This document shows positions 1 through 64,000 of a stretch of 64,000 bases of DNA, in pieces. Made by a program: the position numbers and the translations under genes. The stretch is from an uncultured Eubacteriales bacterium (GTDB lineage Bacteria; Bacillota; Clostridia; Peptostreptococcales; Anaerovoracaceae), in assembly GCA_900315485.1 (NCBI GenBank), contig OMZI01000001.1, positions 1 to 64,000 on the forward strand. The letters run 5' to 3'. The first letter of the stretch is position 1. Each line of letters opens with the position of its first letter. The notes under the pieces are model-generated. The model did not search any database, was not told the origin of the DNA, and saw nothing but the letters and a program-made list of their open reading frames with translations.

Positions 1-65
1 ACAGCAGACTGCTGATGACTGAGAGCTTGCTCTCTGTCTGAGGCTGTCTGCTGTTTACGTTAAGA

Positions 66-96
66 GGCTGCCACATTTTATCTAAATGCGACAGCC
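66..96 (-). terminator. Probable terminator of the PBP gene
   Basis: Imperfect stem with 13-base arms (GGCTGCCACATTT against AAATGCGACAGCC, 11 of 13 pairing) just downstream of the stop codon of the minus-strand PBP gene. The T-run is poor, so termination is inferred from position and stem only. Confidence 0.45.
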
Positions 97-148
97 CTTA
101 TGTTATTTGTTCATGATGATAAAGCGGATTGAATGCCGGATCGGATGA

Positions 149-3100
149 TTATGGTGCAGGTTCACCGGAACCGCCGCTGTCGCCGCCCTGGCCGCCGCTG
201 TCGCCGCCTTGGCCACCGCTGTCGCCGCCTTGGCCGCCACTGTCACCGCCCTGGCCGCCGCTGTCGCCGCCTTGGCCACCGCCTTGTTCACCGCCGTCAC
301 CGGTATCAGGTACTACAGGTGTTGTACCGGCGGAGCTGGAACCGCCGCTCGGATTATTTTTGGCAGCTTCAGCTTCAGCTTTGAGCCGTTCTTCTTCTTC
401 TTTCTTCAGACGTTCTTCTTCTTCCTTTCTGGCCTTTTCTTCCTTTTCCTTCTTGATGTCTTCCGGACTCTTATAAGTTGTCAGTCCTGTGTCTGTACCT
501 GTTGTATAGTAGTCGCTGCCTCTCTTTACAACGTTGGAAGGAGCTGCAGGGTAGGAACCCTGGCATGCCTTAGGGATCTGGCCGATGATCTTGCCCCAGA
601 GTCTTGCTGCTACCCATGAGAGGTCAGACATCTCGACGTTCTGGTCTGTTCCGATCCAGAGGGATGCCGCGTATGTCGGTGTAAATCCGTCGAACCAGAT
701 ATCGTACTTGTCGTTGGTCGTTCCGGTCTTTCCGCCTGTAACGACCTGACTGATGGAGTATCTGTTGGCCTTTACTACGGACTGAAGTACATCCATCATG
801 ATGAAGGCAACACCTTCATTGAGTGACTCTGACTGCTCAGACTTTCCTTCGAGGAGGACTTCACCGTTTCTGTCGAGCACCTTGGTGTAGCAGATAGGCG
901 TGTTCACCTTGCCGAGAGCAGGGAAGGATGCATATGCGAGAGCCATCTCTATCGGCTGTACGCCCTGAACCATGGCACCGAGTCCGAGTGCGGCAGGGTT
1001 CATGTCGTTAGCGTACTGGCTTTCATCATCCACTGCAGTGGTAATACCGAACTTCTTGAGAGTATCCATTGAATACTCATTTCCGACCTGCAGCTGCAGC
1101 TTGACTGCGCAGGTATTGATGGACTGCTGGATAGCTGTCTTGAACGTATTCTTTCCTGAATATGTTCTTGTAACGTTCTCAGGCCAGTCTCTGTTTTCGA
1201 TGTGGCATCTCTCGTCCTGGATGGAGGAGTGTACTGTTACGTAGTCTCCCCAGCCCTTGGAGCCCTGTTTGTCGATTCCGAAGTCGATGAAAGGCCATTT
1301 CTTTCCTCTGCTTGCGAGCTCATAACTCTTCTGGAGAGCCGCTCCGTATACAGCGAGAGGCTTGATCGAGGAACCAGGCTGACGTGTATTGAGAGCACGG
1401 TTCAGGAGTTTCTGTCCTCTGAATGTTCTTCCGCCGACCATTGCCTTGACTTCACCGGTACCGACACCGACGACTACCATTGCGCCCTGAGGCTGCAGAG
1501 TCTTTGTGGACAGGGAGTATGCATCATCAGTGATGATGAGGCTGTCGCCGTCCTTCTTCATGTCGCCTTCATAGTCATTGAAGTAATCAGCAGAGATCAC
1601 GAGATTGCCGTTCGAATCAAGCGACTTGTATGTCGCAGGGATGTTGATGTAACCGCCCTGGATCGAATATACCTGATCGTCTTCGATAACATAGTAATTC
1701 TTGAACTCGAGGCTGTAGTCTGTTCCTTCGGCTACCTGTGTCTCGTAAATGTTCAGGTTCTTGCCCTTGTAGATCGTTACAGATCCGTCGCCGTTGATGC
1801 TGACTTCGTCTGAACCGAGGGTAAAGTTTCCATCCTCGTCGAAGAAATGCTCATAGTTGTAGAGAGCGATATCTCCGTCGTTATTGAGCATGTTGCCGTC
1901 AGCGTCTGTCTTATGGATAGCTGAGACGGTAGGGAAGTTGGACGAATCCTTGAACTCATTCGCGATGACATTCTGCGCAGTGCTGTCCATCGTCGAGTAT
2001 ATCTTGAGTCCCTTGGTATATACCATGCGCTCGGCGTCAGCATATTCCATGCCGTACTGATCCATGAGGTCGTTTATGACCGTATCTACAAGATACTCAT
2101 GATAATACGAGTAGTTGCCGTTGCCCGAGGTGATAGTCGGGTTGATGAACGAGTTGATCGACTTGTCAACACAGCTGGTGTATTCATCTTCTGTGATATA
2201 TCCCTGCTCCTTCATAAGGCCGAGAGTGAGGTCACGTCTAGCTCTTGCTGTATCGTTTGTAACGACGGTATCCGGATCCTTCTGGACGATCTTGGCATCG
2301 TCAGCCACCTGATATGTTCCGTCTGCGATCTTAAGAAGAGCATAATCCTCCGGTGCCTGCGGCAGTGCAGCAAGCGCAGCGCACTCAATAAGATCAAGGT
2401 CCTTGACCTCCTTGGAGAAGTAGGTCCTTGCCGCTGCGTCAACTCCATAGCATCCGTATCCCAGATAGATGGAGTTGAGGTAAGCCTCAATGATCTCTTC
2501 CTTGCTGAGTGCACGCTCTATCTTGCTTGCGTAGTGCATCTCTATGATCTTACGGCGAAGGCTTCGCTGGCTCTTGATATCCGAGAGATATACGTTTCTC
2601 GCAAGCTGCTGCGTGATGGTACTGGTACCGCTGATACGTCCGCCGCCTCCGAAAGAGGAGAGAACAGCTCCGAACATACGCGTCCAGTTGAATCCGTGGT
2701 GCTTCCAGAAGGTCTTGTCCTCGATAGCGACGAATGAATTGATCAGGTCTTCAGGCATTTCATCATATTTGATTACCTGCCTGTTCTGTGTATAGAAGAC
2801 GCTGTCAACTTCCTTGCCCTCGTCGTCATAGATCAGTGAGGAAGTATCTACTGCTGAATAGATGTCCTTAGGATCGATGTGAGGGGCAAAAGTAATGCAT
2901 CCTACCGCATAGAGCATGAAGCAGAGCACCATAGCGACTCCGAGAAGTACGAAATCGCGGAATAGCTTGCCTATGCTGAAAAGGTAAGGCTTGTTCTTGA
3001 CTTTCTTTCCTTTATATTTAACAAATGCAGATTTCTTATCAGGGTCATAAGCCTTGTTGACCTTATAGAAGAGCTCTTTTTTAAGCTTGTCTCTGTCGAT

Positions 3101-3535
3101 GTTTTTGACCTTGTTGACACCTGCAGAAACAGCAGCTTCTGCCTTGTGGAGTTCAGACTTGGCTGCAGAAGTCTTTTTCTTCTTCTTTTTTTTCTTTTTC
3201 TTCTTGACTCCGTCAGACGCCGGTGCGGTTTTCTCTGCTGCAGGCTTCTCTGCAGGTGCAGCGGCTGCTGCCGGTGCTGCCTTTTCTGCTGCAGGTGCCA
3301 CAGCTGCTGCAGGACTTTCCTCAACGGAAGAAAGGGAAGCCGGAGCCTGATCTCTCGTTACTTCCCTGTATTTTGCACCATAGAATGTACGTGCGGCAGT
3401 CATTTTGGTTGTATCTGCTGTCTCGAGATATGAGTTGATATCTGCTGACAGCTCATCAACAGGAGTTTCGAACTGTGACAGAAAGTCGTCTATCTCGCGC
3501 TCACTGTCAGTTCTCTTATCTCTGTCTGATCTCAT
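149..3535 (-). CDS. Class A penicillin-binding protein (PBP1A-type)
   Basis: Bifunctional peptidoglycan glycosyltransferase/transpeptidase, 1128 aa, long for the family. An alanine/proline-rich cytoplasmic N-terminus (about residues 60-110) ends in a run of 11 lysines (111-121), followed by a single TM segment (about 193-217). The GT51 domain shows EDKTFWKHHG with catalytic Glu near 272. The transpeptidase has SxxK at 722-725, SxN at 805-807 and KTGT at 936-939. The C-terminus is a charged K/E helix and then a Gly/Gln/Asp tail built of 7-residue GGQGGDS repeats. The start is set by ATG with AGGAGGG 10 bases upstream. It acts at the outer face of the membrane in cell wall synthesis. The family assignment is secure. 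The roles of the poly-lysine stretch and the glycine tail are unknown. Confidence 0.95.
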   Translation of the reverse strand: MRSDRDKRTDSEREIDDFLSQFETPVDELSADINSYLETADTTKMTAARTFYGAKYREVTRDQAPASLSSVEESPAAAVAPAAEKAAPAAAAAPAEKPAAEKTAPASDGVKKKKKKKKKKKTSAAKSELHKAEAAVSAGVNKVKNIDRDKLKKELFYKVNKAYDPDKKSAFVKYKGKKVKNKPYLFSIGKLFRDFVLLGVAMVLCFMLYAVGCITFAPHIDPKDIYSAVDTSSLIYDDEGKEVDSVFYTQNRQVIKYDEMPEDLINSFVAIEDKTFWKHHGFNWTRMFGAVLSSFGGGGRISGTSTITQQLARNVYLSDIKSQRSLRRKIIEMHYASKIERALSKEEIIEAYLNSIYLGYGCYGVDAAARTYFSKEVKDLDLIECAALAALPQAPEDYALLKIADGTYQVADDAKIVQKDPDTVVTNDTARARRDLTLGLMKEQGYITEDEYTSCVDKSINSFINPTITSGNGNYSYYHEYLVDTVINDLMDQYGMEYADAERMVYTKGLKIYSTMDSTAQNVIANEFKDSSNFPTVSAIHKTDADGNMLNNDGDIALYNYEHFFDEDGNFTLGSDEVSINGDGSVTIYKGKNLNIYETQVAEGTDYSLEFKNYYVIEDDQVYSIQGGYINIPATYKSLDSNGNLVISADYFNDYEGDMKKDGDSLIITDDAYSLSTKTLQPQGAMVVVGVGTGEVKAMVGGRTFRGQKLLNRALNTRQPGSSIKPLAVYGAALQKSYELASRGKKWPFIDFGIDKQGSKGWGDYVTVHSSIQDERCHIENRDWPENVTRTYSGKNTFKTAIQQSINTCAVKLQLQVGNEYSMDTLKKFGITTAVDDESQYANDMNPAALGLGAMVQGVQPIEMALAYASFPALGKVNTPICYTKVLDRNGEVLLEGKSEQSESLNEGVAFIMMDVLQSVVKANRYSISQVVTGGKTGTTNDKYDIWFDGFTPTYAASLWIGTDQNVEMSDLSWVAARLWGKIIGQIPKACQGSYPAAPSNVVKRGSDYYTTGTDTGLTTYKSPEDIKKEKEEKARKEEEERLKKEEEERLKAEAEAAKNNPSGGSSSAGTTPVVPDTGDGGEQGGGQGGDSGGQGGDSGGQGGDSGGQGGDSGGQGGDSGGSGEPAP
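170..290 (-). repeat. 21-bp tandem repeat encoding GGQGGDS units
   Basis: About five to six copies of a GC-rich 21 bp unit (plus strand: CCGCCGCTGTCGCCGCCTTGG with variants) inside the 3' end of the PBP gene. Each unit encodes seven residues, so copy-number change keeps the frame. Third-base variants between copies show that the array is not freshly expanded. Confidence 0.85.
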
Positions 3536-3622
3536 TTATTCTGTACCCTCCTGATTATCTGTTCTGAAGTGAACATACTTATGGATATTCTAACACATCG
3601 GTCCGGACCGCTCAACCTGTTA

Positions 3623-5092
3623 TCAGAACAGCATATTGCCCTTATACGCGATGTAGCAGAGTATTGTGTTGGTTATCATACGGGCCTGATCCGAGTTGAG
3701 GCGCAGGTGTATGATGTCTGCGTTCTCATTCTTCGTCGCCAGATATGAGCATGGTGTGAAGTAATTGTCGGAATCTGTCGTGAGCACTGTATTGGCGCTG
3801 ATCGTGCGGTTCACCTTGTAGAATGTTGTGCGGAAAGTCCTGTAAAGAGAATCCTTTTCATTGAGGAACCGCGGAACGGATTCGCCGTCTGTGAAAGTGC
3901 AGTCAAACAGTTCGGCTGCCGCAGCGTTATCATCCATGATCTTCTGCATGTATTCGTCATCATATGCCTGAGTCATGATATCGATGACGATTGCACCGTC
4001 AGCCGCCCGGATGCCTGTTACAGCATTTATACCGTATACGTCGCCCTCGGCACGGCCTTCCGGAATGGAATCGTCTGCTTCATATTTATACAGACCGCTC
4101 TGGATCGTGTACAGTACGTTGGTGAGTTTCTCGGTCGCTTTGCGTGAGTACGCCTCCTGAGGCATCTGCTCAGGATCTTCTATCAGCTCATATGTATAGG
4201 AAAGCTCTTCGTAGTCGCCGCCGTAAGCCTTGTCCCATGCCTTGATGCGTTTATCCAGATACTTGGTGAACGACGGAACGGCATAAGAGTTGAGCATGAT
4301 CGTTGCATCAAGAGATACAGGATACATGTCGCCGTTGGTGCCTATCTCAAAGTCCGCCAGCTGATATATAGCTGACTTGCTCTTGAGCCTTGTGAGCAGG
4401 GTGCTGAGAGCGCTGACCGGATCGGGATGCTTGGTGATGCCGGTTCCGATGATACCGGAGTCAAGACCTGATATATGGATCCTGACCGCACTGTCGCATG
4501 AAGGTTCATACCGGCCGGCCTTTACGCTGATCGAACTCTTCTTTTTTGCAAAAGAGGAGTTGGACATATAGGCAGAGCTGGCGTAGTCCATGTAGATGAC
4601 CTTGGCCTTGTTCTTGAACAGCTTCTTGCTGAGATGTCTGTATCCGCTGCCGGTGTTCTGCTTATCGTTTACGAATACGACGGTTTTTCGCCCCGCATTG
4701 GTGTCAGTCCCGGCGATCATGGCTGCGGATGTCAGAAGCCTTGTGTTATCCTCAACAGTTTCATAGTTATAGCTTGCACATATAACAGTAGGGGAAACGT
4801 TCTTCTTGCGCTCGACAGCTTCGTCAATGAAAATGATATTTCCTGAGTCGTCAATGGTGTATTCGAGGCCTTTCTCATCCGCCCAGGAGGTGATGTAGCC
4901 CGAGAGGACACTCTGGTCGGTGAAATAGCCGTCTTCCGCTTTTGCTTTTATATCTTTATAGAACGCACTGTATTCGGATCTGTTCAGAATATCGGTGCTC
5001 CTCGCGCCGTAAAATGAGAGTCCTACGGCCATGCAGATAAACAGGATAACGCCTGCTACCGGCAGAGGATGTTTTCTGATAAAATCGATCAT
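3623..5092 (-). CDS. Membrane-anchored M20-peptidase-like protein, probably without metal site
   Basis: A 489 aa protein with an N-terminal TM segment (about residues 10-29) and a large extracytoplasmic part. The layout recalls M20 dipeptidases (PepD/Xaa-His type). A DEKGLEYTIDDSGNIIF stretch resembles the family's N-terminal element, then comes a region placed where the first metal-binding His/Asp would be (ASYNYETVEDN). A lid-like segment follows (IHISGLDSGIIGTGITKHPDP...NGDMYPVSLDATIML). The canonical H-x-D and EE motifs are not visible, so a catalytically dead fold used for binding is likely. RBS GAAAGG precedes ATG. It lies directly upstream of the PBP gene on the same strand (87 bp gap), which suggests a wall-related role. 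The fold assignment is inferred from pattern only. Confidence 0.5.
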   Translation of the reverse strand: MIDFIRKHPLPVAGVILFICMAVGLSFYGARSTDILNRSEYSAFYKDIKAKAEDGYFTDQSVLSGYITSWADEKGLEYTIDDSGNIIFIDEAVERKKNVSPTVICASYNYETVEDNTRLLTSAAMIAGTDTNAGRKTVVFVNDKQNTGSGYRHLSKKLFKNKAKVIYMDYASSAYMSNSSFAKKKSSISVKAGRYEPSCDSAVRIHISGLDSGIIGTGITKHPDPVSALSTLLTRLKSKSAIYQLADFEIGTNGDMYPVSLDATIMLNSYAVPSFTKYLDKRIKAWDKAYGGDYEELSYTYELIEDPEQMPQEAYSRKATEKLTNVLYTIQSGLYKYEADDSIPEGRAEGDVYGINAVTGIRAADGAIVIDIMTQAYDDEYMQKIMDDNAAAAELFDCTFTDGESVPRFLNEKDSLYRTFRTTFYKVNRTISANTVLTTDSDNYFTPCSYLATKNENADIIHLRLNSDQARMITNTILCYIAYKGNMLF

Positions 5093-5170
5093 GTTTCTTG
5101 CCTTTCGTTAAAAAAGTCACCGAAATATTATACTATGCAATTGTGATGAGTTAAAGAACAAAAAAGTTCT

Positions 5171-5200
5171 TGCATTGCCTCATACCGTTGTGGTATATTA
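5171..5200 (+). promoter_or_regulatory. rpmB promoter
   Basis: TTGCAT and TATATT separated by 18 bp upstream of rpmB. A short hairpin GTGTG-A7-CACAC lies in the leader between promoter and RBS. Confidence 0.55.
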
Positions 5201-5255
5201 TTCAAGCGTGTGAAAAAAACACACATTAATTCCAACAATGAAGGAGGTGCGGCAA

Positions 5256-5447
5256 ATGTCCAGAAAATGTGAAGTATGCGGCAAGGGTCAGACTTCTGGC
5301 AATGCAGTTTCTCACTCTAATATCCATACAAGAAGAAAATGGAACGCTAATATCCAGACTGTAAGGATCAACGACAACGGCAGAGTAAGAAAAGCATCCG
5401 TATGCACAAGCTGCCTCAGATCGGGCAAGGTCAACCGTGCCGTCTGA
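5256..5447 (+). CDS. rpmB: 50S ribosomal protein L28
   Basis: A 63 aa ribosomal protein of the large subunit. It starts MSRKCEVCGKG and has two CxxC pairs (CEVC, CTSC), so it is the zinc-binding form of L28. GGAGGTG sits 6 bases upstream of the ATG at 5256, which excludes the in-frame ATG six codons earlier that overlaps the RBS. It is monocistronic: own promoter upstream and a terminator just after. The neighbour order rpmB-yloU-recG is typical of Firmicutes. Confidence 0.95.
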   Translation: MSRKCEVCGKGQTSGNAVSHSNIHTRRKWNANIQTVRINDNGRVRKASVCTSCLRSGKVNRAV

Positions 5448-5464
5448 TAGCATATCGAACCGGA

Positions 5465-5493
5465 AGTCTTAAGCATTGCGCTTAAGGCTTTTT
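5465..5493 (+). terminator. rpmB terminator
   Basis: Stem AGTCTTAAGC / GCTTAAGGCT followed by TTTTT directly after rpmB. Confidence 0.85.
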
Positions 5494-5527
5494 GCTTTAT
5501 AAGGAAATAATCTCAGGGATACATCTT

Positions 5528-5950
5528 ATGTCTGTAATTCTCAGAAATGACTACGGTGCCATTGCTGTAAACAAGGGCGTAATAAAAAGGATGATAATCG
5601 ATGACCTCCTGGACATGGGAGAGGATATCATCCTGTGCAGCAAGAAGGGCAAGCCTATCAAAGACAAGCCTTCAAGGTTCTATGATCCGTCGAGGTTCAC
5701 TGACCCTGATTATTTTGATGCGCTCGAAGTATATGAGAAGAAGCAGCAGGTGCGGGTCAAGGTCTTCATAATCACGACCTTCGGAAGCAGCATATCCGAA
5801 CTGACTGATGAGATATTCAGACGCATTGAAAATGATTTTGCCATCCTGAAGCTGAACAATCCGGGAATCATCACGGTCAACATCAAGGGCGTTATGTCGG
5901 AAGATCAGATAGTCAGGAGAAACATCGAGGTTATCAGAAAGAATGTCTGA
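5528..5950 (+). CDS. Asp23/Gls24 family protein (YloU-like)
   Basis: A 140 aa Asp23/Gls24-family protein. In Firmicutes this family is linked to cell-envelope stress, and the member next to recG usually precedes the fatty acid kinase gene fakA/yloV. The protein begins MSVILRNDYGAIAVNKGVI and includes the typical V-x-V-F-I-I segment in the middle. The ATG at 5528 is preferred over a TTG 36 bases earlier that lies inside the rpmB terminator. The end overlaps the recG start by 8 bases, so translation is probably coupled. fakA, which would normally lie between, is missing here. Confidence 0.75.
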   Translation: MSVILRNDYGAIAVNKGVIKRMIIDDLLDMGEDIILCSKKGKPIKDKPSRFYDPSRFTDPDYFDALEVYEKKQQVRVKVFIITTFGSSISELTDEIFRRIENDFAILKLNNPGIITVNIKGVMSEDQIVRRNIEVIRKNV

Positions 5951-7982
5951 CAGACTGAGGCTGAGTGATGATGTTTCAAGAATAAAAGGAATAGGAGGCA
6001 AGAAGAAGGAGACGCTCGCTGCGGCAGGCATAAACACCATCGATGATCTTCTTGCCTATTATCCTGTCAGGTATAAGGACAGGAGGAACCTAGTACCAGC
6101 AGCCCGGGCCCAGGAGGACCGGGATTCTTTGGTTTGCGGAGAACTTATCCGTATGAATGTGCGGTCCTTCGGAGGCAGACGGCCGATGGTCGAGTGCGTG
6201 CTGAAAGATGAAAGCACGGTGTTCAGCGCGGTGTTCTTCAATATGCCTTACCTCAGGAAGACGCTTAAGACAGGCGCGAAATATGTCCTGTTCGGGCGCA
6301 TGAGAATGAGAAACGGCATGAGAGTGTGGACCAATCCTGAGATGTCCCAGCCCGGTAGTGACAGGGATGCAAGAGGCATAATCCCTGTGTACAGAAATAT
6401 ACCGGGGATCACCGGAACCAATTTCACAAAGTGGATAAGGACTGCTCTTGAGACCGCGGATGTGGACGAAGACTGGATCGGCAGCAGGACGACAGCTGAC
6501 CGGAGACTGTGCGGGAGAGGTTTTGCCCTGCGCAGCATCCACTTTCCTGAAAGCGAGCAGCACTACAAGACTGCAAGATACAGACTTGTATACGAGCAGC
6601 TCCTGATGTACCAGCTTGCCATCAGGATGAGCAGGCAGAAGATCGAGTCTGCATCGGAGGATGCTTCGATAGAGCCGAAGCCGATCGATGATTTTATAGA
6701 CAGCCTTCCTTTCACTCTGACAGACGGACAGCTGAGCTGCATAAGGGAGATCGAGGGCGACCTGATATCCCCGAGGCCTATGAACAGGCTGGTGCAGGGC
6801 GATGTCGGGTGCGGAAAGACTGTCGTTGCGGAGGCTGCGATGTACAAATGCGTCCTCAGCGGCCACCAGGCAGCTATGATGGCACCGACGGAGATACTCG
6901 CAAGACAGCATTATGAGAGGCTGAGAGCGGATTTTGCACCTTTCGGAATAAAAGTCTGCCTGCTTATAAGCGGGATGAAGGCTGCAGAGAGGAGAGAGAC
7001 TCTTGAGGAGATCGCCTCGGGCGCGGCTGACATCATCGTCGGAACTCACGCTGTCATTCAGAAGGATGTTGAGTTCAGCGATCTCGCACTGGTCGTAACT
7101 GACGAGCAGCACAGATTCGGCGTCAATCAGCGCAAAACGCTGGTCCGCAAGGGCCGCGGCGTCAACGTACTGGTCATGTCCGCTACGCCTATCCCGAGGA
7201 CAATGGCTGCTACGGTGTTCGGCGACATGGATTTCAGCATCATAAGGACACGGCCTGAAGGAAGGCGTGAGATCATCACAAGAGCATTCGACAGGACCAG
7301 CAGGGAGAGAGCCTACAGGATCGTCAGGGATGAGCTTGACAAGGGCAATCTGGCATATATAATCGCACCGAGCATAGACAGCGAGGATGAGGACCTGTCA
7401 TCGGTGATGCAGCTCTTTGAGGAGATAAGGCAGAGATATCCGGGGCATAAGGCAGAACTTCTGCACGGGCGGCTCGGCAAGGAAGAGAAGGAATCCATAA
7501 TGGAGGACTTCCGTTCCCACAAGGTGCACATCCTTGTTGCCACTGTCGTAATAGAAGTAGGCATCGACGTGCCTGATGCCACGGTCATAGTGATAGAGAA
7601 TTCCGAGAGATTCGGCCTGGCACAGCTGCATCAGCTGAGGGGAAGAGTCGGCAGAAGCGCAAAACAGTCCTACTGCTGCCTCATTAACTACAGCAGATCA
7701 GAAAGCGCCGTTGCGAGAGCAAAGGCTATGGCCGAAATAAGCGACGGGTTCGAGATAAGTGAAGTCGACTATAAACTGAGAGGCCCGGGAGACGTGATGG
7801 GCACGATGCAGTCGGGCAATTACAGCAGAGATATACTTGCGCTGTGCAGATATACGGATATACTTGAGGCGGCGATACAGGATGCCGACCGGATCATGGA
7901 GGAGCCGGACGGAACTGATCTAAGGCATGTGGAGGAATACATGCTTTCGGCCGCAGAGAGCGATAATTCCGATATATTATGA
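5943..7982 (+). CDS. recG: ATP-dependent DNA helicase RecG
   Basis: A 679 aa branch-migration helicase that processes Holliday junctions and stalled forks, of normal length for the family. It shows the N-terminal wedge/OB region (KGIGGKKKETLAAAGI), Walker A GDVGCGKT, the DEQH box (TDEQHRFG), motif III SATPIPRT and the late motif QLRGRVGR. The ATG overlaps the yloU-like stop. rsmD follows 26 bp downstream, as in many Firmicutes. Confidence 0.98.
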   Translation: MSDRLRLSDDVSRIKGIGGKKKETLAAAGINTIDDLLAYYPVRYKDRRNLVPAARAQEDRDSLVCGELIRMNVRSFGGRRPMVECVLKDESTVFSAVFFNMPYLRKTLKTGAKYVLFGRMRMRNGMRVWTNPEMSQPGSDRDARGIIPVYRNIPGITGTNFTKWIRTALETADVDEDWIGSRTTADRRLCGRGFALRSIHFPESEQHYKTARYRLVYEQLLMYQLAIRMSRQKIESASEDASIEPKPIDDFIDSLPFTLTDGQLSCIREIEGDLISPRPMNRLVQGDVGCGKTVVAEAAMYKCVLSGHQAAMMAPTEILARQHYERLRADFAPFGIKVCLLISGMKAAERRETLEEIASGAADIIVGTHAVIQKDVEFSDLALVVTDEQHRFGVNQRKTLVRKGRGVNVLVMSATPIPRTMAATVFGDMDFSIIRTRPEGRREIITRAFDRTSRERAYRIVRDELDKGNLAYIIAPSIDSEDEDLSSVMQLFEEIRQRYPGHKAELLHGRLGKEEKESIMEDFRSHKVHILVATVVIEVGIDVPDATVIVIENSERFGLAQLHQLRGRVGRSAKQSYCCLINYSRSESAVARAKAMAEISDGFEISEVDYKLRGPGDVMGTMQSGNYSRDILALCRYTDILEAAIQDADRIMEEPDGTDLRHVEEYMLSAAESDNSDIL

Positions 7983-8008
7983 GATAGTAAAAGAGAAGGG
8001 AATCATAA

Positions 8009-8560
8009 ATGAAAATCACTTCAGGCGATTATAAATACAGAAACATAGACGTGCCAAGGGGCATCAGACCGACGACTGAGAAGGTCAGAGAGGCTGTTTT
8101 CAGCATGATAAGGGAGTGGATACCGGGCGCTGCCGTATGTGACCTCTTTGCCGGAAGCGGTGCCATGGGACTCGAAGCTCTTTCGAGAGGTGCGGATAAA
8201 TGCTGGTTTTCTGAGCTGAACAGGCAGAATTTCAGGATACTGCTTGGGAATATAGATAACTGCAAAGCGGGAGAGAAGTCCGTTCCGATGAACTGCGACT
8301 TCAAGACGGCCCTGGCAAGGATCGACACCACTCTTGACGTAGTTATCATGGATCCGCCGTATGATCAGCTTGATTATTACCCGCAGGCCATGGAAATACT
8401 GCAGGAAAGAGGCCTTCTTGATGAGGGAAGCATCGTTGTGGCGGAACATCTTTACGATAACAAATTACAGGAAACCTACGGTGACCTTACCAGGATCAAG
8501 GAGAAAAAGTACGGATCAATAGGTGTCGATGTATATATGATTATTGCGAAAACGCTTTAA
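8009..8560 (+). CDS. rsmD: 16S rRNA (guanine966-N2)-methyltransferase RsmD
   Basis: A 183 aa SAM-dependent methyltransferase that modifies the 16S rRNA of the small subunit. It has the SAM-binding motif DLFAGSGAMGLEALSRG (about residues 46-62) and the catalytic DPPY motif (about 114-117). RBS AGAGAAGGGA precedes ATG. It sits between recG and coaD, the usual order. Confidence 0.95.
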   Translation: MKITSGDYKYRNIDVPRGIRPTTEKVREAVFSMIREWIPGAAVCDLFAGSGAMGLEALSRGADKCWFSELNRQNFRILLGNIDNCKAGEKSVPMNCDFKTALARIDTTLDVVIMDPPYDQLDYYPQAMEILQERGLLDEGSIVVAEHLYDNKLQETYGDLTRIKEKKYGSIGVDVYMIIAKTL

Positions 8561-8596
8561 CTCTGTTACACTTTTATGGTAAGGAAGTTACATATT

Positions 8597-9085
8597 ATGG
8601 AAAGAAAAGCTCTGTACGCAGGATCATTCGATCCGATCACCAACGGACATCTCAACATAATCGAAAGAGCTGCCAAGATGTATGACTCTTTCACTGTTGC
8701 AGTTGTGGTCAACCCTAACAAGAAGGGTCTCTTTACGATTGACGAAAGAGTTGAGATCATCCGCAGGGTAACAGAGCATATTCCTAATGTGTCAGTCGAT
8801 AAATTTGACGGTCTTCTCGCAGATTACGTAAACAGCAACGGATTTGCAGCAGTAGTAAGGGGACTGAGAGTAACAACTGATTTTGAGAACGAACTGCAGA
8901 TGGCGCAGATGAATGCCAGGCTGTTCAATGGGGACACAGAAACTGTATTCCTCATGACTGACCCCGAGTATTCATTCATAAGCTCGAGCCTCATCAAGGA
9001 AGTCGCTTCATACGGCGGCTCGGTGGACGGGCTTGTACCGGAATATGTCGTTTCGAGGATCAGATCAAAATTGGAGGAGGAATAA
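8597..9085 (+). CDS. coaD: Phosphopantetheine adenylyltransferase
   Basis: A 162 aa enzyme forming dephospho-CoA from 4'-phosphopantetheine and ATP, the penultimate step of CoA synthesis. It shows the nucleotidyltransferase GSFDPITNGHL motif near the N-terminus, the VVRGLR segment and the terminal SSSLIKEVA motif. The ATG at 8597 with AAGGAAG upstream is chosen over an in-frame ATG seven codons earlier. The next gene starts 5 bases after the stop. Confidence 0.97.
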   Translation: MERKALYAGSFDPITNGHLNIIERAAKMYDSFTVAVVVNPNKKGLFTIDERVEIIRRVTEHIPNVSVDKFDGLLADYVNSNGFAAVVRGLRVTTDFENELQMAQMNARLFNGDTETVFLMTDPEYSFISSSLIKEVASYGGSVDGLVPEYVVSRIRSKLEEE

Positions 9086-9089
9086 AACA

Positions 9090-9659
9090 ATGAACGATGA
9101 CAGCATCAAAATCATGTCGCTTCTTGATGAGCTCGAGGAACTTATTGCTTCTTCGGGAAAGATGCCATTTTCCGAAAAAGGAATCATAGACCTTGATGTA
9201 GCACAGAAGATCATCGAGGATATGAGACTTAACCTGCCTAGAGATATCCAGCAGGCAAAATGGCTCGGACAGGAGAAAGACAGGATCATCAGCGATGCCA
9301 AGAGAGAGTACAACCGTATGATCAATGAGGCTAAGGATCAGGTGGAGTATCTCGTCAACAACAACAGCATCTACAAGGACGCTCAGAAGAGAGCAGATGC
9401 ACTTCTCAAGGAAGCAGAGAACCACTCCAATTACATGAAGTACAGATCCTATGAATACATTGACCAGCTGCTTTATGATATGCAGAACGATATCGCAGGC
9501 GTCAGTGCTTCGTACATCCAGCCAATGACAGAGTACTTCAACGAGATGCTCAACAACATCAATGCAAGAGTCAACCAGAACCGTCAGGAGATGAAGACAC
9601 TTGCAGAGAGAGTACAGCTCGGTGATGCTGCTGTTCCACCTCAGAATACAGAGGAATAG
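9090..9659 (+). CDS. Coiled-coil protein, ATP synthase B/H-subunit-like
   Basis: A 189 aa, highly charged, almost entirely helical protein with heptad-like spacing (repeats of DAKREYNRMINEAK and KDAQKRADALLKEAE type). There is no TM segment. A protein of this kind commonly follows coaD in Clostridia and is annotated as ATPase-like or V-ATPase subunit H-like by coiled-coil similarity. The true function is unknown; a septum or envelope scaffold related to DivIVA is possible. The start at 9090 follows GGAGGAGG closely and overlaps nothing. It is probably co-transcribed with coaD. Confidence 0.6.
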   Translation: MNDDSIKIMSLLDELEELIASSGKMPFSEKGIIDLDVAQKIIEDMRLNLPRDIQQAKWLGQEKDRIISDAKREYNRMINEAKDQVEYLVNNNSIYKDAQKRADALLKEAENHSNYMKYRSYEYIDQLLYDMQNDIAGVSASYIQPMTEYFNEMLNNINARVNQNRQEMKTLAERVQLGDAAVPPQNTEE

Positions 9660-9700
9660 TCCGGAGCATCAGACTTACGGAACATAAGGAATCAAGACCG

Positions 9701-9734
9701 CGGGGTCTGCAGGTGTCCTGCAGATCCCGTTTTT
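9701..9734 (+). terminator. Terminator of the coaD transcription unit
   Basis: Stem CGGGGTCTGCAGG / CCTGCAGATCCCG (12 of 13 pairs, TGT loop) followed by TTTTT. Confidence 0.9.
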
Positions 9735-9757
9735 CGTAACAGGAAAGGGAATATACT

Positions 9758-11014
9758 GTGAAAGCAGCAGGAATAACAGCTGAATACAATCCTCTTCATA
9801 ACGGGCATGCGTATCATATAGCCAGGGCAAAAGAACTGTCCGGCTGTGATGCGCTGGTTGTCGCAATGAGCGGAGACTTCGTTCAGAGAGGTGCACCGGC
9901 TGTCATGGATAAATGGACCAGGGCGGAACATGCTCTGAGGTGCGGAGCGGATCTCGTGATCGAGATACCTGCACTTTACTGTCTCGGAAATGCAGGTCAG
10001 TATGCGGCTGCAGGGGTCAAGCTCCTCGAAGCTGCAGGTGTGAGCTGCATATCTTTCGGAAGCGAGTCGGGTGATGCTGAGGCCCTTGCAGGTACTGCGA
10101 GATTTATAAAAGAACACCGGGCTGAGATGGATGCTCTTATTTCCGCTTATTCAAAGGAAGGGATGAGCTATCCGGTGGCAAGGGCTAAAGCTTTTGAAGA
10201 ACTTGGCGGAAGTCCGGAGGGACAGGCTGTTCTGAGCAGCCCTAATGACATACTTGCAGCTGAATATATCATGGCCATGGATAAGGCTGTGCCTGTGCCT
10301 GTCAAAAGAGAAGGAGCCGGCTACAATGATACTGCCGGCGGCGGACACAGATTCATGAGCGCAACGGGGATAAGGGATCTTCTGAGCATTGGCGGAAGCC
10401 GGATGCATCGCAGCGGTGCCGAATTTGCAGCGGAGTTCGTTCCGGAATGTGTGACGCGGGATGTGCCGCGAGCAGATGAGCTGTCTGAGAGGGAACAGAG
10501 ACTGTTCGATCTTGTCAGATATGCCGTTCTGACTACACCGGCAGATGTCATAGACGACTGTCCGTCGGGTGGAGAAGGACTCGGCAATCTGCTCCGCGCT
10601 GAGGCCGGGAAGGCCGGTGACCTTGACGATCTCATACTCAGAACCAAGTCAAAGCGATATACATACACAAGGATATCCAGGCTGTGCATGCAGGTGCTGC
10701 TTGGCATACGAAGAGCGGAGTTTGCAGGGGCAGACGGTCCCGGATATATACGGGTGCTTGGGTTCACTGAGACAGGGCGGAAGATCCTGTCCGGACTCAG
10801 GAAAGAAAAGAGTGCAGCAGCACATGCTGACTGTGAAAAGAATGAATGCCTGCTGCCGGTCATTACGAATATAAATAAGGAAAAAGAACTCATCACAGGA
10901 GACGCGGAAGCCCTCCTGAGGCTCGATATACATGCATCTGACATATACAACCTCATCACGGGAGGCTCTGTATCTGACCTGTCTGACCACAGGCAGTCCG
11001 TGCGCATCCTGTGA
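9758..11014 (+). CDS. tmcAL: tRNA(Met) cytidine acetate ligase (YlbM/TmcAL)
   Basis: A 418 aa nucleotidyltransferase-fold enzyme that forms N4-acetylcytidine at the wobble position of elongator tRNA-Met using acetate and ATP. It has the N-terminal GITAEYNPLHNGH motif with the HxGH-like signature and the KWTRAEHAL segment. GTG start with AGGAAAGGGA upstream. It follows coaD and its coiled-coil neighbour, with a terminator between, so it has its own promoter. Length fits the family. Confidence 0.9.
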   Translation: MKAAGITAEYNPLHNGHAYHIARAKELSGCDALVVAMSGDFVQRGAPAVMDKWTRAEHALRCGADLVIEIPALYCLGNAGQYAAAGVKLLEAAGVSCISFGSESGDAEALAGTARFIKEHRAEMDALISAYSKEGMSYPVARAKAFEELGGSPEGQAVLSSPNDILAAEYIMAMDKAVPVPVKREGAGYNDTAGGGHRFMSATGIRDLLSIGGSRMHRSGAEFAAEFVPECVTRDVPRADELSEREQRLFDLVRYAVLTTPADVIDDCPSGGEGLGNLLRAEAGKAGDLDDLILRTKSKRYTYTRISRLCMQVLLGIRRAEFAGADGPGYIRVLGFTETGRKILSGLRKEKSAAAHADCEKNECLLPVITNINKEKELITGDAEALLRLDIHASDIYNLITGGSVSDLSDHRQSVRIL

Positions 11015-11087
11015 GATGTGTTTTACGGCCGCAGGATTATGTGAGCTGTCTATAGCAGCTGCAGGATGTATTAAATTAAAAAATATC

Positions 11088-11116
11088 TTGCAATAGAGCT
11101 GTAAAAGAGTTATTTT
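11088..11116 (+). promoter_or_regulatory. tRNA-Pro promoter
   Basis: TTGCAA and TATTTT separated by 17 bp, 13 bases before the mature tRNA. Confidence 0.5.
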
Positions 11117-11128
11117 ATTAATGCGCGC

Positions 11129-11205
11129 CGGGGTGTGGCTCAGCTTGGTAGAGCGCTTCGTTCGGGACGAAGAGGTCGCGTGTTCAAATCTCGTCACCCC
11201 GACCA
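11129..11205 (+). tRNA. tRNA-Pro (CGG)
   Basis: A 77-nt cloverleaf. The acceptor stem is CGGGGTG / CACCCCG, discriminator A, and the CCA is encoded. The anticodon stem CTTCG/CGAAG closes the loop TTCGGGA, giving anticodon CGG and G37 as usual for proline tRNAs. The T arm contains GTTCAAATC. Confidence 0.95.
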
Positions 11206-11210
11206 TTTAA

Positions 11211-11234
11211 GGGATTGCGGACGCAATCCCTTTT
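11211..11234 (+). terminator. tRNA-Pro terminator
   Basis: Perfect 9-bp stem GGGATTGCG / CGCAATCCC followed by TTTT. Confidence 0.85.
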
Positions 11235-11269
11235 ACTTATGTAAAAGTGCGAAAAACTCTGAAAAGTCG

Positions 11270-11298
11270 TTGACAACAGCATTGCGCATGAATATAAT
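11270..11298 (+). promoter_or_regulatory. rpmF promoter (consensus sigma-A type)
   Basis: Exact TTGACA and TATAAT hexamers separated by 17 bp, upstream of rpmF. Confidence 0.85.
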
Positions 11299-11376
11299 AA
11301 GCGGGTGCGACGGAGATTTTGCGCGCACATATGAACGAGTTTACAATCAGATTTTATATATAAGGAGGTGTCGACA

Positions 11377-11556
11377 GTGGCAGTACCTAAGAGGAAAACA
11401 TCACAGGCTAAGACAAGCGGCAGAAAGGCTGCTAACATGAAGAAGAGCATGACCGGACTTTCGATCTGTCCTCAGTGCCATGAGCCAAAGCTTCCACACA
11501 GAGTATGTCCTAACTGCGGTTACTATGACGGCAAAGACGTTGTAAACGCTGAATAA
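11377..11556 (+). CDS. rpmF: 50S ribosomal protein L32
   Basis: A 59 aa large-subunit protein starting (M)AVPKRKTSQ and ending with a zinc ribbon CPQC...CPNC. GTG start at 11377, 8 bases after AAGGAGG; the in-frame GTG at 11368 overlaps the RBS and is rejected. It has its own consensus promoter and a terminator downstream. The DUF177 (yceD) gene that often precedes rpmF is absent here. Confidence 0.95.
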
Positions 11557-11590
11557 TCACGGATACGTATCGGTAATAATCGATGGAAGG

Positions 11591-11622
11591 GTGCAAGTGT
11601 AACAGCTTGCACTATTATTTTG
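11591..11622 (+). terminator. rpmF terminator
   Basis: Stem GTGCAAG / CTTGCAC followed by TATTATTTTG. Confidence 0.7.
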
Positions 11623-11721
11623 TCAAGAAAAGTTCCTAAAACACATCATATTGTAGTATAATAACTTGATTTACTATGCATTATCGCATCATATTGTGGT
11701 TTTGTTCGCAGGAGACGATCA

Positions 11722-14700
11722 ATGGCAGCAAATAATCAGAACAGTAATAATACACAGAAGAAAAGAGGGCCGGGCAGACCGCCGGGGAGCAAGAACAAGT
11801 CCAAGAGCTCATCCGGGAGCAAGTCTTCTCAGAAGCAGGCTGTTTCCGCTGAGGAGGCAAGACTTGAGAAGATAAGGGAGATGCAGGCGCAGTACGACCA
11901 CGAAAGAAGGAACCTGGATGTCATATGGAGTATCACTCTGTTTGCTCTGGGGCTGTTCCTGTTCTTTACGGTTGTAATGGACTCGACCGGAGCGTTCGGA
12001 AGCACGGTGCACGACATCTGTCTCGGACTGTTCGGTTCAATGGCATATGTTCTGCCTTTCTTCATTCTTATATTCGCAGTGCTGCTCCTTGCAAGGAAGA
12101 TGCAGCACGTAGGCGGACGTACGGCCATATTCAGCATACTTATCTTCATAAATATGTGCATGCTGAACTCATACAGGTTCATCGATGAAAGGATGCCTCT
12201 GTTCGGACTGAGCGACATGATCCAGTACTATAACGACGGCGTCAACAAGCTTGGCGGCGGAGTCATCGGAATGGAACTCGGATCCATAGTTGTCAAGCTG
12301 TTCGGAATGCCGGGACTTCTGATCATATCTTCGGCTGTCATCCTTATATCAGTATTCCTCGTTGCAAATACGCCTATCTCAAGATTTTTCGACAATCTGT
12401 TCCTCAAGCATGAGCAGAAGAGGATCATCAAGGAATTCGAAGAGGCGGAAACCGCCAAGGTGCAGATGGCTGTTGCGAGAGCAGCCACTCCAGGCGCTGA
12501 TCCTGAGACCGGGATCGTCAGAAACGGTGCAGAGCCTGAACATAAGGAATCCGCGATCGCCGGCGGTGCAAAATCCCTGTGGAGATCCATCCTGAACGGC
12601 ATAGCAAAGATCGATGATGATCCGGAGAATGTGCCGACTCAGAGAGACCAGTATGCAGCTGCAAGGAAGAACGGCGCTGCCGACAACACTGTGCAGCCTC
12701 TTGATGCGCCTGAACATAAGATCAACAACCTGACCGATGAGAGTCAGATCGAATACACCAGAGTCCTCGGTAAGGATACTATTTTCGACAGACCGGCTGA
12801 CAGGATCGCCGGACCGTCCAACGCAGTACAGAACGAGGGCGACAGGCCGGTCACCGTTGACATGAACTTTGAAGGTGTCGACGAGGGCGATTACGGCTAT
12901 CGCGGAAGGACAGCGCAGACCACTAAGAGCGCACCTGAAAAGCAGAGAGGAATGGGAGCAGCTGAACCTTACAGGGGCAAAGCCGGAAGACAGTACGGCC
13001 TAGGTGATCCGGATGAATTCGGACATTCGGGAGGATACGGTCTTGACGGAAGAAAGAAATCCTCTGCCGGACGCGGCCTTGAAGATGATATCGGTTACGC
13101 CGGCGGAAATGCTGCAGGAGCAGGCGTTGCTTCTATCATGCAGCGCGAGATGAGAGAATTCGGTGTTTCGGGCAGCGGCCTTGACGGAAGCTACGATGCA
13201 GAGAACGCTCACAGAAGGAAGCTTGCGGGCATATCCGCAGGCGAGGTCAAGGGCCTCGGAGAAGAGGAACAGGAAGCGGCAGCCAGCCGCAAGAGAGGAA
13301 AGAAAGGCCTTGAGGAAGAGCCTCAGAGGACTGCTGAAGACGAAGCGCTTGCCGAGAGCTTCAACCAGAACTCCGAAGACACGTCATATGTTTTGCCTTC
13401 ACCGGCACTGCTCAAGAAGCCTGCAGGGAACAAGCAGATGGCATCGGACTATCAGCTTGAGCAGAAGGCTGAGCTGCTTGAGAAGACTCTCAATGACTTC
13501 GGCGTCGATGCCAAGGTGCTGACAGTAACACAGGGTGCATCCGTAACAAGATACGAAGTGCAGCCTGCAACAGGCGTAAAGGTGTCCAGCATCACAAGGC
13601 TGGCAGATGATATCGCGCTCAACCTGAGGGCCAAGAACCTGCGTATAGAGGCGCCTATCCCGGGCAAAGCGGCTGTCGGTATCGAGGTGGAGAACGACAA
13701 GCCGTCACCTGTGCTGGTCAGAGAACTGATCGAGTCGGAGGAATTCGAGAATTCCTCATCCAGGATCACATTCGTTGTCGGAAAGGATATCTCGGGCAAC
13801 AACATAGTCGCGGACCTCAAGGGAATGCCGCACCTTCTGATTGCCGGTGCGACAGGTTCCGGAAAGTCGGTCTGCATCAATACAATAATCACAAGCTTCC
13901 TCTACAAGGCAAAGCCGTCCGAGCTGAAGCTGATCATGATCGACCCTAAGGTCGTCGAGCTTGCCAACTACAACGGCATCCCGCACCTCCTGACTCCGGT
14001 CGTGACTGATGCGAGAAAGGCTTCAAGAGCTCTGGCGATCGCTGTTGAGGAAATGGACAAGAGATATGAGCTCTTCGCCAAGGAGGGCGTCAAGGATCTC
14101 GAGTCATATAACGAGCTGATGAAGGCCAATCATGAATTTGCAAGCTGCAAGCCGCAGGTCGTCATCATCATCGACGAGCTGGCTGACCTCATGATGGCGG
14201 CACCGTCTGAAGTCGAGAACTCGATCTGCAGACTGGCACAGAAGGCAAGAGCTGCAGGAATGCATCTGATCGTTGCGACCCAGAGGCCTTCTGTAGACGT
14301 TGTCACCGGTCTTATCAAGGCCAACATCCCTTCAAGGATCGCGTTCAGCGTCGCTTCACAGGTCGACTCGAGGACCATCCTCGACATGGCTGGCGCTGAG
14401 AAGCTGCTCGGAAAGGGCGACATGCTCTTCTCACCGGTCGGTTCGAGCAAGCCTTACAGAGTACAGGGACCGTACATCTCAGACAGCGAGATCGACAAGG
14501 TCATCAAGTTCGTCAAGAAGGAAGGCGGCGGCCCTGTATATGATGAAGAACTCAAGAATGCCATCGAGAATGCTGACAAGAGAGGTTCTTCAGAGCCGCA
14601 GGATGAGCTGACTGAAGATGCCATCGCGTTCATCCTCAAGTCCAAGCAGGCTTCGGTATCCATGCTGCAGAGAAGATTCCGCATCGGATACAACCGCGCT

Positions 14701-15141
14701 GCAAGGATCATCGATGAGATCGAGGAAAAGGGCATCATCGGACCTTCGGACGGATCAAGACCAAGACAGGTGCTCGTGACTGAAGATGAATACTATAACG
14801 GCAGCTCCAATGCCGCCGCAGCTCAGGAGACGATAGACGAGATCTCGCCTCAGGAGAAGGCTGACCTCGAGGCAAAGGTGAAAGGCAAGCCTCACATGAA
14901 CCTCATGGGATCAAGGCCTGCTGAGCCTCAGGCACCGCAGAGAATGCCTGAGCCTGAACCGGAACCTGAAGACTTCTATGAGTCACGCCGGACTGAGGAG
15001 TATGACAACTTTGAGGATCCGTATGAGGAGCCTGCAGCAGGCAGTGAGACTGTAATGGCGCCGACAGGCAATGATGCAGTTGATTACTTCAACTCGCTGC
15101 CTGAGAGCGTAAGAAAGATGATACTGAATTCAGATGAGTAG
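11722..15141 (+). CDS. ftsK: DNA translocase FtsK/SpoIIIE
   Basis: An 1139 aa membrane-bound ATPase that pumps chromosomal DNA at the division septum. The N-terminus is basic with an AT-hook-like RGPGRPPGSK. Four or so TM helices follow (about residues 68-225), then a long Gly/Glu-rich linker (about 240-570). The motor has Walker A GATGSGKS (about 710-717) and Walker B VIIIDELADLM (about 814-824). A C-terminal winged-helix gamma domain (LTEDAIAFILKSKQ...GYNRAARIIDEIE) would read orienting DNA sequences. A further acidic tail of about 130 residues is unusual in length. rimO overlaps the last codons. Confidence 0.97.
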   Translation: MAANNQNSNNTQKKRGPGRPPGSKNKSKSSSGSKSSQKQAVSAEEARLEKIREMQAQYDHERRNLDVIWSITLFALGLFLFFTVVMDSTGAFGSTVHDICLGLFGSMAYVLPFFILIFAVLLLARKMQHVGGRTAIFSILIFINMCMLNSYRFIDERMPLFGLSDMIQYYNDGVNKLGGGVIGMELGSIVVKLFGMPGLLIISSAVILISVFLVANTPISRFFDNLFLKHEQKRIIKEFEEAETAKVQMAVARAATPGADPETGIVRNGAEPEHKESAIAGGAKSLWRSILNGIAKIDDDPENVPTQRDQYAAARKNGAADNTVQPLDAPEHKINNLTDESQIEYTRVLGKDTIFDRPADRIAGPSNAVQNEGDRPVTVDMNFEGVDEGDYGYRGRTAQTTKSAPEKQRGMGAAEPYRGKAGRQYGLGDPDEFGHSGGYGLDGRKKSSAGRGLEDDIGYAGGNAAGAGVASIMQREMREFGVSGSGLDGSYDAENAHRRKLAGISAGEVKGLGEEEQEAAASRKRGKKGLEEEPQRTAEDEALAESFNQNSEDTSYVLPSPALLKKPAGNKQMASDYQLEQKAELLEKTLNDFGVDAKVLTVTQGASVTRYEVQPATGVKVSSITRLADDIALNLRAKNLRIEAPIPGKAAVGIEVENDKPSPVLVRELIESEEFENSSSRITFVVGKDISGNNIVADLKGMPHLLIAGATGSGKSVCINTIITSFLYKAKPSELKLIMIDPKVVELANYNGIPHLLTPVVTDARKASRALAIAVEEMDKRYELFAKEGVKDLESYNELMKANHEFASCKPQVVIIIDELADLMMAAPSEVENSICRLAQKARAAGMHLIVATQRPSVDVVTGLIKANIPSRIAFSVASQVDSRTILDMAGAEKLLGKGDMLFSPVGSSKPYRVQGPYISDSEIDKVIKFVKKEGGGPVYDEELKNAIENADKRGSSEPQDELTEDAIAFILKSKQASVSMLQRRFRIGYNRAARIIDEIEEKGIIGPSDGSRPRQVLVTEDEYYNGSSNAAAAQETIDEISPQEKADLEAKVKGKPHMNLMGSRPAEPQAPQRMPEPEPEPEDFYESRRTEEYDNFEDPYEEPAAGSETVMAPTGNDAVDYFNSLPESVRKMILNSDE

Positions 15142-16492
15142 AAAGAACGTATATATAGACACGCTTGGATGTGCCAAGAATGAATATGATTCGCAGATGC
15201 TGGCAGCCGCTCTTGTCGAGAGGGGCTGCAGCATCGTGTTTGAGCCGGAGGATGCTGACATCATGATCGTCAACACCTGCGGCTTTATTGAGGATGCCAA
15301 GAAGGAATCCATCGCAAGGATATTCGAGCTGGCTGAGGAGAAGGGCCGCGGGATGAAGCTGGTAGTTACCGGCTGCCTGTCTGAGCGCTATCACTCTGAG
15401 CTGGCTGAGGAGATGCCTGAGGTGGACATGTTCTTCGGCGTCAATGACTATGACAGGCTGCCGGATATCCTTACCGGTGACCGGGAGGAGGCTGCAGATA
15501 AAGCGGCCGCTCCGGAGGTGGCTGCACGCAGCTCTGACATGGTCGGTGATGTGCTTGATGATCTCAGATACAGGAAGAGGGATTTTGACGAGGGTGCCTA
15601 TACGGGCTATCTCAAGATCGCTGAAGGATGCAACAATGCGTGCAGCTTCTGCGCGATCCCATCGATACGCGGGCACTACAGGTCCAAGCGTATCGAGGAC
15701 TGCGTCCGCGAGGCGCAGGACATGGCGGACGCAGGGATCAGGGAACTGATCCTGATCGCTCAGGATACATCCCAGTACGGCCGCGACTTGTATGGAAAGC
15801 TCTGCCTGCCTGAGCTTCTGAAGAAGCTCTGCGCAATAGACGGCATCGAATGGATCAGACTCATGTATGTTTACGATAACGGTATTACCGATGAACTTGT
15901 CGAGACCATCGCAAACGAGCCTAAGATCTGCAAATACATAGACATGCCTATCCAGCACGTATCAGACAACGTGCTTCACCGCATGAGAAGGCAGTCGACC
16001 GGTGCGTCCATCAGGGCAGCTATCACCATGCTCAGAGAGAGGATCCCTGAAGTACACATCAGGACGACACTTCTCGTCGGATTCCCGGGAGAGACAGAAG
16101 AGGACATGGACGAACTCCTCGGTTTCATCGACACAATGAAGATCGACCGCCTCGGAGCTTTTGCATTTTCCGATGAAGAAGGAACTCCATCGTATGAGCT
16201 CGACGGCAAGCTTGACGAAGAGACCAAGCAGGCCAGACGCAACGCTGTCATGGAGCACCAGCTCAGGGTCAGCGAGGAACTCAACGAGAAGAAGATAGGC
16301 AAAGTGTATGAAGTCATCGTCGACGAGATGATCGATGAAGATGTATATTCAGGCAGAACGAGATATGATTCGCCTGAGATCGACTGCAATGTAGCGTTCA
16401 GAAGCACCCGTGACCTGTATCCGGGGGATATCGTGAACGTGCGTATCGACAACGCTTATGAATACGACCTTGAGGGAGAAGAAGTCCTATAG
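15134..16492 (+). CDS. rimO: Ribosomal protein uS12 methylthiotransferase RimO
   Basis: A 452 aa radical SAM enzyme that methylthiolates an aspartate of ribosomal protein S12. It has the N-terminal UPF0004 domain with cysteines in DTLGCAKNE, NTCGF and TGCLSE for the auxiliary Fe-S cluster, the radical-SAM motif CNNACSFC (about residues 170-177) and a C-terminal TRAM domain. The start ATG overlaps the end of ftsK by 8 bases. The order ftsK-rimO-pgsA-cinA-recA is standard in Firmicutes. Confidence 0.96.
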   Translation: MSRKNVYIDTLGCAKNEYDSQMLAAALVERGCSIVFEPEDADIMIVNTCGFIEDAKKESIARIFELAEEKGRGMKLVVTGCLSERYHSELAEEMPEVDMFFGVNDYDRLPDILTGDREEAADKAAAPEVAARSSDMVGDVLDDLRYRKRDFDEGAYTGYLKIAEGCNNACSFCAIPSIRGHYRSKRIEDCVREAQDMADAGIRELILIAQDTSQYGRDLYGKLCLPELLKKLCAIDGIEWIRLMYVYDNGITDELVETIANEPKICKYIDMPIQHVSDNVLHRMRRQSTGASIRAAITMLRERIPEVHIRTTLLVGFPGETEEDMDELLGFIDTMKIDRLGAFAFSDEEGTPSYELDGKLDEETKQARRNAVMEHQLRVSEELNEKKIGKVYEVIVDEMIDEDVYSGRTRYDSPEIDCNVAFRSTRDLYPGDIVNVRIDNAYEYDLEGEEVL

Positions 16493-16495
16493 TTC

Positions 16496-16517
16496 TGATG
16501 TGAACCTTCTGCATCAG
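16496..16517 (+). other. Intergenic hairpin rimO-pgsA
   Basis: Stem CTGATG / CATCAG with an 11-nt loop in the 70-bp gap. There is no T-run, so this is likely a processing or attenuation structure rather than a terminator. Confidence 0.3.
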
Positions 16518-16562
16518 GGGCGTTGATAATAACCATTTCAGAAATAAAAAGGAGTATTAGAG

Positions 16563-17093
16563 ATGAATCTTCCTAACAAACTCACCATCGCGAGAATGAT
16601 CGCTGTACCATTTTTCATCGCTGCTTTCATGCTCGGAATGTATCCTGCGGCACTTGTGATCTTCTGCGCAGCATCCATCACGGACTACTTTGACGGCAAG
16701 ATAGCAAGGTCTCAGAACCTCGTTACCAATTTCGGCAAGATTATGGACCCGCTCGCTGACAAGATCCTGGTATATTCGGCGCTCTGTCTCTTCATAGAGA
16801 CGGATACCATCGAGGCATGGATGCTGATCATCATCCTAGCAAGAGAGTTCATCGTTGCAGGAATGAGGACCGTAGCTGCATCAGAGGGCAGAGTACTTGC
16901 TGCCGGCATGTCGGGCAAAATCAAGACTGTCCTTCAGATGATCTCTGTCATCGTGATGATGGCGGGACTGTGGCTCAGCGATTATCCGGTCATAATGACT
17001 GTCGGATACTACATCTTCATAGCTTCGCTGATCATGACGATCTACTCAGGCTGTGAATATGTGATTCAGAACAAGGACGTTTTCTCGATGTAA
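16563..17093 (+). CDS. pgsA: CDP-diacylglycerol-glycerol-3-phosphate 3-phosphatidyltransferase
   Basis: A 176 aa integral membrane enzyme making phosphatidylglycerol phosphate. It carries the CDP-alcohol phosphotransferase signature D-x2-DG-x2-AR-x8-G-x3-D-x3-D (DYFDGKIARSQNLVTNFGKI, then MDPLADK). Four to six hydrophobic segments are visible. RBS AAAAGGAG precedes ATG. Confidence 0.95.
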   Translation: MNLPNKLTIARMIAVPFFIAAFMLGMYPAALVIFCAASITDYFDGKIARSQNLVTNFGKIMDPLADKILVYSALCLFIETDTIEAWMLIIILAREFIVAGMRTVAASEGRVLAAGMSGKIKTVLQMISVIVMMAGLWLSDYPVIMTVGYYIFIASLIMTIYSGCEYVIQNKDVFSM

Positions 17094-17114
17094 GGTGGGA
17101 AAGGCAGAATATAT

Positions 17115-18347
17115 ATGAAGACTTCCATAATCGCCGTCGGGACGGAGCTCCTTTTCGGTCAGACAGTCAATACCAATGCGACTTATCTTTCGAAGAATCT
17201 CAATCTCATGGGATTCGACGTCATGTACCATTTTGTCGTAGGAGATAACCCTGCAAGGCTCAGAGAGAAGATCGGACAGGCTTATGAGGACACGGACCTC
17301 GTGATACTCACAGGAGGCCTAGGACCTACACAGGATGACCTGACCAAGGAGATGGTCGCAGACTACTTCGGCGCTGAGATGTATTTTGATGAGAGAGCCG
17401 CTGATGAGATCAGGGCGTTCTACGCGAGCCGCGGGGGCAAAATGCCTGAGAACAACCTCAAGCAGGCGTATCTTCCGGAAGGCTGCACACCGCTCTACAA
17501 TGCGTCGGGAACAGCACCCGGTTTTGCCTATGAGAAGAACGGCAAAGTCGTCATGTGCTTCCCTGGACCGCCGCGCGAGCTGAAGTGGCTCTTCGAAAAC
17601 GGCGGACGCCAGTATCTCGAGCAGTTCATGGACAAGAAGATGTACTACAAGGTCATCAGAACTATCGGAAGAGGTGAGTCGGATCTCGAGATGGACCTGA
17701 TGCCTCTGATCGACGGTCAGACCGACCCGACGATCGCGACCTACGCCAAGGAAGGCGAGTGCACGATCAGGATCGCTTCCCAGCGTGACACCATCGAAGA
17801 GGCCAGAGCGGCTGTTGATGAGATGATACTCAAAGTCAACGAGCTGATCGGCGAATACATATACAGCTATGATGATGAAGAGCTTGATGAAGTCGTCGTA
17901 AGACTTCTGAAGGAGAAGCATCTTAAAATAACATCTGCTGAGTCAGCAACAGCGGGACTGTTCGCTTCTTCCATAGCAGAGGTCCCGGGTGCTTCGGAGT
18001 CCCTGAGGTATGCATATGTCACATATAGTAATGAAGCAAAGATCGCACTCGGGGTACCGGCAGAAACGATAGATACATACGGCGTGGTAAGCCCTCAGAC
18101 TGCTGAGGCTATGGCACTGGCCGCAAAGGCTGCATCAGGTGCGGATATGGCTATCTCTGTTACCGGATTTGCCGGACCTGAAGCAGATGAAGGACACGAA
18201 GCAGGCGAGGCGCATATCGGATATGCCTTCGGCGACAAGTCCGGATCGGTGCCGGTCTTCACACACAGAAACTTCAGAAACTGGAACCGCAATTACTTCA
18301 GACTGAGGATGCTGAGAACCGCATATCAGCTGCTGACCGCAGAATAG
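17115..18347 (+). CDS. cinA: CinA family protein (nicotinamide mononucleotide deamidase / MoCF domain)
   Basis: A 410 aa two-domain protein. The N-terminal molybdopterin-binding-like domain shows GTELLFGQTVNTNA and TGGLGPTQDD. The C-terminal CinA deamidase domain begins near residue 270 with TSAESATAGLFAS and includes VTGFAGPEADEG. It is known for pyridine nucleotide recycling and for co-occurrence with competence and recA. It lies directly upstream of recA, but a 205-bp gap containing the recA promoter separates them. Confidence 0.95.
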   Translation: MKTSIIAVGTELLFGQTVNTNATYLSKNLNLMGFDVMYHFVVGDNPARLREKIGQAYEDTDLVILTGGLGPTQDDLTKEMVADYFGAEMYFDERAADEIRAFYASRGGKMPENNLKQAYLPEGCTPLYNASGTAPGFAYEKNGKVVMCFPGPPRELKWLFENGGRQYLEQFMDKKMYYKVIRTIGRGESDLEMDLMPLIDGQTDPTIATYAKEGECTIRIASQRDTIEEARAAVDEMILKVNELIGEYIYSYDDEELDEVVVRLLKEKHLKITSAESATAGLFASSIAEVPGASESLRYAYVTYSNEAKIALGVPAETIDTYGVVSPQTAEAMALAAKAASGADMAISVTGFAGPEADEGHEAGEAHIGYAFGDKSGSVPVFTHRNFRNWNRNYFRLRMLRTAYQLLTAE

Positions 18348-18484
18348 CGCCGGTTTTGCACTGAAATAATACAGGAAAACATCCGGAGGGTGGATCTTCT
18401 GCAGGATATCATGCATCCGCCGTTCGACAGAAATCAGTGAAAACAATATAATTATACTGACCCGGAAAAATAGCATCCCAGGCA

Positions 18485-18538
18485 TTGACAACCGGAAAAA
18501 AGAGCAGTATTATGTATTCGAACACTTGTTCTGAATAC
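18485..18538 (+). promoter_or_regulatory. recA promoter with LexA (Cheo) box
   Basis: TTGACA (18485-18490) and TATTAT (18508-18513) have 17-bp spacing. A LexA-type operator CGAACACTTGTTCT lies at 18519-18532, inside a wider inverted repeat whose outer arms are GTATTC (18514-18519) and GAATAC (18533-18538). It sits at the transcription start, so it would block initiation in the absence of DNA damage. Confidence 0.85.
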
Positions 18539-18552
18539 ATCCAGGAGGAACC

Positions 18553-19626
18553 ATGGCTACTAATAATACAGACAATGCAGCAAAAGAAAAGGCCCTCAAT
18601 CAGGCCCTTGAACAGATACAGAAACAGTACGGCAAGGGAGCTATCATGAAGCTCGGAGATGCCGGCCCGGTGACCAATCTCGAGGTCATCTCGACCGGTT
18701 CGCTGAGCCTTGACCTCGCCACAGGAGTAGGCGGCTACCCTAAGGGCAGGATCATAGAGATCTACGGACCTGAATCTTCAGGTAAGACAACTCTGACTCT
18801 CCATGCCATTGCTGAGGCTCAGAAGAAAGGCGGACAGGCGGCATTTATCGATGCAGAGCACGCGCTCGATCCTGTCTATGCGAAGAACCTCGGTGTCAAT
18901 GTTGACGAGCTTCTCGTATCCCAGCCGGATACAGGAGAGCAGGCTCTCGAGATCTGCGAGATGCTGGCAAGGAGCGGAGCTCTTGATATCATCGTCATCG
19001 ACTCGGTCGCAGCTCTCGTACCGAAGGCCGAGATCCAGGGCGAGATGGGAGACTCACATGTAGGTCTTCAGGCCAGACTCATGTCACAGGCTCTGCGTAA
19101 GATCGCAGGTGCGGTCAACAAGTCCAACACCTGTGTCATCTTCATCAACCAGCTGAGAGAGAAGATCGGCATCATGTTCGGAAACCCTGAGACAACTACA
19201 GGCGGAAGGGCTCTGAAGTTCTATGCTTCCATGAGACTTGATGTAAGAAGAGTCGAGACTATCAAGAAGGGCGAGGACATGCTCGGAAACAGGACGAGAG
19301 TCAAGATCGTCAAGAACAAGGTCGCTCCTCCGTTCAAGAAGGCTGAATTCGACATCATGTACGGAACAGGAATATCTCTTCCGGGAGACATTCTCGATAC
19401 AGCTACGGATATCGGCATAATCGAGAAGGCAGGATCCTGGTACAGCTACAACGGAGAGAGGATCGGACAGGGCAGAGAGAATGTCAAGACTTATCTCGAA
19501 GAGCATCCTGATGTTCTCGAAGATGTAAGAGCCAGAGTTATGAAGCACTTCGAGGACAGCAAACAGCCTGCAGACGCCAAGGACGGAGGCATCCGCGTCG
19601 ACGAGGACGGCGTAGTAATTGAGTAA
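18553..19626 (+). CDS. recA: Recombinase RecA
   Basis: A 357 aa DNA-dependent ATPase for homologous recombination and SOS induction. It has Walker [10 protein letters not shown] (about residues 76-84), the [11 protein letters not shown] segment and an acidic C-terminus. RBS AGGAGGA is 4 bases before ATG. A LexA box in the promoter shows SOS control. Confidence 0.99.
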
Positions 19627-19635
19627 AAATAGTGC

Positions 19636-19770
19636 TTGACGGACATATTGCGTTTTGTTATACTTGAACGCGGTCAACCGCACGAAAAGGGTGATTGTTA
19701 AGCATCGCAGCTACAGTAATATTTTGGCGGTGCACCCTCAACGGCGAGTCTGGTTTAAGGAGGAAAATTA
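19636..19770 (+). promoter_or_regulatory. rplU promoter and structured leader (putative L21 leader)
   Basis: TTGACG (19636-19641) and TATACT (19659-19664) have 17-bp spacing. They are followed by about 100 nt of untranslated leader with a long-range stem AGGGTG (19688-19693) / CACCCT (19733-19738) and a small stem GCGGT/ACCGC. Position and size match the autoregulatory L21 leaders known in Firmicutes. A covariance model was not run. Confidence 0.55.
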
Positions 19771-19774
19771 AACA

Positions 19775-20260
19775 ATGTACGCAATTATCAAGACAGGCGG
19801 CAAGCAGTACAGAGTTCAGGAGAACGATGAGTTCAGAGTAGAGAAGCTTGACGCACAGGTAGGCGACAAGGTCGTTTTCGACGAAGTAGTAGCAGTAGGC
19901 GGAGATGAGCTTGTAGTAGGAACACCTTTTGTAGAGGGATACGCAGTAGAGGCTGAGGTTCTCGAGCAGGGCAAGGCTGACAAGGTTATCATCTACAAGT
20001 ACAAGGCTAAGAAAGATTACAGACGTAAGAACGGTCACAGACAGCCATACACACTCGTAAAGGTTACAGGTATCGGCGCTGGCAAGAAGGCCGCTAAGAA
20101 GGAATCCGCAGCTAAGGCTGAGGCTCCTGCAGCAGAAGCACCAAAGGCAAGCGCATCCATGAAGAAGGATGAGCTGCTCGCTATCGCTAAGAAAATGGGC
20201 ATCGAGGTTGCTGCTAAGGCAACAAAGGCTGACATCCTTGCAGCTATCGAGGCTAACTAA
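19775..20260 (+). CDS. rplU: 50S ribosomal protein L21 with C-terminal extension
   Basis: A 161 aa protein. The first about 103 residues are normal L21 ([14 protein letters not shown]...[11 protein letters not shown]). After an Ala/Glu/Pro linker (about 108-128) comes a roughly 30-residue helical module, [20 protein letters not shown] followed by [13 protein letters not shown]. It resembles the HeH/LEM or Rho-N-type helix-extended-loop-helix nucleic-acid-binding fold. L21 is normally about 100-105 aa, so this is a real addition. RBS AAGGAGG. First gene of rplU-rpmA. Confidence 0.95.
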
Positions 20261-20283
20261 TAAGGAACAGGAGGTAATATTCG

Positions 20284-20544
20284 ATGTCAAGTAAAAAGGG
20301 AGTAGGAAGTTCCAAAAACGGCAGAGATTCCGAGTCCAAGAGACTTGGACTTAAGGTAGGTGCCGGTGAATATGTAAGCGCTGGAAGCATCATCATGAGA
20401 CAGAGAGGCACTAAGCTTCACCCTGGCAACAATGTTGGTATCGGTGGAGACGACACTCTGTTCGCAAAGATCGACGGAACTGTAAAGTTCGAGAGATACG
20501 ACAAGAAGAGAAAGAAAGTAAGCGTTTACAGCAAGGAAGCATAA
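20284..20544 (+). CDS. rpmA: 50S ribosomal protein L27
   Basis: An 86 aa protein starting [20 protein letters not shown]. Most Firmicutes make L27 with an N-terminal extension that the Prp protease removes; here the protein starts directly at the mature-type N-terminus. The prp gene, usually between rplU and rpmA, is absent (23-bp gap). RBS CAGGAGG precedes ATG. Confidence 0.97.
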
Positions 20545-20562
20545 TTCCGGTTATTCGCATCA

Positions 20563-20591
20563 AGCCCCTACATTGTAGGGGCTGATTTTTT
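20563..20591 (+). terminator. rplU-rpmA terminator
   Basis: Perfect stem AGCCCCTAC / GTAGGGGCT followed by GATTTTTT. Confidence 0.92.
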
Positions 20592-20603
20592 CGGAGAAAA
20601 GAT

Positions 20604-21887
20604 ATGTTCGTAGACAGAGCGGAAATCACAATAGTATCCGGTAAGGGCGGCAACGGCGCAGTCACATTCAGGCGCGACCCGTACGTTCCGGACGGCGGTC
20701 CGGACGGAGGCGACGGCGGTGATGGCGGCAGCGTTATTTTTGTTGCCGACCGCAATCTCAGGACTCTGATGGACTTCAAGTACAAGAGGAAGTATCAGGC
20801 TGAGAACGGCCAGGACGGAATGAAGAGAAAACGCTACGGCAAGAAGGGTCAGGACCTGTATATCAAGGTGCCGGTCGGTACTCTTATCATCGATAAGGAG
20901 TCAGGGCTTCTGATGAAGGATCTCTGCAATGACGGAGATGAGCTTGTTGCGGCAAAGGGCGGCAGAGGCGGACGCGGTAACGTTCATTACAAGAGCAGTA
21001 TCCGTCAGGCTCCTAATTTTGCTGAGGCAGGCGGCTTTGCGAAGGAAAGAGAAGTCATACTTGAGCTCAAGCTGATAGCAGACGTAGGTCTTCTCGGATT
21101 CCCGAATGTCGGAAAGTCGACACTTCTGTCCGTATGCACCAATTCAAGACCTAAGATCGCAGGATATCATTTCACCACTATAGACCCTAATCTGGGTGTC
21201 GTGTACCTGCACGATACAAGCTTTGTAATGGCAGATATTGCCGGCATCATTGAAGGCGCTGCACAGGGCGCAGGTCTTGGATTCAAGTTCCTCAAGCACA
21301 TTGAGAGAACCAAGGTCCTCATCCACGTGGTTGATGTCTCCGGCTCAGAAGGCCGTGATCCTGTCGAAGACTACAGGAAGATCATGGCAGAACTTGAACA
21401 GTACGACCCGAAGCTTCTCAAAAAGCCGCAGATCGTTGCAGCCAACAAGATGGATATCGTGACTGATCAGGACAAGCTTGATGAGTTCATGAAACTCATG
21501 GAAGAGGAGGGCCGCAAGGTATTCCCGATCAGTGCCGCAACACGCCAGGGAATAACCGAGCTGCTGAATGAGACTCTCCATGAAATAGAGACATACGAAG
21601 AGCCTGACGAAGAGCCGGTTCAGATGTTTGATTTCGAGGCAGATGAATATGATGCTGATTACAAGAAGATCAGTGCGTATGTCGATGAAGACGGCGCATT
21701 TGTGCTTGAAGGGAAGCATCTTACCAAGATATTCAACTCGACCAACTTCACGGACAGCGGTTCCATCAGATATCTGTACAACTATATCGAGAAGAACGGA
21801 GGCATGAAGCTGCTGTTCGATCTCGGCCTCAAAGAGGGCGATACTGTACGTATCAAGGACTTCGAGTTTGAGTACACTGAGGAGTAG
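20604..21887 (+). CDS. obgE: GTPase Obg (CgtA)
   Basis: A 427 aa ribosome-associated GTPase in large-subunit assembly and stress response. It has the glycine-rich Obg fold (residues 1-158, GGPDGGDGGDGG), G1 GFPNVGKST, G3 DIAGIIEGA, G4 NKMD and the C-terminal OCT domain (about 350-427) found in Gram-positive Obg. The start codon lies 13 bp after the rpmA terminator. Confidence 0.97.
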   Translation: MFVDRAEITIVSGKGGNGAVTFRRDPYVPDGGPDGGDGGDGGSVIFVADRNLRTLMDFKYKRKYQAENGQDGMKRKRYGKKGQDLYIKVPVGTLIIDKESGLLMKDLCNDGDELVAAKGGRGGRGNVHYKSSIRQAPNFAEAGGFAKEREVILELKLIADVGLLGFPNVGKSTLLSVCTNSRPKIAGYHFTTIDPNLGVVYLHDTSFVMADIAGIIEGAAQGAGLGFKFLKHIERTKVLIHVVDVSGSEGRDPVEDYRKIMAELEQYDPKLLKKPQIVAANKMDIVTDQDKLDEFMKLMEEEGRKVFPISAATRQGITELLNETLHEIETYEEPDEEPVQMFDFEADEYDADYKKISAYVDEDGAFVLEGKHLTKIFNSTNFTDSGSIRYLYNYIEKNGGMKLLFDLGLKEGDTVRIKDFEFEYTEE

Positions 21888-21926
21888 ATGAATATTTTCA
21901 TCAGAATAGATAATTATTTGACAGTA

Positions 21927-21951
21927 AGGGAAGCCTACAGCTTCCCTTTTT
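21927..21951 (+). terminator. obgE terminator
   Basis: Stem AAGGGAAGC / GCTTCCCTT followed by TTT, 40 bp after obgE. Confidence 0.85.
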
Positions 21952-22160
21952 CGTGCAAAAAATTCACCAGATCATACAACATATAGATTCAATAGTTTCA
22001 GAAAACACGCAATTCGTTGAAAATATGATGAAAAGCGTAAAAAATAGGTCGATTATCAGTGAAAAAATGTAAAAACATCATTATTTCACATCTAAACAGG
22101 CCTATATTATAGTTTGAAGCGACCCATACATCGCAATATACCTTAAGAAAGGAAACGGCT

Positions 22161-22850
22161 ATGTCTGAGAACGCTTTAAAGAGACTTAAGTCATATGCAG
22201 AAGATATCTTCAGGGATAAAAAGAGACTGATCAGAATACTGCTTATTGTTTTTATTCTGCTTCTTGCGCTTATGCTGCGTCTGTATGAAAACAGCAAGTC
22301 GGATATAACAGTTGACAGCAGCATGGACGTAAAAGCAGAAGGGGAAATATGCGTTGATATCGGAGGTGCTGTTGTAACTCCCGGTGTCTATACAGTCAGC
22401 TCCGGAACAAGACTGTATGAAGTCATCGATCTTGCAGGAGGCCTTATCAGTAATGCCGACACGGATTCCATTAACCGCGCCGAATATGTTGAGGACGGTC
22501 AGAAGATAATCATCCCCGTTCGTCCTCAGCAGACCGGAAATGAGGCAGCAGATGGAAGCGGAGCAGGTGAAGGAGACAGCGGCGGGGCGGACGCTGCAGG
22601 AACCGGCAGCACATCTGCGGCGTCTCAGGCCTCTGAGGCTGCGGCAGCAGTATCCGGCACAGGGCTTGTCAATATCAACTATGCTGACAAGGAGGAGCTT
22701 ATGACACTTCCGGGCATAGGAGAAGCAAAGGCGCAGAAAATCATTGATTACAGGAGCAGTACCAGATTCAGGAAGAAAGAGGACATCAAGTCCGTAAACG
22801 GTATAGGAGATGCTGTCTACAACAGCATCAAGGATTCCATAACTGTATAA
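22161..22850 (+). CDS. comEA: ComEA-type competence DNA-binding protein
   Basis: A 229 aa membrane-anchored DNA receptor. It has one TM helix (about residues 24-41), an SLBB domain (about 58-120, VDIGGAVVTPGVYTV), an Ala/Gly/Ser-rich flexible linker (about 128-168) and a C-terminal helix-hairpin-helix pair (NINYADKEELMTLPGIGEAK). ComEA binds double-stranded DNA outside the membrane for uptake. comEC is not nearby. RBS GAAAGGA. It is followed closely by a Spo0A-C-like gene. Confidence 0.9.
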   Translation: MSENALKRLKSYAEDIFRDKKRLIRILLIVFILLLALMLRLYENSKSDITVDSSMDVKAEGEICVDIGGAVVTPGVYTVSSGTRLYEVIDLAGGLISNADTDSINRAEYVEDGQKIIIPVRPQQTGNEAADGSGAGEGDSGGADAAGTGSTSAASQASEAAAAVSGTGLVNINYADKEELMTLPGIGEAKAQKIIDYRSSTRFRKKEDIKSVNGIGDAVYNSIKDSITV

Positions 22851-22864
22851 GGAGGTGGATCGTG

Positions 22865-23332
22865 ATGAGAAAAGACCAGATCAAATCAGCAAACACAGAG
22901 TCCCGCGGACTGTTTATGTTCGGAAGTGATATCACAGCAAAACCGACAGTCGAAGAGCTTGCGGCCTACTATGAATTTCTTAACAGCAGCACATCGGTAC
23001 TTAATGAATTCGGCATACATATAGGAACCAACGGATATTCATATCTGATAGAAGCTCTTAAGATCATCATAGACAGGGAGAGATATGATGTGAGGATGAA
23101 AACCGATGTATACCCGCTGATCGCTGTAAAGCACGGCCTGAAAAGATGTGACCCGGTGGAACACAGCATAAGAAATGCGATAAATACCGCTTATGAGGAT
23201 CAGCTGAAACAGCCGGGGTGCAACAGCATGGAGCTCTTTCCGAAGAAGCCGACAAACAAGCAGTTCATTATTTATGCTGCAGATGAGGTGTTCAAAAAAC
23301 TGTGTGTAAACAAGCTTGACAGCCTGAGTTGA
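22865..23332 (+). CDS. Stand-alone Spo0A C-terminal DNA-binding domain protein
   Basis: A 156 aa protein. From about residue 50 it follows the Spo0A effector domain pattern: GIHIGTNGYSYLIEAL, then VYPLIAVKHG, VEHSIRNAINTAYE and finally KPTNKQFIIYAADE. The receiver domain with its phospho-acceptor Asp is missing and the first 50 residues do not resemble one, so control cannot be by standard phosphorelay. The ATG at 22865 (AAGGAGGTG spaced 6) is chosen over GTG at 22862. It starts 14 bp after comEA, so the two may be co-expressed. Target genes are unknown. Confidence 0.75.
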   Translation: MRKDQIKSANTESRGLFMFGSDITAKPTVEELAAYYEFLNSSTSVLNEFGIHIGTNGYSYLIEALKIIIDRERYDVRMKTDVYPLIAVKHGLKRCDPVEHSIRNAINTAYEDQLKQPGCNSMELFPKKPTNKQFIIYAADEVFKKLCVNKLDSLS

Positions 23333-23362
23333 TTTGAGCAGGAAGTATATGTTAGCATTGCC

Positions 23363-23388
23363 GTGCGGGTCTTTAAGAAGACCCGCAC
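23363..23388 (+). terminator. Perfect intergenic hairpin
   Basis: An 11-bp perfect stem GTGCGGGTCTT / AAGACCCGCAC with a 4-nt loop. There is no T-run on either side, so termination is likely factor-assisted or the stem protects mRNA ends. Confidence 0.5.
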
Positions 23389-23417
23389 AGTTAATGAGAA
23401 GAGAAGGAAATATCATA

Positions 23418-23600
23418 ATGGAAAAAATCAAACTTGACAGAATCAACGAGCTTGCTCACAAGTCGAAAGCAGAAGGACTGACACCTGAAGAAAAGGCTGA
23501 ACAGGCAGTACTGAGAGCTGAGTTTCTTGCGGAAATCAGAGCTGACGTAAAGGCTTCACTCGAATCCATTGAATTCGTTGAAGAAGTCACTGCTGAGTGA
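23418..23600 (+). CDS. DUF896 family protein (YnzC-like)
   Basis: A 60 aa helical protein starting MEKIKLDRINELAHKSK with the family LTPEEKAEQAVLRAEFL segment. It belongs to the small cytoplasmic DUF896 family found across Firmicutes; function unknown. The start at 23418 is set by AGAGAAGGAA. The longer in-frame reading runs back through the upstream hairpin and is rejected. Confidence 0.85.
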   Translation: MEKIKLDRINELAHKSKAEGLTPEEKAEQAVLRAEFLAEIRADVKASLESIEFVEEVTAE

Positions 23601-23639
23601 TATAATGAGTGGAAGTTTTGTTAGATAAGGAGACTATTC

Positions 23640-26261
23640 ATGGAAAAACTCGGGGTAAATGAACTTAGAGATATGTTCAGAGACTTTTTCGTCAGCAAGG
23701 GACATTATGCAGGCGGCAGCGCTTCGCTGATCCCGCGTAATGACAAGAGCCTTCTGATCATAAACTCCGGTATGGCACCGCTCAAGCCTTATTTCGCAGG
23801 AGTCGAGACTCCTCCGAGCAAGAGGATGACAACATGCCAGAAGTGCATAAGGACTAATGATATAGATAACGTAGGAAAGACCGCCCGTCACGGTACATTC
23901 TTCGAAATGCTCGGCAACTTCAGTTTTGGCGACTACTTCAAGAAGGAATCACTGCAGTGGGGCTGGGAATTCTGTACTGAATGGCTCAAGATGCCTAAGG
24001 AAAAGCTCTGGGCTACTATATATGAAGACGATGACGAGGCATTTGAGATCTGGAGAGATATCATCGGAATGCCTGAAGAGAGGATCGTAAGACTCGGTAA
24101 GGAAGACAACTTCTGGGAAATCGGACTCGGACCTTGCGGACCATGTTCAGAGATCTACTACGACCGCGGACCTGAGTGGGGATGCGGCAAGCCTGACTGC
24201 AAGCCGGGATGTGAGTGTGACAGATACCTTGAGTTCTGGAACCACGTATTCACACAGTTCGACAGACAGGAGGACGGATCATATCCGAGACTCGCTCATC
24301 CTAACATCGATACAGGAATGGGTCTTGAGAGACTCGCATGCATCCTCCAGGATGTGGATTCCATCTTCGACGTAGATACTGTCAAGTTCACAAGAGACGC
24401 CATCACAGACATGGCAGGAGTTGAATATCAGGCAGGCAACCACAAGGTCGATGTCAGCGTCAGGATCGTCACAGACCACCTGAGATCTATGACATTCATG
24501 ATCGCGGACGGTATCCTTCCAAGTAACGAGGGAAGAGGATACATCCTCAAGAGGATCATCAGACGTGCTGCAAGACACTGCAAGCTGCTCGGTATCACAC
24601 AGGCCAATCCGCTTGTTGAGCTCGCTGAGAGCGTTGTACAGACATCCGGCGGAGCTTATCCTGAGCTCGTTGAGAAGCACGACTATATAATGAAGATTAT
24701 CAAGGTCGAGGAAGACAATTTTGCCAAGACCCTTGACAGAGGAGTTGAGATCCTTGACGGATACATGGCCGACATGGATGCAAAGGGCGAGACTGAACTC
24801 GCAGGTGAGCTGACATTCAAGCTGTACGATACATACGGATTCCCTCTGGAAGTTACACAGGAGATCCTCGAGGAGAACGGCAAGACAGCTGACGTTGACG
24901 GCTTCAACGCTCACATGAAGGCACAGAAGGATCTCGCAAGAGCCAATCAGAGAGATACTTCAGACGATGCATGGAGAGACGCTTCGGAATACAGCCACTT
25001 CGAGCCTACTGATTTCCTCGGATATACAGAGGAATCGGCAGAGTCCAAAGTCCTGTATGTCGGAAATTATGATAAGGACCGCAAGTTCGTCATCACCGAG
25101 GCTACGCCGTTCTATGCTACAAGCGGCGGACAGATCTACGATACAGGCTGCATCACAAGAGGCAGCGATGTTCTGAGAGTAGTTGACGTAGAGAAGGACA
25201 ATGGTATTTATCTCCACGTCATCCACGCGGATGACTCCGGACTTGCTGACCAGCTCGAAGTAGGTGAAACAGTATCACTGGCTATCGACTCGGTAAGAAG
25301 ACACAGGATCGCAAGATCACACTCAGCTACACACCTGCTGCAGCAGGCTCTCAGAGATGTACTCGGAGATCATGTCATGCAGGCAGGATCATATGTAGAT
25401 GACAACTATCTGAGATTCGACTTCAACCACTTCCAGGCAGTAACACCTGAAGAGATCAGAAAGATCGAAGACATCGTCAATGATAAGGTAGACGAGTATC
25501 TTCCTATCAAAATGGAAGAGATGCCTATCGAAGAGGCTAAGAAGCTCGGAGCTATGGCTCTGTTCGGTGAGAAGTACGGCGATATCGTAAGAGTTGTCAG
25601 CATGGGCGACTACAGCGTAGAGTTCTGCGGCGGTACACATATTGACAACACAGGTAAGGTAGGAGGCTTCAAGATCATCAGCGAAGGCGGAATCGCTGCC
25701 GGAGTAAGACGTATCGAAGCTATCACCGGATCCAATGTCATCAAGTACCTGACAGATAAGGAAGCAGTCATCAGCACACTCGCTCAGACACTCAAGTCCA
25801 GTGAGTCTGACCTGACACGCAAGGCTTCTCAGGTAATGTCGGATATCAAGGAACTCGAAAATACCATAAAATCATTCAAATCGGATGAGATTACAGGTGC
25901 GATTGGTGATATAATTGACTCAGCGAAAGAGATCGGCGGAGCGAACCTCATTACCAGAAAGTTCGAAGACACCGATGCAGACCAGCTGCGCAGCATCTGC
26001 GATGCAGTCAAGGAAAAGATGAACAACGTCGTTATGGTATTTGCTTCCGTAAATGACGGCAGAGTCACATTCATCACTGCAGTAAGTGATGACCTGGTAG
26101 GCAAGGGCTACAACGCAGGAAAGATCATCAAGGAAGTAGCAAAGGCTGCAGGTGGCGGCGGCGGCGGAAAAGCCAACATGGCACAGGCCGGCGCAAAAGA
26201 TGCATCCAAGGTAGATGACGCATTCGCAGTAGCTGAGCAGATAATGGCTAATCAACAGTAA
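23640..26261 (+). CDS. alaS: Alanyl-tRNA synthetase
   Basis: An 873 aa class II synthetase. It has the aminoacylation core at the N-terminus (SASLIPRNDKSLLIINSGM, then TCQKCIRTNDIDNVG), an editing domain with the HSATH zinc ligands and CGGTHIDNTG, and the C-Ala domain ending with a glycine stretch GGGGGGK. Full length. It is followed by ireB and ruvX, the conserved Firmicutes order. There is no T-box in the short 40-bp upstream gap. Confidence 0.99.
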   Translation: MEKLGVNELRDMFRDFFVSKGHYAGGSASLIPRNDKSLLIINSGMAPLKPYFAGVETPPSKRMTTCQKCIRTNDIDNVGKTARHGTFFEMLGNFSFGDYFKKESLQWGWEFCTEWLKMPKEKLWATIYEDDDEAFEIWRDIIGMPEERIVRLGKEDNFWEIGLGPCGPCSEIYYDRGPEWGCGKPDCKPGCECDRYLEFWNHVFTQFDRQEDGSYPRLAHPNIDTGMGLERLACILQDVDSIFDVDTVKFTRDAITDMAGVEYQAGNHKVDVSVRIVTDHLRSMTFMIADGILPSNEGRGYILKRIIRRAARHCKLLGITQANPLVELAESVVQTSGGAYPELVEKHDYIMKIIKVEEDNFAKTLDRGVEILDGYMADMDAKGETELAGELTFKLYDTYGFPLEVTQEILEENGKTADVDGFNAHMKAQKDLARANQRDTSDDAWRDASEYSHFEPTDFLGYTEESAESKVLYVGNYDKDRKFVITEATPFYATSGGQIYDTGCITRGSDVLRVVDVEKDNGIYLHVIHADDSGLADQLEVGETVSLAIDSVRRHRIARSHSATHLLQQALRDVLGDHVMQAGSYVDDNYLRFDFNHFQAVTPEEIRKIEDIVNDKVDEYLPIKMEEMPIEEAKKLGAMALFGEKYGDIVRVVSMGDYSVEFCGGTHIDNTGKVGGFKIISEGGIAAGVRRIEAITGSNVIKYLTDKEAVISTLAQTLKSSESDLTRKASQVMSDIKELENTIKSFKSDEITGAIGDIIDSAKEIGGANLITRKFEDTDADQLRSICDAVKEKMNNVVMVFASVNDGRVTFITAVSDDLVGKGYNAGKIIKEVAKAAGGGGGGKANMAQAGAKDASKVDDAFAVAEQIMANQQ

Positions 26262-26284
26262 TAACTTATATATGGAGGATTGAA

Positions 26285-26539
26285 ATGAGCAAGAACACTA
26301 TCATGTTCGAAGGATTCAAGGACAGCCAGCTTGATAAGAAAGAAGCTCTTGTAGAGATCTACACAGCTCTGACAGACCGCGGATACAACGCAGTTGATCA
26401 GATCGTAGGATATCTTACTTCAGGAGATCCTTCTTATATCACAAGCCACAATAATGCAAGAAACCTCATTCTCAAGATCGACAGAGACGAGCTTCTTGAA
26501 GAGATCCTTACAAGCTACCTCGGAATCAGCAAAAAGTAA
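26285..26539 (+). CDS. ireB: IreB/ReoM family regulatory phosphoprotein (UPF0297)
   Basis: An 84 aa protein. In enterococci and Listeria this family is phosphorylated by the PASTA kinase and controls ClpCP-dependent turnover of MurA, linking it to cell-wall synthesis. It begins MSKNTIMFEG and shows the family segments NAVDQIVGYLTSGDPSYITS and HNNARNLI. RBS TGGAGG. The stop TAA overlaps the ruvX start by one base. Confidence 0.92.
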   Translation: MSKNTIMFEGFKDSQLDKKEALVEIYTALTDRGYNAVDQIVGYLTSGDPSYITSHNNARNLILKIDRDELLEEILTSYLGISKK

Positions 26540-26985
26540 TGCGCATTCTCGGACTTGATGTAGGAGACAGAACAGTGGGGGTCGCGGTAAGCGACCCTCT
26601 TGGTATAATTGCGACAGGCGTTACGACTATCGAAAGAGTAGGCATCCGCAAGGATACGGGCAAAGTTATAGACTATATCCGCGAGTATGACTGCTCTAAA
26701 GTTGTCATGGGCCTGCCGCTTAATCTTGATGATTCGGATTCTGTTCAGACGGAGAAGGTGAGAGAGTTCAGAAGGATGCTGGAGAACAAGCTAAAGAGCT
26801 CCGGACCGCTCTCCAAGGTCACGATCGAGTGGCAGGATGAGAGATATTCGACAGCAGAAGCTGAAGAAGTGCTTATCGAAGCCAACATGAGCCGGGAAGA
26901 CAGAAAGAAGATCATCGACCGCCAGGCGGCGATCGTCATACTCCAGCGTTATCTTGACAGAATGCCGGCAGAGGAAAAGATATGA
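26539..26985 (+). CDS. ruvX: RuvX/YqgF family Holliday junction resolvase
   Basis: A 148 aa RNase H-fold nuclease associated with Holliday-junction or pre-16S rRNA processing. It has N-terminal RILGLDVGDRTVGVAVSD, the MGLPLN motif and ERYSTAEAE. It overlaps ireB (TAATG) and its own stop overlaps the LysR start (ATGA), so the LysR gene may be part of this operon. Confidence 0.93.
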   Translation: MRILGLDVGDRTVGVAVSDPLGIIATGVTTIERVGIRKDTGKVIDYIREYDCSKVVMGLPLNLDDSDSVQTEKVREFRRMLENKLKSSGPLSKVTIEWQDERYSTAEAEEVLIEANMSREDRKKIIDRQAAIVILQRYLDRMPAEEKI

Positions 26986-27890
26986 ACGACCTGCAGATAG
27001 ATTATTTCATGGCCGTTGCCACCAATCTCAGTTTTACCAGGACATCCGAGGAACTTTTCGTATCACAGCCTGCGATATCCAGGCAGATATCTCAGCTTGA
27101 AAAGGAGCTCGGAGCCAGGCTTTTCGTGAGGAACAATCAGAAGACAGAGCTTACCGAAGTCGGCAGGCTCTATTTTGAACTGTTCTCAAGATACAAGGCA
27201 GACCTTATAAACACCAAGGTCGAGGCTGACAGGATACTCGGAAAGAAGAAGGGCATGATGAGAGTAGGATTCCTCGAGGGCTGGGATCTGTTCGGCATAA
27301 TTCCCCCGATGATCGAGAGGTTCAATGAGGAGTATCCGGACATAGAGGTTGTCATCAACTGCTGCGGAGTCAAGGAACTTACGACTTCGCTTCTCAATGA
27401 CACTCTGGATGTTGTCGTGACCATGTCGAACTCGCTGAGCTCTTTCAGTGAATTCACTACAGCACCTGTTGCCGAGGTAAGAAAACTGCTTCTGTTCTCA
27501 AGCAATCACAGACTTGCAGGAAGAAGCGGTCTTACGCTCAAGGACTTCAGCGACGAAGTATTCATCGCTCCGTGGGAAATAGTCGACAAGATGATCGTCG
27601 AGACTATTGCCTCATATACAAGACCGTATGGATTCATACCTAAACTCAGATTCGTAAAAAATCATGAATCGACCATCACATGCGTACGAAATAACATGGG
27701 TGTGGCCATCGTCGATGAATGGGTATGGGCCAAGAACGCAGCTGACCTGAGGTGGATCCCTTTCAGGGCAATGGATGCGATATCTGTTGCCAGAATGAGC
27801 GCGAGGGAGAGCGAGCCTGTACTTGCAATGGAGCGGATCCTTAAAGAAGTTATAGACGAGCAGGAAAAACAAAAGGGAACAAGCCGCTAA
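26982..27890 (+). CDS. LysR-family transcriptional regulator
   Basis: A 302 aa regulator: N-terminal winged HTH (residues 1-60, FTRTSEELFVSQPAISRQIS) and a two-lobed co-inducer-binding domain (about 90-295). Family members bind a small effector and usually act on the adjacent genes. The downstream intergenic region has a perfect inverted repeat of LysR-box type ahead of the chalcone isomerase locus. It is therefore the likely local activator, with an aromatic effector as inference only. The 4-bp overlap with ruvX looks like an insertion behind a core operon. Confidence 0.88.
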   Translation: MNDLQIDYFMAVATNLSFTRTSEELFVSQPAISRQISQLEKELGARLFVRNNQKTELTEVGRLYFELFSRYKADLINTKVEADRILGKKKGMMRVGFLEGWDLFGIIPPMIERFNEEYPDIEVVINCCGVKELTTSLLNDTLDVVVTMSNSLSSFSEFTTAPVAEVRKLLLFSSNHRLAGRSGLTLKDFSDEVFIAPWEIVDKMIVETIASYTRPYGFIPKLRFVKNHESTITCVRNNMGVAIVDEWVWAKNAADLRWIPFRAMDAISVARMSARESEPVLAMERILKEVIDEQEKQKGTSR

Positions 27891-27905
27891 CCATTGAAAA
27901 TACTG

Positions 27906-27929
27906 ATTCATAACCAAATCGTTATGAAT
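27906..27929 (+). promoter_or_regulatory. Candidate LysR operator
   Basis: Perfect inverted repeat ATTCATAAC-CAAATC-GTTATGAAT (9-6-9). It fits the T-N11-A LysR pattern and lies 16 bp after the LysR gene and about 130 bp before the next start codon. Confidence 0.65.
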
Positions 27930-27968
27930 ATACGTGCATAATATCAATTATACTTAACAGGTATCATA

Positions 27969-27984
27969 GGATAGAATTCTATCC
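27969..27984 (+). promoter_or_regulatory. 16-bp perfect palindrome in the promoter region
   Basis: GGATAGAATTCTATCC, 8-bp arms with no spacer, 40 bp after the LysR-box-like repeat. It may be a second operator. A TATACT at 27949-27954 between the two is a possible -10 element with no good -35, as expected of an activated promoter. Confidence 0.4.
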
Positions 27985-28061
27985 AGGATATCTGTTCTTT
28001 TTTTAACAGAATTATTTCACAGCACAATTAATTCAAAAGTTTTTTGAAGGGAGAAACTATT

Positions 28062-28535
28062 ATGAAGAGTAAGAAACTCACAGCTGTATACGCACTTATC
28101 ATGGACCTGCCACTCAGTATCATCGTAACTGTCGTTGCGCTTGCACTCGGTGGCAATCTTAATATGCAGTCCTTTGTACCAAGCTGCATCCTGGCTTACG
28201 TAGTTACATTCATCCTTAATTTCCTGCCTGTAGGAAAGTGGGGCGTTGATTTCGCAATGAAGCATTCACAGCCTGGAACTCTTAAGTTCGGACTTCTCGT
28301 CAATGCTGTCATCGCACTCGTATTCACAATAGTGCTCGACCTCATCATGACATTCTTCGGAGTAGTACTTACTGCACACGCACCGATGAGCGAATACTTC
28401 AAGGCTGTACTCGGCGGATTCATCCCATGCTACATTGCATCTTTCATCGTAGCATTCATCTGGAATCCGGTTGCAGACAAGCTGTCCAGAAACATCTGCA
28501 ACGAGCCTGATCCAATGGCTCAGAAGCACGAGTAA
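28062..28535 (+). CDS. Four-TM membrane protein of unknown function
   Basis: A 157 aa protein with four hydrophobic helices arranged as two similar halves. Each half has a short N-terminal helix, a long polar loop and a P-x-[GC]-x-[IV] region (SFVPSCILAYVVTF and GGFIPCYIASFIVAF). It resembles small DUF2798-type membrane proteins but I cannot assign it firmly. Start ATG with GAAGGGAG upstream. First gene after the LysR operator, so it may transport or sense the substrate handled by the downstream enzymes. Confidence 0.6.
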   Translation: MKSKKLTAVYALIMDLPLSIIVTVVALALGGNLNMQSFVPSCILAYVVTFILNFLPVGKWGVDFAMKHSQPGTLKFGLLVNAVIALVFTIVLDLIMTFFGVVLTAHAPMSEYFKAVLGGFIPCYIASFIVAFIWNPVADKLSRNICNEPDPMAQKHE

Positions 28536-28664
28536 TCTGACAGTGACCACTTGTTAATGAGGTTAACTTAATAATTCACAGAACCGACTCAAAAACAGGT
28601 TTTTCCGATGTTATCATCGAAACAATAGTAGATATTTCATATTTATATTTTCAGGAGGGATAAT

Positions 28665-29657
28665 ATGAAAATTCTGGGAATTTCTTACGGAACCAAGAAC
28701 GGTAACAATGACACCATGTGCAGAGTAGCACTTGAAGAGTGCCAGAAGATGGGTGCTGAGATCGAATTCATACACGCTTTTGACTGGGATCTTCAGACAT
28801 GCACAGGCTGCGTTGCATGCTCAAGAGGACTTGTAATGGGCAAGGGCATGATCTGCACAAGAAAAGACGATTTCAAGGCTCTTTATGAGAAGATGGTAGA
28901 AGCTGACGGCGTTCTCATAGTAGACCCTATTTATGAATCCGGCGGATCCGGCCTCTTCCATATCTGCTGCGACCGTATGGGTCCTGGACACGATACAGGT
29001 ATGCTCATGATGCTCGACGGAAAACTCAAAGAGCAGGGCAAGGAAGGCCTGAATCCTCGTTACTTCATGCAGAAGGCTATTTCATTCGTTGGTATCGGCG
29101 GTTCTGACTGGGCTTGCCGCGTAGAGACTGACCATGCAATGCTTGCTATGTCCCCGGGCTGGAAGGTTATCAACAATGATTTCTTCTCCTGGAGTAAGGA
29201 TGTTCTCATGCAGGACGATAAGGTAGAGCGCATGAAGGAAATCGGCAGAAACCTTGTTGAGGCTGCTCAGTACATCATCGACAACCATGTTATGATTCCT
29301 GGTTCAGAGAATCTTGATCTCTGGAAGGGCGAAGCAGGCGGATGCCCGCACTGCCACGGCAACAACTTCTACATTTTCCCTGGCACAAATCATGCTGTAT
29401 GCGAGCTCTGCGGTCTTGAGGGTCACCTTGAAATGACAGACAACGGCATGAAGCTGGTAAACGATCCTGAACTTGGCGAAAACGGAACTATCGAACACTG
29501 CCACGATCTGCTTTCCGGCAAGGCTGCACACGGCAAGGACATCTTCGAGAATGAGGGCAGACTCATGAACCTCTTCAAGGATCCTGAGTTCAAGGCAAGA
29601 AAAGAGCACTACACAAGCGTGATTGCTCCTACACCATCCCCTTCAAAGGCACAGTAG
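28665..29657 (+). CDS. Flavodoxin-fold NAD(P)H-dependent reductase with C-terminal zinc ribbon
   Basis: A 330 aa protein. Residues 1-200 have the NADPH-dependent FMN reductase/flavodoxin fold: MKILGISYGTKNGNN for the FMN phosphate loop, CTGCVACSRG, and DGVLIVDPIYESGGSG. Residues about 225-255 form a zinc ribbon, CPHCHGNNFY...CELCG. As I recall, the gut-bacterial flavone reductase described from Flavonifractor plautii is a reductase of this fold class; with a chalcone isomerase next door a C=C reductase on a flavonoid-like substrate is plausible. The substrate is inference. RBS CAGGAGG; its own terminator follows, but the next gene is on the same strand 118 bp on. Confidence 0.75.
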   Translation: MKILGISYGTKNGNNDTMCRVALEECQKMGAEIEFIHAFDWDLQTCTGCVACSRGLVMGKGMICTRKDDFKALYEKMVEADGVLIVDPIYESGGSGLFHICCDRMGPGHDTGMLMMLDGKLKEQGKEGLNPRYFMQKAISFVGIGGSDWACRVETDHAMLAMSPGWKVINNDFFSWSKDVLMQDDKVERMKEIGRNLVEAAQYIIDNHVMIPGSENLDLWKGEAGGCPHCHGNNFYIFPGTNHAVCELCGLEGHLEMTDNGMKLVNDPELGENGTIEHCHDLLSGKAAHGKDIFENEGRLMNLFKDPEFKARKEHYTSVIAPTPSPSKAQ

Positions 29658-29674
29658 TTTATACAAGATAAGAT

Positions 29675-29703
29675 CAGGCAGGGGGATGAATTGCCCCTGC
29701 CTG
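29675..29703 (+). terminator. Terminator or attenuator after the reductase
   Basis: Strong stem CAGGCAGGGG(GA) / TGCCCCTGCCTG followed by CTTTTAT. It could set a lower level for the genes behind it. Confidence 0.8.
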
Positions 29704-29775
29704 CTTTTATACCATCATTTTCAGAGTGCCGTGACTGGGATTTCACAGCGCTCAGATCGAAAGGAGAATCATCTA

Positions 29776-30651
29776 ATGAACAGACCTGAGTTCTATCCGG
29801 TAAGAAGCCTTATCTATGTTGACCTCGCTCATGAGGATTACAGAATCAAGCTTGAGAACTGGCTGTACAGATACCATGTGCCAGACAGCATCTCACAGTT
29901 CGGACCATATGTAAGCAAGTACGCTTTCTATCCTGCACTCCCGACACCTCCGGGCGGAGAGAGATTCGGAACAGTAAGGATGCAGCTGACTGAGCACTAC
30001 TGGCTTGCAAATCCTAATGATGTAGGTTTTGCCAAGGATCATCACAAGGTCCTGACTGAGTACTTCCCTACAGACGTACTCGTATGGCAGAACAACATTC
30101 CTGACATGGGACATTCCCACGGCATCGACAAGGCCGAGGAAGTAAACATCGAGGGAGATGATGCAAGATCGACAAAGGGCGATGAGTCAATGGGAACAGT
30201 TCCTTTCATCTTTGCATTCGTACCTGTATGGTGGGAAGACGACTTCAAGGGCGAAGGCCGCACAGTAGAGGACGGACCTAACTACAGATGGCAGTTCATG
30301 GTCAGGTATCCTGAAGGCGTCAGCAAGGAAGAGGGCGACAAATGGCTCAAGGAAGAGTTCCTGCCTTCTATCTATGAGCACGAAGGATGCACACGCTGCG
30401 TATCCAGCCTTATTAAGAAGGAAGTCAACGGATGTGACTTTGACCGTGTCGTAGAGATGTGGTTCGAGTGCCAGACTGCATGGTGTGAAGCTGTTGCTGC
30501 AGCTGCTGAGAAGTGCGCTAAGCCTGCATGGGCTGAGACAGAGGACTTCCCGTACTTCAAGAAGTCCTACGGCATCAGCGGCATCTTCCTGTCAGACTAT
30601 GCAAGATCAGACAATCTCAACCAGTATCACGGATACATCACAATGAGATAA
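29776..30651 (+). CDS. Bacterial-type chalcone isomerase homologue
   Basis: A 291 aa protein that follows the Eubacterium ramulus chalcone isomerase over its whole length as I remember that sequence. Shared blocks are RSLIYVD near the start, HVPDSISQF (with His34, matching the proposed catalytic His), YAFYP, RMQLTEHYWL, a tryptophan-rich block near residue 155 (FVPVWWEDDFKGEGRT), and the end YHGYITMR. The bacterial enzyme interconverts naringenin chalcone and naringenin and is unrelated to plant CHI; it has a ferredoxin-like fold. ATG at 29776 with AGGAG upstream; the longer reading frame upstream is rejected. It is flanked by a flavodoxin-fold reductase and an LVIVD protein, consistent with flavonoid breakdown. 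Confidence 0.85.
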   Translation: MNRPEFYPVRSLIYVDLAHEDYRIKLENWLYRYHVPDSISQFGPYVSKYAFYPALPTPPGGERFGTVRMQLTEHYWLANPNDVGFAKDHHKVLTEYFPTDVLVWQNNIPDMGHSHGIDKAEEVNIEGDDARSTKGDESMGTVPFIFAFVPVWWEDDFKGEGRTVEDGPNYRWQFMVRYPEGVSKEEGDKWLKEEFLPSIYEHEGCTRCVSSLIKKEVNGCDFDRVVEMWFECQTAWCEAVAAAAEKCAKPAWAETEDFPYFKKSYGISGIFLSDYARSDNLNQYHGYITMR

Positions 30652-30659
30652 AGTATTTC

Positions 30660-30676
30660 CGGAGGTTTTGCCTCCG
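30660..30676 (+). other. Small intergenic hairpin
   Basis: CGGAGG-TTTTG-CCTCCG between the isomerase and the LVIVD gene. It masks no RBS and may stabilise the upstream mRNA. Confidence 0.35.
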
Positions 30677-30694
30677 AACACAAAGGAGACTTAA

Positions 30695-32086
30695 ATGGGC
30701 AAAGGAAAATATTTCTATTCGAAGGGTGAGGGAAACGACGGTTACATCAAGAACCTTGAGGTGCTCTCATACTGCGATATGGACGGCACATGCGGAATGT
30801 TCCAGATGGGACTTTACCGTACAGAAGCCGGAAGATATCTGCTTTATGGAGCCTGCTTCGCAGCAGGTCCTGAAGGCGTAGGTATCATGATCAGTGATGT
30901 TACTGATCCGAGGAATCCGGTCTTCATCAAGAAGTGGCGCCCGTTCGATATCGAGGAGTATCCTACAACATCTATCCCTAAGCTCCAGATAGCAGATGAC
31001 AAGCTCATCTTCGCTCTTACATCCGGATCCGGCCCTGCCGTTCTGGTTGGCGACAGAGATAAGATGAAGAGCCTTCAGGGCATCATGATCTATGACCTCA
31101 AGAATGATCCTGAGAACCCTGAATACCTCGGCTACTGGGACTGCGGAGTTCCTTATTCGATGGGCGTTCACAGATTCATGTACAACGGAGGGGACTACGT
31201 ACATCTGTCATCAGAAGCTGACGAGTTCGAAGGACTCATCTACAGGATCGTGAGCATCAAGGACCCGGCCAATCCGGTCGAGGTAGGCCGCTGGTGGGCA
31301 CCTCATCAGTACATCTACGGTGTACCTGGAAGAGAGGTAGACCACTCAGCACCTCACAATCCTGACTTCATGGACAAAGGCTGGCTGCACGGACCTCCGT
31401 TCGTAGTAGGCGACAAGGTATACTGCGGATACTGCGGAGACGGACTGTATGTTCTGGATATTTCAGATATCCATCATCCTAAGGCACTTGGCAACCTGAA
31501 GTTCATGCCTGCTTTCTCGAGCAGACTCGCAGGAGCAAGGACTCATACTGCACTTCCTCTTGTCGGAAGAGACCTCGTAGTAGTCACCAATGAAGGAGAG
31601 AGATTCGGCTTCATAAAGGACGGCGTTGTAACACAGGCGCAGGCCATGAACAACCTGCACATGGTAGATGTAAGTGATCCGACCAACCCTGTGCTGATCG
31701 CAGAGTTCCCGTATCCTGAAGTTCCTGAGGATTTCCCTGCACCGAACTTCAACACATACATGCTTGCTGAAGGATCAAAGGGCGGACCTTTCGGACCTCA
31801 CAACGTTCACGAGCCTATGAGCAACAAGCCATGGCTTGAGCAGAGAAACGATGTAGTTTATGACTGCTATTTCGCAGCCGGACTCAGGATCTATGACGTT
31901 TCCGATCCTTTCTACATCAAGGAGAAGGCATACTTCATTCCTCCGAATCCGACCAAGAAGTGCTTCCCGTTCCCTGGCCCTATGATGGCAATGACAGAGG
32001 ACGTTGTCGTAGACGACAGAGGCAACATCATCATCGATGCTAACAGCGACGGATTCTACATCCTCAGAAAGACATACGAGGACTAG
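30695..32086 (+). CDS. LVIVD-type beta-propeller protein
   Basis: A 463 aa protein with at least five repeats of the V-x-D-[VI]-[ST]-DP-x-NP type (ISDVTDPRNPVF, SIKDPANPVEVG, LDISDIHHPKALG, MVDVSDPTNPVLIAEF, IYDVSDPFYIKEKAYF). This marks the LVIVD repeat propeller. There is no signal peptide, so it is cytoplasmic, unlike many LVIVD proteins. It contains many His residues and a conserved-looking HNVHEP. RBS AAAGGAG. It is last in the putative flavonoid unit and has a strong terminator after it. No enzymatic role is known to me; its context suggests a substrate-binding or lyase role. Confidence 0.75.
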   Translation: MGKGKYFYSKGEGNDGYIKNLEVLSYCDMDGTCGMFQMGLYRTEAGRYLLYGACFAAGPEGVGIMISDVTDPRNPVFIKKWRPFDIEEYPTTSIPKLQIADDKLIFALTSGSGPAVLVGDRDKMKSLQGIMIYDLKNDPENPEYLGYWDCGVPYSMGVHRFMYNGGDYVHLSSEADEFEGLIYRIVSIKDPANPVEVGRWWAPHQYIYGVPGREVDHSAPHNPDFMDKGWLHGPPFVVGDKVYCGYCGDGLYVLDISDIHHPKALGNLKFMPAFSSRLAGARTHTALPLVGRDLVVVTNEGERFGFIKDGVVTQAQAMNNLHMVDVSDPTNPVLIAEFPYPEVPEDFPAPNFNTYMLAEGSKGGPFGPHNVHEPMSNKPWLEQRNDVVYDCYFAAGLRIYDVSDPFYIKEKAYFIPPNPTKKCFPFPGPMMAMTEDVVVDDRGNIIIDANSDGFYILRKTYED

Positions 32087-32162
32087 TCAGATATAATCCG
32101 TTTGAGGACTGGTCATGACGATTGATAAAAGGGGTATTCCGATACCGTTTATCACTTAAGAA

Positions 32163-32191
32163 GCGGCAGCTTTCGGGCTGCCGCAAATTTT
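32163..32191 (+). terminator. Terminator of the chalcone isomerase-LVIVD unit
   Basis: Perfect stem GCGGCAGC / GCTGCCGC, 6-nt loop, followed by AAATTTTT. Confidence 0.92.
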
Positions 32192-32269
32192 TAGGATTAT
32201 AGAAATGACCATTCCGGATCAATTTGCGGAGAAATACAGACAGAAAAACTGATATTAAGGTAATCAAAA

Positions 32270-32767
32270 ATGGACAGCAAGAAAAAGGAAGTACTTACAC
32301 TGGCAGTTCTGATAGCCATACTTCCGCCTATATGGGCGGTTGCAAGCCCGTACCTCGGAAATACGGTAGGACCTATCGCTCTTATCGCAGCAGGTATCTA
32401 CGGGACCAACGGCAACAAGTTCGAAGATGCGCACAAGATAGCTCTCGGATATCTCGCGGGAGACATATGGGCTCTTATATGCACTCTGGTAATGGCTCAT
32501 ACGCCGTTTAACGCCGATCTGACGCTGTTTTGCCTGCTCGCAGTACTCGGATTCCTTGTTGTCATAATTTCGATGAGAATCCCGCATATAATCCATATGC
32601 CGTCATGGCTTGCAGGATGGGCGATCGGTATGCTGACCATGAATCTCGACAAGACGACGCCTGTCATGAGCCTGACAGTACAGATCGCAGTGGCAATGCT
32701 TGTAGGCGTATACTACGTAGGCGCTCTGCTCGACAAGATACACAGGATCTGGAACGGGAAAAAGTAG
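32270..32767 (+). CDS. DUF1097-like inner membrane protein
   Basis: A 165 aa protein with about five hydrophobic helices: LAVLIAILPPIWAVASPYLG, then IALIAAGIYG, YLAGDIWALICTLVMA, LFCLLAVLGFLVVIIS and SLTVQIAVAMLVGVYYVGALL. Composition and size fit the DUF1097 membrane family, some members of which sit beside transporters. No RBS better than GATATTAAGGT is visible. It lies after the terminator of the isomerase unit and may belong functionally to it as a permease component; this is only context. Confidence 0.55.
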   Translation: MDSKKKEVLTLAVLIAILPPIWAVASPYLGNTVGPIALIAAGIYGTNGNKFEDAHKIALGYLAGDIWALICTLVMAHTPFNADLTLFCLLAVLGFLVVIISMRIPHIIHMPSWLAGWAIGMLTMNLDKTTPVMSLTVQIAVAMLVGVYYVGALLDKIHRIWNGKK

Positions 32768-32810
32768 AAGCGTGTCAGTCAGACTGCAATGAATCCCTGA
32801 AATCTTTCAG

Positions 32811-32843
32811 TTCTGAGAGAAGTGCGGTATACTTTTCTCAGAA
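32811..32843 (+). terminator. Hairpin after the DUF1097-like gene
   Basis: Stem TTCTGAGA(GAAG) / (CTTT)TCTCAGAA. There is no T-run, so termination is uncertain. Confidence 0.4.
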
Positions 32844-32873
32844 CATTCAGACAGGATGATGCACGACTGACAG

Positions 32874-33989
32874 ATGAAAAGAAACAGCAGACGACTAAGG
32901 ACCTTAATAATGGTATCTATTGCAGCAATACTGATGCTGCTTACTGCAGTTCCTGCGTATAACGCAGAGACCGCGGCAGCTGCAGCAGGCAGGACTGCGA
33001 TATATAAAGGCCCGCAGTCGTCTTTTTCGTACAAAAAATACAGCACACAGACCGAATACATGAGGGACCTCAGATGGAGGATGGAAAGGGTATACAACGG
33101 ACTTGAGGCATATACCGATGATACGAAGATCGTGCCTGTTCCGGGGATCATCGAGACATATACAGTTGACGGAAATGAGAAGAACGTTTCGGAAAAATAT
33201 GTTCCTCAGGGGCTCTGCCGTGCTGACGATTACTGGCTTGTAACTGCCTATGATGCGGAAAAGGAGAACAATTCTGTAATATATGTCATCGACAAGGAGA
33301 CTGACACACTTGTATCGACACTGACTCAGCCGTACCGCTATCATTCGGGCGGGATCGCATTTGACGGTGAGCGTGTATGGCTCACGGGCTCGACATCTGA
33401 CAACTACGACGGATATCCGTTTCTGCATTACATAGAGTATGAGACTTTCCTTGAGATGATCAGGGATCCTCTGCATGAGATCACAGATGATGAGATCTCA
33501 GGAAAGATATACATCAGAAACAAGCCTTCCTTCCTCTCATATGCAAGGGGGACTCTGTGGGTAGGCACCTATGTCGGAAAGAAAGGGACCCATGAAGGAT
33601 ATATCTACGGCTATCCTGTCACAGGAACAGGAAACAGCAAACTGAACACAGTCATGTACTCGGTAATAACCGGGATCGACTCGAGCGCTCAGGGCGCGGA
33701 TATATACGGCAACAATCTGTACGTATCCAGCTCATATAACGGATATGTGCGGGCTGTTAAGTCATCATTTGTCACGAAGTATGATATCAAGGCTCTCATT
33801 GACGGCAAAAGCCGTATCAATGTAAGCAAAAAGGAATTGCGCAGGATAGAAGTACCTAAGATGAACGAGGAGATCCTCATTGAGAACGGAGACCTGTTCA
33901 TCAACTTTGAATCAGCATCAGGCGGGTGGAACAATCCGGTCATCAAGACTGACAGGATACTTGCACTGAGACTGAATCTGTGGAGGTAA
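32874..33989 (+). CDS. Secreted beta-propeller-like protein
   Basis: A 371 aa protein with a signal peptide (residues 1 to about 38, basic start, hydrophobic core, cleavage near AETAAAAA). The mature part reads as repeated beta-blades: YVPQGLCRADDYWLVTAY, then VIYVIDKETDTLVSTL, GGIAFDGERVWLTGS and GADIYGNNLYVSSSYNGYV. No catalytic motif is recognised. Six bp before the next gene, so it forms an operon with the membrane PPC-like protein and the nucleotidase. It probably acts outside the cell. Confidence 0.7.
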   Translation: MKRNSRRLRTLIMVSIAAILMLLTAVPAYNAETAAAAAGRTAIYKGPQSSFSYKKYSTQTEYMRDLRWRMERVYNGLEAYTDDTKIVPVPGIIETYTVDGNEKNVSEKYVPQGLCRADDYWLVTAYDAEKENNSVIYVIDKETDTLVSTLTQPYRYHSGGIAFDGERVWLTGSTSDNYDGYPFLHYIEYETFLEMIRDPLHEITDDEISGKIYIRNKPSFLSYARGTLWVGTYVGKKGTHEGYIYGYPVTGTGNSKLNTVMYSVITGIDSSAQGADIYGNNLYVSSSYNGYVRAVKSSFVTKYDIKALIDGKSRINVSKKELRRIEVPKMNEEILIENGDLFINFESASGGWNNPVIKTDRILALRLNLWR

Positions 33990-33995
33990 CGGATC

Positions 33996-35228
33996 ATGTT
34001 CAGGAAAGTTCTGACAGGTATAGCAATTACTATAGGGGTGCTGTTTATAGGGACGATGCTTTTTCTGAGGTTCAACGGCGATCCGAATTTTCTTCTGAAA
34101 AAGAGCGCAGTCACTGTAAAGGAAGGGAAGGCAGTTCAGGTATCCGAGCGGTACAACAGCATGGTGCCTGTCTCAGGCAGGACGAATATGTTCGTGTTCA
34201 CACCGGCTGAAACCGCGGAGTACCAGTTCACTTTGAGTGACATAAACTGCGATGAAGATATCTCACTCAGCATGATCGTAATGGATGAAAGCATGTCCGA
34301 ATATGCGGGTGTATCGTCTGCAGATGCAGAAATAGATACTGATACGTCCGGACAGGATCAGGAAGCAGGCGACGGTACTCTCAGCTGCAGAGTCAGTCTG
34401 CAGAAGAACAGCATCTGTTATATAGGAATCGATGCGGAGTCGTCTGAGAACAGGAGCCGTTACTCCTGGGAATACAGTTTAACTGTCACAAAAGCACCTG
34501 AAGAGGAGGCGCCTGCGGAGATAACCACTGATCAGAAAGTCCGAATAAGCCTGAAAGCTGATGAAAAGAAGTGTCTTCTGTTCACTCCGGCGGAAACGGG
34601 TTATTATAAATTCGATGCAGAGATAGTGGCCGGAAGCAAGGCGGGATATGCAGGGATCGACTCTGTGACCCTTGATAACAATGCAGAAGAAGCTGTGACA
34701 GACGGGCTCTGTCATCTCGAGGCCGGACAGGAATACTATGTATGGGTCGCAGCATATGATATCCGCAAAACCGCCAAGGCGGATGTCTCATGCAGAATGA
34801 TCGGGTCTGCAGCTTTCGACGGTACTGCCGAAGTGCAGATCGCAAATGAGTCTGTCATCGAATTCACTGCTGATGAAGACGGACTGACAGTGATTTATTC
34901 TGTATCAGACGGGAACCCTGATGTGACTGTATATGATGCAGACGGTTTCCCTCTTAGAAATGACAATGATTCTGGTGCGGAAATAAGCGAAAACGAACAC
35001 GACTTTGCTGTCGTTATAGACGCTGCGGCTGGTGATGTCTACAGGATATTCGTGTCAGGCAGATTCAGCGACTGCAGGGTGATCAGAGCACGCTATACAG
35101 GTGACGGGACCACTCTTGGCCCTGATGACATAGAGCAGATAGTGATATCCTCAGAGGCAGCGGAAGGCGATACTTCTCATGAGGAAGAGCCTGATGGAAA
35201 TGCGGCCGGAAGTGAGGAACAGCAATGA
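33996..35228 (+). CDS. Membrane-anchored protein with pre-peptidase C-terminal (PPC)-like domains
   Basis: A 410 aa protein with an N-terminal TM helix (about residues 6-24) and an extracellular part with three beta-sandwich repeats of the PPC type. Each repeat has an F-T-P-A-E-T-[AG]-x-Y-x-F core (FVFTPAETAEYQF at about 67, LLFTPAETGYYKF at about 195, IEFTADEDGLTVIYSV at about 288). An acidic Glu-rich tail ends the protein. Such domains bind polymers or support exported enzymes. The stop overlaps the start of the nucleotidase gene by 4 bases. Confidence 0.65.
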   Translation: MFRKVLTGIAITIGVLFIGTMLFLRFNGDPNFLLKKSAVTVKEGKAVQVSERYNSMVPVSGRTNMFVFTPAETAEYQFTLSDINCDEDISLSMIVMDESMSEYAGVSSADAEIDTDTSGQDQEAGDGTLSCRVSLQKNSICYIGIDAESSENRSRYSWEYSLTVTKAPEEEAPAEITTDQKVRISLKADEKKCLLFTPAETGYYKFDAEIVAGSKAGYAGIDSVTLDNNAEEAVTDGLCHLEAGQEYYVWVAAYDIRKTAKADVSCRMIGSAAFDGTAEVQIANESVIEFTADEDGLTVIYSVSDGNPDVTVYDADGFPLRNDNDSGAEISENEHDFAVVIDAAAGDVYRIFVSGRFSDCRVIRARYTGDGTTLGPDDIEQIVISSEAAEGDTSHEEEPDGNAAGSEEQQ

Positions 35229-37492
35229 GCACAAACAGAAGAAAAAGCATATATGTATGTCTCGCTCTTGCGGCTGTTGTTCTCATAGGGATTGCCGTAT
35301 TCTGTTTTGGCTGCAATGAGAAATATACCGATGTTGCTGTCCTGTCGACGACCGATATGCACGGAAAGGGCTGGGATATAAACCTGCTTACGGATCAGCC
35401 GGAGAAAAACAGCATGCTGAGTGTGGCGACTGCTGCAGCGAAGACCAGAGAGGAATTCGGTGAGGACAATGTTATTCTCATAGACAATGGAGACCTGTAT
35501 CAGGGAACACCATTCTCACAGCTGAGTCTGACAGAATATACAGGAAAGGAAGGGAGCAGCGTTCCTTCAATGTCTGTATGCCTTGAGAAGGCCGGATATG
35601 ATGCCTTTATCCCGGGTAATCATGAATTCGATTACAGCTGGGATATCATGAGCAATGTGTATAAGGATCTGGAAGAAAACGGGATCCCTGTTGTTACATG
35701 CAATGTCTGCTATGACGGAAGTGACGGCACTCATGAAAAAGGCGACACCGTATTCACTCCGTATATCACTAAGACGATAAAGGTAAACGGCAACGAACAT
35801 AAGATAGGCATACTCGGGATCGGAAACACTGACATCACGCGCTGGACGGATTCTGCGAACTATCCCGGGATGACTTTTGCACATCCTGATAATCAGAAGC
35901 TGTCCGCAGCTGATGAGGCATCCATGTATATTCCTGAGATGAAGAAGGAAGGGTGCGAGTTCATTATAGTCTCGTATCACGGAGGAATGGGTGATTCTGA
36001 AGGAGAACTGGAGCCCCTCGTAAACACTAATAATCAGGGGGAACGTCTCGCAGCAGGGGCAGAAGGAATAGACCTTCTGATCACAGGGCATGATCATTTT
36101 TCAGGATATTCGAACACTGCCGTGACCGGTCCGGACGGAAAGGAAGTTCCGGTCGTCAACGGCGGCGGTACGGATATGACGAAGTGCGTGTTCAGATTCA
36201 GTGAAGACGGTGAGGGAAGCCTCAAGTGGGAACTCACTTCATCTGAGAACCTCCAGCTTTCTGAATATGAGTCCGACGAAGAACTCAAAACCGCACTCAG
36301 GACTTACGCTGAAAGTACTGAAAAGGAGGTAAGCAAGCCTGTCGGAACTGCGGAAGGCAGCTGGGACAATGACTCTGCTTACTTTACAAGCCAGACGGAT
36401 ACAATGAATTTTGTATCCCGTGCTATGCTGGATATAACGTCAGAACACGGCGGTGCGGACATGTCAATGAGCACGGTAACACCGGCCGGGAGCTACACGA
36501 TATCCGCAGGCGATATTTCACAGAAAGATGTATATAGCTTCTACCAGTTCAGCAATACTCTTGCGATCCTCCCGTTGAAGGGGAGCGAGATACGTGCGAT
36601 ACTTGAGGAAAATGCGGCAGAACATCTGGCAGCCAGGATACTTGAAGGCAAGGCATATTACTACTCTAAGGGAGATGTTTATGCCAATATAATCACCGGC
36701 GGACTTAACTTCACCTATGATATGTCACAGCCTGAGGGCAGCCGCGTCATCATCAGCGGATTCTCAGACGGAAAGTCTTTTGACGATAACAGCACTTACA
36801 ATGTCGCTGTCATAACATATCTTGTAGGCAACGAGAACTGCGGCCTGAGGGAATACACCGAAGATGACCTTATCTGGGGAATGGACGGGGACAGCGATGA
36901 GGGTTCCGTACAGGAACTGATCATAAAGTATTTAAAAGACCTGAAGGCACAGGGCAAGAGCATCACTCCGGAAATGGCTGACTGGAAATGGTCGATAGAC
37001 TATACTGGAGATAAAGAGAACCTGGATCTTCCTGAAGGGGACACTGCTGCAGTATACTCTGCTGAGCTCAGGGACGGAAAGCGTTACGTGATACGTCAGG
37101 AATCCGAGGGCTGCACATTTACTTCTGAAGGAGATGACGGAAGTGTGGTGTCGGCAGACTGCCCTGCATCGGGCAATACTATCGCTGCACCTCTTCCGGA
37201 TAATACACTGATACTTACAGCTCACGATGAAGGCGACGGCAGCTGGTCGTTTACGGATCAGAACGGAAGATCCTTTTCACACATTGACGGTAATGTAGTG
37301 CTTTCCTTAGACTCGAAAGACTCTGAGGAAAGCGGCATCTGGAAGACTGAAAAGAAAGACGGAGGATATTACCTTCTGGATATAAGCGATGAGGAAAAAG
37401 CTTTGCAGCTGTACAATGGCAGATTCATGACATTCAGAAAGAACGCTGCAGGAGGTTTCTACTATAACTTCTACGAAGTGACAGGGGAGTAA
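35225..37492 (+). CDS. Surface 5'-nucleotidase / 2',3'-cyclic phosphodiesterase family protein
   Basis: A 755 aa protein with an N-terminal signal or anchor helix ending in FCFGC (possible but non-canonical lipobox). The calcineurin-like phosphoesterase domain has the metal motifs STTDMHG, IDNGD, PGNHEFDYS, VSYHGGMGDSEG and ITGHDHF (about residues 40-290). The 5_nucleotid_C domain follows (about 370-580), then a C-terminal beta-rich domain of about 150 residues. It is expected to dephosphorylate extracellular nucleotides for nucleoside or phosphate salvage. It overlaps the previous gene by 4 bp, and a small gene follows 4 bp later. Confidence 0.88.
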   Translation: MSTNRRKSIYVCLALAAVVLIGIAVFCFGCNEKYTDVAVLSTTDMHGKGWDINLLTDQPEKNSMLSVATAAAKTREEFGEDNVILIDNGDLYQGTPFSQLSLTEYTGKEGSSVPSMSVCLEKAGYDAFIPGNHEFDYSWDIMSNVYKDLEENGIPVVTCNVCYDGSDGTHEKGDTVFTPYITKTIKVNGNEHKIGILGIGNTDITRWTDSANYPGMTFAHPDNQKLSAADEASMYIPEMKKEGCEFIIVSYHGGMGDSEGELEPLVNTNNQGERLAAGAEGIDLLITGHDHFSGYSNTAVTGPDGKEVPVVNGGGTDMTKCVFRFSEDGEGSLKWELTSSENLQLSEYESDEELKTALRTYAESTEKEVSKPVGTAEGSWDNDSAYFTSQTDTMNFVSRAMLDITSEHGGADMSMSTVTPAGSYTISAGDISQKDVYSFYQFSNTLAILPLKGSEIRAILEENAAEHLAARILEGKAYYYSKGDVYANIITGGLNFTYDMSQPEGSRVIISGFSDGKSFDDNSTYNVAVITYLVGNENCGLREYTEDDLIWGMDGDSDEGSVQELIIKYLKDLKAQGKSITPEMADWKWSIDYTGDKENLDLPEGDTAAVYSAELRDGKRYVIRQESEGCTFTSEGDDGSVVSADCPASGNTIAAPLPDNTLILTAHDEGDGSWSFTDQNGRSFSHIDGNVVLSLDSKDSEESGIWKTEKKDGGYYLLDISDEEKALQLYNGRFMTFRKNAAGGFYYNFYEVTGE

Positions 37493-37496
37493 GCAT

Positions 37497-37757
37497 ATGA
37501 ACAGACTCATACGTAAAAAACATGAGCGCATACAGGCAAGTGTTCAGAGATATGAGGAGTCACACGGCTACAGGAAACCTGAATCTGTCGAAGATAATGA
37601 TAATATAATATCGACAACCAAAGTGCATGAGGAACTTGATGGACTGTCTGACAGGGAGCTTCTCCTGCAGATATATGACATGCTTGCTGCACAGCAGGAG
37701 CAGATCGACAGGATCCTGAAAATGACAGGAAGTGGAGACGACACCGGTACTGTTTGA
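37497..37757 (+). CDS. Small charged helical protein
   Basis: An 86 aa protein with a basic N-terminal half (NRLIRKKHERIQASVQRYEES) and a C-terminal amphipathic helix (DRELLLQIYDMLAAQQEQIDRILKM) likely to form a coiled coil. No family recognised. It follows the nucleotidase gene by 4 bp and is therefore probably in its operon. GGGGAG upstream serves as RBS. Confidence 0.55.
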   Translation: MNRLIRKKHERIQASVQRYEESHGYRKPESVEDNDNIISTTKVHEELDGLSDRELLLQIYDMLAAQQEQIDRILKMTGSGDDTGTV

Positions 37758-37787
37758 TTCAGCCACTTGAGGCGGGAGGACAGAAAA

Positions 37788-38216
37788 ATGACAGGAAGGC
37801 AGGTAATACTTACTAACAGATCATTCATTCTGGAAGAACTCTATGACTTCATGAAAGAACACTGGGACGTTAATGAAGCCGGCGAATTTACTGTTGGAAG
37901 ACCGACGAAGGCATCGATAGAAGAATACATTCTGCTGCCTGCTACACAGAGATACATGACGATCGTATATCCGCGTAGTGCAGGAGGATTATTCTCGAAG
38001 GATAATAAAGTGATACTTTCAACTGCTGACACTCCATCCGGAGCATTTGAGGGACTTGCACAGACTATCCCGACAGGCAATATATTTGTAGGTATAGCGC
38101 AGATGACAAGTCTCAGGTCATCGGAGAAGGAGAGAAAGGGACCGGCAGAAGACATCCTTCAGCGTTACACATCATATATGAAACAAATACTCGGAGAAGC
38201 AGGATATCTGAAATGA
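37788..38216 (+). CDS. Unknown protein, 142 aa
   Basis: Starts MTGRQVILTNRSFILEE. The ATG at 37788 has GGGAGG 9 bases upstream, so it is preferred over the in-frame start seven codons earlier. It is a mixed alpha/beta soluble protein without TM or signal. The segment YMTIVYPRSAGGLFSKDNKVILS reads as a beta core. No family recognised. Ten bp separate it from the following SUKH-recombinase chimera. Confidence 0.55.
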   Translation: MTGRQVILTNRSFILEELYDFMKEHWDVNEAGEFTVGRPTKASIEEYILLPATQRYMTIVYPRSAGGLFSKDNKVILSTADTPSGAFEGLAQTIPTGNIFVGIAQMTSLRSSEKERKGPAEDILQRYTSYMKQILGEAGYLK

Positions 38217-38225
38217 TATGATCCG

Positions 38226-39101
38226 GTGATTTGTTCCTCGAAAATTTCTCCTGACCTGTACCTTGAAGATGGTGAGGAGAAACTGTTCGGATATTCGGGT
38301 TATATGAATTTTATACCTCTTATCCCGGATTCAAAAGTTGCTGTAATCCGGGATAAAGAAGGCTTTTTCGCATTCATAAAACGTGATGATGCGACAGATG
38401 AACTTATCAGCAGAGCAGAAGAGACTATGGGGTACAAGCTCCCGGAATCGTACAAAGAGCTTCTTCGATTCAGAAATGGCGGCAGCGTTAACGGTGATCT
38501 GGAAGAATGCTGGCTGACTGAGATCTACGGTATAGCAGCCGATCCGGACAATTTCAACGGGCTGGAAGCAATGTACGACAACTGGAGGAATGAATGGGAG
38601 TATCCGGATATGACCTATCACATAGAGAAGACAAAGTCCTCTTCAGGGACGAGGGTGATCCCGATGACTCCGGATGTAAGAGAGCACTTCGAAGCAATCA
38701 TAAAGAAACGAAGAAAGGTCCAAAAGGAAATGATGGTCGATGGCGTAAGCGGTTTCCTGTACCTTGATGACCAGGGAAGACCATTGGTCGCATATCACTG
38801 GCAGAAGCGATTCAATCATGCTGTACACAGACACAACCAGATCTACAAGGAGCAGCTGCCAAATATCACTCCGCACGTGTGCAGGCACACCTACTGCAGC
38901 AACATGGCGAAGTCCGGCATGAATCCAAAGACCCTGCAGTACCTTATGGGCCACAGCGACATTGGTGTCACAATGAACACATATACACACTTAGGCCTGG
39001 ACGATGCTGTTATGGAGATTCATAGGTTGCAGGAGCAGGAGAGAGTGCTAGGTGAATTCGAAGAAGAGGAGAAAGGCACGATACTGAAGATGGCGGAGTA
39101 A
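38226..39101 (+). pseudogene. Chimera: SUKH (SMI1/KNR4) domain fused to tyrosine recombinase catalytic domain
   Basis: A 291 aa open frame of two unrelated halves. Residues about 50-138 carry the SUKH pattern (RAEETMGYKLPESYKELLRF, NGG, WLTEIYGIAADP, and WEYPD), typical of toxin-immunity proteins. From about 139 the frame becomes a phage-type integrase core: KSSSGTRVIPMTPDV, then HVCRHTYCSNMAKSGMNPKT and LMGHSDIGVTMNTYTHLG, with catalytic Arg, His-x-x-Arg, His and Tyr. The integrase arm-binding and core-binding domains are missing, and the first catalytic Arg region is also missing. The join looks like recombinational debris, although the frame is intact. GTG start without a clear RBS. Confidence 0.7.
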
Positions 39102-39189
39102 TCTGCCATCTGCGCATCTATTTGACCATGTATTGAGTAGGCTATTTGATATACTGATAATAACAAGTTTATAAGGAGGTAATACAAAT

Positions 39190-39483
39190 ATGGCATTATT
39201 TAAATCGGCAGAAGAAAAAGCTGAGGCGCAGGCGCAGAAAGAGCAGAAGCTTCTTGAGAGATTCGGACTCCAGACTCTGTCAAATAGAGAAGATATTGAG
39301 AGCGTGCAGCGAATTGCTAGAGAATTAGCAGGATCAGGACTGTCTGAATTTGGAGCTTTACTTTCGAATAACGATACCGCGATGAACAGGGCGCAGACAC
39401 AATACACTCGTGCAATAATGGAGCAGAACTTCATTATTATCAGACAGCTCGACAGACTGGCATCGCTCCTAGAAGAGAAATAG
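39190..39483 (+). CDS. Small helical protein, 97 aa
   Basis: Starts MALFKSAEEKAEAQAQKEQK, strongly helical. The second half is MEQNFIIIRQLDRLASLLEEK-like, and there are no TM segments. Proteins of this type (short, Ala/Glu/Lys/Gln-rich N-terminus) occur in mobile regions, but I cannot name a family. RBS AAGGAGGT is good. It is followed by the first of three related terminators. Confidence 0.6.
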   Translation: MALFKSAEEKAEAQAQKEQKLLERFGLQTLSNREDIESVQRIARELAGSGLSEFGALLSNNDTAMNRAQTQYTRAIMEQNFIIIRQLDRLASLLEEK

Positions 39484-39500
39484 AATTACGCAAGATATTG

Positions 39501-39535
39501 ATGCTTGGTGAGATTTCTCATCAGGCTTCTATTTC
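39501..39535 (+). terminator. Terminator copy 1 of 3 (CATCAGGCTTC type)
   Basis: Stem GCTTGGTGAGA / TCTCATCAGGC with GU pairs, then TTCTATTTC. Shares the 3' arm TCATCAGGCTTCT with 40747-40786 and 42587-42625. Confidence 0.7.
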
Positions 39536-39605
39536 GGTGTAAGATAGTATTTCAATTATGTTATTACTAATATATCTAATATCGGTACAATCGTGAGGTC
39601 ACACC

Positions 39606-40688
39606 ATGAATAGATTAGTTGCGTTATTATTATCTGCATTTCTGTTTATTTCCTTCACTCAATTAACATATGCAGAAATGCAAGAATATCCATTTGGAAA
39701 TAAAAACATTACAGTAAATGTAGATGACAGTAAATGGGAAATCTATGACCGTTACGATATGGCGTCTTTAGAAAATACAGATGGAGTATACAGGGAAATA
39801 TATGAGTTATTTCTTGACTCTGTAGATGTGAAGTTAATTGCCTTATCGAAGAATCAGGATGCGTTTTGGTCCTTCGCAGTACTTAATATAGCAGATATAT
39901 CGCCTGAATTTGCTGAATTATCTGAGGAAGAATTACAATCATTTAATTTTTCTGATCTAAGTGATGAACAAATCAAAAAATATGCGGGTGATCGATCTAA
40001 TGTGGAAGGCTTCGAACAGACAGATAACTCTGTAAAAGAATATAACGGACAAAAATATTCAGTAGTTGAGGGTTTCGTAACTGTTGAAAACACAAGAACA
40101 CAATGCCAACAAGCCGTAACTGCAATTAACGGGTTCTTTTATATATTTACCTTCTATCCTTTAGAAGATGTTTCTAATAGTACGTATAGCGCTTTTACAG
40201 ACATTCTTTCAGATATTGAATACTCAGCTGACAATAGCTATTACATTAGTAGTAATAAGGCGGACGATGAGATTGACGAATTTGAGGACAGAAACAATGC
40301 GGCATTAACTGCTATTATTACGGTTATTCCGGTAGCACTAATATTTGGAGTAATAAAAATTGCTTTATCAAAACGAAAGAAAAGTAATGAAAACGCTAAG
40401 AATGGTTCTGTGGATAATTGCAAAGTAGAAAACAATAGTATAAATGCAAATAAACAAAATGAAAACGACATGTCTGATACAGCGGAAGCATACCAAGCAG
40501 AATTAAACTATAAAGAACAGCCAGATACTATAACATCTAACCAAGCAGTTTATGGCAAAAACCAGAATTCATATGCAACACAATCAATACCAGCAGATAG
40601 TTTAAGAGAATTAAAAGAATTATATGATGCAGGAGTAATAACCGAGGAAGAATTCTCAAAAAAGAAGAAACAGTTACTTAGTATTTAA
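39606..40688 (+). CDS. Exported single-TM protein with C-terminal SHOCT motif
   Basis: A 360 aa protein with a signal peptide (residues 1-23, cut after YA), an extracellular domain of about 200 residues, one TM helix (about 234-255, ALTAIITVIPVALIFGVIKIAL), then a cytoplasmic Asn/Gln-rich linker. It ends in a SHOCT motif (LRELKELYDAGVITEEEFSK). Codon use is clearly more AT-rich than its left neighbours, which points to acquisition. No enzymatic motif. RBS GTGAGGTC is weak. It lies between terminator copies 1 and 2. Confidence 0.75.
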   Translation: MNRLVALLLSAFLFISFTQLTYAEMQEYPFGNKNITVNVDDSKWEIYDRYDMASLENTDGVYREIYELFLDSVDVKLIALSKNQDAFWSFAVLNIADISPEFAELSEEELQSFNFSDLSDEQIKKYAGDRSNVEGFEQTDNSVKEYNGQKYSVVEGFVTVENTRTQCQQAVTAINGFFYIFTFYPLEDVSNSTYSAFTDILSDIEYSADNSYYISSNKADDEIDEFEDRNNAALTAIITVIPVALIFGVIKIALSKRKKSNENAKNGSVDNCKVENNSINANKQNENDMSDTAEAYQAELNYKEQPDTITSNQAVYGKNQNSYATQSIPADSLRELKELYDAGVITEEEFSKKKKQLLSI

Positions 40689-40746
40689 TTTGATATCTAT
40701 TAAAATAGGCCTAGCTGGTATAGAAGATGGCAGAGTAAATGGTATT

Positions 40747-40786
40747 GAAGCCTGATTGGGCAAAACCTCATCAGGCTTCTTTTTTC
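40747..40786 (+). terminator. Terminator copy 2 of 3
   Basis: Stem GAAGCCTGAT / ATCAGGCTTC, 13-nt loop GGGCAAAACCTC-like, then TTTTTT. It is the most perfect of the three related copies. Confidence 0.9.
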
Positions 40787-40864
40787 ATGCACTGAAAACT
40801 ATATTCATCGTGTATAATACAGTTGTTGCGTATAACTATTGACCAGGAGGGGAAAACAAAGACA

Positions 40865-42568
40865 ATGCTAACTGACAGACAGACAGGTGAACTGACGGGA
40901 TATCCGAGCATAGATAAGCCGTGGCTTAAGTATTATTCGGAAGAAGTTATAAACGCTCCATTGCCAGAAATGACAATGTATCAATATATTTTGGACAATA
41001 ATAAGGAACATCTTAGTAATGTTATGCTGCGCTATTATGGGACAAAAGTCACATATGGCGATTTTTTTTCGAAGGTCAAAAGGGTTGCCTCATCTTTATA
41101 CTCTATGGGCATAAGACCTGGCGATGTAGTTACTATTATGTCGATTCATACACCAGAAACCATTTATTCAATGTTTGCCCTCAACTATATTGGTGCTGTA
41201 GCAAATATGGTATACATGACATTGACTGAAAAGGAATTGTATTCAACTGTTCGTGATACTAATTCTAAGTTATTGATTGTATTGGATCTAGCTTTAGATC
41301 GCGTGAGTTCAATTGAAGAAGATCTAGGAGTACCAATCATTGTAATGGGGGTGACCGATTCAATGCCATTACATCTTAAAATAGCCTATGATCTTAAAAG
41401 GAAATCAAGTAATAAGCACAGTTATCATACCTGGAAAGAACTCCTGAAACATGAAATTATATCGATACCAGTTTCATGTAAACACGAAGCCCCGGCTATC
41501 ATAGTATACACCAGCGGTACTACAGGTGATCCAAAAGGCGTAGTCCTTTCAAACGATAATATTAATGCACTTGCGTGGCAATTTCTTGCATCAGATTTTA
41601 AATTTGGAAGAGGGGAAACATACATCCATGTTATTCCTACGTTTTTAGGTTATGGCATTGGAATGATTGCTACAGCTTTTGCAGCAGGTCTAGATACTAC
41701 TCTTTGGATTCAACTTGACCCAGTAGAGGTATCTGAAGCAATTGAACGTATAAAGCCGCAGCATATAGAGTTAGGCGTAGCTTTTATTGATGCTTTTATG
41801 AATGGTAAGCATGGTGATTTAAGTCACGTTATTAATTTTGCTACTGGTGGAGGATCTTTGTCTCTTGAAAACGAACATAGAATCAATAATTATTTATTGA
41901 ATCATGGTGCAAGAACAAAAATGATAATGGGATATGGAATGACAGAATTTGCATCAAGCGTTTGCAATAACATGCATTCTGCCATCAAAGAAGGTAGTTT
42001 AGGTGTTCCTTTTCCGAAAGCGATTGTAAAAATAGTGGATAGCGAAACACATGATGAATTAGCATACGGGCAGACAGGGGAGATTTATATAAGTGCACCA
42101 AACCTCATGGTTGAATACTATAATAATAAAAAAGCAACTGATGAAGTAATAAGTATAGATTCGAATGGGCTGAGATGGATGCGCACGGGAGATCTTGGAT
42201 ATATTGACTCAGATGGATTCTTGTTCTTCGGTGGAAGAAGGAAAAGGATCTTTTATACACGCCTAACAGACGGAACTATTATGAGATTGTTTCCTCAACG
42301 ATTAGAAGAACTAATAGAGTCGTTAGAAAAAATAGAGAAATGTGCTGTTATTATTGAAGAGGATCCAAACAGAATATCTATACCAGTTGCATTTATAACA
42401 CCAAAAGGAAATGAGGTGATTGTTTCAGATTATGTATCATATATTCAGTCTGTAATTCAGAAACAACTACCTTCATATTATTGCCCGGAAATGATAAGAA
42501 TTATTGAAAAAATGCCTTTAACATCAAGTGGAAAAATTGACTATAAAGCATTAGAAAAGAATACTTAA
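40865..42568 (+). CDS. AMP-dependent synthetase/ligase (acyl-CoA synthetase-like)
   Basis: A 567 aa ANL-superfamily adenylating enzyme that activates a carboxylate as acyl-AMP. It has the P-loop motif IVYTSGTTGDPKGVV (about residues 217-231), GYGMTE (A5), RTGDLGYID (A7/A8) and C-terminal SGKIDYKAL with the catalytic lysine (A10). No carrier-protein domain is attached. The substrate cannot be read from sequence. AT-rich codon use matches the SHOCT neighbour and differs from the core genes. The ATG at 40865 follows AGGAGGGG at long spacing (about 12); earlier in-frame starts lack an RBS. Flanked by terminator copies 2 and 3. Confidence 0.88.
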   Translation: MLTDRQTGELTGYPSIDKPWLKYYSEEVINAPLPEMTMYQYILDNNKEHLSNVMLRYYGTKVTYGDFFSKVKRVASSLYSMGIRPGDVVTIMSIHTPETIYSMFALNYIGAVANMVYMTLTEKELYSTVRDTNSKLLIVLDLALDRVSSIEEDLGVPIIVMGVTDSMPLHLKIAYDLKRKSSNKHSYHTWKELLKHEIISIPVSCKHEAPAIIVYTSGTTGDPKGVVLSNDNINALAWQFLASDFKFGRGETYIHVIPTFLGYGIGMIATAFAAGLDTTLWIQLDPVEVSEAIERIKPQHIELGVAFIDAFMNGKHGDLSHVINFATGGGSLSLENEHRINNYLLNHGARTKMIMGYGMTEFASSVCNNMHSAIKEGSLGVPFPKAIVKIVDSETHDELAYGQTGEIYISAPNLMVEYYNNKKATDEVISIDSNGLRWMRTGDLGYIDSDGFLFFGGRRKRIFYTRLTDGTIMRLFPQRLEELIESLEKIEKCAVIIEEDPNRISIPVAFITPKGNEVIVSDYVSYIQSVIQKQLPSYYCPEMIRIIEKMPLTSSGKIDYKALEKNT

Positions 42569-42586
42569 TATAGATATAGCAATGGG

Positions 42587-42625
42587 GAAGTTTGATGGGG
42601 AAAAACCTCATCAGGCTTCTTTCTT
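42587..42625 (+). terminator. Terminator copy 3 of 3
   Basis: Stem GAAGTTTGATGGGG / CCTCATCAGGCTTC (GU pairs, one mismatch), then TTTCTTTT. Its 3' arm is identical to copy 2 for 15 bases. Confidence 0.8.
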
Positions 42626-42631
42626 TTATGC

Positions 42632-42725
42632 AAAAGTAGTAAAATACCGCGTAGTAATACTACTATTATGCACATATGCCACCCGTGGCATATGGAGTAG
42701 TAAAACTTCCGATTTTACTACTTTT
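42632..42725. repeat. 94-bp nested inverted repeat (MITE-like or structured RNA)
   Basis: Outer perfect 14-bp arms AAAAGTAGTAAAAT (42632-42645) and ATTTTACTACTTTT (42712-42725) surround a perfect 22-bp palindrome CATATGCCACCCGTGGCATATG (42673-42694). AGTAGTAA/TTACTACT words recur inside and just outside. It lies in a 295-bp gene-free gap. The whole can fold as one long stem. It may be a small non-autonomous element. Confidence 0.7.
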
Positions 42726-42863
42726 TCTACTACTTTTAAGTACCGAGATGTGCAGAGATATGCCGGATTATGCGAAATAACCCGCATTTTTCAGGGCATT
42801 GAGGATACCGGTGAAAATGGCATAACTCCGCATAACTTCGCACAAAGGAGCATAGTTTAGCAG

Positions 42864-43355
42864 ATGATAAAAGTACTTCACGTTTGCCATGGCAATATCT
42901 GCCGGTCGCCTATGGCGGAATTCATAATGAAAGACATGGTCGAGAAGATGGGAGTCAAAGATGACTTCTATATTGCCTCTGCAGCGACTTCAACTGAAGA
43001 GATATGGGGCGGTCAGGGCAATCCTGTATATCCGCCTGTAAAGAATGAGCTTCTGATGCACGGAATCGGAAGAACACCTTATACCGACTTCAGTAAGAAG
43101 AGGGCGGTGCAGGTCTCAAAGGCTGATTATGGCAAATATGACTATATCCTCTGTGCCGAGGAGCGGAATATCAGGAATACCATCCGCATAACAGGCGGTG
43201 ATCCGGATAATAAGATCATGAGGCTTCTGGATTTCTCGGACAATCCGAGGAATATCGCGGATCCGTGGTATACAGGAGTGTTCGACATCACATACAGTGA
43301 CATAGAAGAGGGCCTGAATGCCTTTCTTGGGTACCTGGGATACGAAATACGCTGA
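42864..43355 (+). CDS. Low-molecular-weight protein tyrosine phosphatase
   Basis: A 163 aa cytoplasmic phosphatase of the arsenate reductase/LMW-PTP fold. It has the P-loop VCHGNICRSPMAEF (C-x5-R-S) at residues 6-19 and the general-acid aspartate in ADPWYTG (about 137). It dephosphorylates phosphotyrosine and may oppose a BY-kinase, though none is nearby. AAAGGAG lies upstream. A strong terminator follows. Confidence 0.93.
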   Translation: MIKVLHVCHGNICRSPMAEFIMKDMVEKMGVKDDFYIASAATSTEEIWGGQGNPVYPPVKNELLMHGIGRTPYTDFSKKRAVQVSKADYGKYDYILCAEERNIRNTIRITGGDPDNKIMRLLDFSDNPRNIADPWYTGVFDITYSDIEEGLNAFLGYLGYEIR

Positions 43356-43385
43356 TTTGCAACCGAATTATCGTTGGTGTATCAT

Positions 43386-43410
43386 AAAAGAGCCGGAAGG
43401 CTCTTTTTTA
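43386..43410 (+). terminator. Terminator after the phosphatase gene
   Basis: Stem AAAAGAGCC / GGCTCTTTT with a GAA loop and TTTTTT. Confidence 0.88.
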
Positions 43411-43438
43411 TAACGCATTATTTACGGATAAAAGTTAT

Positions 43439-44563
43439 ATGAAAAACAACCGTTATAAACCGAAAAACAACAATCTTTCTCTCGCATGGGAGAAAATCAA
43501 TACGATAATAGAGCGCGATCTCGCGTTCGTTATAATAATAATGGCGCTCGGACTGCTTCATTCTGATGAATTTGGCCTGAGAGGATTTCCAGTGCCATGG
43601 CTTTCTGGTGGAAGTTCACATATACACTCAAGCCCGGCTGCATTTATTGCTTCACTGGTCTCAGTCACTGCTATAGTTGTGCTTTGCGAGGCACTTAATT
43701 TTGTTATGAGAAGAGGGTCCGAGCCGACAGCGTTCAGAAATACTTCTTCGAATGCCTCAATCTATGCCAATACATATGACGATACACAGGAATTCCAGGA
43801 TATACCGGACACAGGAGCTTTTGAAAGCAAGGATACGCGCAATTACAGTAAGGCTCTCCGGAAGAACCAGAAGCTGTTTAGAAAGGCTGAAGCAGCTCTT
43901 AACACACCTCCTGTGCGTACAAAATATGTGATGGGCCGCAGTGAGAAAACCGTGCTGAGAATCGTTCTGGCCATATTTGCATCATCCATTATTCTTCTTG
44001 GCGCTATATCCGGAGTGTTATTGACAAATGACAGCTATGATGACGACATCGCATCAGATGATTATGATACAGAATATACGGAAGACTCATCTGATGAATA
44101 CGGCAGTCTGATCGGTACGCCGTTCTTCGATGATGATGAGTATCTTCAGGATGAATGCGACAGGATCATCGGGATGCTTACAGACGAAGATGAGGAAGGC
44201 CTTTCGGAAATAGGAGAAGGCGATGCGGCTGCTCTTATCGGTCTTACTGACTGGGGGAACTCTGAATACGTCCGCGACTACAGGTTCGCTGTTTCAGAAG
44301 AACCCGATCAGGGGTTTATCAGATTCCTTGTCACATCCGGGGACAAGAAGTACATGCTGGGAATCAGGTTTGAAGGCGACGGGCTTGCGACTGATGAAAG
44401 CAAGGCTGTCGTAACCGGTGTCACAGCATGCCCGCATACTCCATGGGAAGAACTGGATCCTGAGGATGAAGATTACTGGAATGTTCTGGAGAACAAAGTA
44501 GAAGAACAGAGTGTTACGGTCGGCAATGCCGACTTCATGGGATACAGCGTCCTGACATGGTAG
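43439..44563 (+). CDS. Membrane protein, three TM segments, acidic exported domain
   Basis: A 374 aa protein with hydrophobic helices at about residues 29-45, 62-82 and 178-198, with a basic cytoplasmic loop between the second and third. Outside follows a very acidic linker (DSYDDDIASDDYDTEYTEDSSDEYG region) and a compact C-terminal domain ending FMGYSVLTW. No named family. Stop and next start are 10 bp apart, suggesting an operon with the 3D-domain protein and a shared role at the cell surface. RBS weak. Confidence 0.6.
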   Translation: MKNNRYKPKNNNLSLAWEKINTIIERDLAFVIIIMALGLLHSDEFGLRGFPVPWLSGGSSHIHSSPAAFIASLVSVTAIVVLCEALNFVMRRGSEPTAFRNTSSNASIYANTYDDTQEFQDIPDTGAFESKDTRNYSKALRKNQKLFRKAEAALNTPPVRTKYVMGRSEKTVLRIVLAIFASSIILLGAISGVLLTNDSYDDDIASDDYDTEYTEDSSDEYGSLIGTPFFDDDEYLQDECDRIIGMLTDEDEEGLSEIGEGDAAALIGLTDWGNSEYVRDYRFAVSEEPDQGFIRFLVTSGDKKYMLGIRFEGDGLATDESKAVVTGVTACPHTPWEELDPEDEDYWNVLENKVEEQSVTVGNADFMGYSVLTW

Positions 44564-44573
44564 AGGGGAATAT

Positions 44574-45113
44574 ATGAAGAAGAGAAGACGCAGACTGCCG
44601 AATGATTTTCTCATACTCATAATAATCGCGGAGCTGTTCGCGGTCTCTTTCTCATGTACTGAAATAGTCACAGAATCCACTGAGAGGACGATAGACAGGC
44701 GTACAGCCGCTATTACTGAGACCAGCACCTCATATCTTATCGACCCGACAGAAGCCGTCGCAAAGGGCAAGGAAGCCTATGATATCTGGTGGGAGGAAGA
44801 ACACCGCTGGAAGGGCCCGGTACTGTCCAAGGGAAGAGGGGTCAATTACGGCCCGTCAGGCAAGGAGACATACTATAACCTCAACATGAGCACTGTTGTG
44901 AGCATCATGCGCAGCATGGGCTATACAGGAGAATACTGGGTTAGGGAAGACGGGTGCAAAATGCTCGGTGACTACATCATGGTAGCCGCCAACCTCAATC
45001 TCAGGCCGAGAGGTTCCATCGTTGAGACGTCTCTTGGTGATGCGATCGTCTGTGACACAGGCGGTTTTGCAAAGAGAAATCCTACACAGATCGACATAGC
45101 TGTTACCTGGTAG
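44574..45113 (+). CDS. Exported 3D-domain (double-psi barrel) protein
   Basis: A 179 aa protein with an N-terminal membrane anchor or signal (about residues 9-28, ending SFSC, a possible lipobox). The C-terminal domain (about 85-179) has SIVETSLGDAIVCDTGGFA and a final DIAVTW. These are the three-aspartate pattern of 3D domains related to MltA and Rpf/YabE-type peptidoglycan-active proteins. It also contains the clostridial GRGVNYGPSG...YWVREDGCKMLGDYI block. It is likely to act on the cell wall. GAGGGGAA RBS; downstream of the three-TM protein. Confidence 0.72.
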   Translation: MKKRRRRLPNDFLILIIIAELFAVSFSCTEIVTESTERTIDRRTAAITETSTSYLIDPTEAVAKGKEAYDIWWEEEHRWKGPVLSKGRGVNYGPSGKETYYNLNMSTVVSIMRSMGYTGEYWVREDGCKMLGDYIMVAANLNLRPRGSIVETSLGDAIVCDTGGFAKRNPTQIDIAVTW

Positions 45114-45258
45114 ACGATATCAGATATTATTTATTATAAATGTGGAAAATACTGACGGTTTCTGCTACAATTGACAGGACGTTCAGATAAATACAGTTAA
45201 TACAGGCCTGCCTGAAATACCGGCAGTGCTAATACATAATGGAGAGTAGAGAGAATAA

Positions 45259-45684
45259 ATGAGCAGGAACAAGAACAACAGACAGGCCGCACAGTACGGC
45301 TATAACAGACAGTCCAAGGGCTATCAGCAGAATCTGTACAAGCAGAGACTGAAAGAGGAGAACATCAAGGCTCCTAAGAACACTCTGACAGAGAAGAAGC
45401 TCAGAACAATTGCTATCGTTGCCGGCATCGTATGGCTGGTTCTGACAATTGCACTGATCTTTGCACTGAAATGGTGGGGACTCCTCATCGGACTCGTAGT
45501 CGGTCTTATTGCAGTAGGCGGAGCTTACCTCTATCTCAGAAGCAAACAGAACGAGATGATCGCTTACTACAAGAAACTCGGAATGACAGAAGACATGTAC
45601 ATCAACGAGCTGAAGAAGAGGGGAACAGACCCGAAGCAGCTTGAGTACACACGCAAGGTATGGCGCAAAGTCAAAATAGACTAA
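45259..45684 (+). CDS. Two-TM membrane protein of unknown function
   Basis: A 141 aa protein. The basic N-terminus (RNKNNRQAAQYGYNRQSKGY) is followed by a pair of TM helices (about residues 52-92), then a basic cytoplasmic tail with a repeat-like KKLGMTEDMYINELKKRG. No family recognised. The codon bias is that of strongly expressed core genes. A good bidirectional terminator follows. Confidence 0.65.
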   Translation: MSRNKNNRQAAQYGYNRQSKGYQQNLYKQRLKEENIKAPKNTLTEKKLRTIAIVAGIVWLVLTIALIFALKWWGLLIGLVVGLIAVGGAYLYLRSKQNEMIAYYKKLGMTEDMYINELKKRGTDPKQLEYTRKVWRKVKID

Positions 45685-45718
45685 GCACAGAATAGCTGCA
45701 GCTGACCGAAGGCAAAAA

Positions 45719-45745
45719 ACCGCATTACCGTGAAGGTAATGCGGT
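45719..45745. terminator. Bidirectional terminator
   Basis: Perfect stem ACCGCATTACC / GGTAATGCGGT with A-run on the left and T-rich tract on the right. Serves the two-TM gene (+) and hom (-). Confidence 0.9.
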
Positions 45746-45778
45746 ATTTATTTTGCGTGTCCGGAATTCCCGGTTGTA

Positions 45779-47074
45779 TCACTCTACGCGCATGATGTTC
45801 TCAATCGATTTTACTACATCATCCTGCATGATCCTTTCGAGAGCGTTCTCAAGGTTGGATTTCTCTGTAGGGAAGAGGATGAATATGAGCGGAACCACGA
45901 TCTCTCCGTCGAGCTCGTGAGGGTATTTCTGCTGTATTACCTCGATGCTGATACCGTATTCTCCGAGGACTGTAGTGATCTTGCCGAGTACGCCCGGCTG
46001 ATCTGCAACTGTCATGCGGACGTAGTACTTGTTGGTGCCTTCACCGGCAAATTCAAGCCCTGAATCGTAGCGGAGCTGAGGTACTATGTCATATGCAGAG
46101 TCTTTCTCGAGCTTCCTTGCTACACCGATAACATCGCCGAGTACGGCGCTTCCTGTAGGAAGAGGGCCTGCTCCGCGGCCATAGAACATCAGGTCATCAA
46201 CTGCATTTCCGTTGATGAATACAGCGTTGAATTCATTATTGACGGAAGCAAGAGGGTGGCTGACAGGGACGAGGGCAGGTTCGACGTTTCCGTATACCTT
46301 GTCGCCGGATTTCAGTGCACTGGCAAGCAGCTTGATCCTGTAGCCGGCCTCCGATGCAAACGCGATGTCTTCGCTGCTTACAGCGGTGATTCCCTGGGTA
46401 GGGATGACATCAGGCGCTGCAGATGTACCGAAAATGAGGGAAATGAGGATCGAAAGTTTGTTCGCCGCGTCGATTCCTTCAACATCTGCGGTAGGATCTG
46501 CCTCTGCGAATCCCTTAGCCTGTGCGTCCTTCAGGACTTCTGCGTAGTCTTTTCCGTATTCACTCATCTGAGTAAGGATGTAGTTGGTAGTACCGTTAAG
46601 TATACCGTGGACCTCGTTGAACTCGTTCGAAAGCAGGGCGGTGGTGACAGATGTCAGGATTGGGATACCGCCTGCAACGGCTGCTTCAAATCTGAGAAGC
46701 ACATGGTTCTCCTGTGCAAGGGATGCGAGCTTTGGCCCGTTGGCAGCAATTGCTGCCTTGTTGGCGGTCACGACGCTCTTGCCGTTCGAAAGAGCCTGTG
46801 CCATGTATGTCGTTGCAGGTTCTATGCCGCCTATGAGCTCAACTACGATGTCTATATCCGGATCACTCAGGATCTCATTTACATCAGTTGTATATTTTTC
46901 CTTAGGGATGTCGATGCCTCTGTCTTTAGCTGGATTTCTGTTGAGGATCTTTACGATCTCGATATCCAGGCCTGTGGTCTCAGCGATCTTCTGATGATTC
47001 ATCTCAAGAGCCTGGTAAGTGCCTTTGCCGATATTGCCGATACCGAGCATCCCGACTTTAATTATTTTTCTCAT
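45779..47074 (-). CDS. hom: Homoserine dehydrogenase
   Basis: A 431 aa enzyme reducing aspartate semialdehyde to homoserine for threonine and methionine synthesis. It has the N-terminal Rossmann motif GMLGIGNIGKGTYQ, VVELIGG, the catalytic segment GILNGTTNYILTQM, the ADPTADVEGIDAA substrate loop and a C-terminal ACT domain (about 350-431, YYVRMTVADQPGVLGKI) for feedback control. RBS AAAGG. Single gene on the minus strand; thrB/thrC are not adjacent. Confidence 0.97.
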   Translation of the reverse strand: MRKIIKVGMLGIGNIGKGTYQALEMNHQKIAETTGLDIEIVKILNRNPAKDRGIDIPKEKYTTDVNEILSDPDIDIVVELIGGIEPATTYMAQALSNGKSVVTANKAAIAANGPKLASLAQENHVLLRFEAAVAGGIPILTSVTTALLSNEFNEVHGILNGTTNYILTQMSEYGKDYAEVLKDAQAKGFAEADPTADVEGIDAANKLSILISLIFGTSAAPDVIPTQGITAVSSEDIAFASEAGYRIKLLASALKSGDKVYGNVEPALVPVSHPLASVNNEFNAVFINGNAVDDLMFYGRGAGPLPTGSAVLGDVIGVARKLEKDSAYDIVPQLRYDSGLEFAGEGTNKYYVRMTVADQPGVLGKITTVLGEYGISIEVIQQKYPHELDGEIVVPLIFILFPTEKSNLENALERIMQDDVVKSIENIMRVE

Positions 47075-47187
47075 GCCTGATACCTTTCTGTCTTCTTATA
47101 TATGCATATATTCTGTAGTAATTATTTTCTGTACGAATCCGAGTATATCATATTCAGAGACATATTTCTGCGAATGCATGACCGTGT

Positions 47188-47193
47188 TATAAT
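47188..47193 (+). promoter_or_regulatory. Candidate -10 element
   Basis: TATAAT 25 bp before the small membrane gene at 47218; the -35 is weak (TTTCTG, 17 bp upstream). Confidence 0.4.
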
Positions 47194-47217
47194 CTAAACA
47201 ATAGGGGAGACTAAGAC

Positions 47218-47379
47218 ATGGAATTTATTATAGAAATAGCGGTTTATCTGCTCTTTGCATTAGGCATCACACTGATTCAGTGGTGCTTCAGACACAAGGA
47301 ACTGACTGCTGCAATGATCATTGTGGTGCTGATGATCATTGACGTTTTTGTATGGATGAAACTCCACGGGATCATCTGA
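47218..47379 (+). CDS. Small membrane protein, 53 aa
   Basis: Reads MEFIIEIAVYLLFALGITLI and continues QWCFRHKELTAAMIIVVLMI before ending KLHGII. There are two TM helices with a short basic loop between them. AGGGGAG lies 8 bases before ATG, and a TATAAT lies further upstream. Eighteen bp before the next membrane gene, so probably one operon. Function unknown. Confidence 0.65.
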   Translation: MEFIIEIAVYLLFALGITLIQWCFRHKELTAAMIIVVLMIIDVFVWMKLHGII

Positions 47380-47397
47380 TAAGAAGGTACAAGGGAT

Positions 47398-47955
47398 ATG
47401 GACGATAAGAGAACAGTTGATTTTGAAATCAATGAAAAGATCCGCAGCGACGCGATCGAAGAATATATTGATAAAAAGGCGTTCAGTCAGACGGAATCTC
47501 AGAAGCGTACATTTAAAAAAGCCTATCTGTTCATAATAATTATAATGTGCATTATTGCGCTTACTGTCGTGATATTGGTGACCAGCATAGGAGATAACAC
47601 TTTCGCGATCGCATTTGCCTCCGTATTCGCATTGAGCTTCACCATGATCGCAGTCATAATGAGCATCATACTTGTGAAGTTCTCTTCGACGAACAATGTG
47701 AAAAATCTGAAAGATTCTCTGCGTAAGGGTTTTGAACGGACGACATACCGCATTGAGGACGGATATCTGATCCGGGAATACGAAGGCGACAAGAGAAAGA
47801 CCAGAAAGTACGATCTGAAGAAAATCTACTATCCGGACAAGGAAGGCAATATAGGGACATTTGAATATAAAAATGAGACAGGCGGCGAGTATATTGATTT
47901 CTATGAACCGTCTCTGTATGAGACTCTGAAAAAGATAAAAGAAGAGAGCCAGTAA
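47398..47955 (+). CDS. Two-TM protein with YcxB-like cytoplasmic domain
   Basis: A 185 aa protein with a charged N-terminus, two TM helices (about residues 43-63 and 67-90), and a C-terminal beta-rich domain (about 105-175). That domain has a pattern (TYRIEDGYLIREYEGDKRK, KYDLKKIYYPD) like the YcxB/PH-like domains that follow paired TM helices in Firmicutes. Function unknown. Last gene before the Tn7-like element. Confidence 0.6.
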   Translation: MDDKRTVDFEINEKIRSDAIEEYIDKKAFSQTESQKRTFKKAYLFIIIIMCIIALTVVILVTSIGDNTFAIAFASVFALSFTMIAVIMSIILVKFSSTNNVKNLKDSLRKGFERTTYRIEDGYLIREYEGDKRKTRKYDLKKIYYPDKEGNIGTFEYKNETGGEYIDFYEPSLYETLKKIKEESQ

Positions 47956-47985
47956 TAAATAATTAATAATTGACTGTGATATTTG

Positions 47986-48029
47986 AACAGCCTCCGGTTT
48001 ACCATAGATGGCAAGGGAGGCTGTTTCTT
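47986..48029 (+). terminator. Terminator after the YcxB-like gene
   Basis: Stem AACAGCCTCC / GGAGGCTGTT followed by TCTTT. Confidence 0.85.
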
Positions 48030-48037
48030 TGAGACGC

Positions 48038-48071
48038 AACTATTCCTAAAATCATAATTTTCGGAATAGTT
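48038..48071. repeat. Inverted repeat left of the transposon end
   Basis: AACTATTCC / GGAATAGTT with an inner TAAAAT-CAT-AATTTT pairing, a nearly complete 34-bp hairpin 50 bp before the proposed transposon tip. It may be a second terminator or part of the insertion site. Confidence 0.55.
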
Positions 48072-48126
48072 AAATACGGAAGCCCCTGAAATAGCCGGAT
48101 TTGATCAATCTCAGCTGTTTTGTCAG

Positions 48127-48523
48127 TTGTCACGAAAAGGTTGTATTTTTTTGACACGATTAGGTTGTATGGAATATACATATATTCTGTATATTATTCT
48201 TCTTTCCCCCGTTCACCTGATATCATAGATCATTAATGGATTCTCTCTGTTTTCAAGGGATTTATGGGATTTTCATTAATAAGAAAAACTGATACTCTCT
48301 TTTTTACCGTCTATTATCATCAATAAATATTCCTTATACTGCATAAATATTTACTCCGGAATGTAACCTTTGCGTGTCAAAAATAGGATTTTTCTCATTG
48401 TCAATATAACCTCTTCGTGTCAAAAAGCATCTATTCTGTCAGCATATGTAACCAATTCGTGTCAACCTGATTTACTGCTATTTGTTGTCATTTTTCACAG
48501 CGCATGTAACCAATTCGTGTCAA
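48127..48523. repeat. Six probable TnsB-binding repeats
   Basis: A 20-bp unit, consensus ATGTAACCNNTTCGTGTCAA. Copies reading rightwards on the minus-strand sense lie at 48127-48146 and 48151-48170 (24-bp phase). Copies in the opposite orientation lie at 48361-48380, 48404-48423, 48446-48465 and 48504-48523. The last two share a longer direct repeat (ATGTAACCAATTCGTGTCAA plus CCTGATTTACTG). The spacing and position are as for transposase-binding sites at a Tn7-like end; the opposite orientation of the two groups is unusual. Confidence 0.75.
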
Positions 48524-48603
48524 CCTGATTTACTGTATTATCATACGACCTATCTGCCTACCCTATTACAAAAATACTGCTAAAATATGTATGTGTCATT
48601 AAG

Positions 48604-49710
48604 TCAGATAATACTAATTTGTTCGTAAAACTCGTAGATATCGAAAGCATCACTTGTTTCAAACACGATGAACGTGTATCTCAGGTTCGGAAAATCTTCA
48701 AGAATATTCTTATAATATTCAATATAATATTTGTGTTTTCGTATTACAGGATAAAACAAATCATAATACGCATCCTCGTACATATCTTCCAAAGTATTTG
48801 ACAGATTCATTGAAGTAATAAAACTCTTTTCATCCAGAACTGAAAATTTTGGCACATTCCAATGAATATCTAATACGCTCTGATATGTATAAGGAGGCAT
48901 TCTTCTATATGCTTTCATGGAGCAGCTTCGCATGATTCTAAGAGTTTGATATTCATAGCTTTCCTCTTCAAAGTTCGAGATCTTATCCTTTATTCTAATT
49001 TCAGCACGCTTGGAAGGTTCAAATGAAATGTTCTGATCGATATCCGTCTTATAAAGTCTCCTGTCAGGTTTTCCACGCTTTCCAGTACTCAGATATTTTC
49101 TAAGAAAACATCCGGCGGATTTGATTTCCTTATATTCTTCAGGCTTCTCTTCTGGTGCTATAATCCATGCTCTAATATCCGTCTTCGGTTTACTTATCAG
49201 TGGCTCGGCATTATCTTGATGATGCGTTCCTACAATAACTTCTATAGGTTTGCATTCTCCGTAATTAGTATTGCACTTCTGACAACATAACAGAAATGGC
49301 GATGTCGTCCTGTACTGAAGTTTAGACCCGCATTCCGGACAGTTTGAAATAAGCGGTATATCGTGCTCAAGGCATTTGTCAAAGCATCTGAGCGTCTGAT
49401 AGATTGGCATCTTCATTTCTTTAATGCACATCGGACATATCTTGATCTTCGGATCAAAAAGAAAAGAATAACCCCTGCACAAATTTATATCAGTAGCAAA
49501 TGGGCCCAAATTATGCTTAAGACTCTCGCAGAACTTATCTACGAGAGTCCCTGGCATATTGAAATAATTTTTGAGTGTTTTGGAATTGTTATACTGTATC
49601 CTTGTATGCATCCGCACCTTGCCTTCGAGCTGAAGTCCCCTGTTAGCAAGCAAATGCAGTCTATATGTCTGCTCGATGCTATTACCAGAGATGTACTCTG
49701 TCATTCTCAT
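48604..49710 (-). CDS. tniQ: TniQ/TnsD-family target-selection protein
   Basis: A 368 aa protein with the TniQ zinc-finger pattern: Cys92/Cys95 (ICPMC), Cys109, Cys113/His116, Cys124/Cys127 (NCPECGSKL) and Cys143/Cys146 (CCQKC). The C-terminal part (about 190-368) is helical and lacks the long TnsD DNA-binding extension known for attTn7 recognition. TniQ bridges TnsC to the target. Six bp after tnsC. ATG with weak RBS. Its 3' end faces the repeat-bearing transposon end. Confidence 0.82.
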   Translation of the reverse strand: MRMTEYISGNSIEQTYRLHLLANRGLQLEGKVRMHTRIQYNNSKTLKNYFNMPGTLVDKFCESLKHNLGPFATDINLCRGYSFLFDPKIKICPMCIKEMKMPIYQTLRCFDKCLEHDIPLISNCPECGSKLQYRTTSPFLLCCQKCNTNYGECKPIEVIVGTHHQDNAEPLISKPKTDIRAWIIAPEEKPEEYKEIKSAGCFLRKYLSTGKRGKPDRRLYKTDIDQNISFEPSKRAEIRIKDKISNFEEESYEYQTLRIMRSCSMKAYRRMPPYTYQSVLDIHWNVPKFSVLDEKSFITSMNLSNTLEDMYEDAYYDLFYPVIRKHKYYIEYYKNILEDFPNLRYTFIVFETSDAFDIYEFYEQISII

Positions 49711-49715
49711 TACAG

Positions 49716-50732
49716 TTATGCCCCCTTTTTATTTGAAGCCTTTTTCTTCTTTGTATTATTCTGTTTCAATTTTTTAAATAACTCATCAGGAGCTTCGATT
49801 TCCTCCATAGAAGCACGTTCACGCAGCTTATGGCCAAAGTCCAGCTTTTTCACAACGCAGCGCCAGTCTTCTTTATCCGGCCATTCCTTTTTACTGCGCT
49901 TTCCGTGGATAAAGACATGTCTGATAATAGTAGTTATCTCGAACATAGTCATTTCAGGAATTTCTTCTAATCCTGACTCTTCCTTGAGAACATCATAGAA
50001 GACCTGGGCTTCATCAGCCAGCAGCTTCCCTTTTGCGAATCCGTTCGGGAAAAAGTATCCTGTATATGTAAGATCGTTATACCTGATGATATCGTGCCCC
50101 TTGAAGAAACAGTAGATATCGTTGTAGCCGTTGAGACCATGAACTTCATGTTCGGTGTTCATAAATCTACGAATTATATGTTCGTATTCACCTTTCTTTC
50201 CGATCATAGCGTTTCTCAGGTACTTAAGTGACATCTGACCAACAAGGATATAAGTTATGGAAATCTTATTGAACCTAAGAATATTCGATATATACATCAG
50301 AACTGTAAGATTTTCCGTCGACATAGACTGCGCTTCATCGATGTACATCAGTATCTCGTTGTTATGCTTTACGCCTGCCTCAGAAAGATATGCGATGACA
50401 GCATCTTTCATTCTTTCTAATGTTACATTAGATTTTAGAGTTCCGAAGTCTGGCCAGAATTTGGTGAGTTCACAAAGCAGTGCCTTAGGCTGGTAGCTTA
50501 TTCCCTCTCCAAGAATGCTTACCAGTACTGCCGGAGCGTCATCGCCAAGATCTTCCACTACTTTATTTGAAGAGTATGCGATAGCTGTTGTTTTCCCTGT
50601 TCCTCCGGCAGCATAGCATATTGTCCCGCACAGACCAAGATCATATGTATCCATTACGTGCTCGTGGAATACTATCATCTCAGGCATCGGGATAAAGTAT
50701 CTTTTTTCTTCGATAGGATGCTTAGTTCCCAT
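49716..50732 (-). CDS. tnsC: TnsC/TniB-family AAA+ ATPase
   Basis: A 338 aa AAA+ regulator that polymerises on DNA and links target selection with the transposase. It has Walker A AGGTGKTT (residues 42-49), Walker B ILMYIDEAQ (127-135), sensor region ISITYILVGQ and a lysine-rich tail. Eighteen bp after tnsB with AGGAAG RBS. Length fits TniB/TnsC of TnsA-less systems rather than the about 550 aa TnsC of canonical Tn7. Confidence 0.88.
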   Translation of the reverse strand: MGTKHPIEEKRYFIPMPEMIVFHEHVMDTYDLGLCGTICYAAGGTGKTTAIAYSSNKVVEDLGDDAPAVLVSILGEGISYQPKALLCELTKFWPDFGTLKSNVTLERMKDAVIAYLSEAGVKHNNEILMYIDEAQSMSTENLTVLMYISNILRFNKISITYILVGQMSLKYLRNAMIGKKGEYEHIIRRFMNTEHEVHGLNGYNDIYCFFKGHDIIRYNDLTYTGYFFPNGFAKGKLLADEAQVFYDVLKEESGLEEIPEMTMFEITTIIRHVFIHGKRSKKEWPDKEDWRCVVKKLDFGHKLRERASMEEIEAPDELFKKLKQNNTKKKKASNKKGA

Positions 50733-50749
50733 TTTATATCACTTCCTCG

Positions 50750-52447
50750 TTACGCCTCATCATCCTCATCATCAAGCTCGAAAAAATCATCTCCGAAAGC
50801 TATTTTGAACAGATTTATTGTGGCATCATCACCGGCGACAAGTTCTTTGACTTTATTCTTTTCTTTCATCTTGCGCTCTTTATCAGCAATTATGCGAGTA
50901 CTCTCGATTTCGGGTACAATCACTTCCGGATAATTATCGAAATCTTCAAACTCTTCGTCTGCTTCAAGATCAGGATCGCGTGCAGCTCTTGGGAGCACAC
51001 CGTCAGCGTCTGCTTCAATCGCGTTTGCTAATCGTTTGATTGACTTGTTCTTGTTTTTCTTCAAATTCTCAACAAATGTGTCCGATATAGTCATATCTGA
51101 GTTGTTTCTGATGTATCCGGCTCTTTTGGCTTTATTTAAATCTTTGAGTGTCCTCTCGCTTATTTTGACTCCTTCGTTGGGGCCTTTGGCATGAATCACA
51201 CCCATCGGACTTCCGTCAAGTGTATATATCCTCATATAGCTGACATCATCCGTGTCTATCTCGCACATGACATCTACTCCAATAAGGTTATAATCATTAG
51301 CTATTATCGGGCTGGTATACTCTGTCTGCATCCAGTAGATATGCGGTCTTTTGCCAGTCTTATTATTGCCTTTAATCGTGCGAACAATCATTTTGCGTAT
51401 GCAAAAGTCAGGGCCTCTCTGTTCTTCCGGAAGATAGTTAGGGAAAATGCCGTCATTGAAGGCGGCTCCCATAGCCTGGTATGGTGAAAGTCCATTCTGG
51501 CCTGCTTTTGCAGCATTGTTATACTGCGCGACAGCAAGTTTTACGTAATTTTCAACTACATCACGCGTAATACCGTAGATTTCTGACTCTTTCTCCGGAT
51601 CCTGTCTCCTGATATCTTTCGAGTTGGACCCTGTCGTTGACGGCAGCATGTGTCCGGAGGTTGTTTCAAGTGCCCCGAACGCTCTCTCGATCCTTGCTCT
51701 ATATGTGGGCGTGCTCACTGGTCCATATTGCAGGATCAAACCGTATTTATCAATGCAGTCCATAATCGGATCTGCAAGCTGATAAGTTGCATTGTCGAGC
51801 TTGATTACCTCAGGCATTGCCCACGCCGCTTCTGGAAACGCAGCGGACGGCAAAACTGCCTTTTTAACATCAGACTCATATTCCATTGGTTTGATTATAC
51901 TTTCGATGAGTTTCAGCACAGTTCCGTGATTAGGCTTATAGTCGTAGCATGTTTTATAACCTACTATAGCGTTGGTAGCTACATCGACAGCCATATAGAG
52001 CACCGGTCTTCCTGCTGCTTTGTAGATCTTATTACCTTTCTCATCGCGTGTCTCCCAGCACCAGAAGAAGTCCAAATCATGAGCATCTATCTCTATCACC
52101 TCATAAGGTCTCTTAGGTCTAGGCTTTGCTTTGAGCTCTCCGCCCGTCGACATATGACGCTGACGAGAATCATCATCTGAACGGGCAAGGGCGAATTCGG
52201 TGTTGGTCAGCTCTATCATATCGAGCCACCTGTAAAAGCTTCTCATCCCCCCGTCCTCGAGATAATTAGGATAATCTGCATGGGTATATCCCGCCTGTTT
52301 GAGCATATTTTTAAATTTGCGAAAAGCCTTTGCTTTACTCGGTACTTTGTTAGCTCCGGTCCCGCGGCGGAAATACATCTTTGTTACTTCTTTGTATATT
52401 TGAGGATTTTTCTCCATGATGGTTGTAATGGATTTCGCAGGGTACAC
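50750..52447 (-). CDS. tnsB: TnsB/TniA-family DDE transposase, N-terminus probably truncated
   Basis: A 565 aa retroviral-integrase-fold transposase. Catalytic residues appear as Asp121 (EIDAHD), Asp218 (IKLDNA) and Glu254 (RARIERAFG). A Mu-type C-terminal beta-barrel region and an acidic tail (FFELDDEDDEA) that may contact TnsC follow. Only about 116 residues precede the first catalytic Asp. Related TnsB proteins have about 190 with two HTH domains, and here only the second HTH-like segment (YKEVTKMYF...MRSFYRWLDMI) is present. The reading frame is open back to a TGA at 52489-52491 but has no ATG with an RBS. The GTG at 52447 is a guess. The gene may be broken at its 5' end. Confidence 0.8.
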   Translation of the reverse strand: MYPAKSITTIMEKNPQIYKEVTKMYFRRGTGANKVPSKAKAFRKFKNMLKQAGYTHADYPNYLEDGGMRSFYRWLDMIELTNTEFALARSDDDSRQRHMSTGGELKAKPRPKRPYEVIEIDAHDLDFFWCWETRDEKGNKIYKAAGRPVLYMAVDVATNAIVGYKTCYDYKPNHGTVLKLIESIIKPMEYESDVKKAVLPSAAFPEAAWAMPEVIKLDNATYQLADPIMDCIDKYGLILQYGPVSTPTYRARIERAFGALETTSGHMLPSTTGSNSKDIRRQDPEKESEIYGITRDVVENYVKLAVAQYNNAAKAGQNGLSPYQAMGAAFNDGIFPNYLPEEQRGPDFCIRKMIVRTIKGNNKTGKRPHIYWMQTEYTSPIIANDYNLIGVDVMCEIDTDDVSYMRIYTLDGSPMGVIHAKGPNEGVKISERTLKDLNKAKRAGYIRNNSDMTISDTFVENLKKNKNKSIKRLANAIEADADGVLPRAARDPDLEADEEFEDFDNYPEVIVPEIESTRIIADKERKMKEKNKVKELVAGDDATINLFKIAFGDDFFELDDEDDEA

Positions 52448-52868
52448 TTTAGTTGACAGCTTCCTGCGTGGTATGATAACGAGAGCGGGTCACCGTTACC
52501 GGAGTCCCGCTCTTTTCTTACGTAGTTGCAGTCTTCAGCATACGCACTTCGCCCGCCCTTCAGCGTTGTATAATATATGGCCACGTAACCCGGGACTTAC
52601 TGAACATTCTTAGGTACCGATATCTTCTTTCGATATCTGTTAGTATACTAAGTCCAATAATTTCATAGCCGATTTATTAGATAATATCGAATTAACGCCT
52701 TTCATTTCATGAAAAACAAATTGCTGCATACAATCCGACTCCTTTCCACGAATTCTTTTTGACAAGTATGTTATGGTGCTATTTTGTTATCTTCCATAGT
52801 TCTATTGACTGTCGCATTAATTTCAAGTAACTGCGTTATTTCCCCTAAGTCTGAACATATTTATCTTT
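52448..52868. other. Gene-free 421 bp upstream of tnsB
   Basis: No convincing gene. A 66-codon minus-strand frame (52384-52584) out of phase with tnsB could be frameshifted 5' coding debris of tnsB, but I see no HTH in it. A small inverted repeat CGATATC/GATATCG lies near 52617-52636. TTGACA at 52761 could be a promoter element. I looked here for the second transposon end and found no good copy of the 20-bp repeat. Confidence 0.4.
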
Positions 52869-53585
52869 CTACTTGCTGTAAAATACTATTAGTGTTTGCA
52901 AATCATTTATCAATCTGTCATATTTACGCCCTGCACGAAGCCAATTGGGATCTACAATCATATATGCAATAAGATGTATAATGATTACTATTACAATAAA
53001 AGTAAGGAAAAAGCTAAATTGATCTGTTAGTGGAATTCCATCTGTCGCGTGATCAAGAAATAATACTATCATCGGTATCACTAACACTATTACTGATTTT
53101 GAAAGGAATGCAAGGAAGTCATTCATCCAATTCGCATTTATTTTGCGATCCTTAATGAGCTCTATTAACATTTGAATTTTTTGAACATCTTCTTTGTCAC
53201 ACTCTTTTTTTGAAATCTTGTTATCTGCAAGTATTTTTTTTAATGATTCAATTTGCCTTAATCTTAATTCTTGTATTGTTGCAAATTCTCCTTTTGTTGA
53301 GTCTTGAAGATGCTTCTTTTCTTCTGAAGCATCAATCCTGTTAATATATTTTTGTGCGCATAATAAAGCAACTCTAATAAATCCTGCAGCAGGTATTTCT
53401 ATAAATGCTTTTTTTACCGGGTCCTCAATAAAAAAAGATGATACTACGATTATGATCGCTACAGTTATTACAACAATTAATGCTTTCTTCGCATTTTCTA
53501 TGCATTTCGGTTGTTTTTCTTTGTACCACTTATCATTGTTTTTACAACAGTTCCAGTAGTCTCTTAGAATTCGATCTAATTCCAT
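52869..53585 (-). CDS. Four-TM membrane protein with cytoplasmic coiled coil
   Basis: A 238 aa protein. It has an N-terminal charged region, a TM pair (about residues 33-50 and 57-75), a cytoplasmic helical segment rich in Lys/Glu/Gln (about 80-145), and two further TM helices (about 162-185 and 193-213). Cys residues near the start (YWNCCKNNDKWY). AT-rich codon use. No family recognised; the layout (SLATT-like: membrane helices around a coiled coil) is seen in some defence-associated proteins, but this is speculative. Confidence 0.55.
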   Translation of the reverse strand: MELDRILRDYWNCCKNNDKWYKEKQPKCIENAKKALIVVITVAIIIVVSSFFIEDPVKKAFIEIPAAGFIRVALLCAQKYINRIDASEEKKHLQDSTKGEFATIQELRLRQIESLKKILADNKISKKECDKEDVQKIQMLIELIKDRKINANWMNDFLAFLSKSVIVLVIPMIVLFLDHATDGIPLTDQFSFFLTFIVIVIIIHLIAYMIVDPNWLRAGRKYDRLINDLQTLIVFYSK

Positions 53586-53769
53586 TGTTTATCTTTTTTC
53601 GTGCAAAACATCCGGCGTCACACTTTTGGTGCCTTTGCTCTTTTTCAACTTCCTTACATGACCAGATAGATCTGATTAAACTATATATCTTCAGGTAGCA
53701 GGTTCTTAAGCAATTATATAGCTTTTGTAATTAAATCCATTTTTGCCCTTCCGGTAGATTTTAACCAAA

Positions 53770-53805
53770 AATCGAGGCACATATAGTAACTATATGTGCC
53801 CGATT
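53770..53805 (-). terminator. Terminator of the sortase gene
   Basis: Long stem AATCG(A)GGCACATATAGT / ACTATATGTGCCCGATT. On the minus strand it is followed by GATTTTTGG, so it ends the sortase transcript. The rest of the 383-bp gap 53586-53968 shows nothing else. Confidence 0.75.
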
Positions 53806-53968
53806 TGCGAGAGTACAAACTTTAGCAAAATTGATTCTTTCGTAAACTGACTACACAATGAAGAAACATTATGATGAAACAAATCACATAGAACGATAAA
53901 ACCATTGCACTATTAAAATACCAAATTCATACTAACTGCATACAAACGCATTATTTGTAGGATTTATT

Positions 53969-54787
53969 TCAGAAACGACCACCTAACCTCTTCCTGATAC
54001 ATAAAGCAATAACAACTACGAGCATCAAAAGCAGTGCGGCAGCAATTATGATCAATGCTTTTAAGTGATTCTGTTTCGTTTCCTGTGCTTCCACGTAAGG
54101 CACTCTATGTCCGCTGACCAGAAGCCGATGGGAATTCACACCATATGGTGTGCATGTCAACAGAGTCACCCTGTCATCATTGCTGTTTTCGAGGGAGCTC
54201 AAATCTTCCGGTTTTACGATTACAATACTGTCTACTTCATATGCCATAGTTTCATAAGCTACATTAATATAGAACTGATCACCCTTTACAATTCTATCAA
54301 TATCAGTAAACAGCTTTGCTGTTGGAAGGCCTCTGTGAGCTGCTAGTATGCAGTGAGTATTATCTCCGCCGACAGGCAGATGTGACCCTTGCAGATGACC
54401 ACATCCATGTGTAAGAATATCCTCGCTGGTCCCATGATATATTACAAGCCTGACATTTATTTTGGGAATCTGGATATAACCCATCGATCCATCACCAATC
54501 GGATTAAGTATATTCTGATAGTTGTTTTCTGGTGATCCGGAGTTCTTATATTCGAATGTATCTATTATTACTATAGACGGATGCTCCCTATTGTACGCTC
54601 TGGCTTCATCGATCATTGTCTGTGCTTCTACTTCTGAAAGACTGTCCATAACAGATTCGTACTCGCTTATGCTTCTATCATTCTTGTACTGATTGATTGC
54701 ATTGCACACGAAGGGATATCCCAGCAAGCACATCCCGGCTATTAGAAGTAAGAGTATTATTATTTTGAGCAGGTTTGTTTTTCGCAT
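53969..54787 (-). CDS. Class C sortase (copy 2)
   Basis: A 272 aa pilus-type transpeptidase. It has an N-terminal TM helix (about residues 7-28), a lid-region candidate IIDTFEYKN, catalytic His in LAAHRGLP (about 149), catalytic Cys in TLLTCTPYG (about 210), and Arg in HRLLVSGHR (about 220). A second TM helix at the C-terminus (about 243-264) is typical of class C. It would cross-link pilin subunits through their sorting signals. No clear RBS, and the DNA immediately upstream is non-homologous debris, so expression is uncertain. Confidence 0.9.
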   Translation of the reverse strand: MRKTNLLKIIILLLLIAGMCLLGYPFVCNAINQYKNDRSISEYESVMDSLSEVEAQTMIDEARAYNREHPSIVIIDTFEYKNSGSPENNYQNILNPIGDGSMGYIQIPKINVRLVIYHGTSEDILTHGCGHLQGSHLPVGGDNTHCILAAHRGLPTAKLFTDIDRIVKGDQFYINVAYETMAYEVDSIVIVKPEDLSSLENSNDDRVTLLTCTPYGVNSHRLLVSGHRVPYVEAQETKQNHLKALIIIAAALLLMLVVVIALCIRKRLGGRF

Positions 54788-54980
54788 AATTAAAAGGAAA
54801 CCGATTGATCAAATTAATGTCAAAGAAGCGATAAGGCAAGGAGAACTGCTGGTGACGGTCAAGCCGTTCGGATATCCTCCGCGTCAAGACATATATCTTT
54901 CTGATGTATCTGAGTTCAACGAACAAATTATTACAGATGATACAGTGAGCACTTCTAGTTGGCGGCTTGCTTCGGCCTGA
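54788..54980 (+). pseudogene. Possible 3' remnant of a plus-strand gene
   Basis: The frame directly abutting the sortase start encodes about 62 residues with natural composition (RKPIDQINVKEAIRQGELL and VTVKPFGYPPRQDIYLSDV near its start, ending SWRLASA and stop). It has no start codon of its own, its upstream part is antisense to the sortase, and I cannot name the family. It may be the tail of a gene cut by the insertion of the sortase segment. The remaining gap to 55184 shows no gene. Confidence 0.3.
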
Positions 54981-55184
54981 TATTTGCACCATAACTGTAT
55001 GTGATTAAGATTTCTACGTTAGGAGACTTCTCTTACACATTTCCTCGCCTGTCATATTTGAAATTCATCATCTATGCCGAGGGATTGATTACAACTCTAC
55101 TTTTCGCTGTGTAACGCTGCACTCAATTATCATCGTCTTCTTTTTCAAAGAGAAGATAACTTTGGAGAAGTGTTACATAGTGTT

Positions 55185-55781
55185 CTATAGTACTACAACT
55201 AAGTCGTATAAAGCATGTAAGGACATCGTATAATATGAGCAATTTGTTTTATTAGTAATATATCCGAAGACGAGTCCCAGAGGCGTACGGACCATACAAT
55301 TAACAATGAAACTTTCATTATTGTGTAATATAAAAGAGAAAATCATTGCACTTATCACTATAGATGCAACTTTTCCATATTTCTCAGATATCAGCTTTAG
55401 TATTACGACACGGCTCAAATACTCCTCGGAAATACCCACGGCAATATAATGAACTATGAGCGCTATGATTAGTGTTTTGCTTTCAACAGAGGTTCCTTTT
55501 ATAGCAAGAAGCATAACTATGGAGATCACAAACCCCGTTATCGAAATAATCGCACTTTTAAAATTATTATTATCACACTTTGTATTAATCTGAATGACTT
55601 TGGCGCAAAAAAACGGGAATATAAGTGTCGCCATTATCATCGGACAACTAGAATAGCACAGGAGTTGAAGAGCCTGATTTTCAAGTTTTACAAAAGAGAA
55701 CACGATCATCGACAATAGCATTACACAGGCCGACCCTACTGCTATGCCTATAGATGTTATAATTGGATAATCTGTTTTCAT
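55185..55781 (-). CDS. CPBP-family intramembrane protease (CAAX/Abi type)
   Basis: A 198 aa protein with about six TM helices. It has the glutamate motif EEYLSR (EExxxR, about residues 117-122) and a following FSFILHNNE with a His as second metal ligand, plus a late helix. Family members cleave membrane substrates or act in bacteriocin self-immunity. It lies between the two sortase genes, as is sometimes seen near surface-protein loci. RBS weak. Confidence 0.78.
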   Translation of the reverse strand: MKTDYPIITSIGIAVGSACVMLLSMIVFSFVKLENQALQLLCYSSCPMIMATLIFPFFCAKVIQINTKCDNNNFKSAIISITGFVISIVMLLAIKGTSVESKTLIIALIVHYIAVGISEEYLSRVVILKLISEKYGKVASIVISAMIFSFILHNNESFIVNCMVRTPLGLVFGYITNKTNCSYYTMSLHALYDLVVVL

Positions 55782-55874
55782 GTCGCTATAAGTCTTTATT
55801 TTGAAGCTTAAGAATTATCCATATTTGCAATATTATTAAATTCATTGACAGAAAAACCTTTGTTACAGTTGTTT

Positions 55875-56306
55875 TTATACATTTTTGCCTTCTTCTATCA
55901 AATTGTTACCTAGTACCGAAAAGAAAACTATGACGATACATCCCATGAATAAAGATGGAGCTATGCCTGATGTTCCCAGATCGCTAAAAGAGATAGATTC
56001 AGAATTAATCTTCTCTGTATTTTCAATTATTCTATTTACTATTTCGTTATCATGGTACACCGTAAAAAACACTATTACAGATTCAACAACAGAGGCGATG
56101 GATGCAAACAATGTAAAGCGTCTTTTATCCCATTCCCTATTTCTGACGAGTGCTGCGTTAAACAACCCGAATAAAAGGTTGGTAAGAATCCCTGCCCAAA
56201 GAATAAATATTATAAGGTTAGTTTTTGATGCGTAAATACGTAACAGCAGAATATTTACCAATATAAAGATTATTATTAAAAATAATGTCAGGTTTTTCTT
56301 TCGCAT
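55875..56306 (-). CDS. Four-TM membrane protein of unknown function
   Basis: A 143 aa protein with hydrophobic helices at about residues 7-23, 29-51, 63-85 and 117-134. A short polar loop between the last two helices includes NTEKINSESISFSDLG. RBS AAGGAG is good. No family recognised. 93 bp upstream of the CPBP gene and probably co-transcribed with it. Confidence 0.6.
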   Translation of the reverse strand: MRKKNLTLFLIIIFILVNILLLRIYASKTNLIIFILWAGILTNLLFGLFNAALVRNREWDKRRFTLFASIASVVESVIVFFTVYHDNEIVNRIIENTEKINSESISFSDLGTSGIAPSLFMGCIVIVFFSVLGNNLIEEGKNV

Positions 56307-56947
56307 TATTCAAATCTCCTTTGTATTAACCGATTGTAAATAAAAGAAACATCCAAATTGGCGAGTTCTAAACTAAACAATCAAAAAACATATTACGTCT
56401 GTCTAAGCACAATCTTCTGCCCCTGTTGTGTCAAGCATTTCTCCATACCTTTTATTACAATAACGACATCAGCATATGTCGCCTTATTTCAGTTCGTTTT
56501 ACTCACTAATATGTTAGCAATCAAAGGATAACGGATCACTAACGTTCTTTATTGTTTAGTTTGCTTTCCCCCTTCATGTAAAAATGATATATGAGAAAAG
56601 AATCCTTCCGGAAGCTGTTTTGTTGATGTTGTTCCGACGAACGGGAGAAAAGGGCTCCCTGCCAGATATCACTCCCAAAAGATTTATGCCATCCGGCTTC
56701 GCTTGCAGACGCGGTGTTAAGAAATATAATCTTCTTCTGATTATTGCTAAAAGCGTAAGCGCATAATAATACGGTGCCTTGAAGGCACCGTTCTGAGTTA
56801 GCTATAATTAATAAATTTTCGGCTACTTACCGCAGGTCTCCTGCCTGGACGCTGAACAGGGCATCACGTTCACTGTTTTTCTGTTCGCAACAGAACTTGG
56901 TGATTCCGGTGAATGATTCATCAGTGATGTCGGTACTCCAGCCTATA
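56307..56947. other. Gene-free 641 bp with hairpin and coding debris
   Basis: A perfect stem ACGGTGCCTT / AAGGCACCGT lies at 56771-56793 and may end the sortase C1 transcript. Between them, minus strand 56943-56827 reads an open stretch of about 38 codons ending DALFSVQAGDLR and stop, directly after the sortase stop in another frame; it looks like the 3' tail of a lost gene. TGTTGTGTCAAGC at 56431-56443 resembles half of the transposon-end repeat (12 of 20), too weak to call. Confidence 0.4.
56771..56793 (-). terminator. Hairpin after sortase C1
   Basis: Perfect 10-bp stem ACGGTGCCTT / AAGGCACCGT with no strong T-run. Confidence 0.5.
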
Positions 56948-57817
56948 TTATGAGTGGTTTCTTTTTTTTCTACTTTTTTTCCTTGATCTGCGCACGAGGA
57001 TTACCAAAATGATTGCTGTAGCAGATCCAATGAGCAGCATAAATATATGCTTTACTGGTATTCGATGGTGAACAGAAGAGCTTTTAGTTTTCTTATCTGT
57101 TGTTCTATGCCCTCTTACGAGCAGCCTATCGGTGTTCTTCCCATATGGAGTGCATGTTACTAAAGTAATCTGATCTTTTTCTTCTTCTATTCCAAGATCA
57201 GAACAATCTTCGGGTTTTACAGTTTTGATCTGATCAACCTCATATACAAGATGCTTTCCACATGTATATATGTAAACAAGGTCTCCCTTCTTCATAAGAT
57301 CAAGATCGGTGAACATTTTTGCGCTTGGCAGCCCTCTATGTGCAGTAATTACTGCATGAGTTCCTTCGCCTCCAACAGGCAGACTGCTTCCGAAAAGATG
57401 TCCCGCACCTTTTTCAAGCGTTTCTTTAGAAGTGTAATGATATATAGGCAATTTAACTTTAATTGAAGGGATTTCAATGCAAGCCATAATCCCATCATTC
57501 ATTTGGTTAAGAATTCCGTCATAAGTCTCATCATTGTGAATGCCTTCTCTCTCGGAAAAGGTGTCAGGAGGAGTCTCTCCAATCAAGGACTTATTATACT
57601 TATATGCTTTTTTTAAGTCCGCAGCATTTTCTGAGTTGTTTTTACTCTGAGCAGTTTTCATATATTCTGCAACTTTCTTATCAGCCTTATACTGATAAAT
57701 ATTGTTGCTAATAAATGGATACAAAAGAACAGACAGCCCTGTTATAAACAGGGCCGTAACTGCAATTGTTCTTTTTACCTGATATTTTCTCCTACGCATC
57801 TTCTCTTGCATTTTCAT
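56948..57817 (-). CDS. Class C sortase (copy 1)
   Basis: About 289 aa. It has a basic N-terminus, a TM helix (about residues 20-38 from this start), a lid-region candidate PPDTFSER, catalytic His in ITAHRGLPSA, catalytic Cys in TLVTCTPYG, and Arg in DRLLVRGHR. A C-terminal TM helix is followed by a basic KKSRKKR tail. The gene starts inside the end of the major pilin gene (overlap 20-60 bp depending on start: ATG at 57817, 57811 or 57799; 57850 is the open limit), so translation is coupled to the pilin. Expected to polymerise the adjacent LPSTG pilin. Confidence 0.92.
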   Translation of the reverse strand: MKMQEKMRRRKYQVKRTIAVTALFITGLSVLLYPFISNNIYQYKADKKVAEYMKTAQSKNNSENAADLKKAYKYNKSLIGETPPDTFSEREGIHNDETYDGILNQMNDGIMACIEIPSIKVKLPIYHYTSKETLEKGAGHLFGSSLPVGGEGTHAVITAHRGLPSAKMFTDLDLMKKGDLVYIYTCGKHLVYEVDQIKTVKPEDCSDLGIEEEKDQITLVTCTPYGKNTDRLLVRGHRTTDKKTKSSSVHHRIPVKHIFMLLIGSATAIILVILVRRSRKKSRKKRNHS

Positions 57818-59366
57818 TCTTCTTACTTCTTGTGTAGAGAAGTATTGCAAGGCAGATCAAGACAGCGCCTGTGATTATATAGAAGTAAATTCCGTCTCCG
57901 CCTGTGCTAGGAAGTACTCCTGCTTTATAGTTGTTGAAGAGAGATGTATTGGTATCGTCAGTAACAGTGATTTCTTCACCCTCATATGAACCGGTGTATG
58001 TGGTAGTATTCTGTCCGTTGATAGTAACAGAATATGAAGCAAGCGTACCATCTGCATTCAGTGTTGCTTCTATTTTTACCGGAACCTTTGTGCTGTTGGT
58101 CTTATATCCAGCTGGTGCCTTGGTTTCTACGAGATAGTATTCACCTGCATCAAGTCCGGTAAAGTTCATGAGACCTTCCCCATCAGTAGTTGCAGAACCA
58201 ACAGCGCTATCGTCGGATGTCTTATAGAGAGTAAACTCTGCTCCTGACAGCGGGCTGGATGTTGTTGTGCTGCTCTCCAATGTAATCAGCTCACCAGTTG
58301 TTGCATCTACTCCAACTTTCTTAATTTCTTTTCCGGTCTTATCTCCGAATACATTGCCATCGATATCGAATGTATACTTATAAGTAGTCTTATCCTTGTC
58401 CTCGGTAGTGTCCGGAGTGTTTGAATATTCTATCTCAGCTTTATTAGTATTCGCATCAAAACCACTTGTAGCATTCTCATTGAGTTTTGAATCATAAGTT
58501 ACCTTGATGTCTTTTGCCTGACCACTGAGCAAATAACTTTTAGCGAAAGAGATCGTGAAATTGTTGCCATTCTGGCTCAGAGTATACTCTGTATCCTCTG
58601 TCAGCTCGGTCTCACCTTCAAACACCTTGATATTTTCTGCCGGATCAAGTCCGCTGCTTAATGTATCGGAGATCTCGAACTTAAGCTTATCATTATCATA
58701 AAGTGCCGAATATGCCGGGATCGTGGTAGTTATCTCAAATGATACATCATCACCTACTGCAAGAGTGTCACCATTTGTTGTTCCATCGCCTGTAACGCTG
58801 CCATTCTCAGTCTTACCGGTGATTTTCTTATCGATTGTAGGCTTTGTGCTCTTAGCATATGCAGTCTCCTCACCTACCTGGAAGTTGCTGTCTGCACTGA
58901 TGGACCCGCCTTCAAGAGCCCCGTCGTCGTAGTAGTTAACGCTGATTATCATCGGATTGTAGACTAATGCATTATCTGTATCTTCAACAAGAACCAGATA
59001 CATTCCCGCTTCAAGTCCTTCCTTTGAATAACCGACAAAGTCAACTCCATCTACGGTCGTTGAATCTTCACCTGCATCCATAGTGATTGCAGTTAGTCCA
59101 GAGGTATCACCAGCCAATGCGGTGATCTCAGCAGCTGTTGGATTCAATGGATCTGCAATGCTGCCGTCCTTGACTGCAACCCACTCACCGGAAGCATTCT
59201 GCCCCACGATTTTGTAGGCCTTAACTGTAGCGCCTGCTTCGATGTTGTTTGCAGTGATCGTTCCGTTATTTCCTGCAAACGCAGAAACGGAAAGCGAACC
59301 TACAACAAGCATCACAGACACTATGATTCCTACGAATTTCTTTAATCTTGTTTTACTTGTGTTCAT
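57792..59366 (-). CDS. Major pilin (backbone), LPXTG-type with Cna-B domain
   Basis: A 524 aa secreted pilin subunit. It has a signal peptide (residues 1-31, cut after AFA), an N-terminal pilin domain, and a TKPTIDKKITGK segment that could supply the pilin lysine. A middle isopeptide-type domain follows. The C-terminal Cna-B domain (about 360-440) has GAEFTLYKT and the E-box YYLVETKAPAGY. The sorting signal is LPSTG (about 489), then TM helix and KKNENARED. RBS AGAAAGGA. It lies between the tip polyprotein (51 bp upstream) and its class C sortase (overlapping). Confidence 0.93.
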   Translation of the reverse strand: MNTSKTRLKKFVGIIVSVMLVVGSLSVSAFAGNNGTITANNIEAGATVKAYKIVGQNASGEWVAVKDGSIADPLNPTAAEITALAGDTSGLTAITMDAGEDSTTVDGVDFVGYSKEGLEAGMYLVLVEDTDNALVYNPMIISVNYYDDGALEGGSISADSNFQVGEETAYAKSTKPTIDKKITGKTENGSVTGDGTTNGDTLAVGDDVSFEITTTIPAYSALYDNDKLKFEISDTLSSGLDPAENIKVFEGETELTEDTEYTLSQNGNNFTISFAKSYLLSGQAKDIKVTYDSKLNENATSGFDANTNKAEIEYSNTPDTTEDKDKTTYKYTFDIDGNVFGDKTGKEIKKVGVDATTGELITLESSTTTSSPLSGAEFTLYKTSDDSAVGSATTDGEGLMNFTGLDAGEYYLVETKAPAGYKTNSTKVPVKIEATLNADGTLASYSVTINGQNTTTYTGSYEGEEITVTDDTNTSLFNNYKAGVLPSTGGDGIYFYIITGAVLICLAILLYTRSKKNENAREDA

Positions 59367-59416
59367 ATTTGTTGTTCCTTTCTAAAGTAATATTTGATTA
59401 TGTTTATTGGTTTTAC

Positions 59417-62400
59417 TTACTTATCCCTATATCTGTTCCTCCTCCTTTGCTGTAGATTAATAGTTAGCATCAAGGCAGCTGATGAAATTATCAGCAGCAG
59501 CCCTGCAGCTGCAAGATCATTTGTGTCACCAGTTTTCACCTTCCCAGTCTTTTCATTTTCAGTAGGCTTTTCTTTTTCAGGTGGCACAATTTCCTTACTG
59601 TTGACTGCTTTAGGCAGAGCAACAACGTTATATTGCCATTCGATACTGCCAGATTCATCTGCTATATCTGGCTGTGGTATCGAAGCCAGGAAGGGATCGG
59701 ATTGATAAATTCGATCTTCAATCTTGTAGTCAGTTACTTGTGCTATAAGATATAGCCCCGGGGTAAGATCTGTGTAAGCTATTTGTCCATTTGCATCAGA
59801 GTAGCCACGTATAGTACTAATATTTCGATCTTTCACCGCCCGGTAAAGGTTCTTTGCCATATTACTTGACTCACTGGCACTAAGTTCCTGCGGGAATTCT
59901 CCAAATGATGCAAACTCATCCGTGAAACTGTATTGAGCTACACTGTCTTCAACAACAAGATCTGCAATTTTACAAATTTCAATTTCCACACCGGATATGT
60001 TGCTCTCTCCACCAAATACACAATTTACTGTGAGTGTGAGCGGGGCTGCCTGCTCTATATCAGGTATATTGGTGTTATGAGTGGATGCATATGCATTCAT
60101 AGAATGAGCACCAACACTCATACTGGCCATGATCATTGTTAAGAGAAGGCTTGCAGCAACATGTCGTCCTCTGCGTCTTCGTCTTCCGGATCTACCCCTT
60201 CCATCTTTATTAATCAGGAGTAGAGCCAAGGTGATAAGGAATCCACCAACAAAGCAGAAGATATACGTACCCATTCCTCCTGTATTAGGGAGCTTGTACA
60301 AAGTCTTCTGATTAGTGATTGTTATATTTCCTTCCTGGATACCTTCGTTGTTCTCATATACAGGAGCTTCAAACCCATCTACAGTCGAAATCTCTTTGAC
60401 TGCATACTCATACTCATGATCTTTGTTTTCAGCCAGCTCGGCGTCATCACTCCGCCATTGTTTTCTCCAGCCATTGCCATTGTTGAGGGTAAAATCGATC
60501 TCACGAGTTGCTCCTGTGGTTTTGTTAGTTTGTATCAAAACACAATTGATTGAATCCGGCATGCCATTCTGCATTACATCTCCTGCGGCATTTTTCCAGA
60601 CTTTCTTTACCACGATTTCTCGTAATCGTACGTTTGATACAGTAACGTTCCCGCCAACAGTGCCATTTCCCGAATAGGATATTGAATAACCAGGAACAGG
60701 TTGTTCTTCTACGTAGTAGTAATATGTGACAGTTCCGTCTTCATTTGTTACCGGAAGGCCTTCCCATACATGTTTCCACTGATTGCTATCATCCAAAGTG
60801 ATAGGATCACCGAACGGGACTGCATCTTCAGGTTTTACAGTAGGTATTACCAGTTCTTCTCCTGGATCCGGATCTGGCGGTGCGATAACCGTTGTATCGA
60901 TTGAAAGTGTTTTGCTCACCAGCGGAGTTGAAGATTGATAATTCAAATATCCGATCAGCGTAATCTTGATATCAGTTTCTCTTGTTATGTTACTTATTTC
61001 ATATTCCGCATGAATCGGTGGGAATTGTCCCCATCTCCCTCCGATATAGCATTCCTGATTAGTTCTTCCGGAAACAGAACTCGGTTCAATTCTGCTGCCA
61101 TTGACAGTCACTGAATAGATGCCTGCCTGGTATCGATTCTGACCAGTCATTTTCAAAACATCTAGGTTAAGATGCAGGGAGCCTCCAGAAACCACAATCA
61201 AGTTTTTTGAAAGATCACCGGCTGTTAGATACGTGTTATCTTTGTTTGAACCGTTGGCCCTTCCAAAATACTGTGTCGTAATGCTCACTGGGATACTAGC
61301 TCCGCTTGACCCTCCTCCATGCTGTGGAGTTGCCGTTTCGCTGCGATACAGTTGTACTTGAACACTATCAGGAATGTTTTCAGTAAGAGGTGTACCATCT
61401 TCGTTGTACCATTTTTTCACAACTCCCACGCTAGTCTCTTCCGGCTTTTTATTCTTCACATTCATATTTACGGTTGTAGATCCATTTTGTGGTACAACCG
61501 CAAAACTCTCGTCTGTGTTGACTAACGATGCATTTCCATTGGCATCGAGCTTCAGAGCAATTACCTTGTCGCTGACCGAAGGATAAGTAGCCGGAGAACA
61601 AGTTTCTTTTAAGTAATATGTACGGTTTGCAAGCATTCCGTAACATTCAATAATTCCCTGTTCGTTTGTTGTAAAAACACTTTTTGCAGTTCCTGTACAA
61701 TTTTTATTGTCATAGAGCATTGCAGGAACTGTACATGCCTCATCAAGATAAACGGTAAACTCCGCACCTGGCAGAAGTGCTGTCTGTTCATCCGCATCAG
61801 TCTTCACGATTTTTATGTCATACCTTGGTGCAAGATTGAAATAAATAGAGCAATTTGACCAAGAGGAGCCTCTTTCAAGGTAATAGATTTTCAGTTTATG
61901 ATTTCCCGCGGATATGGACTTTAGTGTATTACGGTCAACACTCAGAAGTGTTTCATTCCCATTGTCATCCACAGTGTAGTATCTGATCTCGCCTGTTGAA
62001 AAATTGATGTCTCCGGCACATCTTTCATGTATTCCGCCAAGATCCAGCACCAACTTATCATCAACAAACACCCATACGTCATCATCTCCACTGAAGTAGA
62101 ACCGCATATCTTTTCCTGCGTGAGATTTATTGCAATTTCCTCCATTGCTTCCTACATTGTCAGGTAAAAAGAAATCAACAGTGGTTTTCATGCCAAACCA
62201 GTAGTCAGTCTGACCGCTTTTTTCATATACCGTTCCTTGCTCAAACGGCATAAAGCCCGGCCTTCGTTGATCATTGTCCCACCTGTTGTACTGTCGCTTT
62301 TGTCCCTGGATGTATTGTTGAGTGTTATAGACATAGAATCTTTGTTGGGACTGGTTGTAATCTGCTCCGTTATAATCGCTATCGTAGTAATAATATCCTT

Positions 62401-63385
62401 CACCAAACCCTCTGCTTTCTGTGGTCCCTGATGAATCGTAAAGAAACAGATTATTACCATTTCCAAGATACTTTTTCCCCAGAGCATCTTCGCTGCTAAA
62501 GAAGTCATCTATCAGCTGGCTAGATTCTGATGTAACTATATTTTTTGTAACCCCAAGTCCTTCTTTGTATGCATTCCGACCTGTGGTAAGGTTGTTTGCT
62601 GCTCCAAGAGATCCGTATCCATGAAGGTTCTCGTTGTACCAGTTCATAAAGAGAAAACTGGTTCCGCCATTGTCTTTCCAGGTTTCACTATGTGAATTGC
62701 TGTATATTGTGTTACTGCTGAGAGTAGCTCCATGATAAGTATTGATCAGCTCATTGTAGTCAAACACTTCGGTCGTAACAAAGTTACTGGTATTGGCCTG
62801 CCCAGATGCAAGCGTTCCGTTTTGCTGCAAGTTATATGAGCTTTTTACCCAATCCGCATAGAATACAGTATTATCGCTTACCTGCACACGCTCACCAGGC
62901 TTATGCCATGTTTTTGCTTTGATGTCATACCAACCATTAAGCGAATACTTAGTATTGTTACCAGCACTAGTTGGAAGAGTTACATATCCATAGCTGTCCG
63001 TGCTGGCACTGACATTCGTCGCACCTTGAACAAGAGAATTTGTAGTTCCAAGTCCTAGCGTTCCATCGAACCAGACCGTAGACACCTTTCTTGTAGCACT
63101 AGGTGCTTTCAGTAGAGGCTTCTCTGCAGCCTTCTCAGTTTCCTCTTCTGGTGCATTACTAATGGCATCATCAGTTAAAGCATCGTCACCTGTGTCTACA
63201 CCTTCTTCCTCTTCTTGAATCAAAGTCTCTGTTTGTTCAGGATAATCTGCAACATAGGCTCCACTTTCTGATTCATTCATATTTTGAGCATACGAAAAAA
63301 TAGTGGACGGTATAATCTCCGCTATCAGTAAAGACATAGTTAATACGACAGCAAGTGCTCTGAGATTCTTTTGTTTCTTTTTCAT
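59417..63385 (-). CDS. Tip adhesin fused in frame to a second pilin (two sorting signals)
   Basis: About 1322 aa from the ATG at 63385 (AAGGA RBS; the frame is open to an ATG at 63403). The order is a signal peptide, a bacterial Ig-like/InlB-type repeat (WFDGTLGLGTTNS), a fibro-slime/PA14-like domain with FYFSGDDDVWVFVDDKLVLD, two or three Cna-B domains (AEFTVYLDEACT, VGVVKKWYNEDG, VVKKVWKNAAGD), and sorting signal LPNTG at 60278-60292 (about residue 1038), then TM and an arginine cluster. Instead of stopping, the frame continues into a second signal-peptide-like segment (HVAASLLLTMIMASMSVGA... ending NAYA). A 200-residue Cna-B-like minor pilin domain and a second signal KTGD with TM and basic tail follow (59530 region). 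There is no internal ATG for separate translation of the second part. Confidence 0.9.
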   Translation of the reverse strand: MKKKQKNLRALAVVLTMSLLIAEIIPSTIFSYAQNMNESESGAYVADYPEQTETLIQEEEEGVDTGDDALTDDAISNAPEEETEKAAEKPLLKAPSATRKVSTVWFDGTLGLGTTNSLVQGATNVSASTDSYGYVTLPTSAGNNTKYSLNGWYDIKAKTWHKPGERVQVSDNTVFYADWVKSSYNLQQNGTLASGQANTSNFVTTEVFDYNELINTYHGATLSSNTIYSNSHSETWKDNGGTSFLFMNWYNENLHGYGSLGAANNLTTGRNAYKEGLGVTKNIVTSESSQLIDDFFSSEDALGKKYLGNGNNLFLYDSSGTTESRGFGEGYYYYDSDYNGADYNQSQQRFYVYNTQQYIQGQKRQYNRWDNDQRRPGFMPFEQGTVYEKSGQTDYWFGMKTTVDFFLPDNVGSNGGNCNKSHAGKDMRFYFSGDDDVWVFVDDKLVLDLGGIHERCAGDINFSTGEIRYYTVDDNGNETLLSVDRNTLKSISAGNHKLKIYYLERGSSWSNCSIYFNLAPRYDIKIVKTDADEQTALLPGAEFTVYLDEACTVPAMLYDNKNCTGTAKSVFTTNEQGIIECYGMLANRTYYLKETCSPATYPSVSDKVIALKLDANGNASLVNTDESFAVVPQNGSTTVNMNVKNKKPEETSVGVVKKWYNEDGTPLTENIPDSVQVQLYRSETATPQHGGGSSGASIPVSITTQYFGRANGSNKDNTYLTAGDLSKNLIVVSGGSLHLNLDVLKMTGQNRYQAGIYSVTVNGSRIEPSSVSGRTNQECYIGGRWGQFPPIHAEYEISNITRETDIKITLIGYLNYQSSTPLVSKTLSIDTTVIAPPDPDPGEELVIPTVKPEDAVPFGDPITLDDSNQWKHVWEGLPVTNEDGTVTYYYYVEEQPVPGYSISYSGNGTVGGNVTVSNVRLREIVVKKVWKNAAGDVMQNGMPDSINCVLIQTNKTTGATREIDFTLNNGNGWRKQWRSDDAELAENKDHEYEYAVKEISTVDGFEAPVYENNEGIQEGNITITNQKTLYKLPNTGGMGTYIFCFVGGFLITLALLLINKDGRGRSGRRRRRGRHVAASLLLTMIMASMSVGAHSMNAYASTHNTNIPDIEQAAPLTLTVNCVFGGESNISGVEIEICKIADLVVEDSVAQYSFTDEFASFGEFPQELSASESSNMAKNLYRAVKDRNISTIRGYSDANGQIAYTDLTPGLYLIAQVTDYKIEDRIYQSDPFLASIPQPDIADESGSIEWQYNVVALPKAVNSKEIVPPEKEKPTENEKTGKVKTGDTNDLAAAGLLLIISSAALMLTINLQQRRRNRYRDK

Positions 63386-63406
63386 ATCTTGCGTCCTTGT
63401 CATCCA

Positions 63407-63479
63407 TTATTGCGTCAGGTTTGACACTTTTATTGTGTCAGGACTGACACTTTTGATTATGTTAGCAATATCGCAATAA
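63407..63479 (-). promoter_or_regulatory. Pilus operon control region with two operator-like palindromes
   Basis: GTGTCAGGACTGACAC (63435-63450, perfect arms GTGTCAG/CTGACAC) and GCGTCAGGTTTGACAC (63412-63427) are spaced 23 bp. They are framed by TTATTGCG (63407-63414) and its inverted copy CGCAATAA (63472-63479). They sit immediately upstream of the first pilus gene, probably downstream of the promoter, so a repressor is the simplest reading. The words are not the same as the transposon-end repeat. Confidence 0.6.
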
Positions 63480-63602
63480 CGTCTCACAAACTATTCAGCG
63501 GTATTTTTATTCAAATAAAACAGCAATCGAACGAACCCATCCATCGATTATGTTTTGAGAATTCGTATATAATTACGCATATTTATAGACATAAACAAAA
63601 AA

Positions 63603-63633
63603 AGATGCCGTCTTTTATATAAGATCGGCATCT
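63603..63633 (-). terminator. Terminator of the response-regulator gene
   Basis: Stem AGATGCCG / CGGCATCT with inner ATCTT/AAGA pairing; on the minus strand it is followed by TTTTTTT. The rest of 63480-63793 shows only a small stem TTGCGGGGA/TCCCTGCGCAA near 63738-63763. Confidence 0.85.
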
Positions 63634-63793
63634 CATAGTTGAATATGGGTTTTATCTTGAGGATCTCCCTCAGATGATGATATCAGGCAGGCACAAACAC
63701 CCCACTAACCTAATAAGATTTATTTTTACACGTTGCGGGGACAAGCATATTCCCTGCGCAATAATTTAAGCCAGGAAAGGCTCTAATACTCCC

Positions 63794-64000
63794 TTAATAA
63801 TCTCCATAAATCATTTCCGATAAAATACTTTCGCCCCATGAATATTCAGATAAAAACTCTCCTTCAAAAGAATCACCCTTTTTTAAATTATTCTCTTTCC
63901 AAGCATAATAGTCACAGTCAAAACAATTAGTATCGACCATCTGTCCTCTAGCGGTAGATATTAGCATCTTCTCGATTCCGGCATCCGCCAGTGATCGTTT
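63794..64000 (-). CDS. Partial response regulator with BTAD-type C-terminus
   Basis: The last 68 codons of a minus-strand gene that runs off the right edge. The sequence ends ...ISTARGQMVDTNCFDCDYYA, then WKENNLKKGDSFEGEFLSEY and SWGESILSEMIYGDY. The CDYY and GE[FY][LM]S-x-YSWGE pattern is typical of the bacterial transcriptional activation domain at the end of SARP-like response regulators in Clostridia. It is transcribed toward the pilus locus but ends in its own terminator. It could regulate the pilus genes; only position supports this. Confidence 0.6.
   Translation of the reverse strand, partial: KRSLADAGIEKMLISTARGQMVDTNCFDCDYYAWKENNLKKGDSFEGEFLSEYSWGESILSEMIYGDY

Follow-up and report, generated by a model that had tools for sequence, protein, structure and literature searches.

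Positions 26982-32767 of the window, the 64,000-nucleotide stretch of DNA analysed here, hold six open and collinear genes, which encode in order a LysR-family regulator, a small membrane protein, a relative of flavone/flavonol reductase (FLR), a bacterial chalcone isomerase (CHI), an LVIVD-repeat protein and a DUF1097 membrane protein (Table 1). The flavonoid-catabolism locus that the original prediction had placed here is thus supported, and its 291 aa isomerase starts where proposed, at ATG 29776, the TTG 29623 start in the list of open reading frames being over-long. Judged from its sequence, the locus is best explained as a LysR-controlled gene set for the reductive breakdown of flavones or flavonols, in a bacterium of the ruminant-gut kind.

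Table 1. Genes and sequence features of the locus, in window coordinates
Feature	Position	Strand	Evidence
LysR-family regulator, 302 aa	26982..27890	+	Pfam HTH_1 73.6 bits (cut-off 26.6), LysR_substrate 71.2 bits
LysR-type operator, perfect 9-nt inverted repeat, 6-nt spacer	27906..27929	.	ATTCATAAC-N6-GTTATGAAT
Small membrane protein, 157 aa, DUF2798-like	28062..28535	+	ORF (ATG 28062); sole Pfam match DUF2798, 19.1 bits, below cut-off 23.5
FLR relative, 330 aa	28665..29657	+	E 3e-78 to 7d38
Hairpin between FLR and CHI	29668..29710	+	17-nt arms, 88% paired
Bacterial chalcone isomerase (CHI), 291 aa	29776..30651	+	E 4.9e-93 to 4d06; Pfam Chalcone_N 171.9 bits (cut-off 25)
LVIVD-repeat protein, 463 aa; candidate for auronol cleavage	30695..32086	+	Pfam LVIVD 35.1 bits (cut-off 20.2)
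Intrinsic-terminator-like hairpin 3' of LVIVD	32163..32184	+	9 pairs, 7 G-C, then AAATTTTTAG
DUF1097 membrane protein, 165 aa	32270..32767	+	Pfam 72.5 bits (cut-off 24.6)

For comparison, the best 80 of 152 CHI relatives were taken, comprising 26 close loci with CHI 85-100% identical (L011-L033, L039, L040, L058) and 54 distant ones; genes at each locus were counted from tblastn tables, because a first gene clustering had missed genes at some loci. The perfect operator of the original prediction follows the regulator gene, whose ATG overlaps the 3' end of an upstream open reading frame (26539-26985). The operator core, ATAAC-N6-GTTAT, is conserved without a mismatch in 23 of the 24 spacers between LysR and membrane-protein genes found among these best 80 of 152 relatives, the window included; it appears in 0.06% of mononucleotide-shuffled spacers and occurs 28 times across 826 kb of L011-L058. 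Within the same best 80 of 152, LysR is matched at 20 of the 26 close loci and the small membrane protein at 22, the four others having sequence that begins inside or just before FLR, while the DUF1097 protein, possibly a permease, is present at 21 close and 10 of the 54 distant loci. The hairpin between FLR and CHI may be a weak terminator; it contains a terminator-like scan hit (29681-29698), and such hits in this region are not above chance frequency.

Homologues of two flavonoid enzymes

The isomerase matches the Eubacterium ramulus enzyme (PDB 4d06) over residues 5-291, a full-length homology with 136 of 279 aligned residues identical. The histidine of its HVPDSISQF motif aligns with His33 of that enzyme, and the catalytic pair His33 and Asp36 is kept as H34 and D37. 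The match of the FLR relative to 7d38 spans residues 1-323, C-terminal part included, with 137 of 305 residues identical; 7d38-7d3b are the Flavonifractor plautii FLR entries (PMC7862272). Eight of nine published residues are kept (I89, E91, D103, G106, S147, W149, H271 and I275, with K92 replaced by S), among them G106, W149, H271 and I275, the four positions at which substitution greatly lowered activity (PMC7862272). Both kinships, proposed when the locus was first described, are right by sequence, with most published active-site residues kept in each protein.

The F. plautii reductase itself came out of a set of 14 genes associated with chi or phy (tags A4U99_05915 and A4U99_05920; PMC7862272), and FLR and CHI adjoin in the F. 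plautii locus as well. The pairing of the two enzymes is thus already known, and the LVIVD protein is the new part. Identities of 49% (CHI) and 45% (FLR) to the assayed enzymes leave some room for a locus serving another aromatic substrate, with the flavonoid homologies misleading; against such distance stand two consecutive flavonoid enzymes encoded side by side, full-length matches, active-site residues largely kept and, at one distant locus (L054), phloroglucinol-cluster-type genes near CHI, and we consider this reading very improbable.

The LVIVD protein and its link to chalcone isomerase

A comparison of gene neighbourhoods, suggested with the original prediction, found LVIVD at all 26 close and at 26 of the 54 distant CHI loci (best 80 of 152 relatives); at 24 of these distant loci it lies within 3 kb of CHI, and two Leptolinea records (Chloroflexota) are among the 26. 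At the genome level, L043, L070, L089 and L090 were set aside and the other 50 distant loci lie in 49 CHI genomes; drawn as they are from the best 80 of 152 relatives, 43 of these genomes, E. ramulus included, have a strong LVIVD match, two of these matches being incomplete where a contig end cuts or splits them (G421, G425), and six have none. In an evenly drawn sample of 391 genomes from the class, strong LVIVD matches occurred only in CHI carriers (4/4; Fisher 1.6e-8, our p-values taking no account of relatedness or truncated loci). Two of the six CHI genomes there are without LVIVD (G163, and G226 with its weak CHI match), and of nine LVIVD matches the five at 22 bits or less, none with a CHI match, were not called strong. 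An evenly drawn sample of 398 genomes likewise had its strong matches solely in CHI carriers (3/3), leaving uncounted, from 11 LVIVD genomes, three at 128-131 bits and five at 29.5 or less, none with a CHI match; the two samples overlap, both include the window's own genome, and G355 and G810 are apparently assemblies of L041 and L053. This link in distant taxa bears out the earlier view of LVIVD as a new component.

The family is not flavonoid-specific, since more distant relatives that share its four histidines turn up in two genomes with no CHI hit (L179, L181) and, in Sinorhizobium, beside unrelated genes; a Rahnella relative also has unrelated neighbours. The pathway may be under-counted, given the names in the two annotated records examined: 'hypothetical protein' (a C. 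difficile plasmid) and 'LVIVD repeat-containing protein' (the distant Rahnella relative).

An alignment of the window protein with 22 relatives at 40-89% identity gave an LVIVD-repeat match at E 0.01 or better in all 23 sequences, and throughout it H159, H232, H284, H369, E300, E410 and R398 are invariant. They are also kept in three more distant relatives (L180, at 20% identity and apparently in the wrong reading frame, was excluded from the count), and they look catalytic. By sequence spacing the histidines fall one per interval in four successive intervals between blade motifs, in keeping with a predicted propeller fold whose channel the four histidines would line as a metal centre. Propellers are often binding modules, and a single-sequence search for solved structures near LVIVD found no credible relative, both of which would suit a non-enzyme: a binding, scaffold or sensing protein for CHI or the regulator. 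The catalytic look of the invariant residues argues against this, as does, with little weight at such a distance, the only credible solved relative in a profile search, a hydrolase (5hrm, with E 8.8e-11 for the whole sequence and 0.044 for its best single stretch); we regard a non-enzymatic role as quite unlikely.

A candidate for auronol cleavage

The route that we favour begins with a flavone or flavonol, whose C2-C3 bond FLR would reduce, after which CHI would open a flavanone, or contract the ring of a flavanonol such as taxifolin to give an auronol (alphitonin). The LVIVD protein, through its predicted four-histidine metal centre, would then act on the auronol in its ring-opened diketone form, splitting it into phloroglucinol and an arylpyruvate. 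In relatives, the linked 2-oxoacid:ferredoxin oxidoreductase (Kor or Ior), phosphotransbutyrylase-like (Ptb) and butyrate-kinase-like (Buk) proteins would convert the arylpyruvate through arylacetyl-CoA to arylacetate, with recovery of ATP. As a whole we hold this explanation to be, on balance, probable. Counting against it are the CHI genomes that lack LVIVD (six of the 49, and two of the six in the class sample) and the CHI locus of Clostridium puniceum (L046), which has Ior but no LVIVD, Ptb or Buk within reach. Compared with the original prediction, CHI is not restricted to opening or closing a chalcone, as flavonols are likely substrates too and CHI may contract flavanonols to auronols; the uptake proposed there for the small membrane proteins is putative.

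Fcr acts on flavanones without needing CHI (PMC11868195); CHI and what tracks it would therefore point to the auronol branch. From the chemistry, the flavanonol-auronol route alone would be expected to yield a 2-oxo acid, and an arylpyruvate intermediate has already been suggested (PMC11170127). Catenibacillus scindens and C. decagia turn quercetin into an aryllactate or an arylacetate, according to the same paper. In the literature on auronol or alphitonin hydrolase or cleavage (PMC11170127, PMC13206288), the accessible part of PMC11170127 names no enzyme, and a 2025 paper still credits auronol cleavage, on the route from taxifolin through alphitonin to 3,4-dihydroxyphenylacetate, to "an unknown enzyme" (PMC12203004). 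As one family that accompanies CHI in Bacillota and Chloroflexota alike, LVIVD is a direct and strong candidate for this step; the searchable literature joining LVIVD and flavonoid amounts to a cardamom rat study.

Oxidoreductase genes together with Ptb- and/or Buk-like genes occur at 11 of the 54 distant CHI loci (best 80 of 152), nine of which have LVIVD and two (L047, L052) a phloretin-hydrolase-like (PHY-like) protein instead; this linkage suggests that the aryl side chain can yield ATP. The indolepyruvate oxidoreductase cut-off is exceeded by three Ior alpha subunits; the score of Kor is that of a branched-chain 2-oxoacid enzyme (VorB), so that its use of arylpyruvate is putative. The window's genome carries Kor, Ior, Ptb-like and Buk-like genes on other contigs, and a search of it for the phloroglucinol ring-opening cyclase (no positive control; 86% complete MAG) found none.

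With FLR and CHI acting on flavonoids, LVIVD might instead perform another step of the same branch, on a chalcone, flavanone or methylated or glycosylated auronol, leaving C-C cleavage to PHY-like enzymes. LVIVD and a PHY-like protein do adjoin in C. puniceum (L143), and 23 of the 49 CHI genomes have both LVIVD and PF18089. A further 20, however, have LVIVD without a PF18089 match, and the two LVIVD-less loci of arylpyruvate type (L047, L052) have the PHY-like protein in its place; we rate this alternative as somewhat unlikely. The PF18089 search found no match in the window's own genome (86% complete) and matches in 28 of the 49 CHI genomes, that in G409 being weak. Strict replacement of LVIVD by PHY was considered and rejected. 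The PHY-like query and LVIVD never share one of the 54 distant CHI loci (best 80 of 152), yet mutual exclusion across the 49 CHI genomes is not significant (Fisher p 0.22), the query is a 211-aa PHY-like family with no PF18089 match at 1e-5 (hhalign probability 95.4%), and adjoining genes in C. puniceum indicate that the two are not simple substitutes.

The fullest form of the favoured route, in which LVIVD is the missing auronol-cleaving enzyme and, with its four-histidine centre, a new kind of C-C hydrolase, working with CHI, the oxidoreductase and Ptb/Buk in a fermentation that yields phloroglucinol, arylacetate, reduced ferredoxin and ATP, is a serious possibility that falls just short of probable. 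If true, flavonol breakdown would be an energy-conserving fermentation.

Comparison with known systems

The window CHI resembles the E. ramulus enzyme (PDB 3zph, 4d06, 8b7u) over its full length and keeps His33, Asp36, His73, Glu91 and Gln101; it differs in being 49% identical, in aligning Pro80 with Asp79 and Lys134 with Arg125, and in loops longer by three and five residues, the second of them in the lid region. The F. plautii FLR (PDB 7d38-7d3b) shares a full-length match, eight of nine residues and an adjoining CHI, whereas the window FLR is 45% identical, has Ser for Lys92 and bears several insertions before the C-terminal part; the E. ramulus copy is its closer match, at 74% identity. 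Haloalkylphosphorus hydrolase (PDB 5hrm, 5ioj) provides the only credible solved relatives of LVIVD by profile (E 8.8e-11 and 2.1e-10 over the whole sequence), but just short repeat stretches align (E 0.044 for the best one), no pathway is common to the two, and function is not transferable over such a distance. With the phloretin hydrolase/DAPG hydrolase family (PF18089), LVIVD would share an analogous reaction, cleavage of an acyl-phloroglucinol C-C bond, but it is no member, as all 23 sequences score as LVIVD repeats and leave PF18089 unmatched. Finally, the flr-fcr-phy genes of C. butyricum (PMC11868195, from the text available) likewise place FLR within a compact flavonoid gene set; phy is present there and no CHI was found, whereas the window's genome (86% complete) has no PHY match and the window itself carries CHI together with LVIVD.

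The locus and its flavonoid enzymes

The six genes between 26982 and 32767, for a LysR regulator, a small membrane protein, flavone reductase (FLR), chalcone isomerase (CHI), an LVIVD-repeat protein (LVIVD) and a DUF1097 protein, are all open and collinear, and belong to a metagenome-assembled genome of 2.52 Mb that is 85.6% complete. They follow two genes that we take to encode alanyl-tRNA synthetase and RuvX, and the same two genes, so taken, lie upstream in many relatives. The original prediction of a flavonoid-catabolism locus described a real unit and was largely right in its interpretation, both in the homology of CHI and FLR and in naming LVIVD as a new component. The 291-aa protein at 29776 matches Eubacterium ramulus CHI over its full length, as foreseen (E 4.9e-93; 136 of 279 aligned residues identical), and retains the active-site residues His33, Asp36, His73, Glu91, Gln101, Ile12, Phe135 and Phe137, whereas Asp79 and Arg125 of E. 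ramulus correspond to Pro80 and Lys134, both near loops of unequal length (roles after the accessible part of PMC9694015). The 330-aa reductase at 28665, assigned by fold to the gut flavone reductases, likewise proved a full-length match to the Flavonifractor plautii enzyme (E 3e-78; 137/305 identical), sharing Ile89, Glu91, Asp103, Gly106, Ser147, Trp149, His271 and Ile275 but carrying Ser for Lys92 (key residues as in the available text of PMC7862272).

Among the best 80 of 152 CHI relatives, the nearest named are uncultured Clostridiales RUG12387 bins (100%; RUG presumably denoting rumen genomes), with goat and sheep gut Mogibacterium sp. bins more distant. At three loci in other genomes (L068, L083, L088) FLR is 82-84% identical to window 28665-29657 and CHI just 51-53%, a disparity that suggests transfer of FLR alone. 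Across the 26 close loci (L011-L033, L039, L040, L058; CHI 85-100% identical to the window's, mostly 88-94%), FLR identity is 93-98% or 77-83%, with one at 89%, and LVIVD falls into groups of 95-99% or 86-90% that do not coincide with those of FLR; from these identities the locus looks mosaic.

The supposed perfect operator is indeed an inverted repeat without mismatch, downstream of the LysR gene. Of the 24 available LysR-to-membrane-protein spacers, window included, 23 carry its core, ATAAC-N6-GTTAT, unaltered; this core occurs 28 times in the 826 kb of L011-L058 and appears in 0.06% of mononucleotide-shuffled spacers; the outer arms co-vary in several relatives, keeping the palindrome.

A predicted propeller protein that accompanies chalcone isomerase

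A single-sequence search for solved structures returned no credible relative of LVIVD, and the sole hit of a profile search was to haloalkylphosphorus hydrolase, at E 8.8e-11 for the whole sequence and 0.044 for the best single stretch; all 23 aligned sequences, the window's included, score as LVIVD repeats. His159, His232, His284 and His369 are invariant, one in each interval between successive blade motifs, as are Glu300, Glu410 and Arg398, and three more distant relatives retain all seven. By sequence spacing, the histidine pattern of LVIVD resembles that of propeller enzymes in which four histidines bind a metal, such as carotenoid oxygenases.

LVIVD had been proposed as a new component, and its link to CHI holds by position, by genome and in evenly drawn samples. 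Among the best 80 of 152 CHI loci, it is present at 26/26 close and 26/54 distant loci, and within 3 kb of CHI at 24 of those 26 distant ones; many CHI loci are truncated, with more than 5 kb either side of CHI in 30 of the 54. The comparison of gene neighbourhoods suggested at the outset places LVIVD at CHI loci in distant taxa, two of these loci being from Leptolinea, of the phylum Chloroflexota. Fifty of the 54 distant loci come from 49 genomes, and 43 of these have an LVIVD match with an E of at most 5.8e-75, two of the matches being partial, at contig ends, and that of E. ramulus lying on a different contig from CHI; of the six genomes lacking it, five have a match to PF18089, the phloretin hydrolase (PHY) family, and one has neither. 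In two overlapping even samples, both including the window's own genome and uncorrected for relatedness, strong LVIVD matches occurred in four of 391 genomes of the class, all CHI-positive (Fisher 1.6e-8; two of the six CHI genomes lacked one), and in three of 398 of the phylum, exactly the three with CHI. Distant LVIVD relatives in Sinorhizobium and Rahnella are surrounded by unrelated genes.

A Clostridioides difficile plasmid (pZ1322HCD0102-2, a 163 kb record; L190, 55826-73187) carries a putative LVIVD-FLR-DUF1097-CHI order, with a LysR gene beside it, resembling that of L066/L070. Its LVIVD is assigned by match and its presumed CHI by position, both being annotated as hypothetical proteins.

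Hydrolase-like proteins and neighbouring genes

No PHY was found in the window's own genome, at its 85.6% completeness. A PHY-like protein of about 210 aa occurs at CHI or LVIVD loci elsewhere, adjoining LVIVD in Clostridium puniceum; a profile comparison connects it with PF18089 (95.4%, E 1.6e-8), and a single-sequence scan at 1e-5 gave no match. Judged by sequence, this short family is possibly a second one that cleaves auronols or dihydrochalcones. Two Oscillospiraceae bins encode a PF18089 domain fused to a flavoprotein.

Features at the locus and in relatives
Feature	Position	Strand	Basis
Operator inverted repeat	window 27906-27929
Terminator-like hairpin after LVIVD	window 32163-32184		terminator scan; regional hits no commoner than chance
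PHY-like, ~210 aa	L047:6380-7012
PHY-like, ~210 aa	L051:5378-5995
PHY-like, ~210 aa	L052:8038-8655
PHY-like, ~210 aa	L054:9338-9958
PHY-like, ~210 aa	L067:526-1155
PHY-like, ~210 aa	L143:9047-9670
PF18089 behind fumarate-reductase-type flavoprotein	L134:1477-3555	minus	Pfam: FAD_binding_2, Succ_DH_flav_C, DAPG_hydrolase
PF18089 behind fumarate-reductase-type flavoprotein	L136:1480-3621	minus	from translation
~233-aa protein 5' of Kor genes	L018:12221-12922
~233-aa protein 5' of Kor genes	L173:6980-7738

Genes for 2-oxoacid:ferredoxin-type oxidoreductases (Kor, Ior) with phosphotransbutyrylase-like (Ptb) and/or butyrate kinase-like (Buk) genes stand at 11 of the 54 distant CHI loci (best 80 of 152), nine with LVIVD and two (L047, L052) with a 211-aa PHY-like protein; uncorrected for relatedness or truncation, the hypergeometric probability is 0.0009 for either protein at all 11 and 0.014 for LVIVD at at least nine. 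At another two distant loci the oxidoreductase stands without Ptb/Buk; L035 has LVIVD, L046 does not. Ior-type alpha subunits at L046 and L069 score 719.5 and 673.7 against an indolepyruvate oxidoreductase cut-off of 650.9; at L018, where Kor genes and one NTPase-like gene lie directly 3' of LVIVD, the Kor-type alpha subunit scores as VorB (423.3 against 399). The window's own genome has KorA (92% to the L018 copy) on another contig than the locus, with a Buk-like gene (38%) about 3 kb away, and Ior (705.8 bits, above the cut-off) and a Ptb-like gene (48%) on two further contigs. Several loci have, just before the Kor genes in gene order, a gene for a roughly 233-aa protein in which a stretch looks P-loop-like by eye; the L018 copy matches nothing in NCBIfam or Pfam. 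L054 also encodes a cyclase, a beta-keto acid cleavage enzyme, a short-chain dehydrogenase and a 3-hydroxyacyl-CoA dehydrogenase, matching the composition of the phloroglucinol cluster described in the accessible part of PMC10470551; no phloroglucinol cyclase was found in the window's own genome (85.6% complete).

A proposed auronol route

Ior-type oxidoreductases would convert arylpyruvates to arylacetyl-CoA, from which Ptb/Buk-type enzymes would yield arylacetate and ATP. Because LVIVD tracks CHI and sits among such genes, it is best read as an auronol-cleaving enzyme. CHI, which turns flavanonols into auronols (PMC9694015, in part), would supply alphitonin; LVIVD would cleave this to phloroglucinol and 3,4-dihydroxyphenylpyruvate, the latter suggested as a cleavage product beside phloroglucinol in the accessible text of PMC11170127; and the arylpyruvate would pass through Ior to arylacetyl-CoA and through Ptb/Buk to arylacetate with a gain of ATP. 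The auronol branch is favoured over the flavanone branch since the latter, via phloretin, would, we infer, give no 2-oxo acid, and Fcr acts there without need of CHI, as far as the available part of PMC11868195 goes. The alphitonin-cleaving enzyme was termed unknown in the accessible part of a 2025 paper (PMC12203004), and our search of mostly open literature found no paper naming it. The FLR-CHI pair itself was already known, being adjacent in F. plautii (L062) as in the window; what is new here is the link between LVIVD and CHI, together with the proposed arylpyruvate route.
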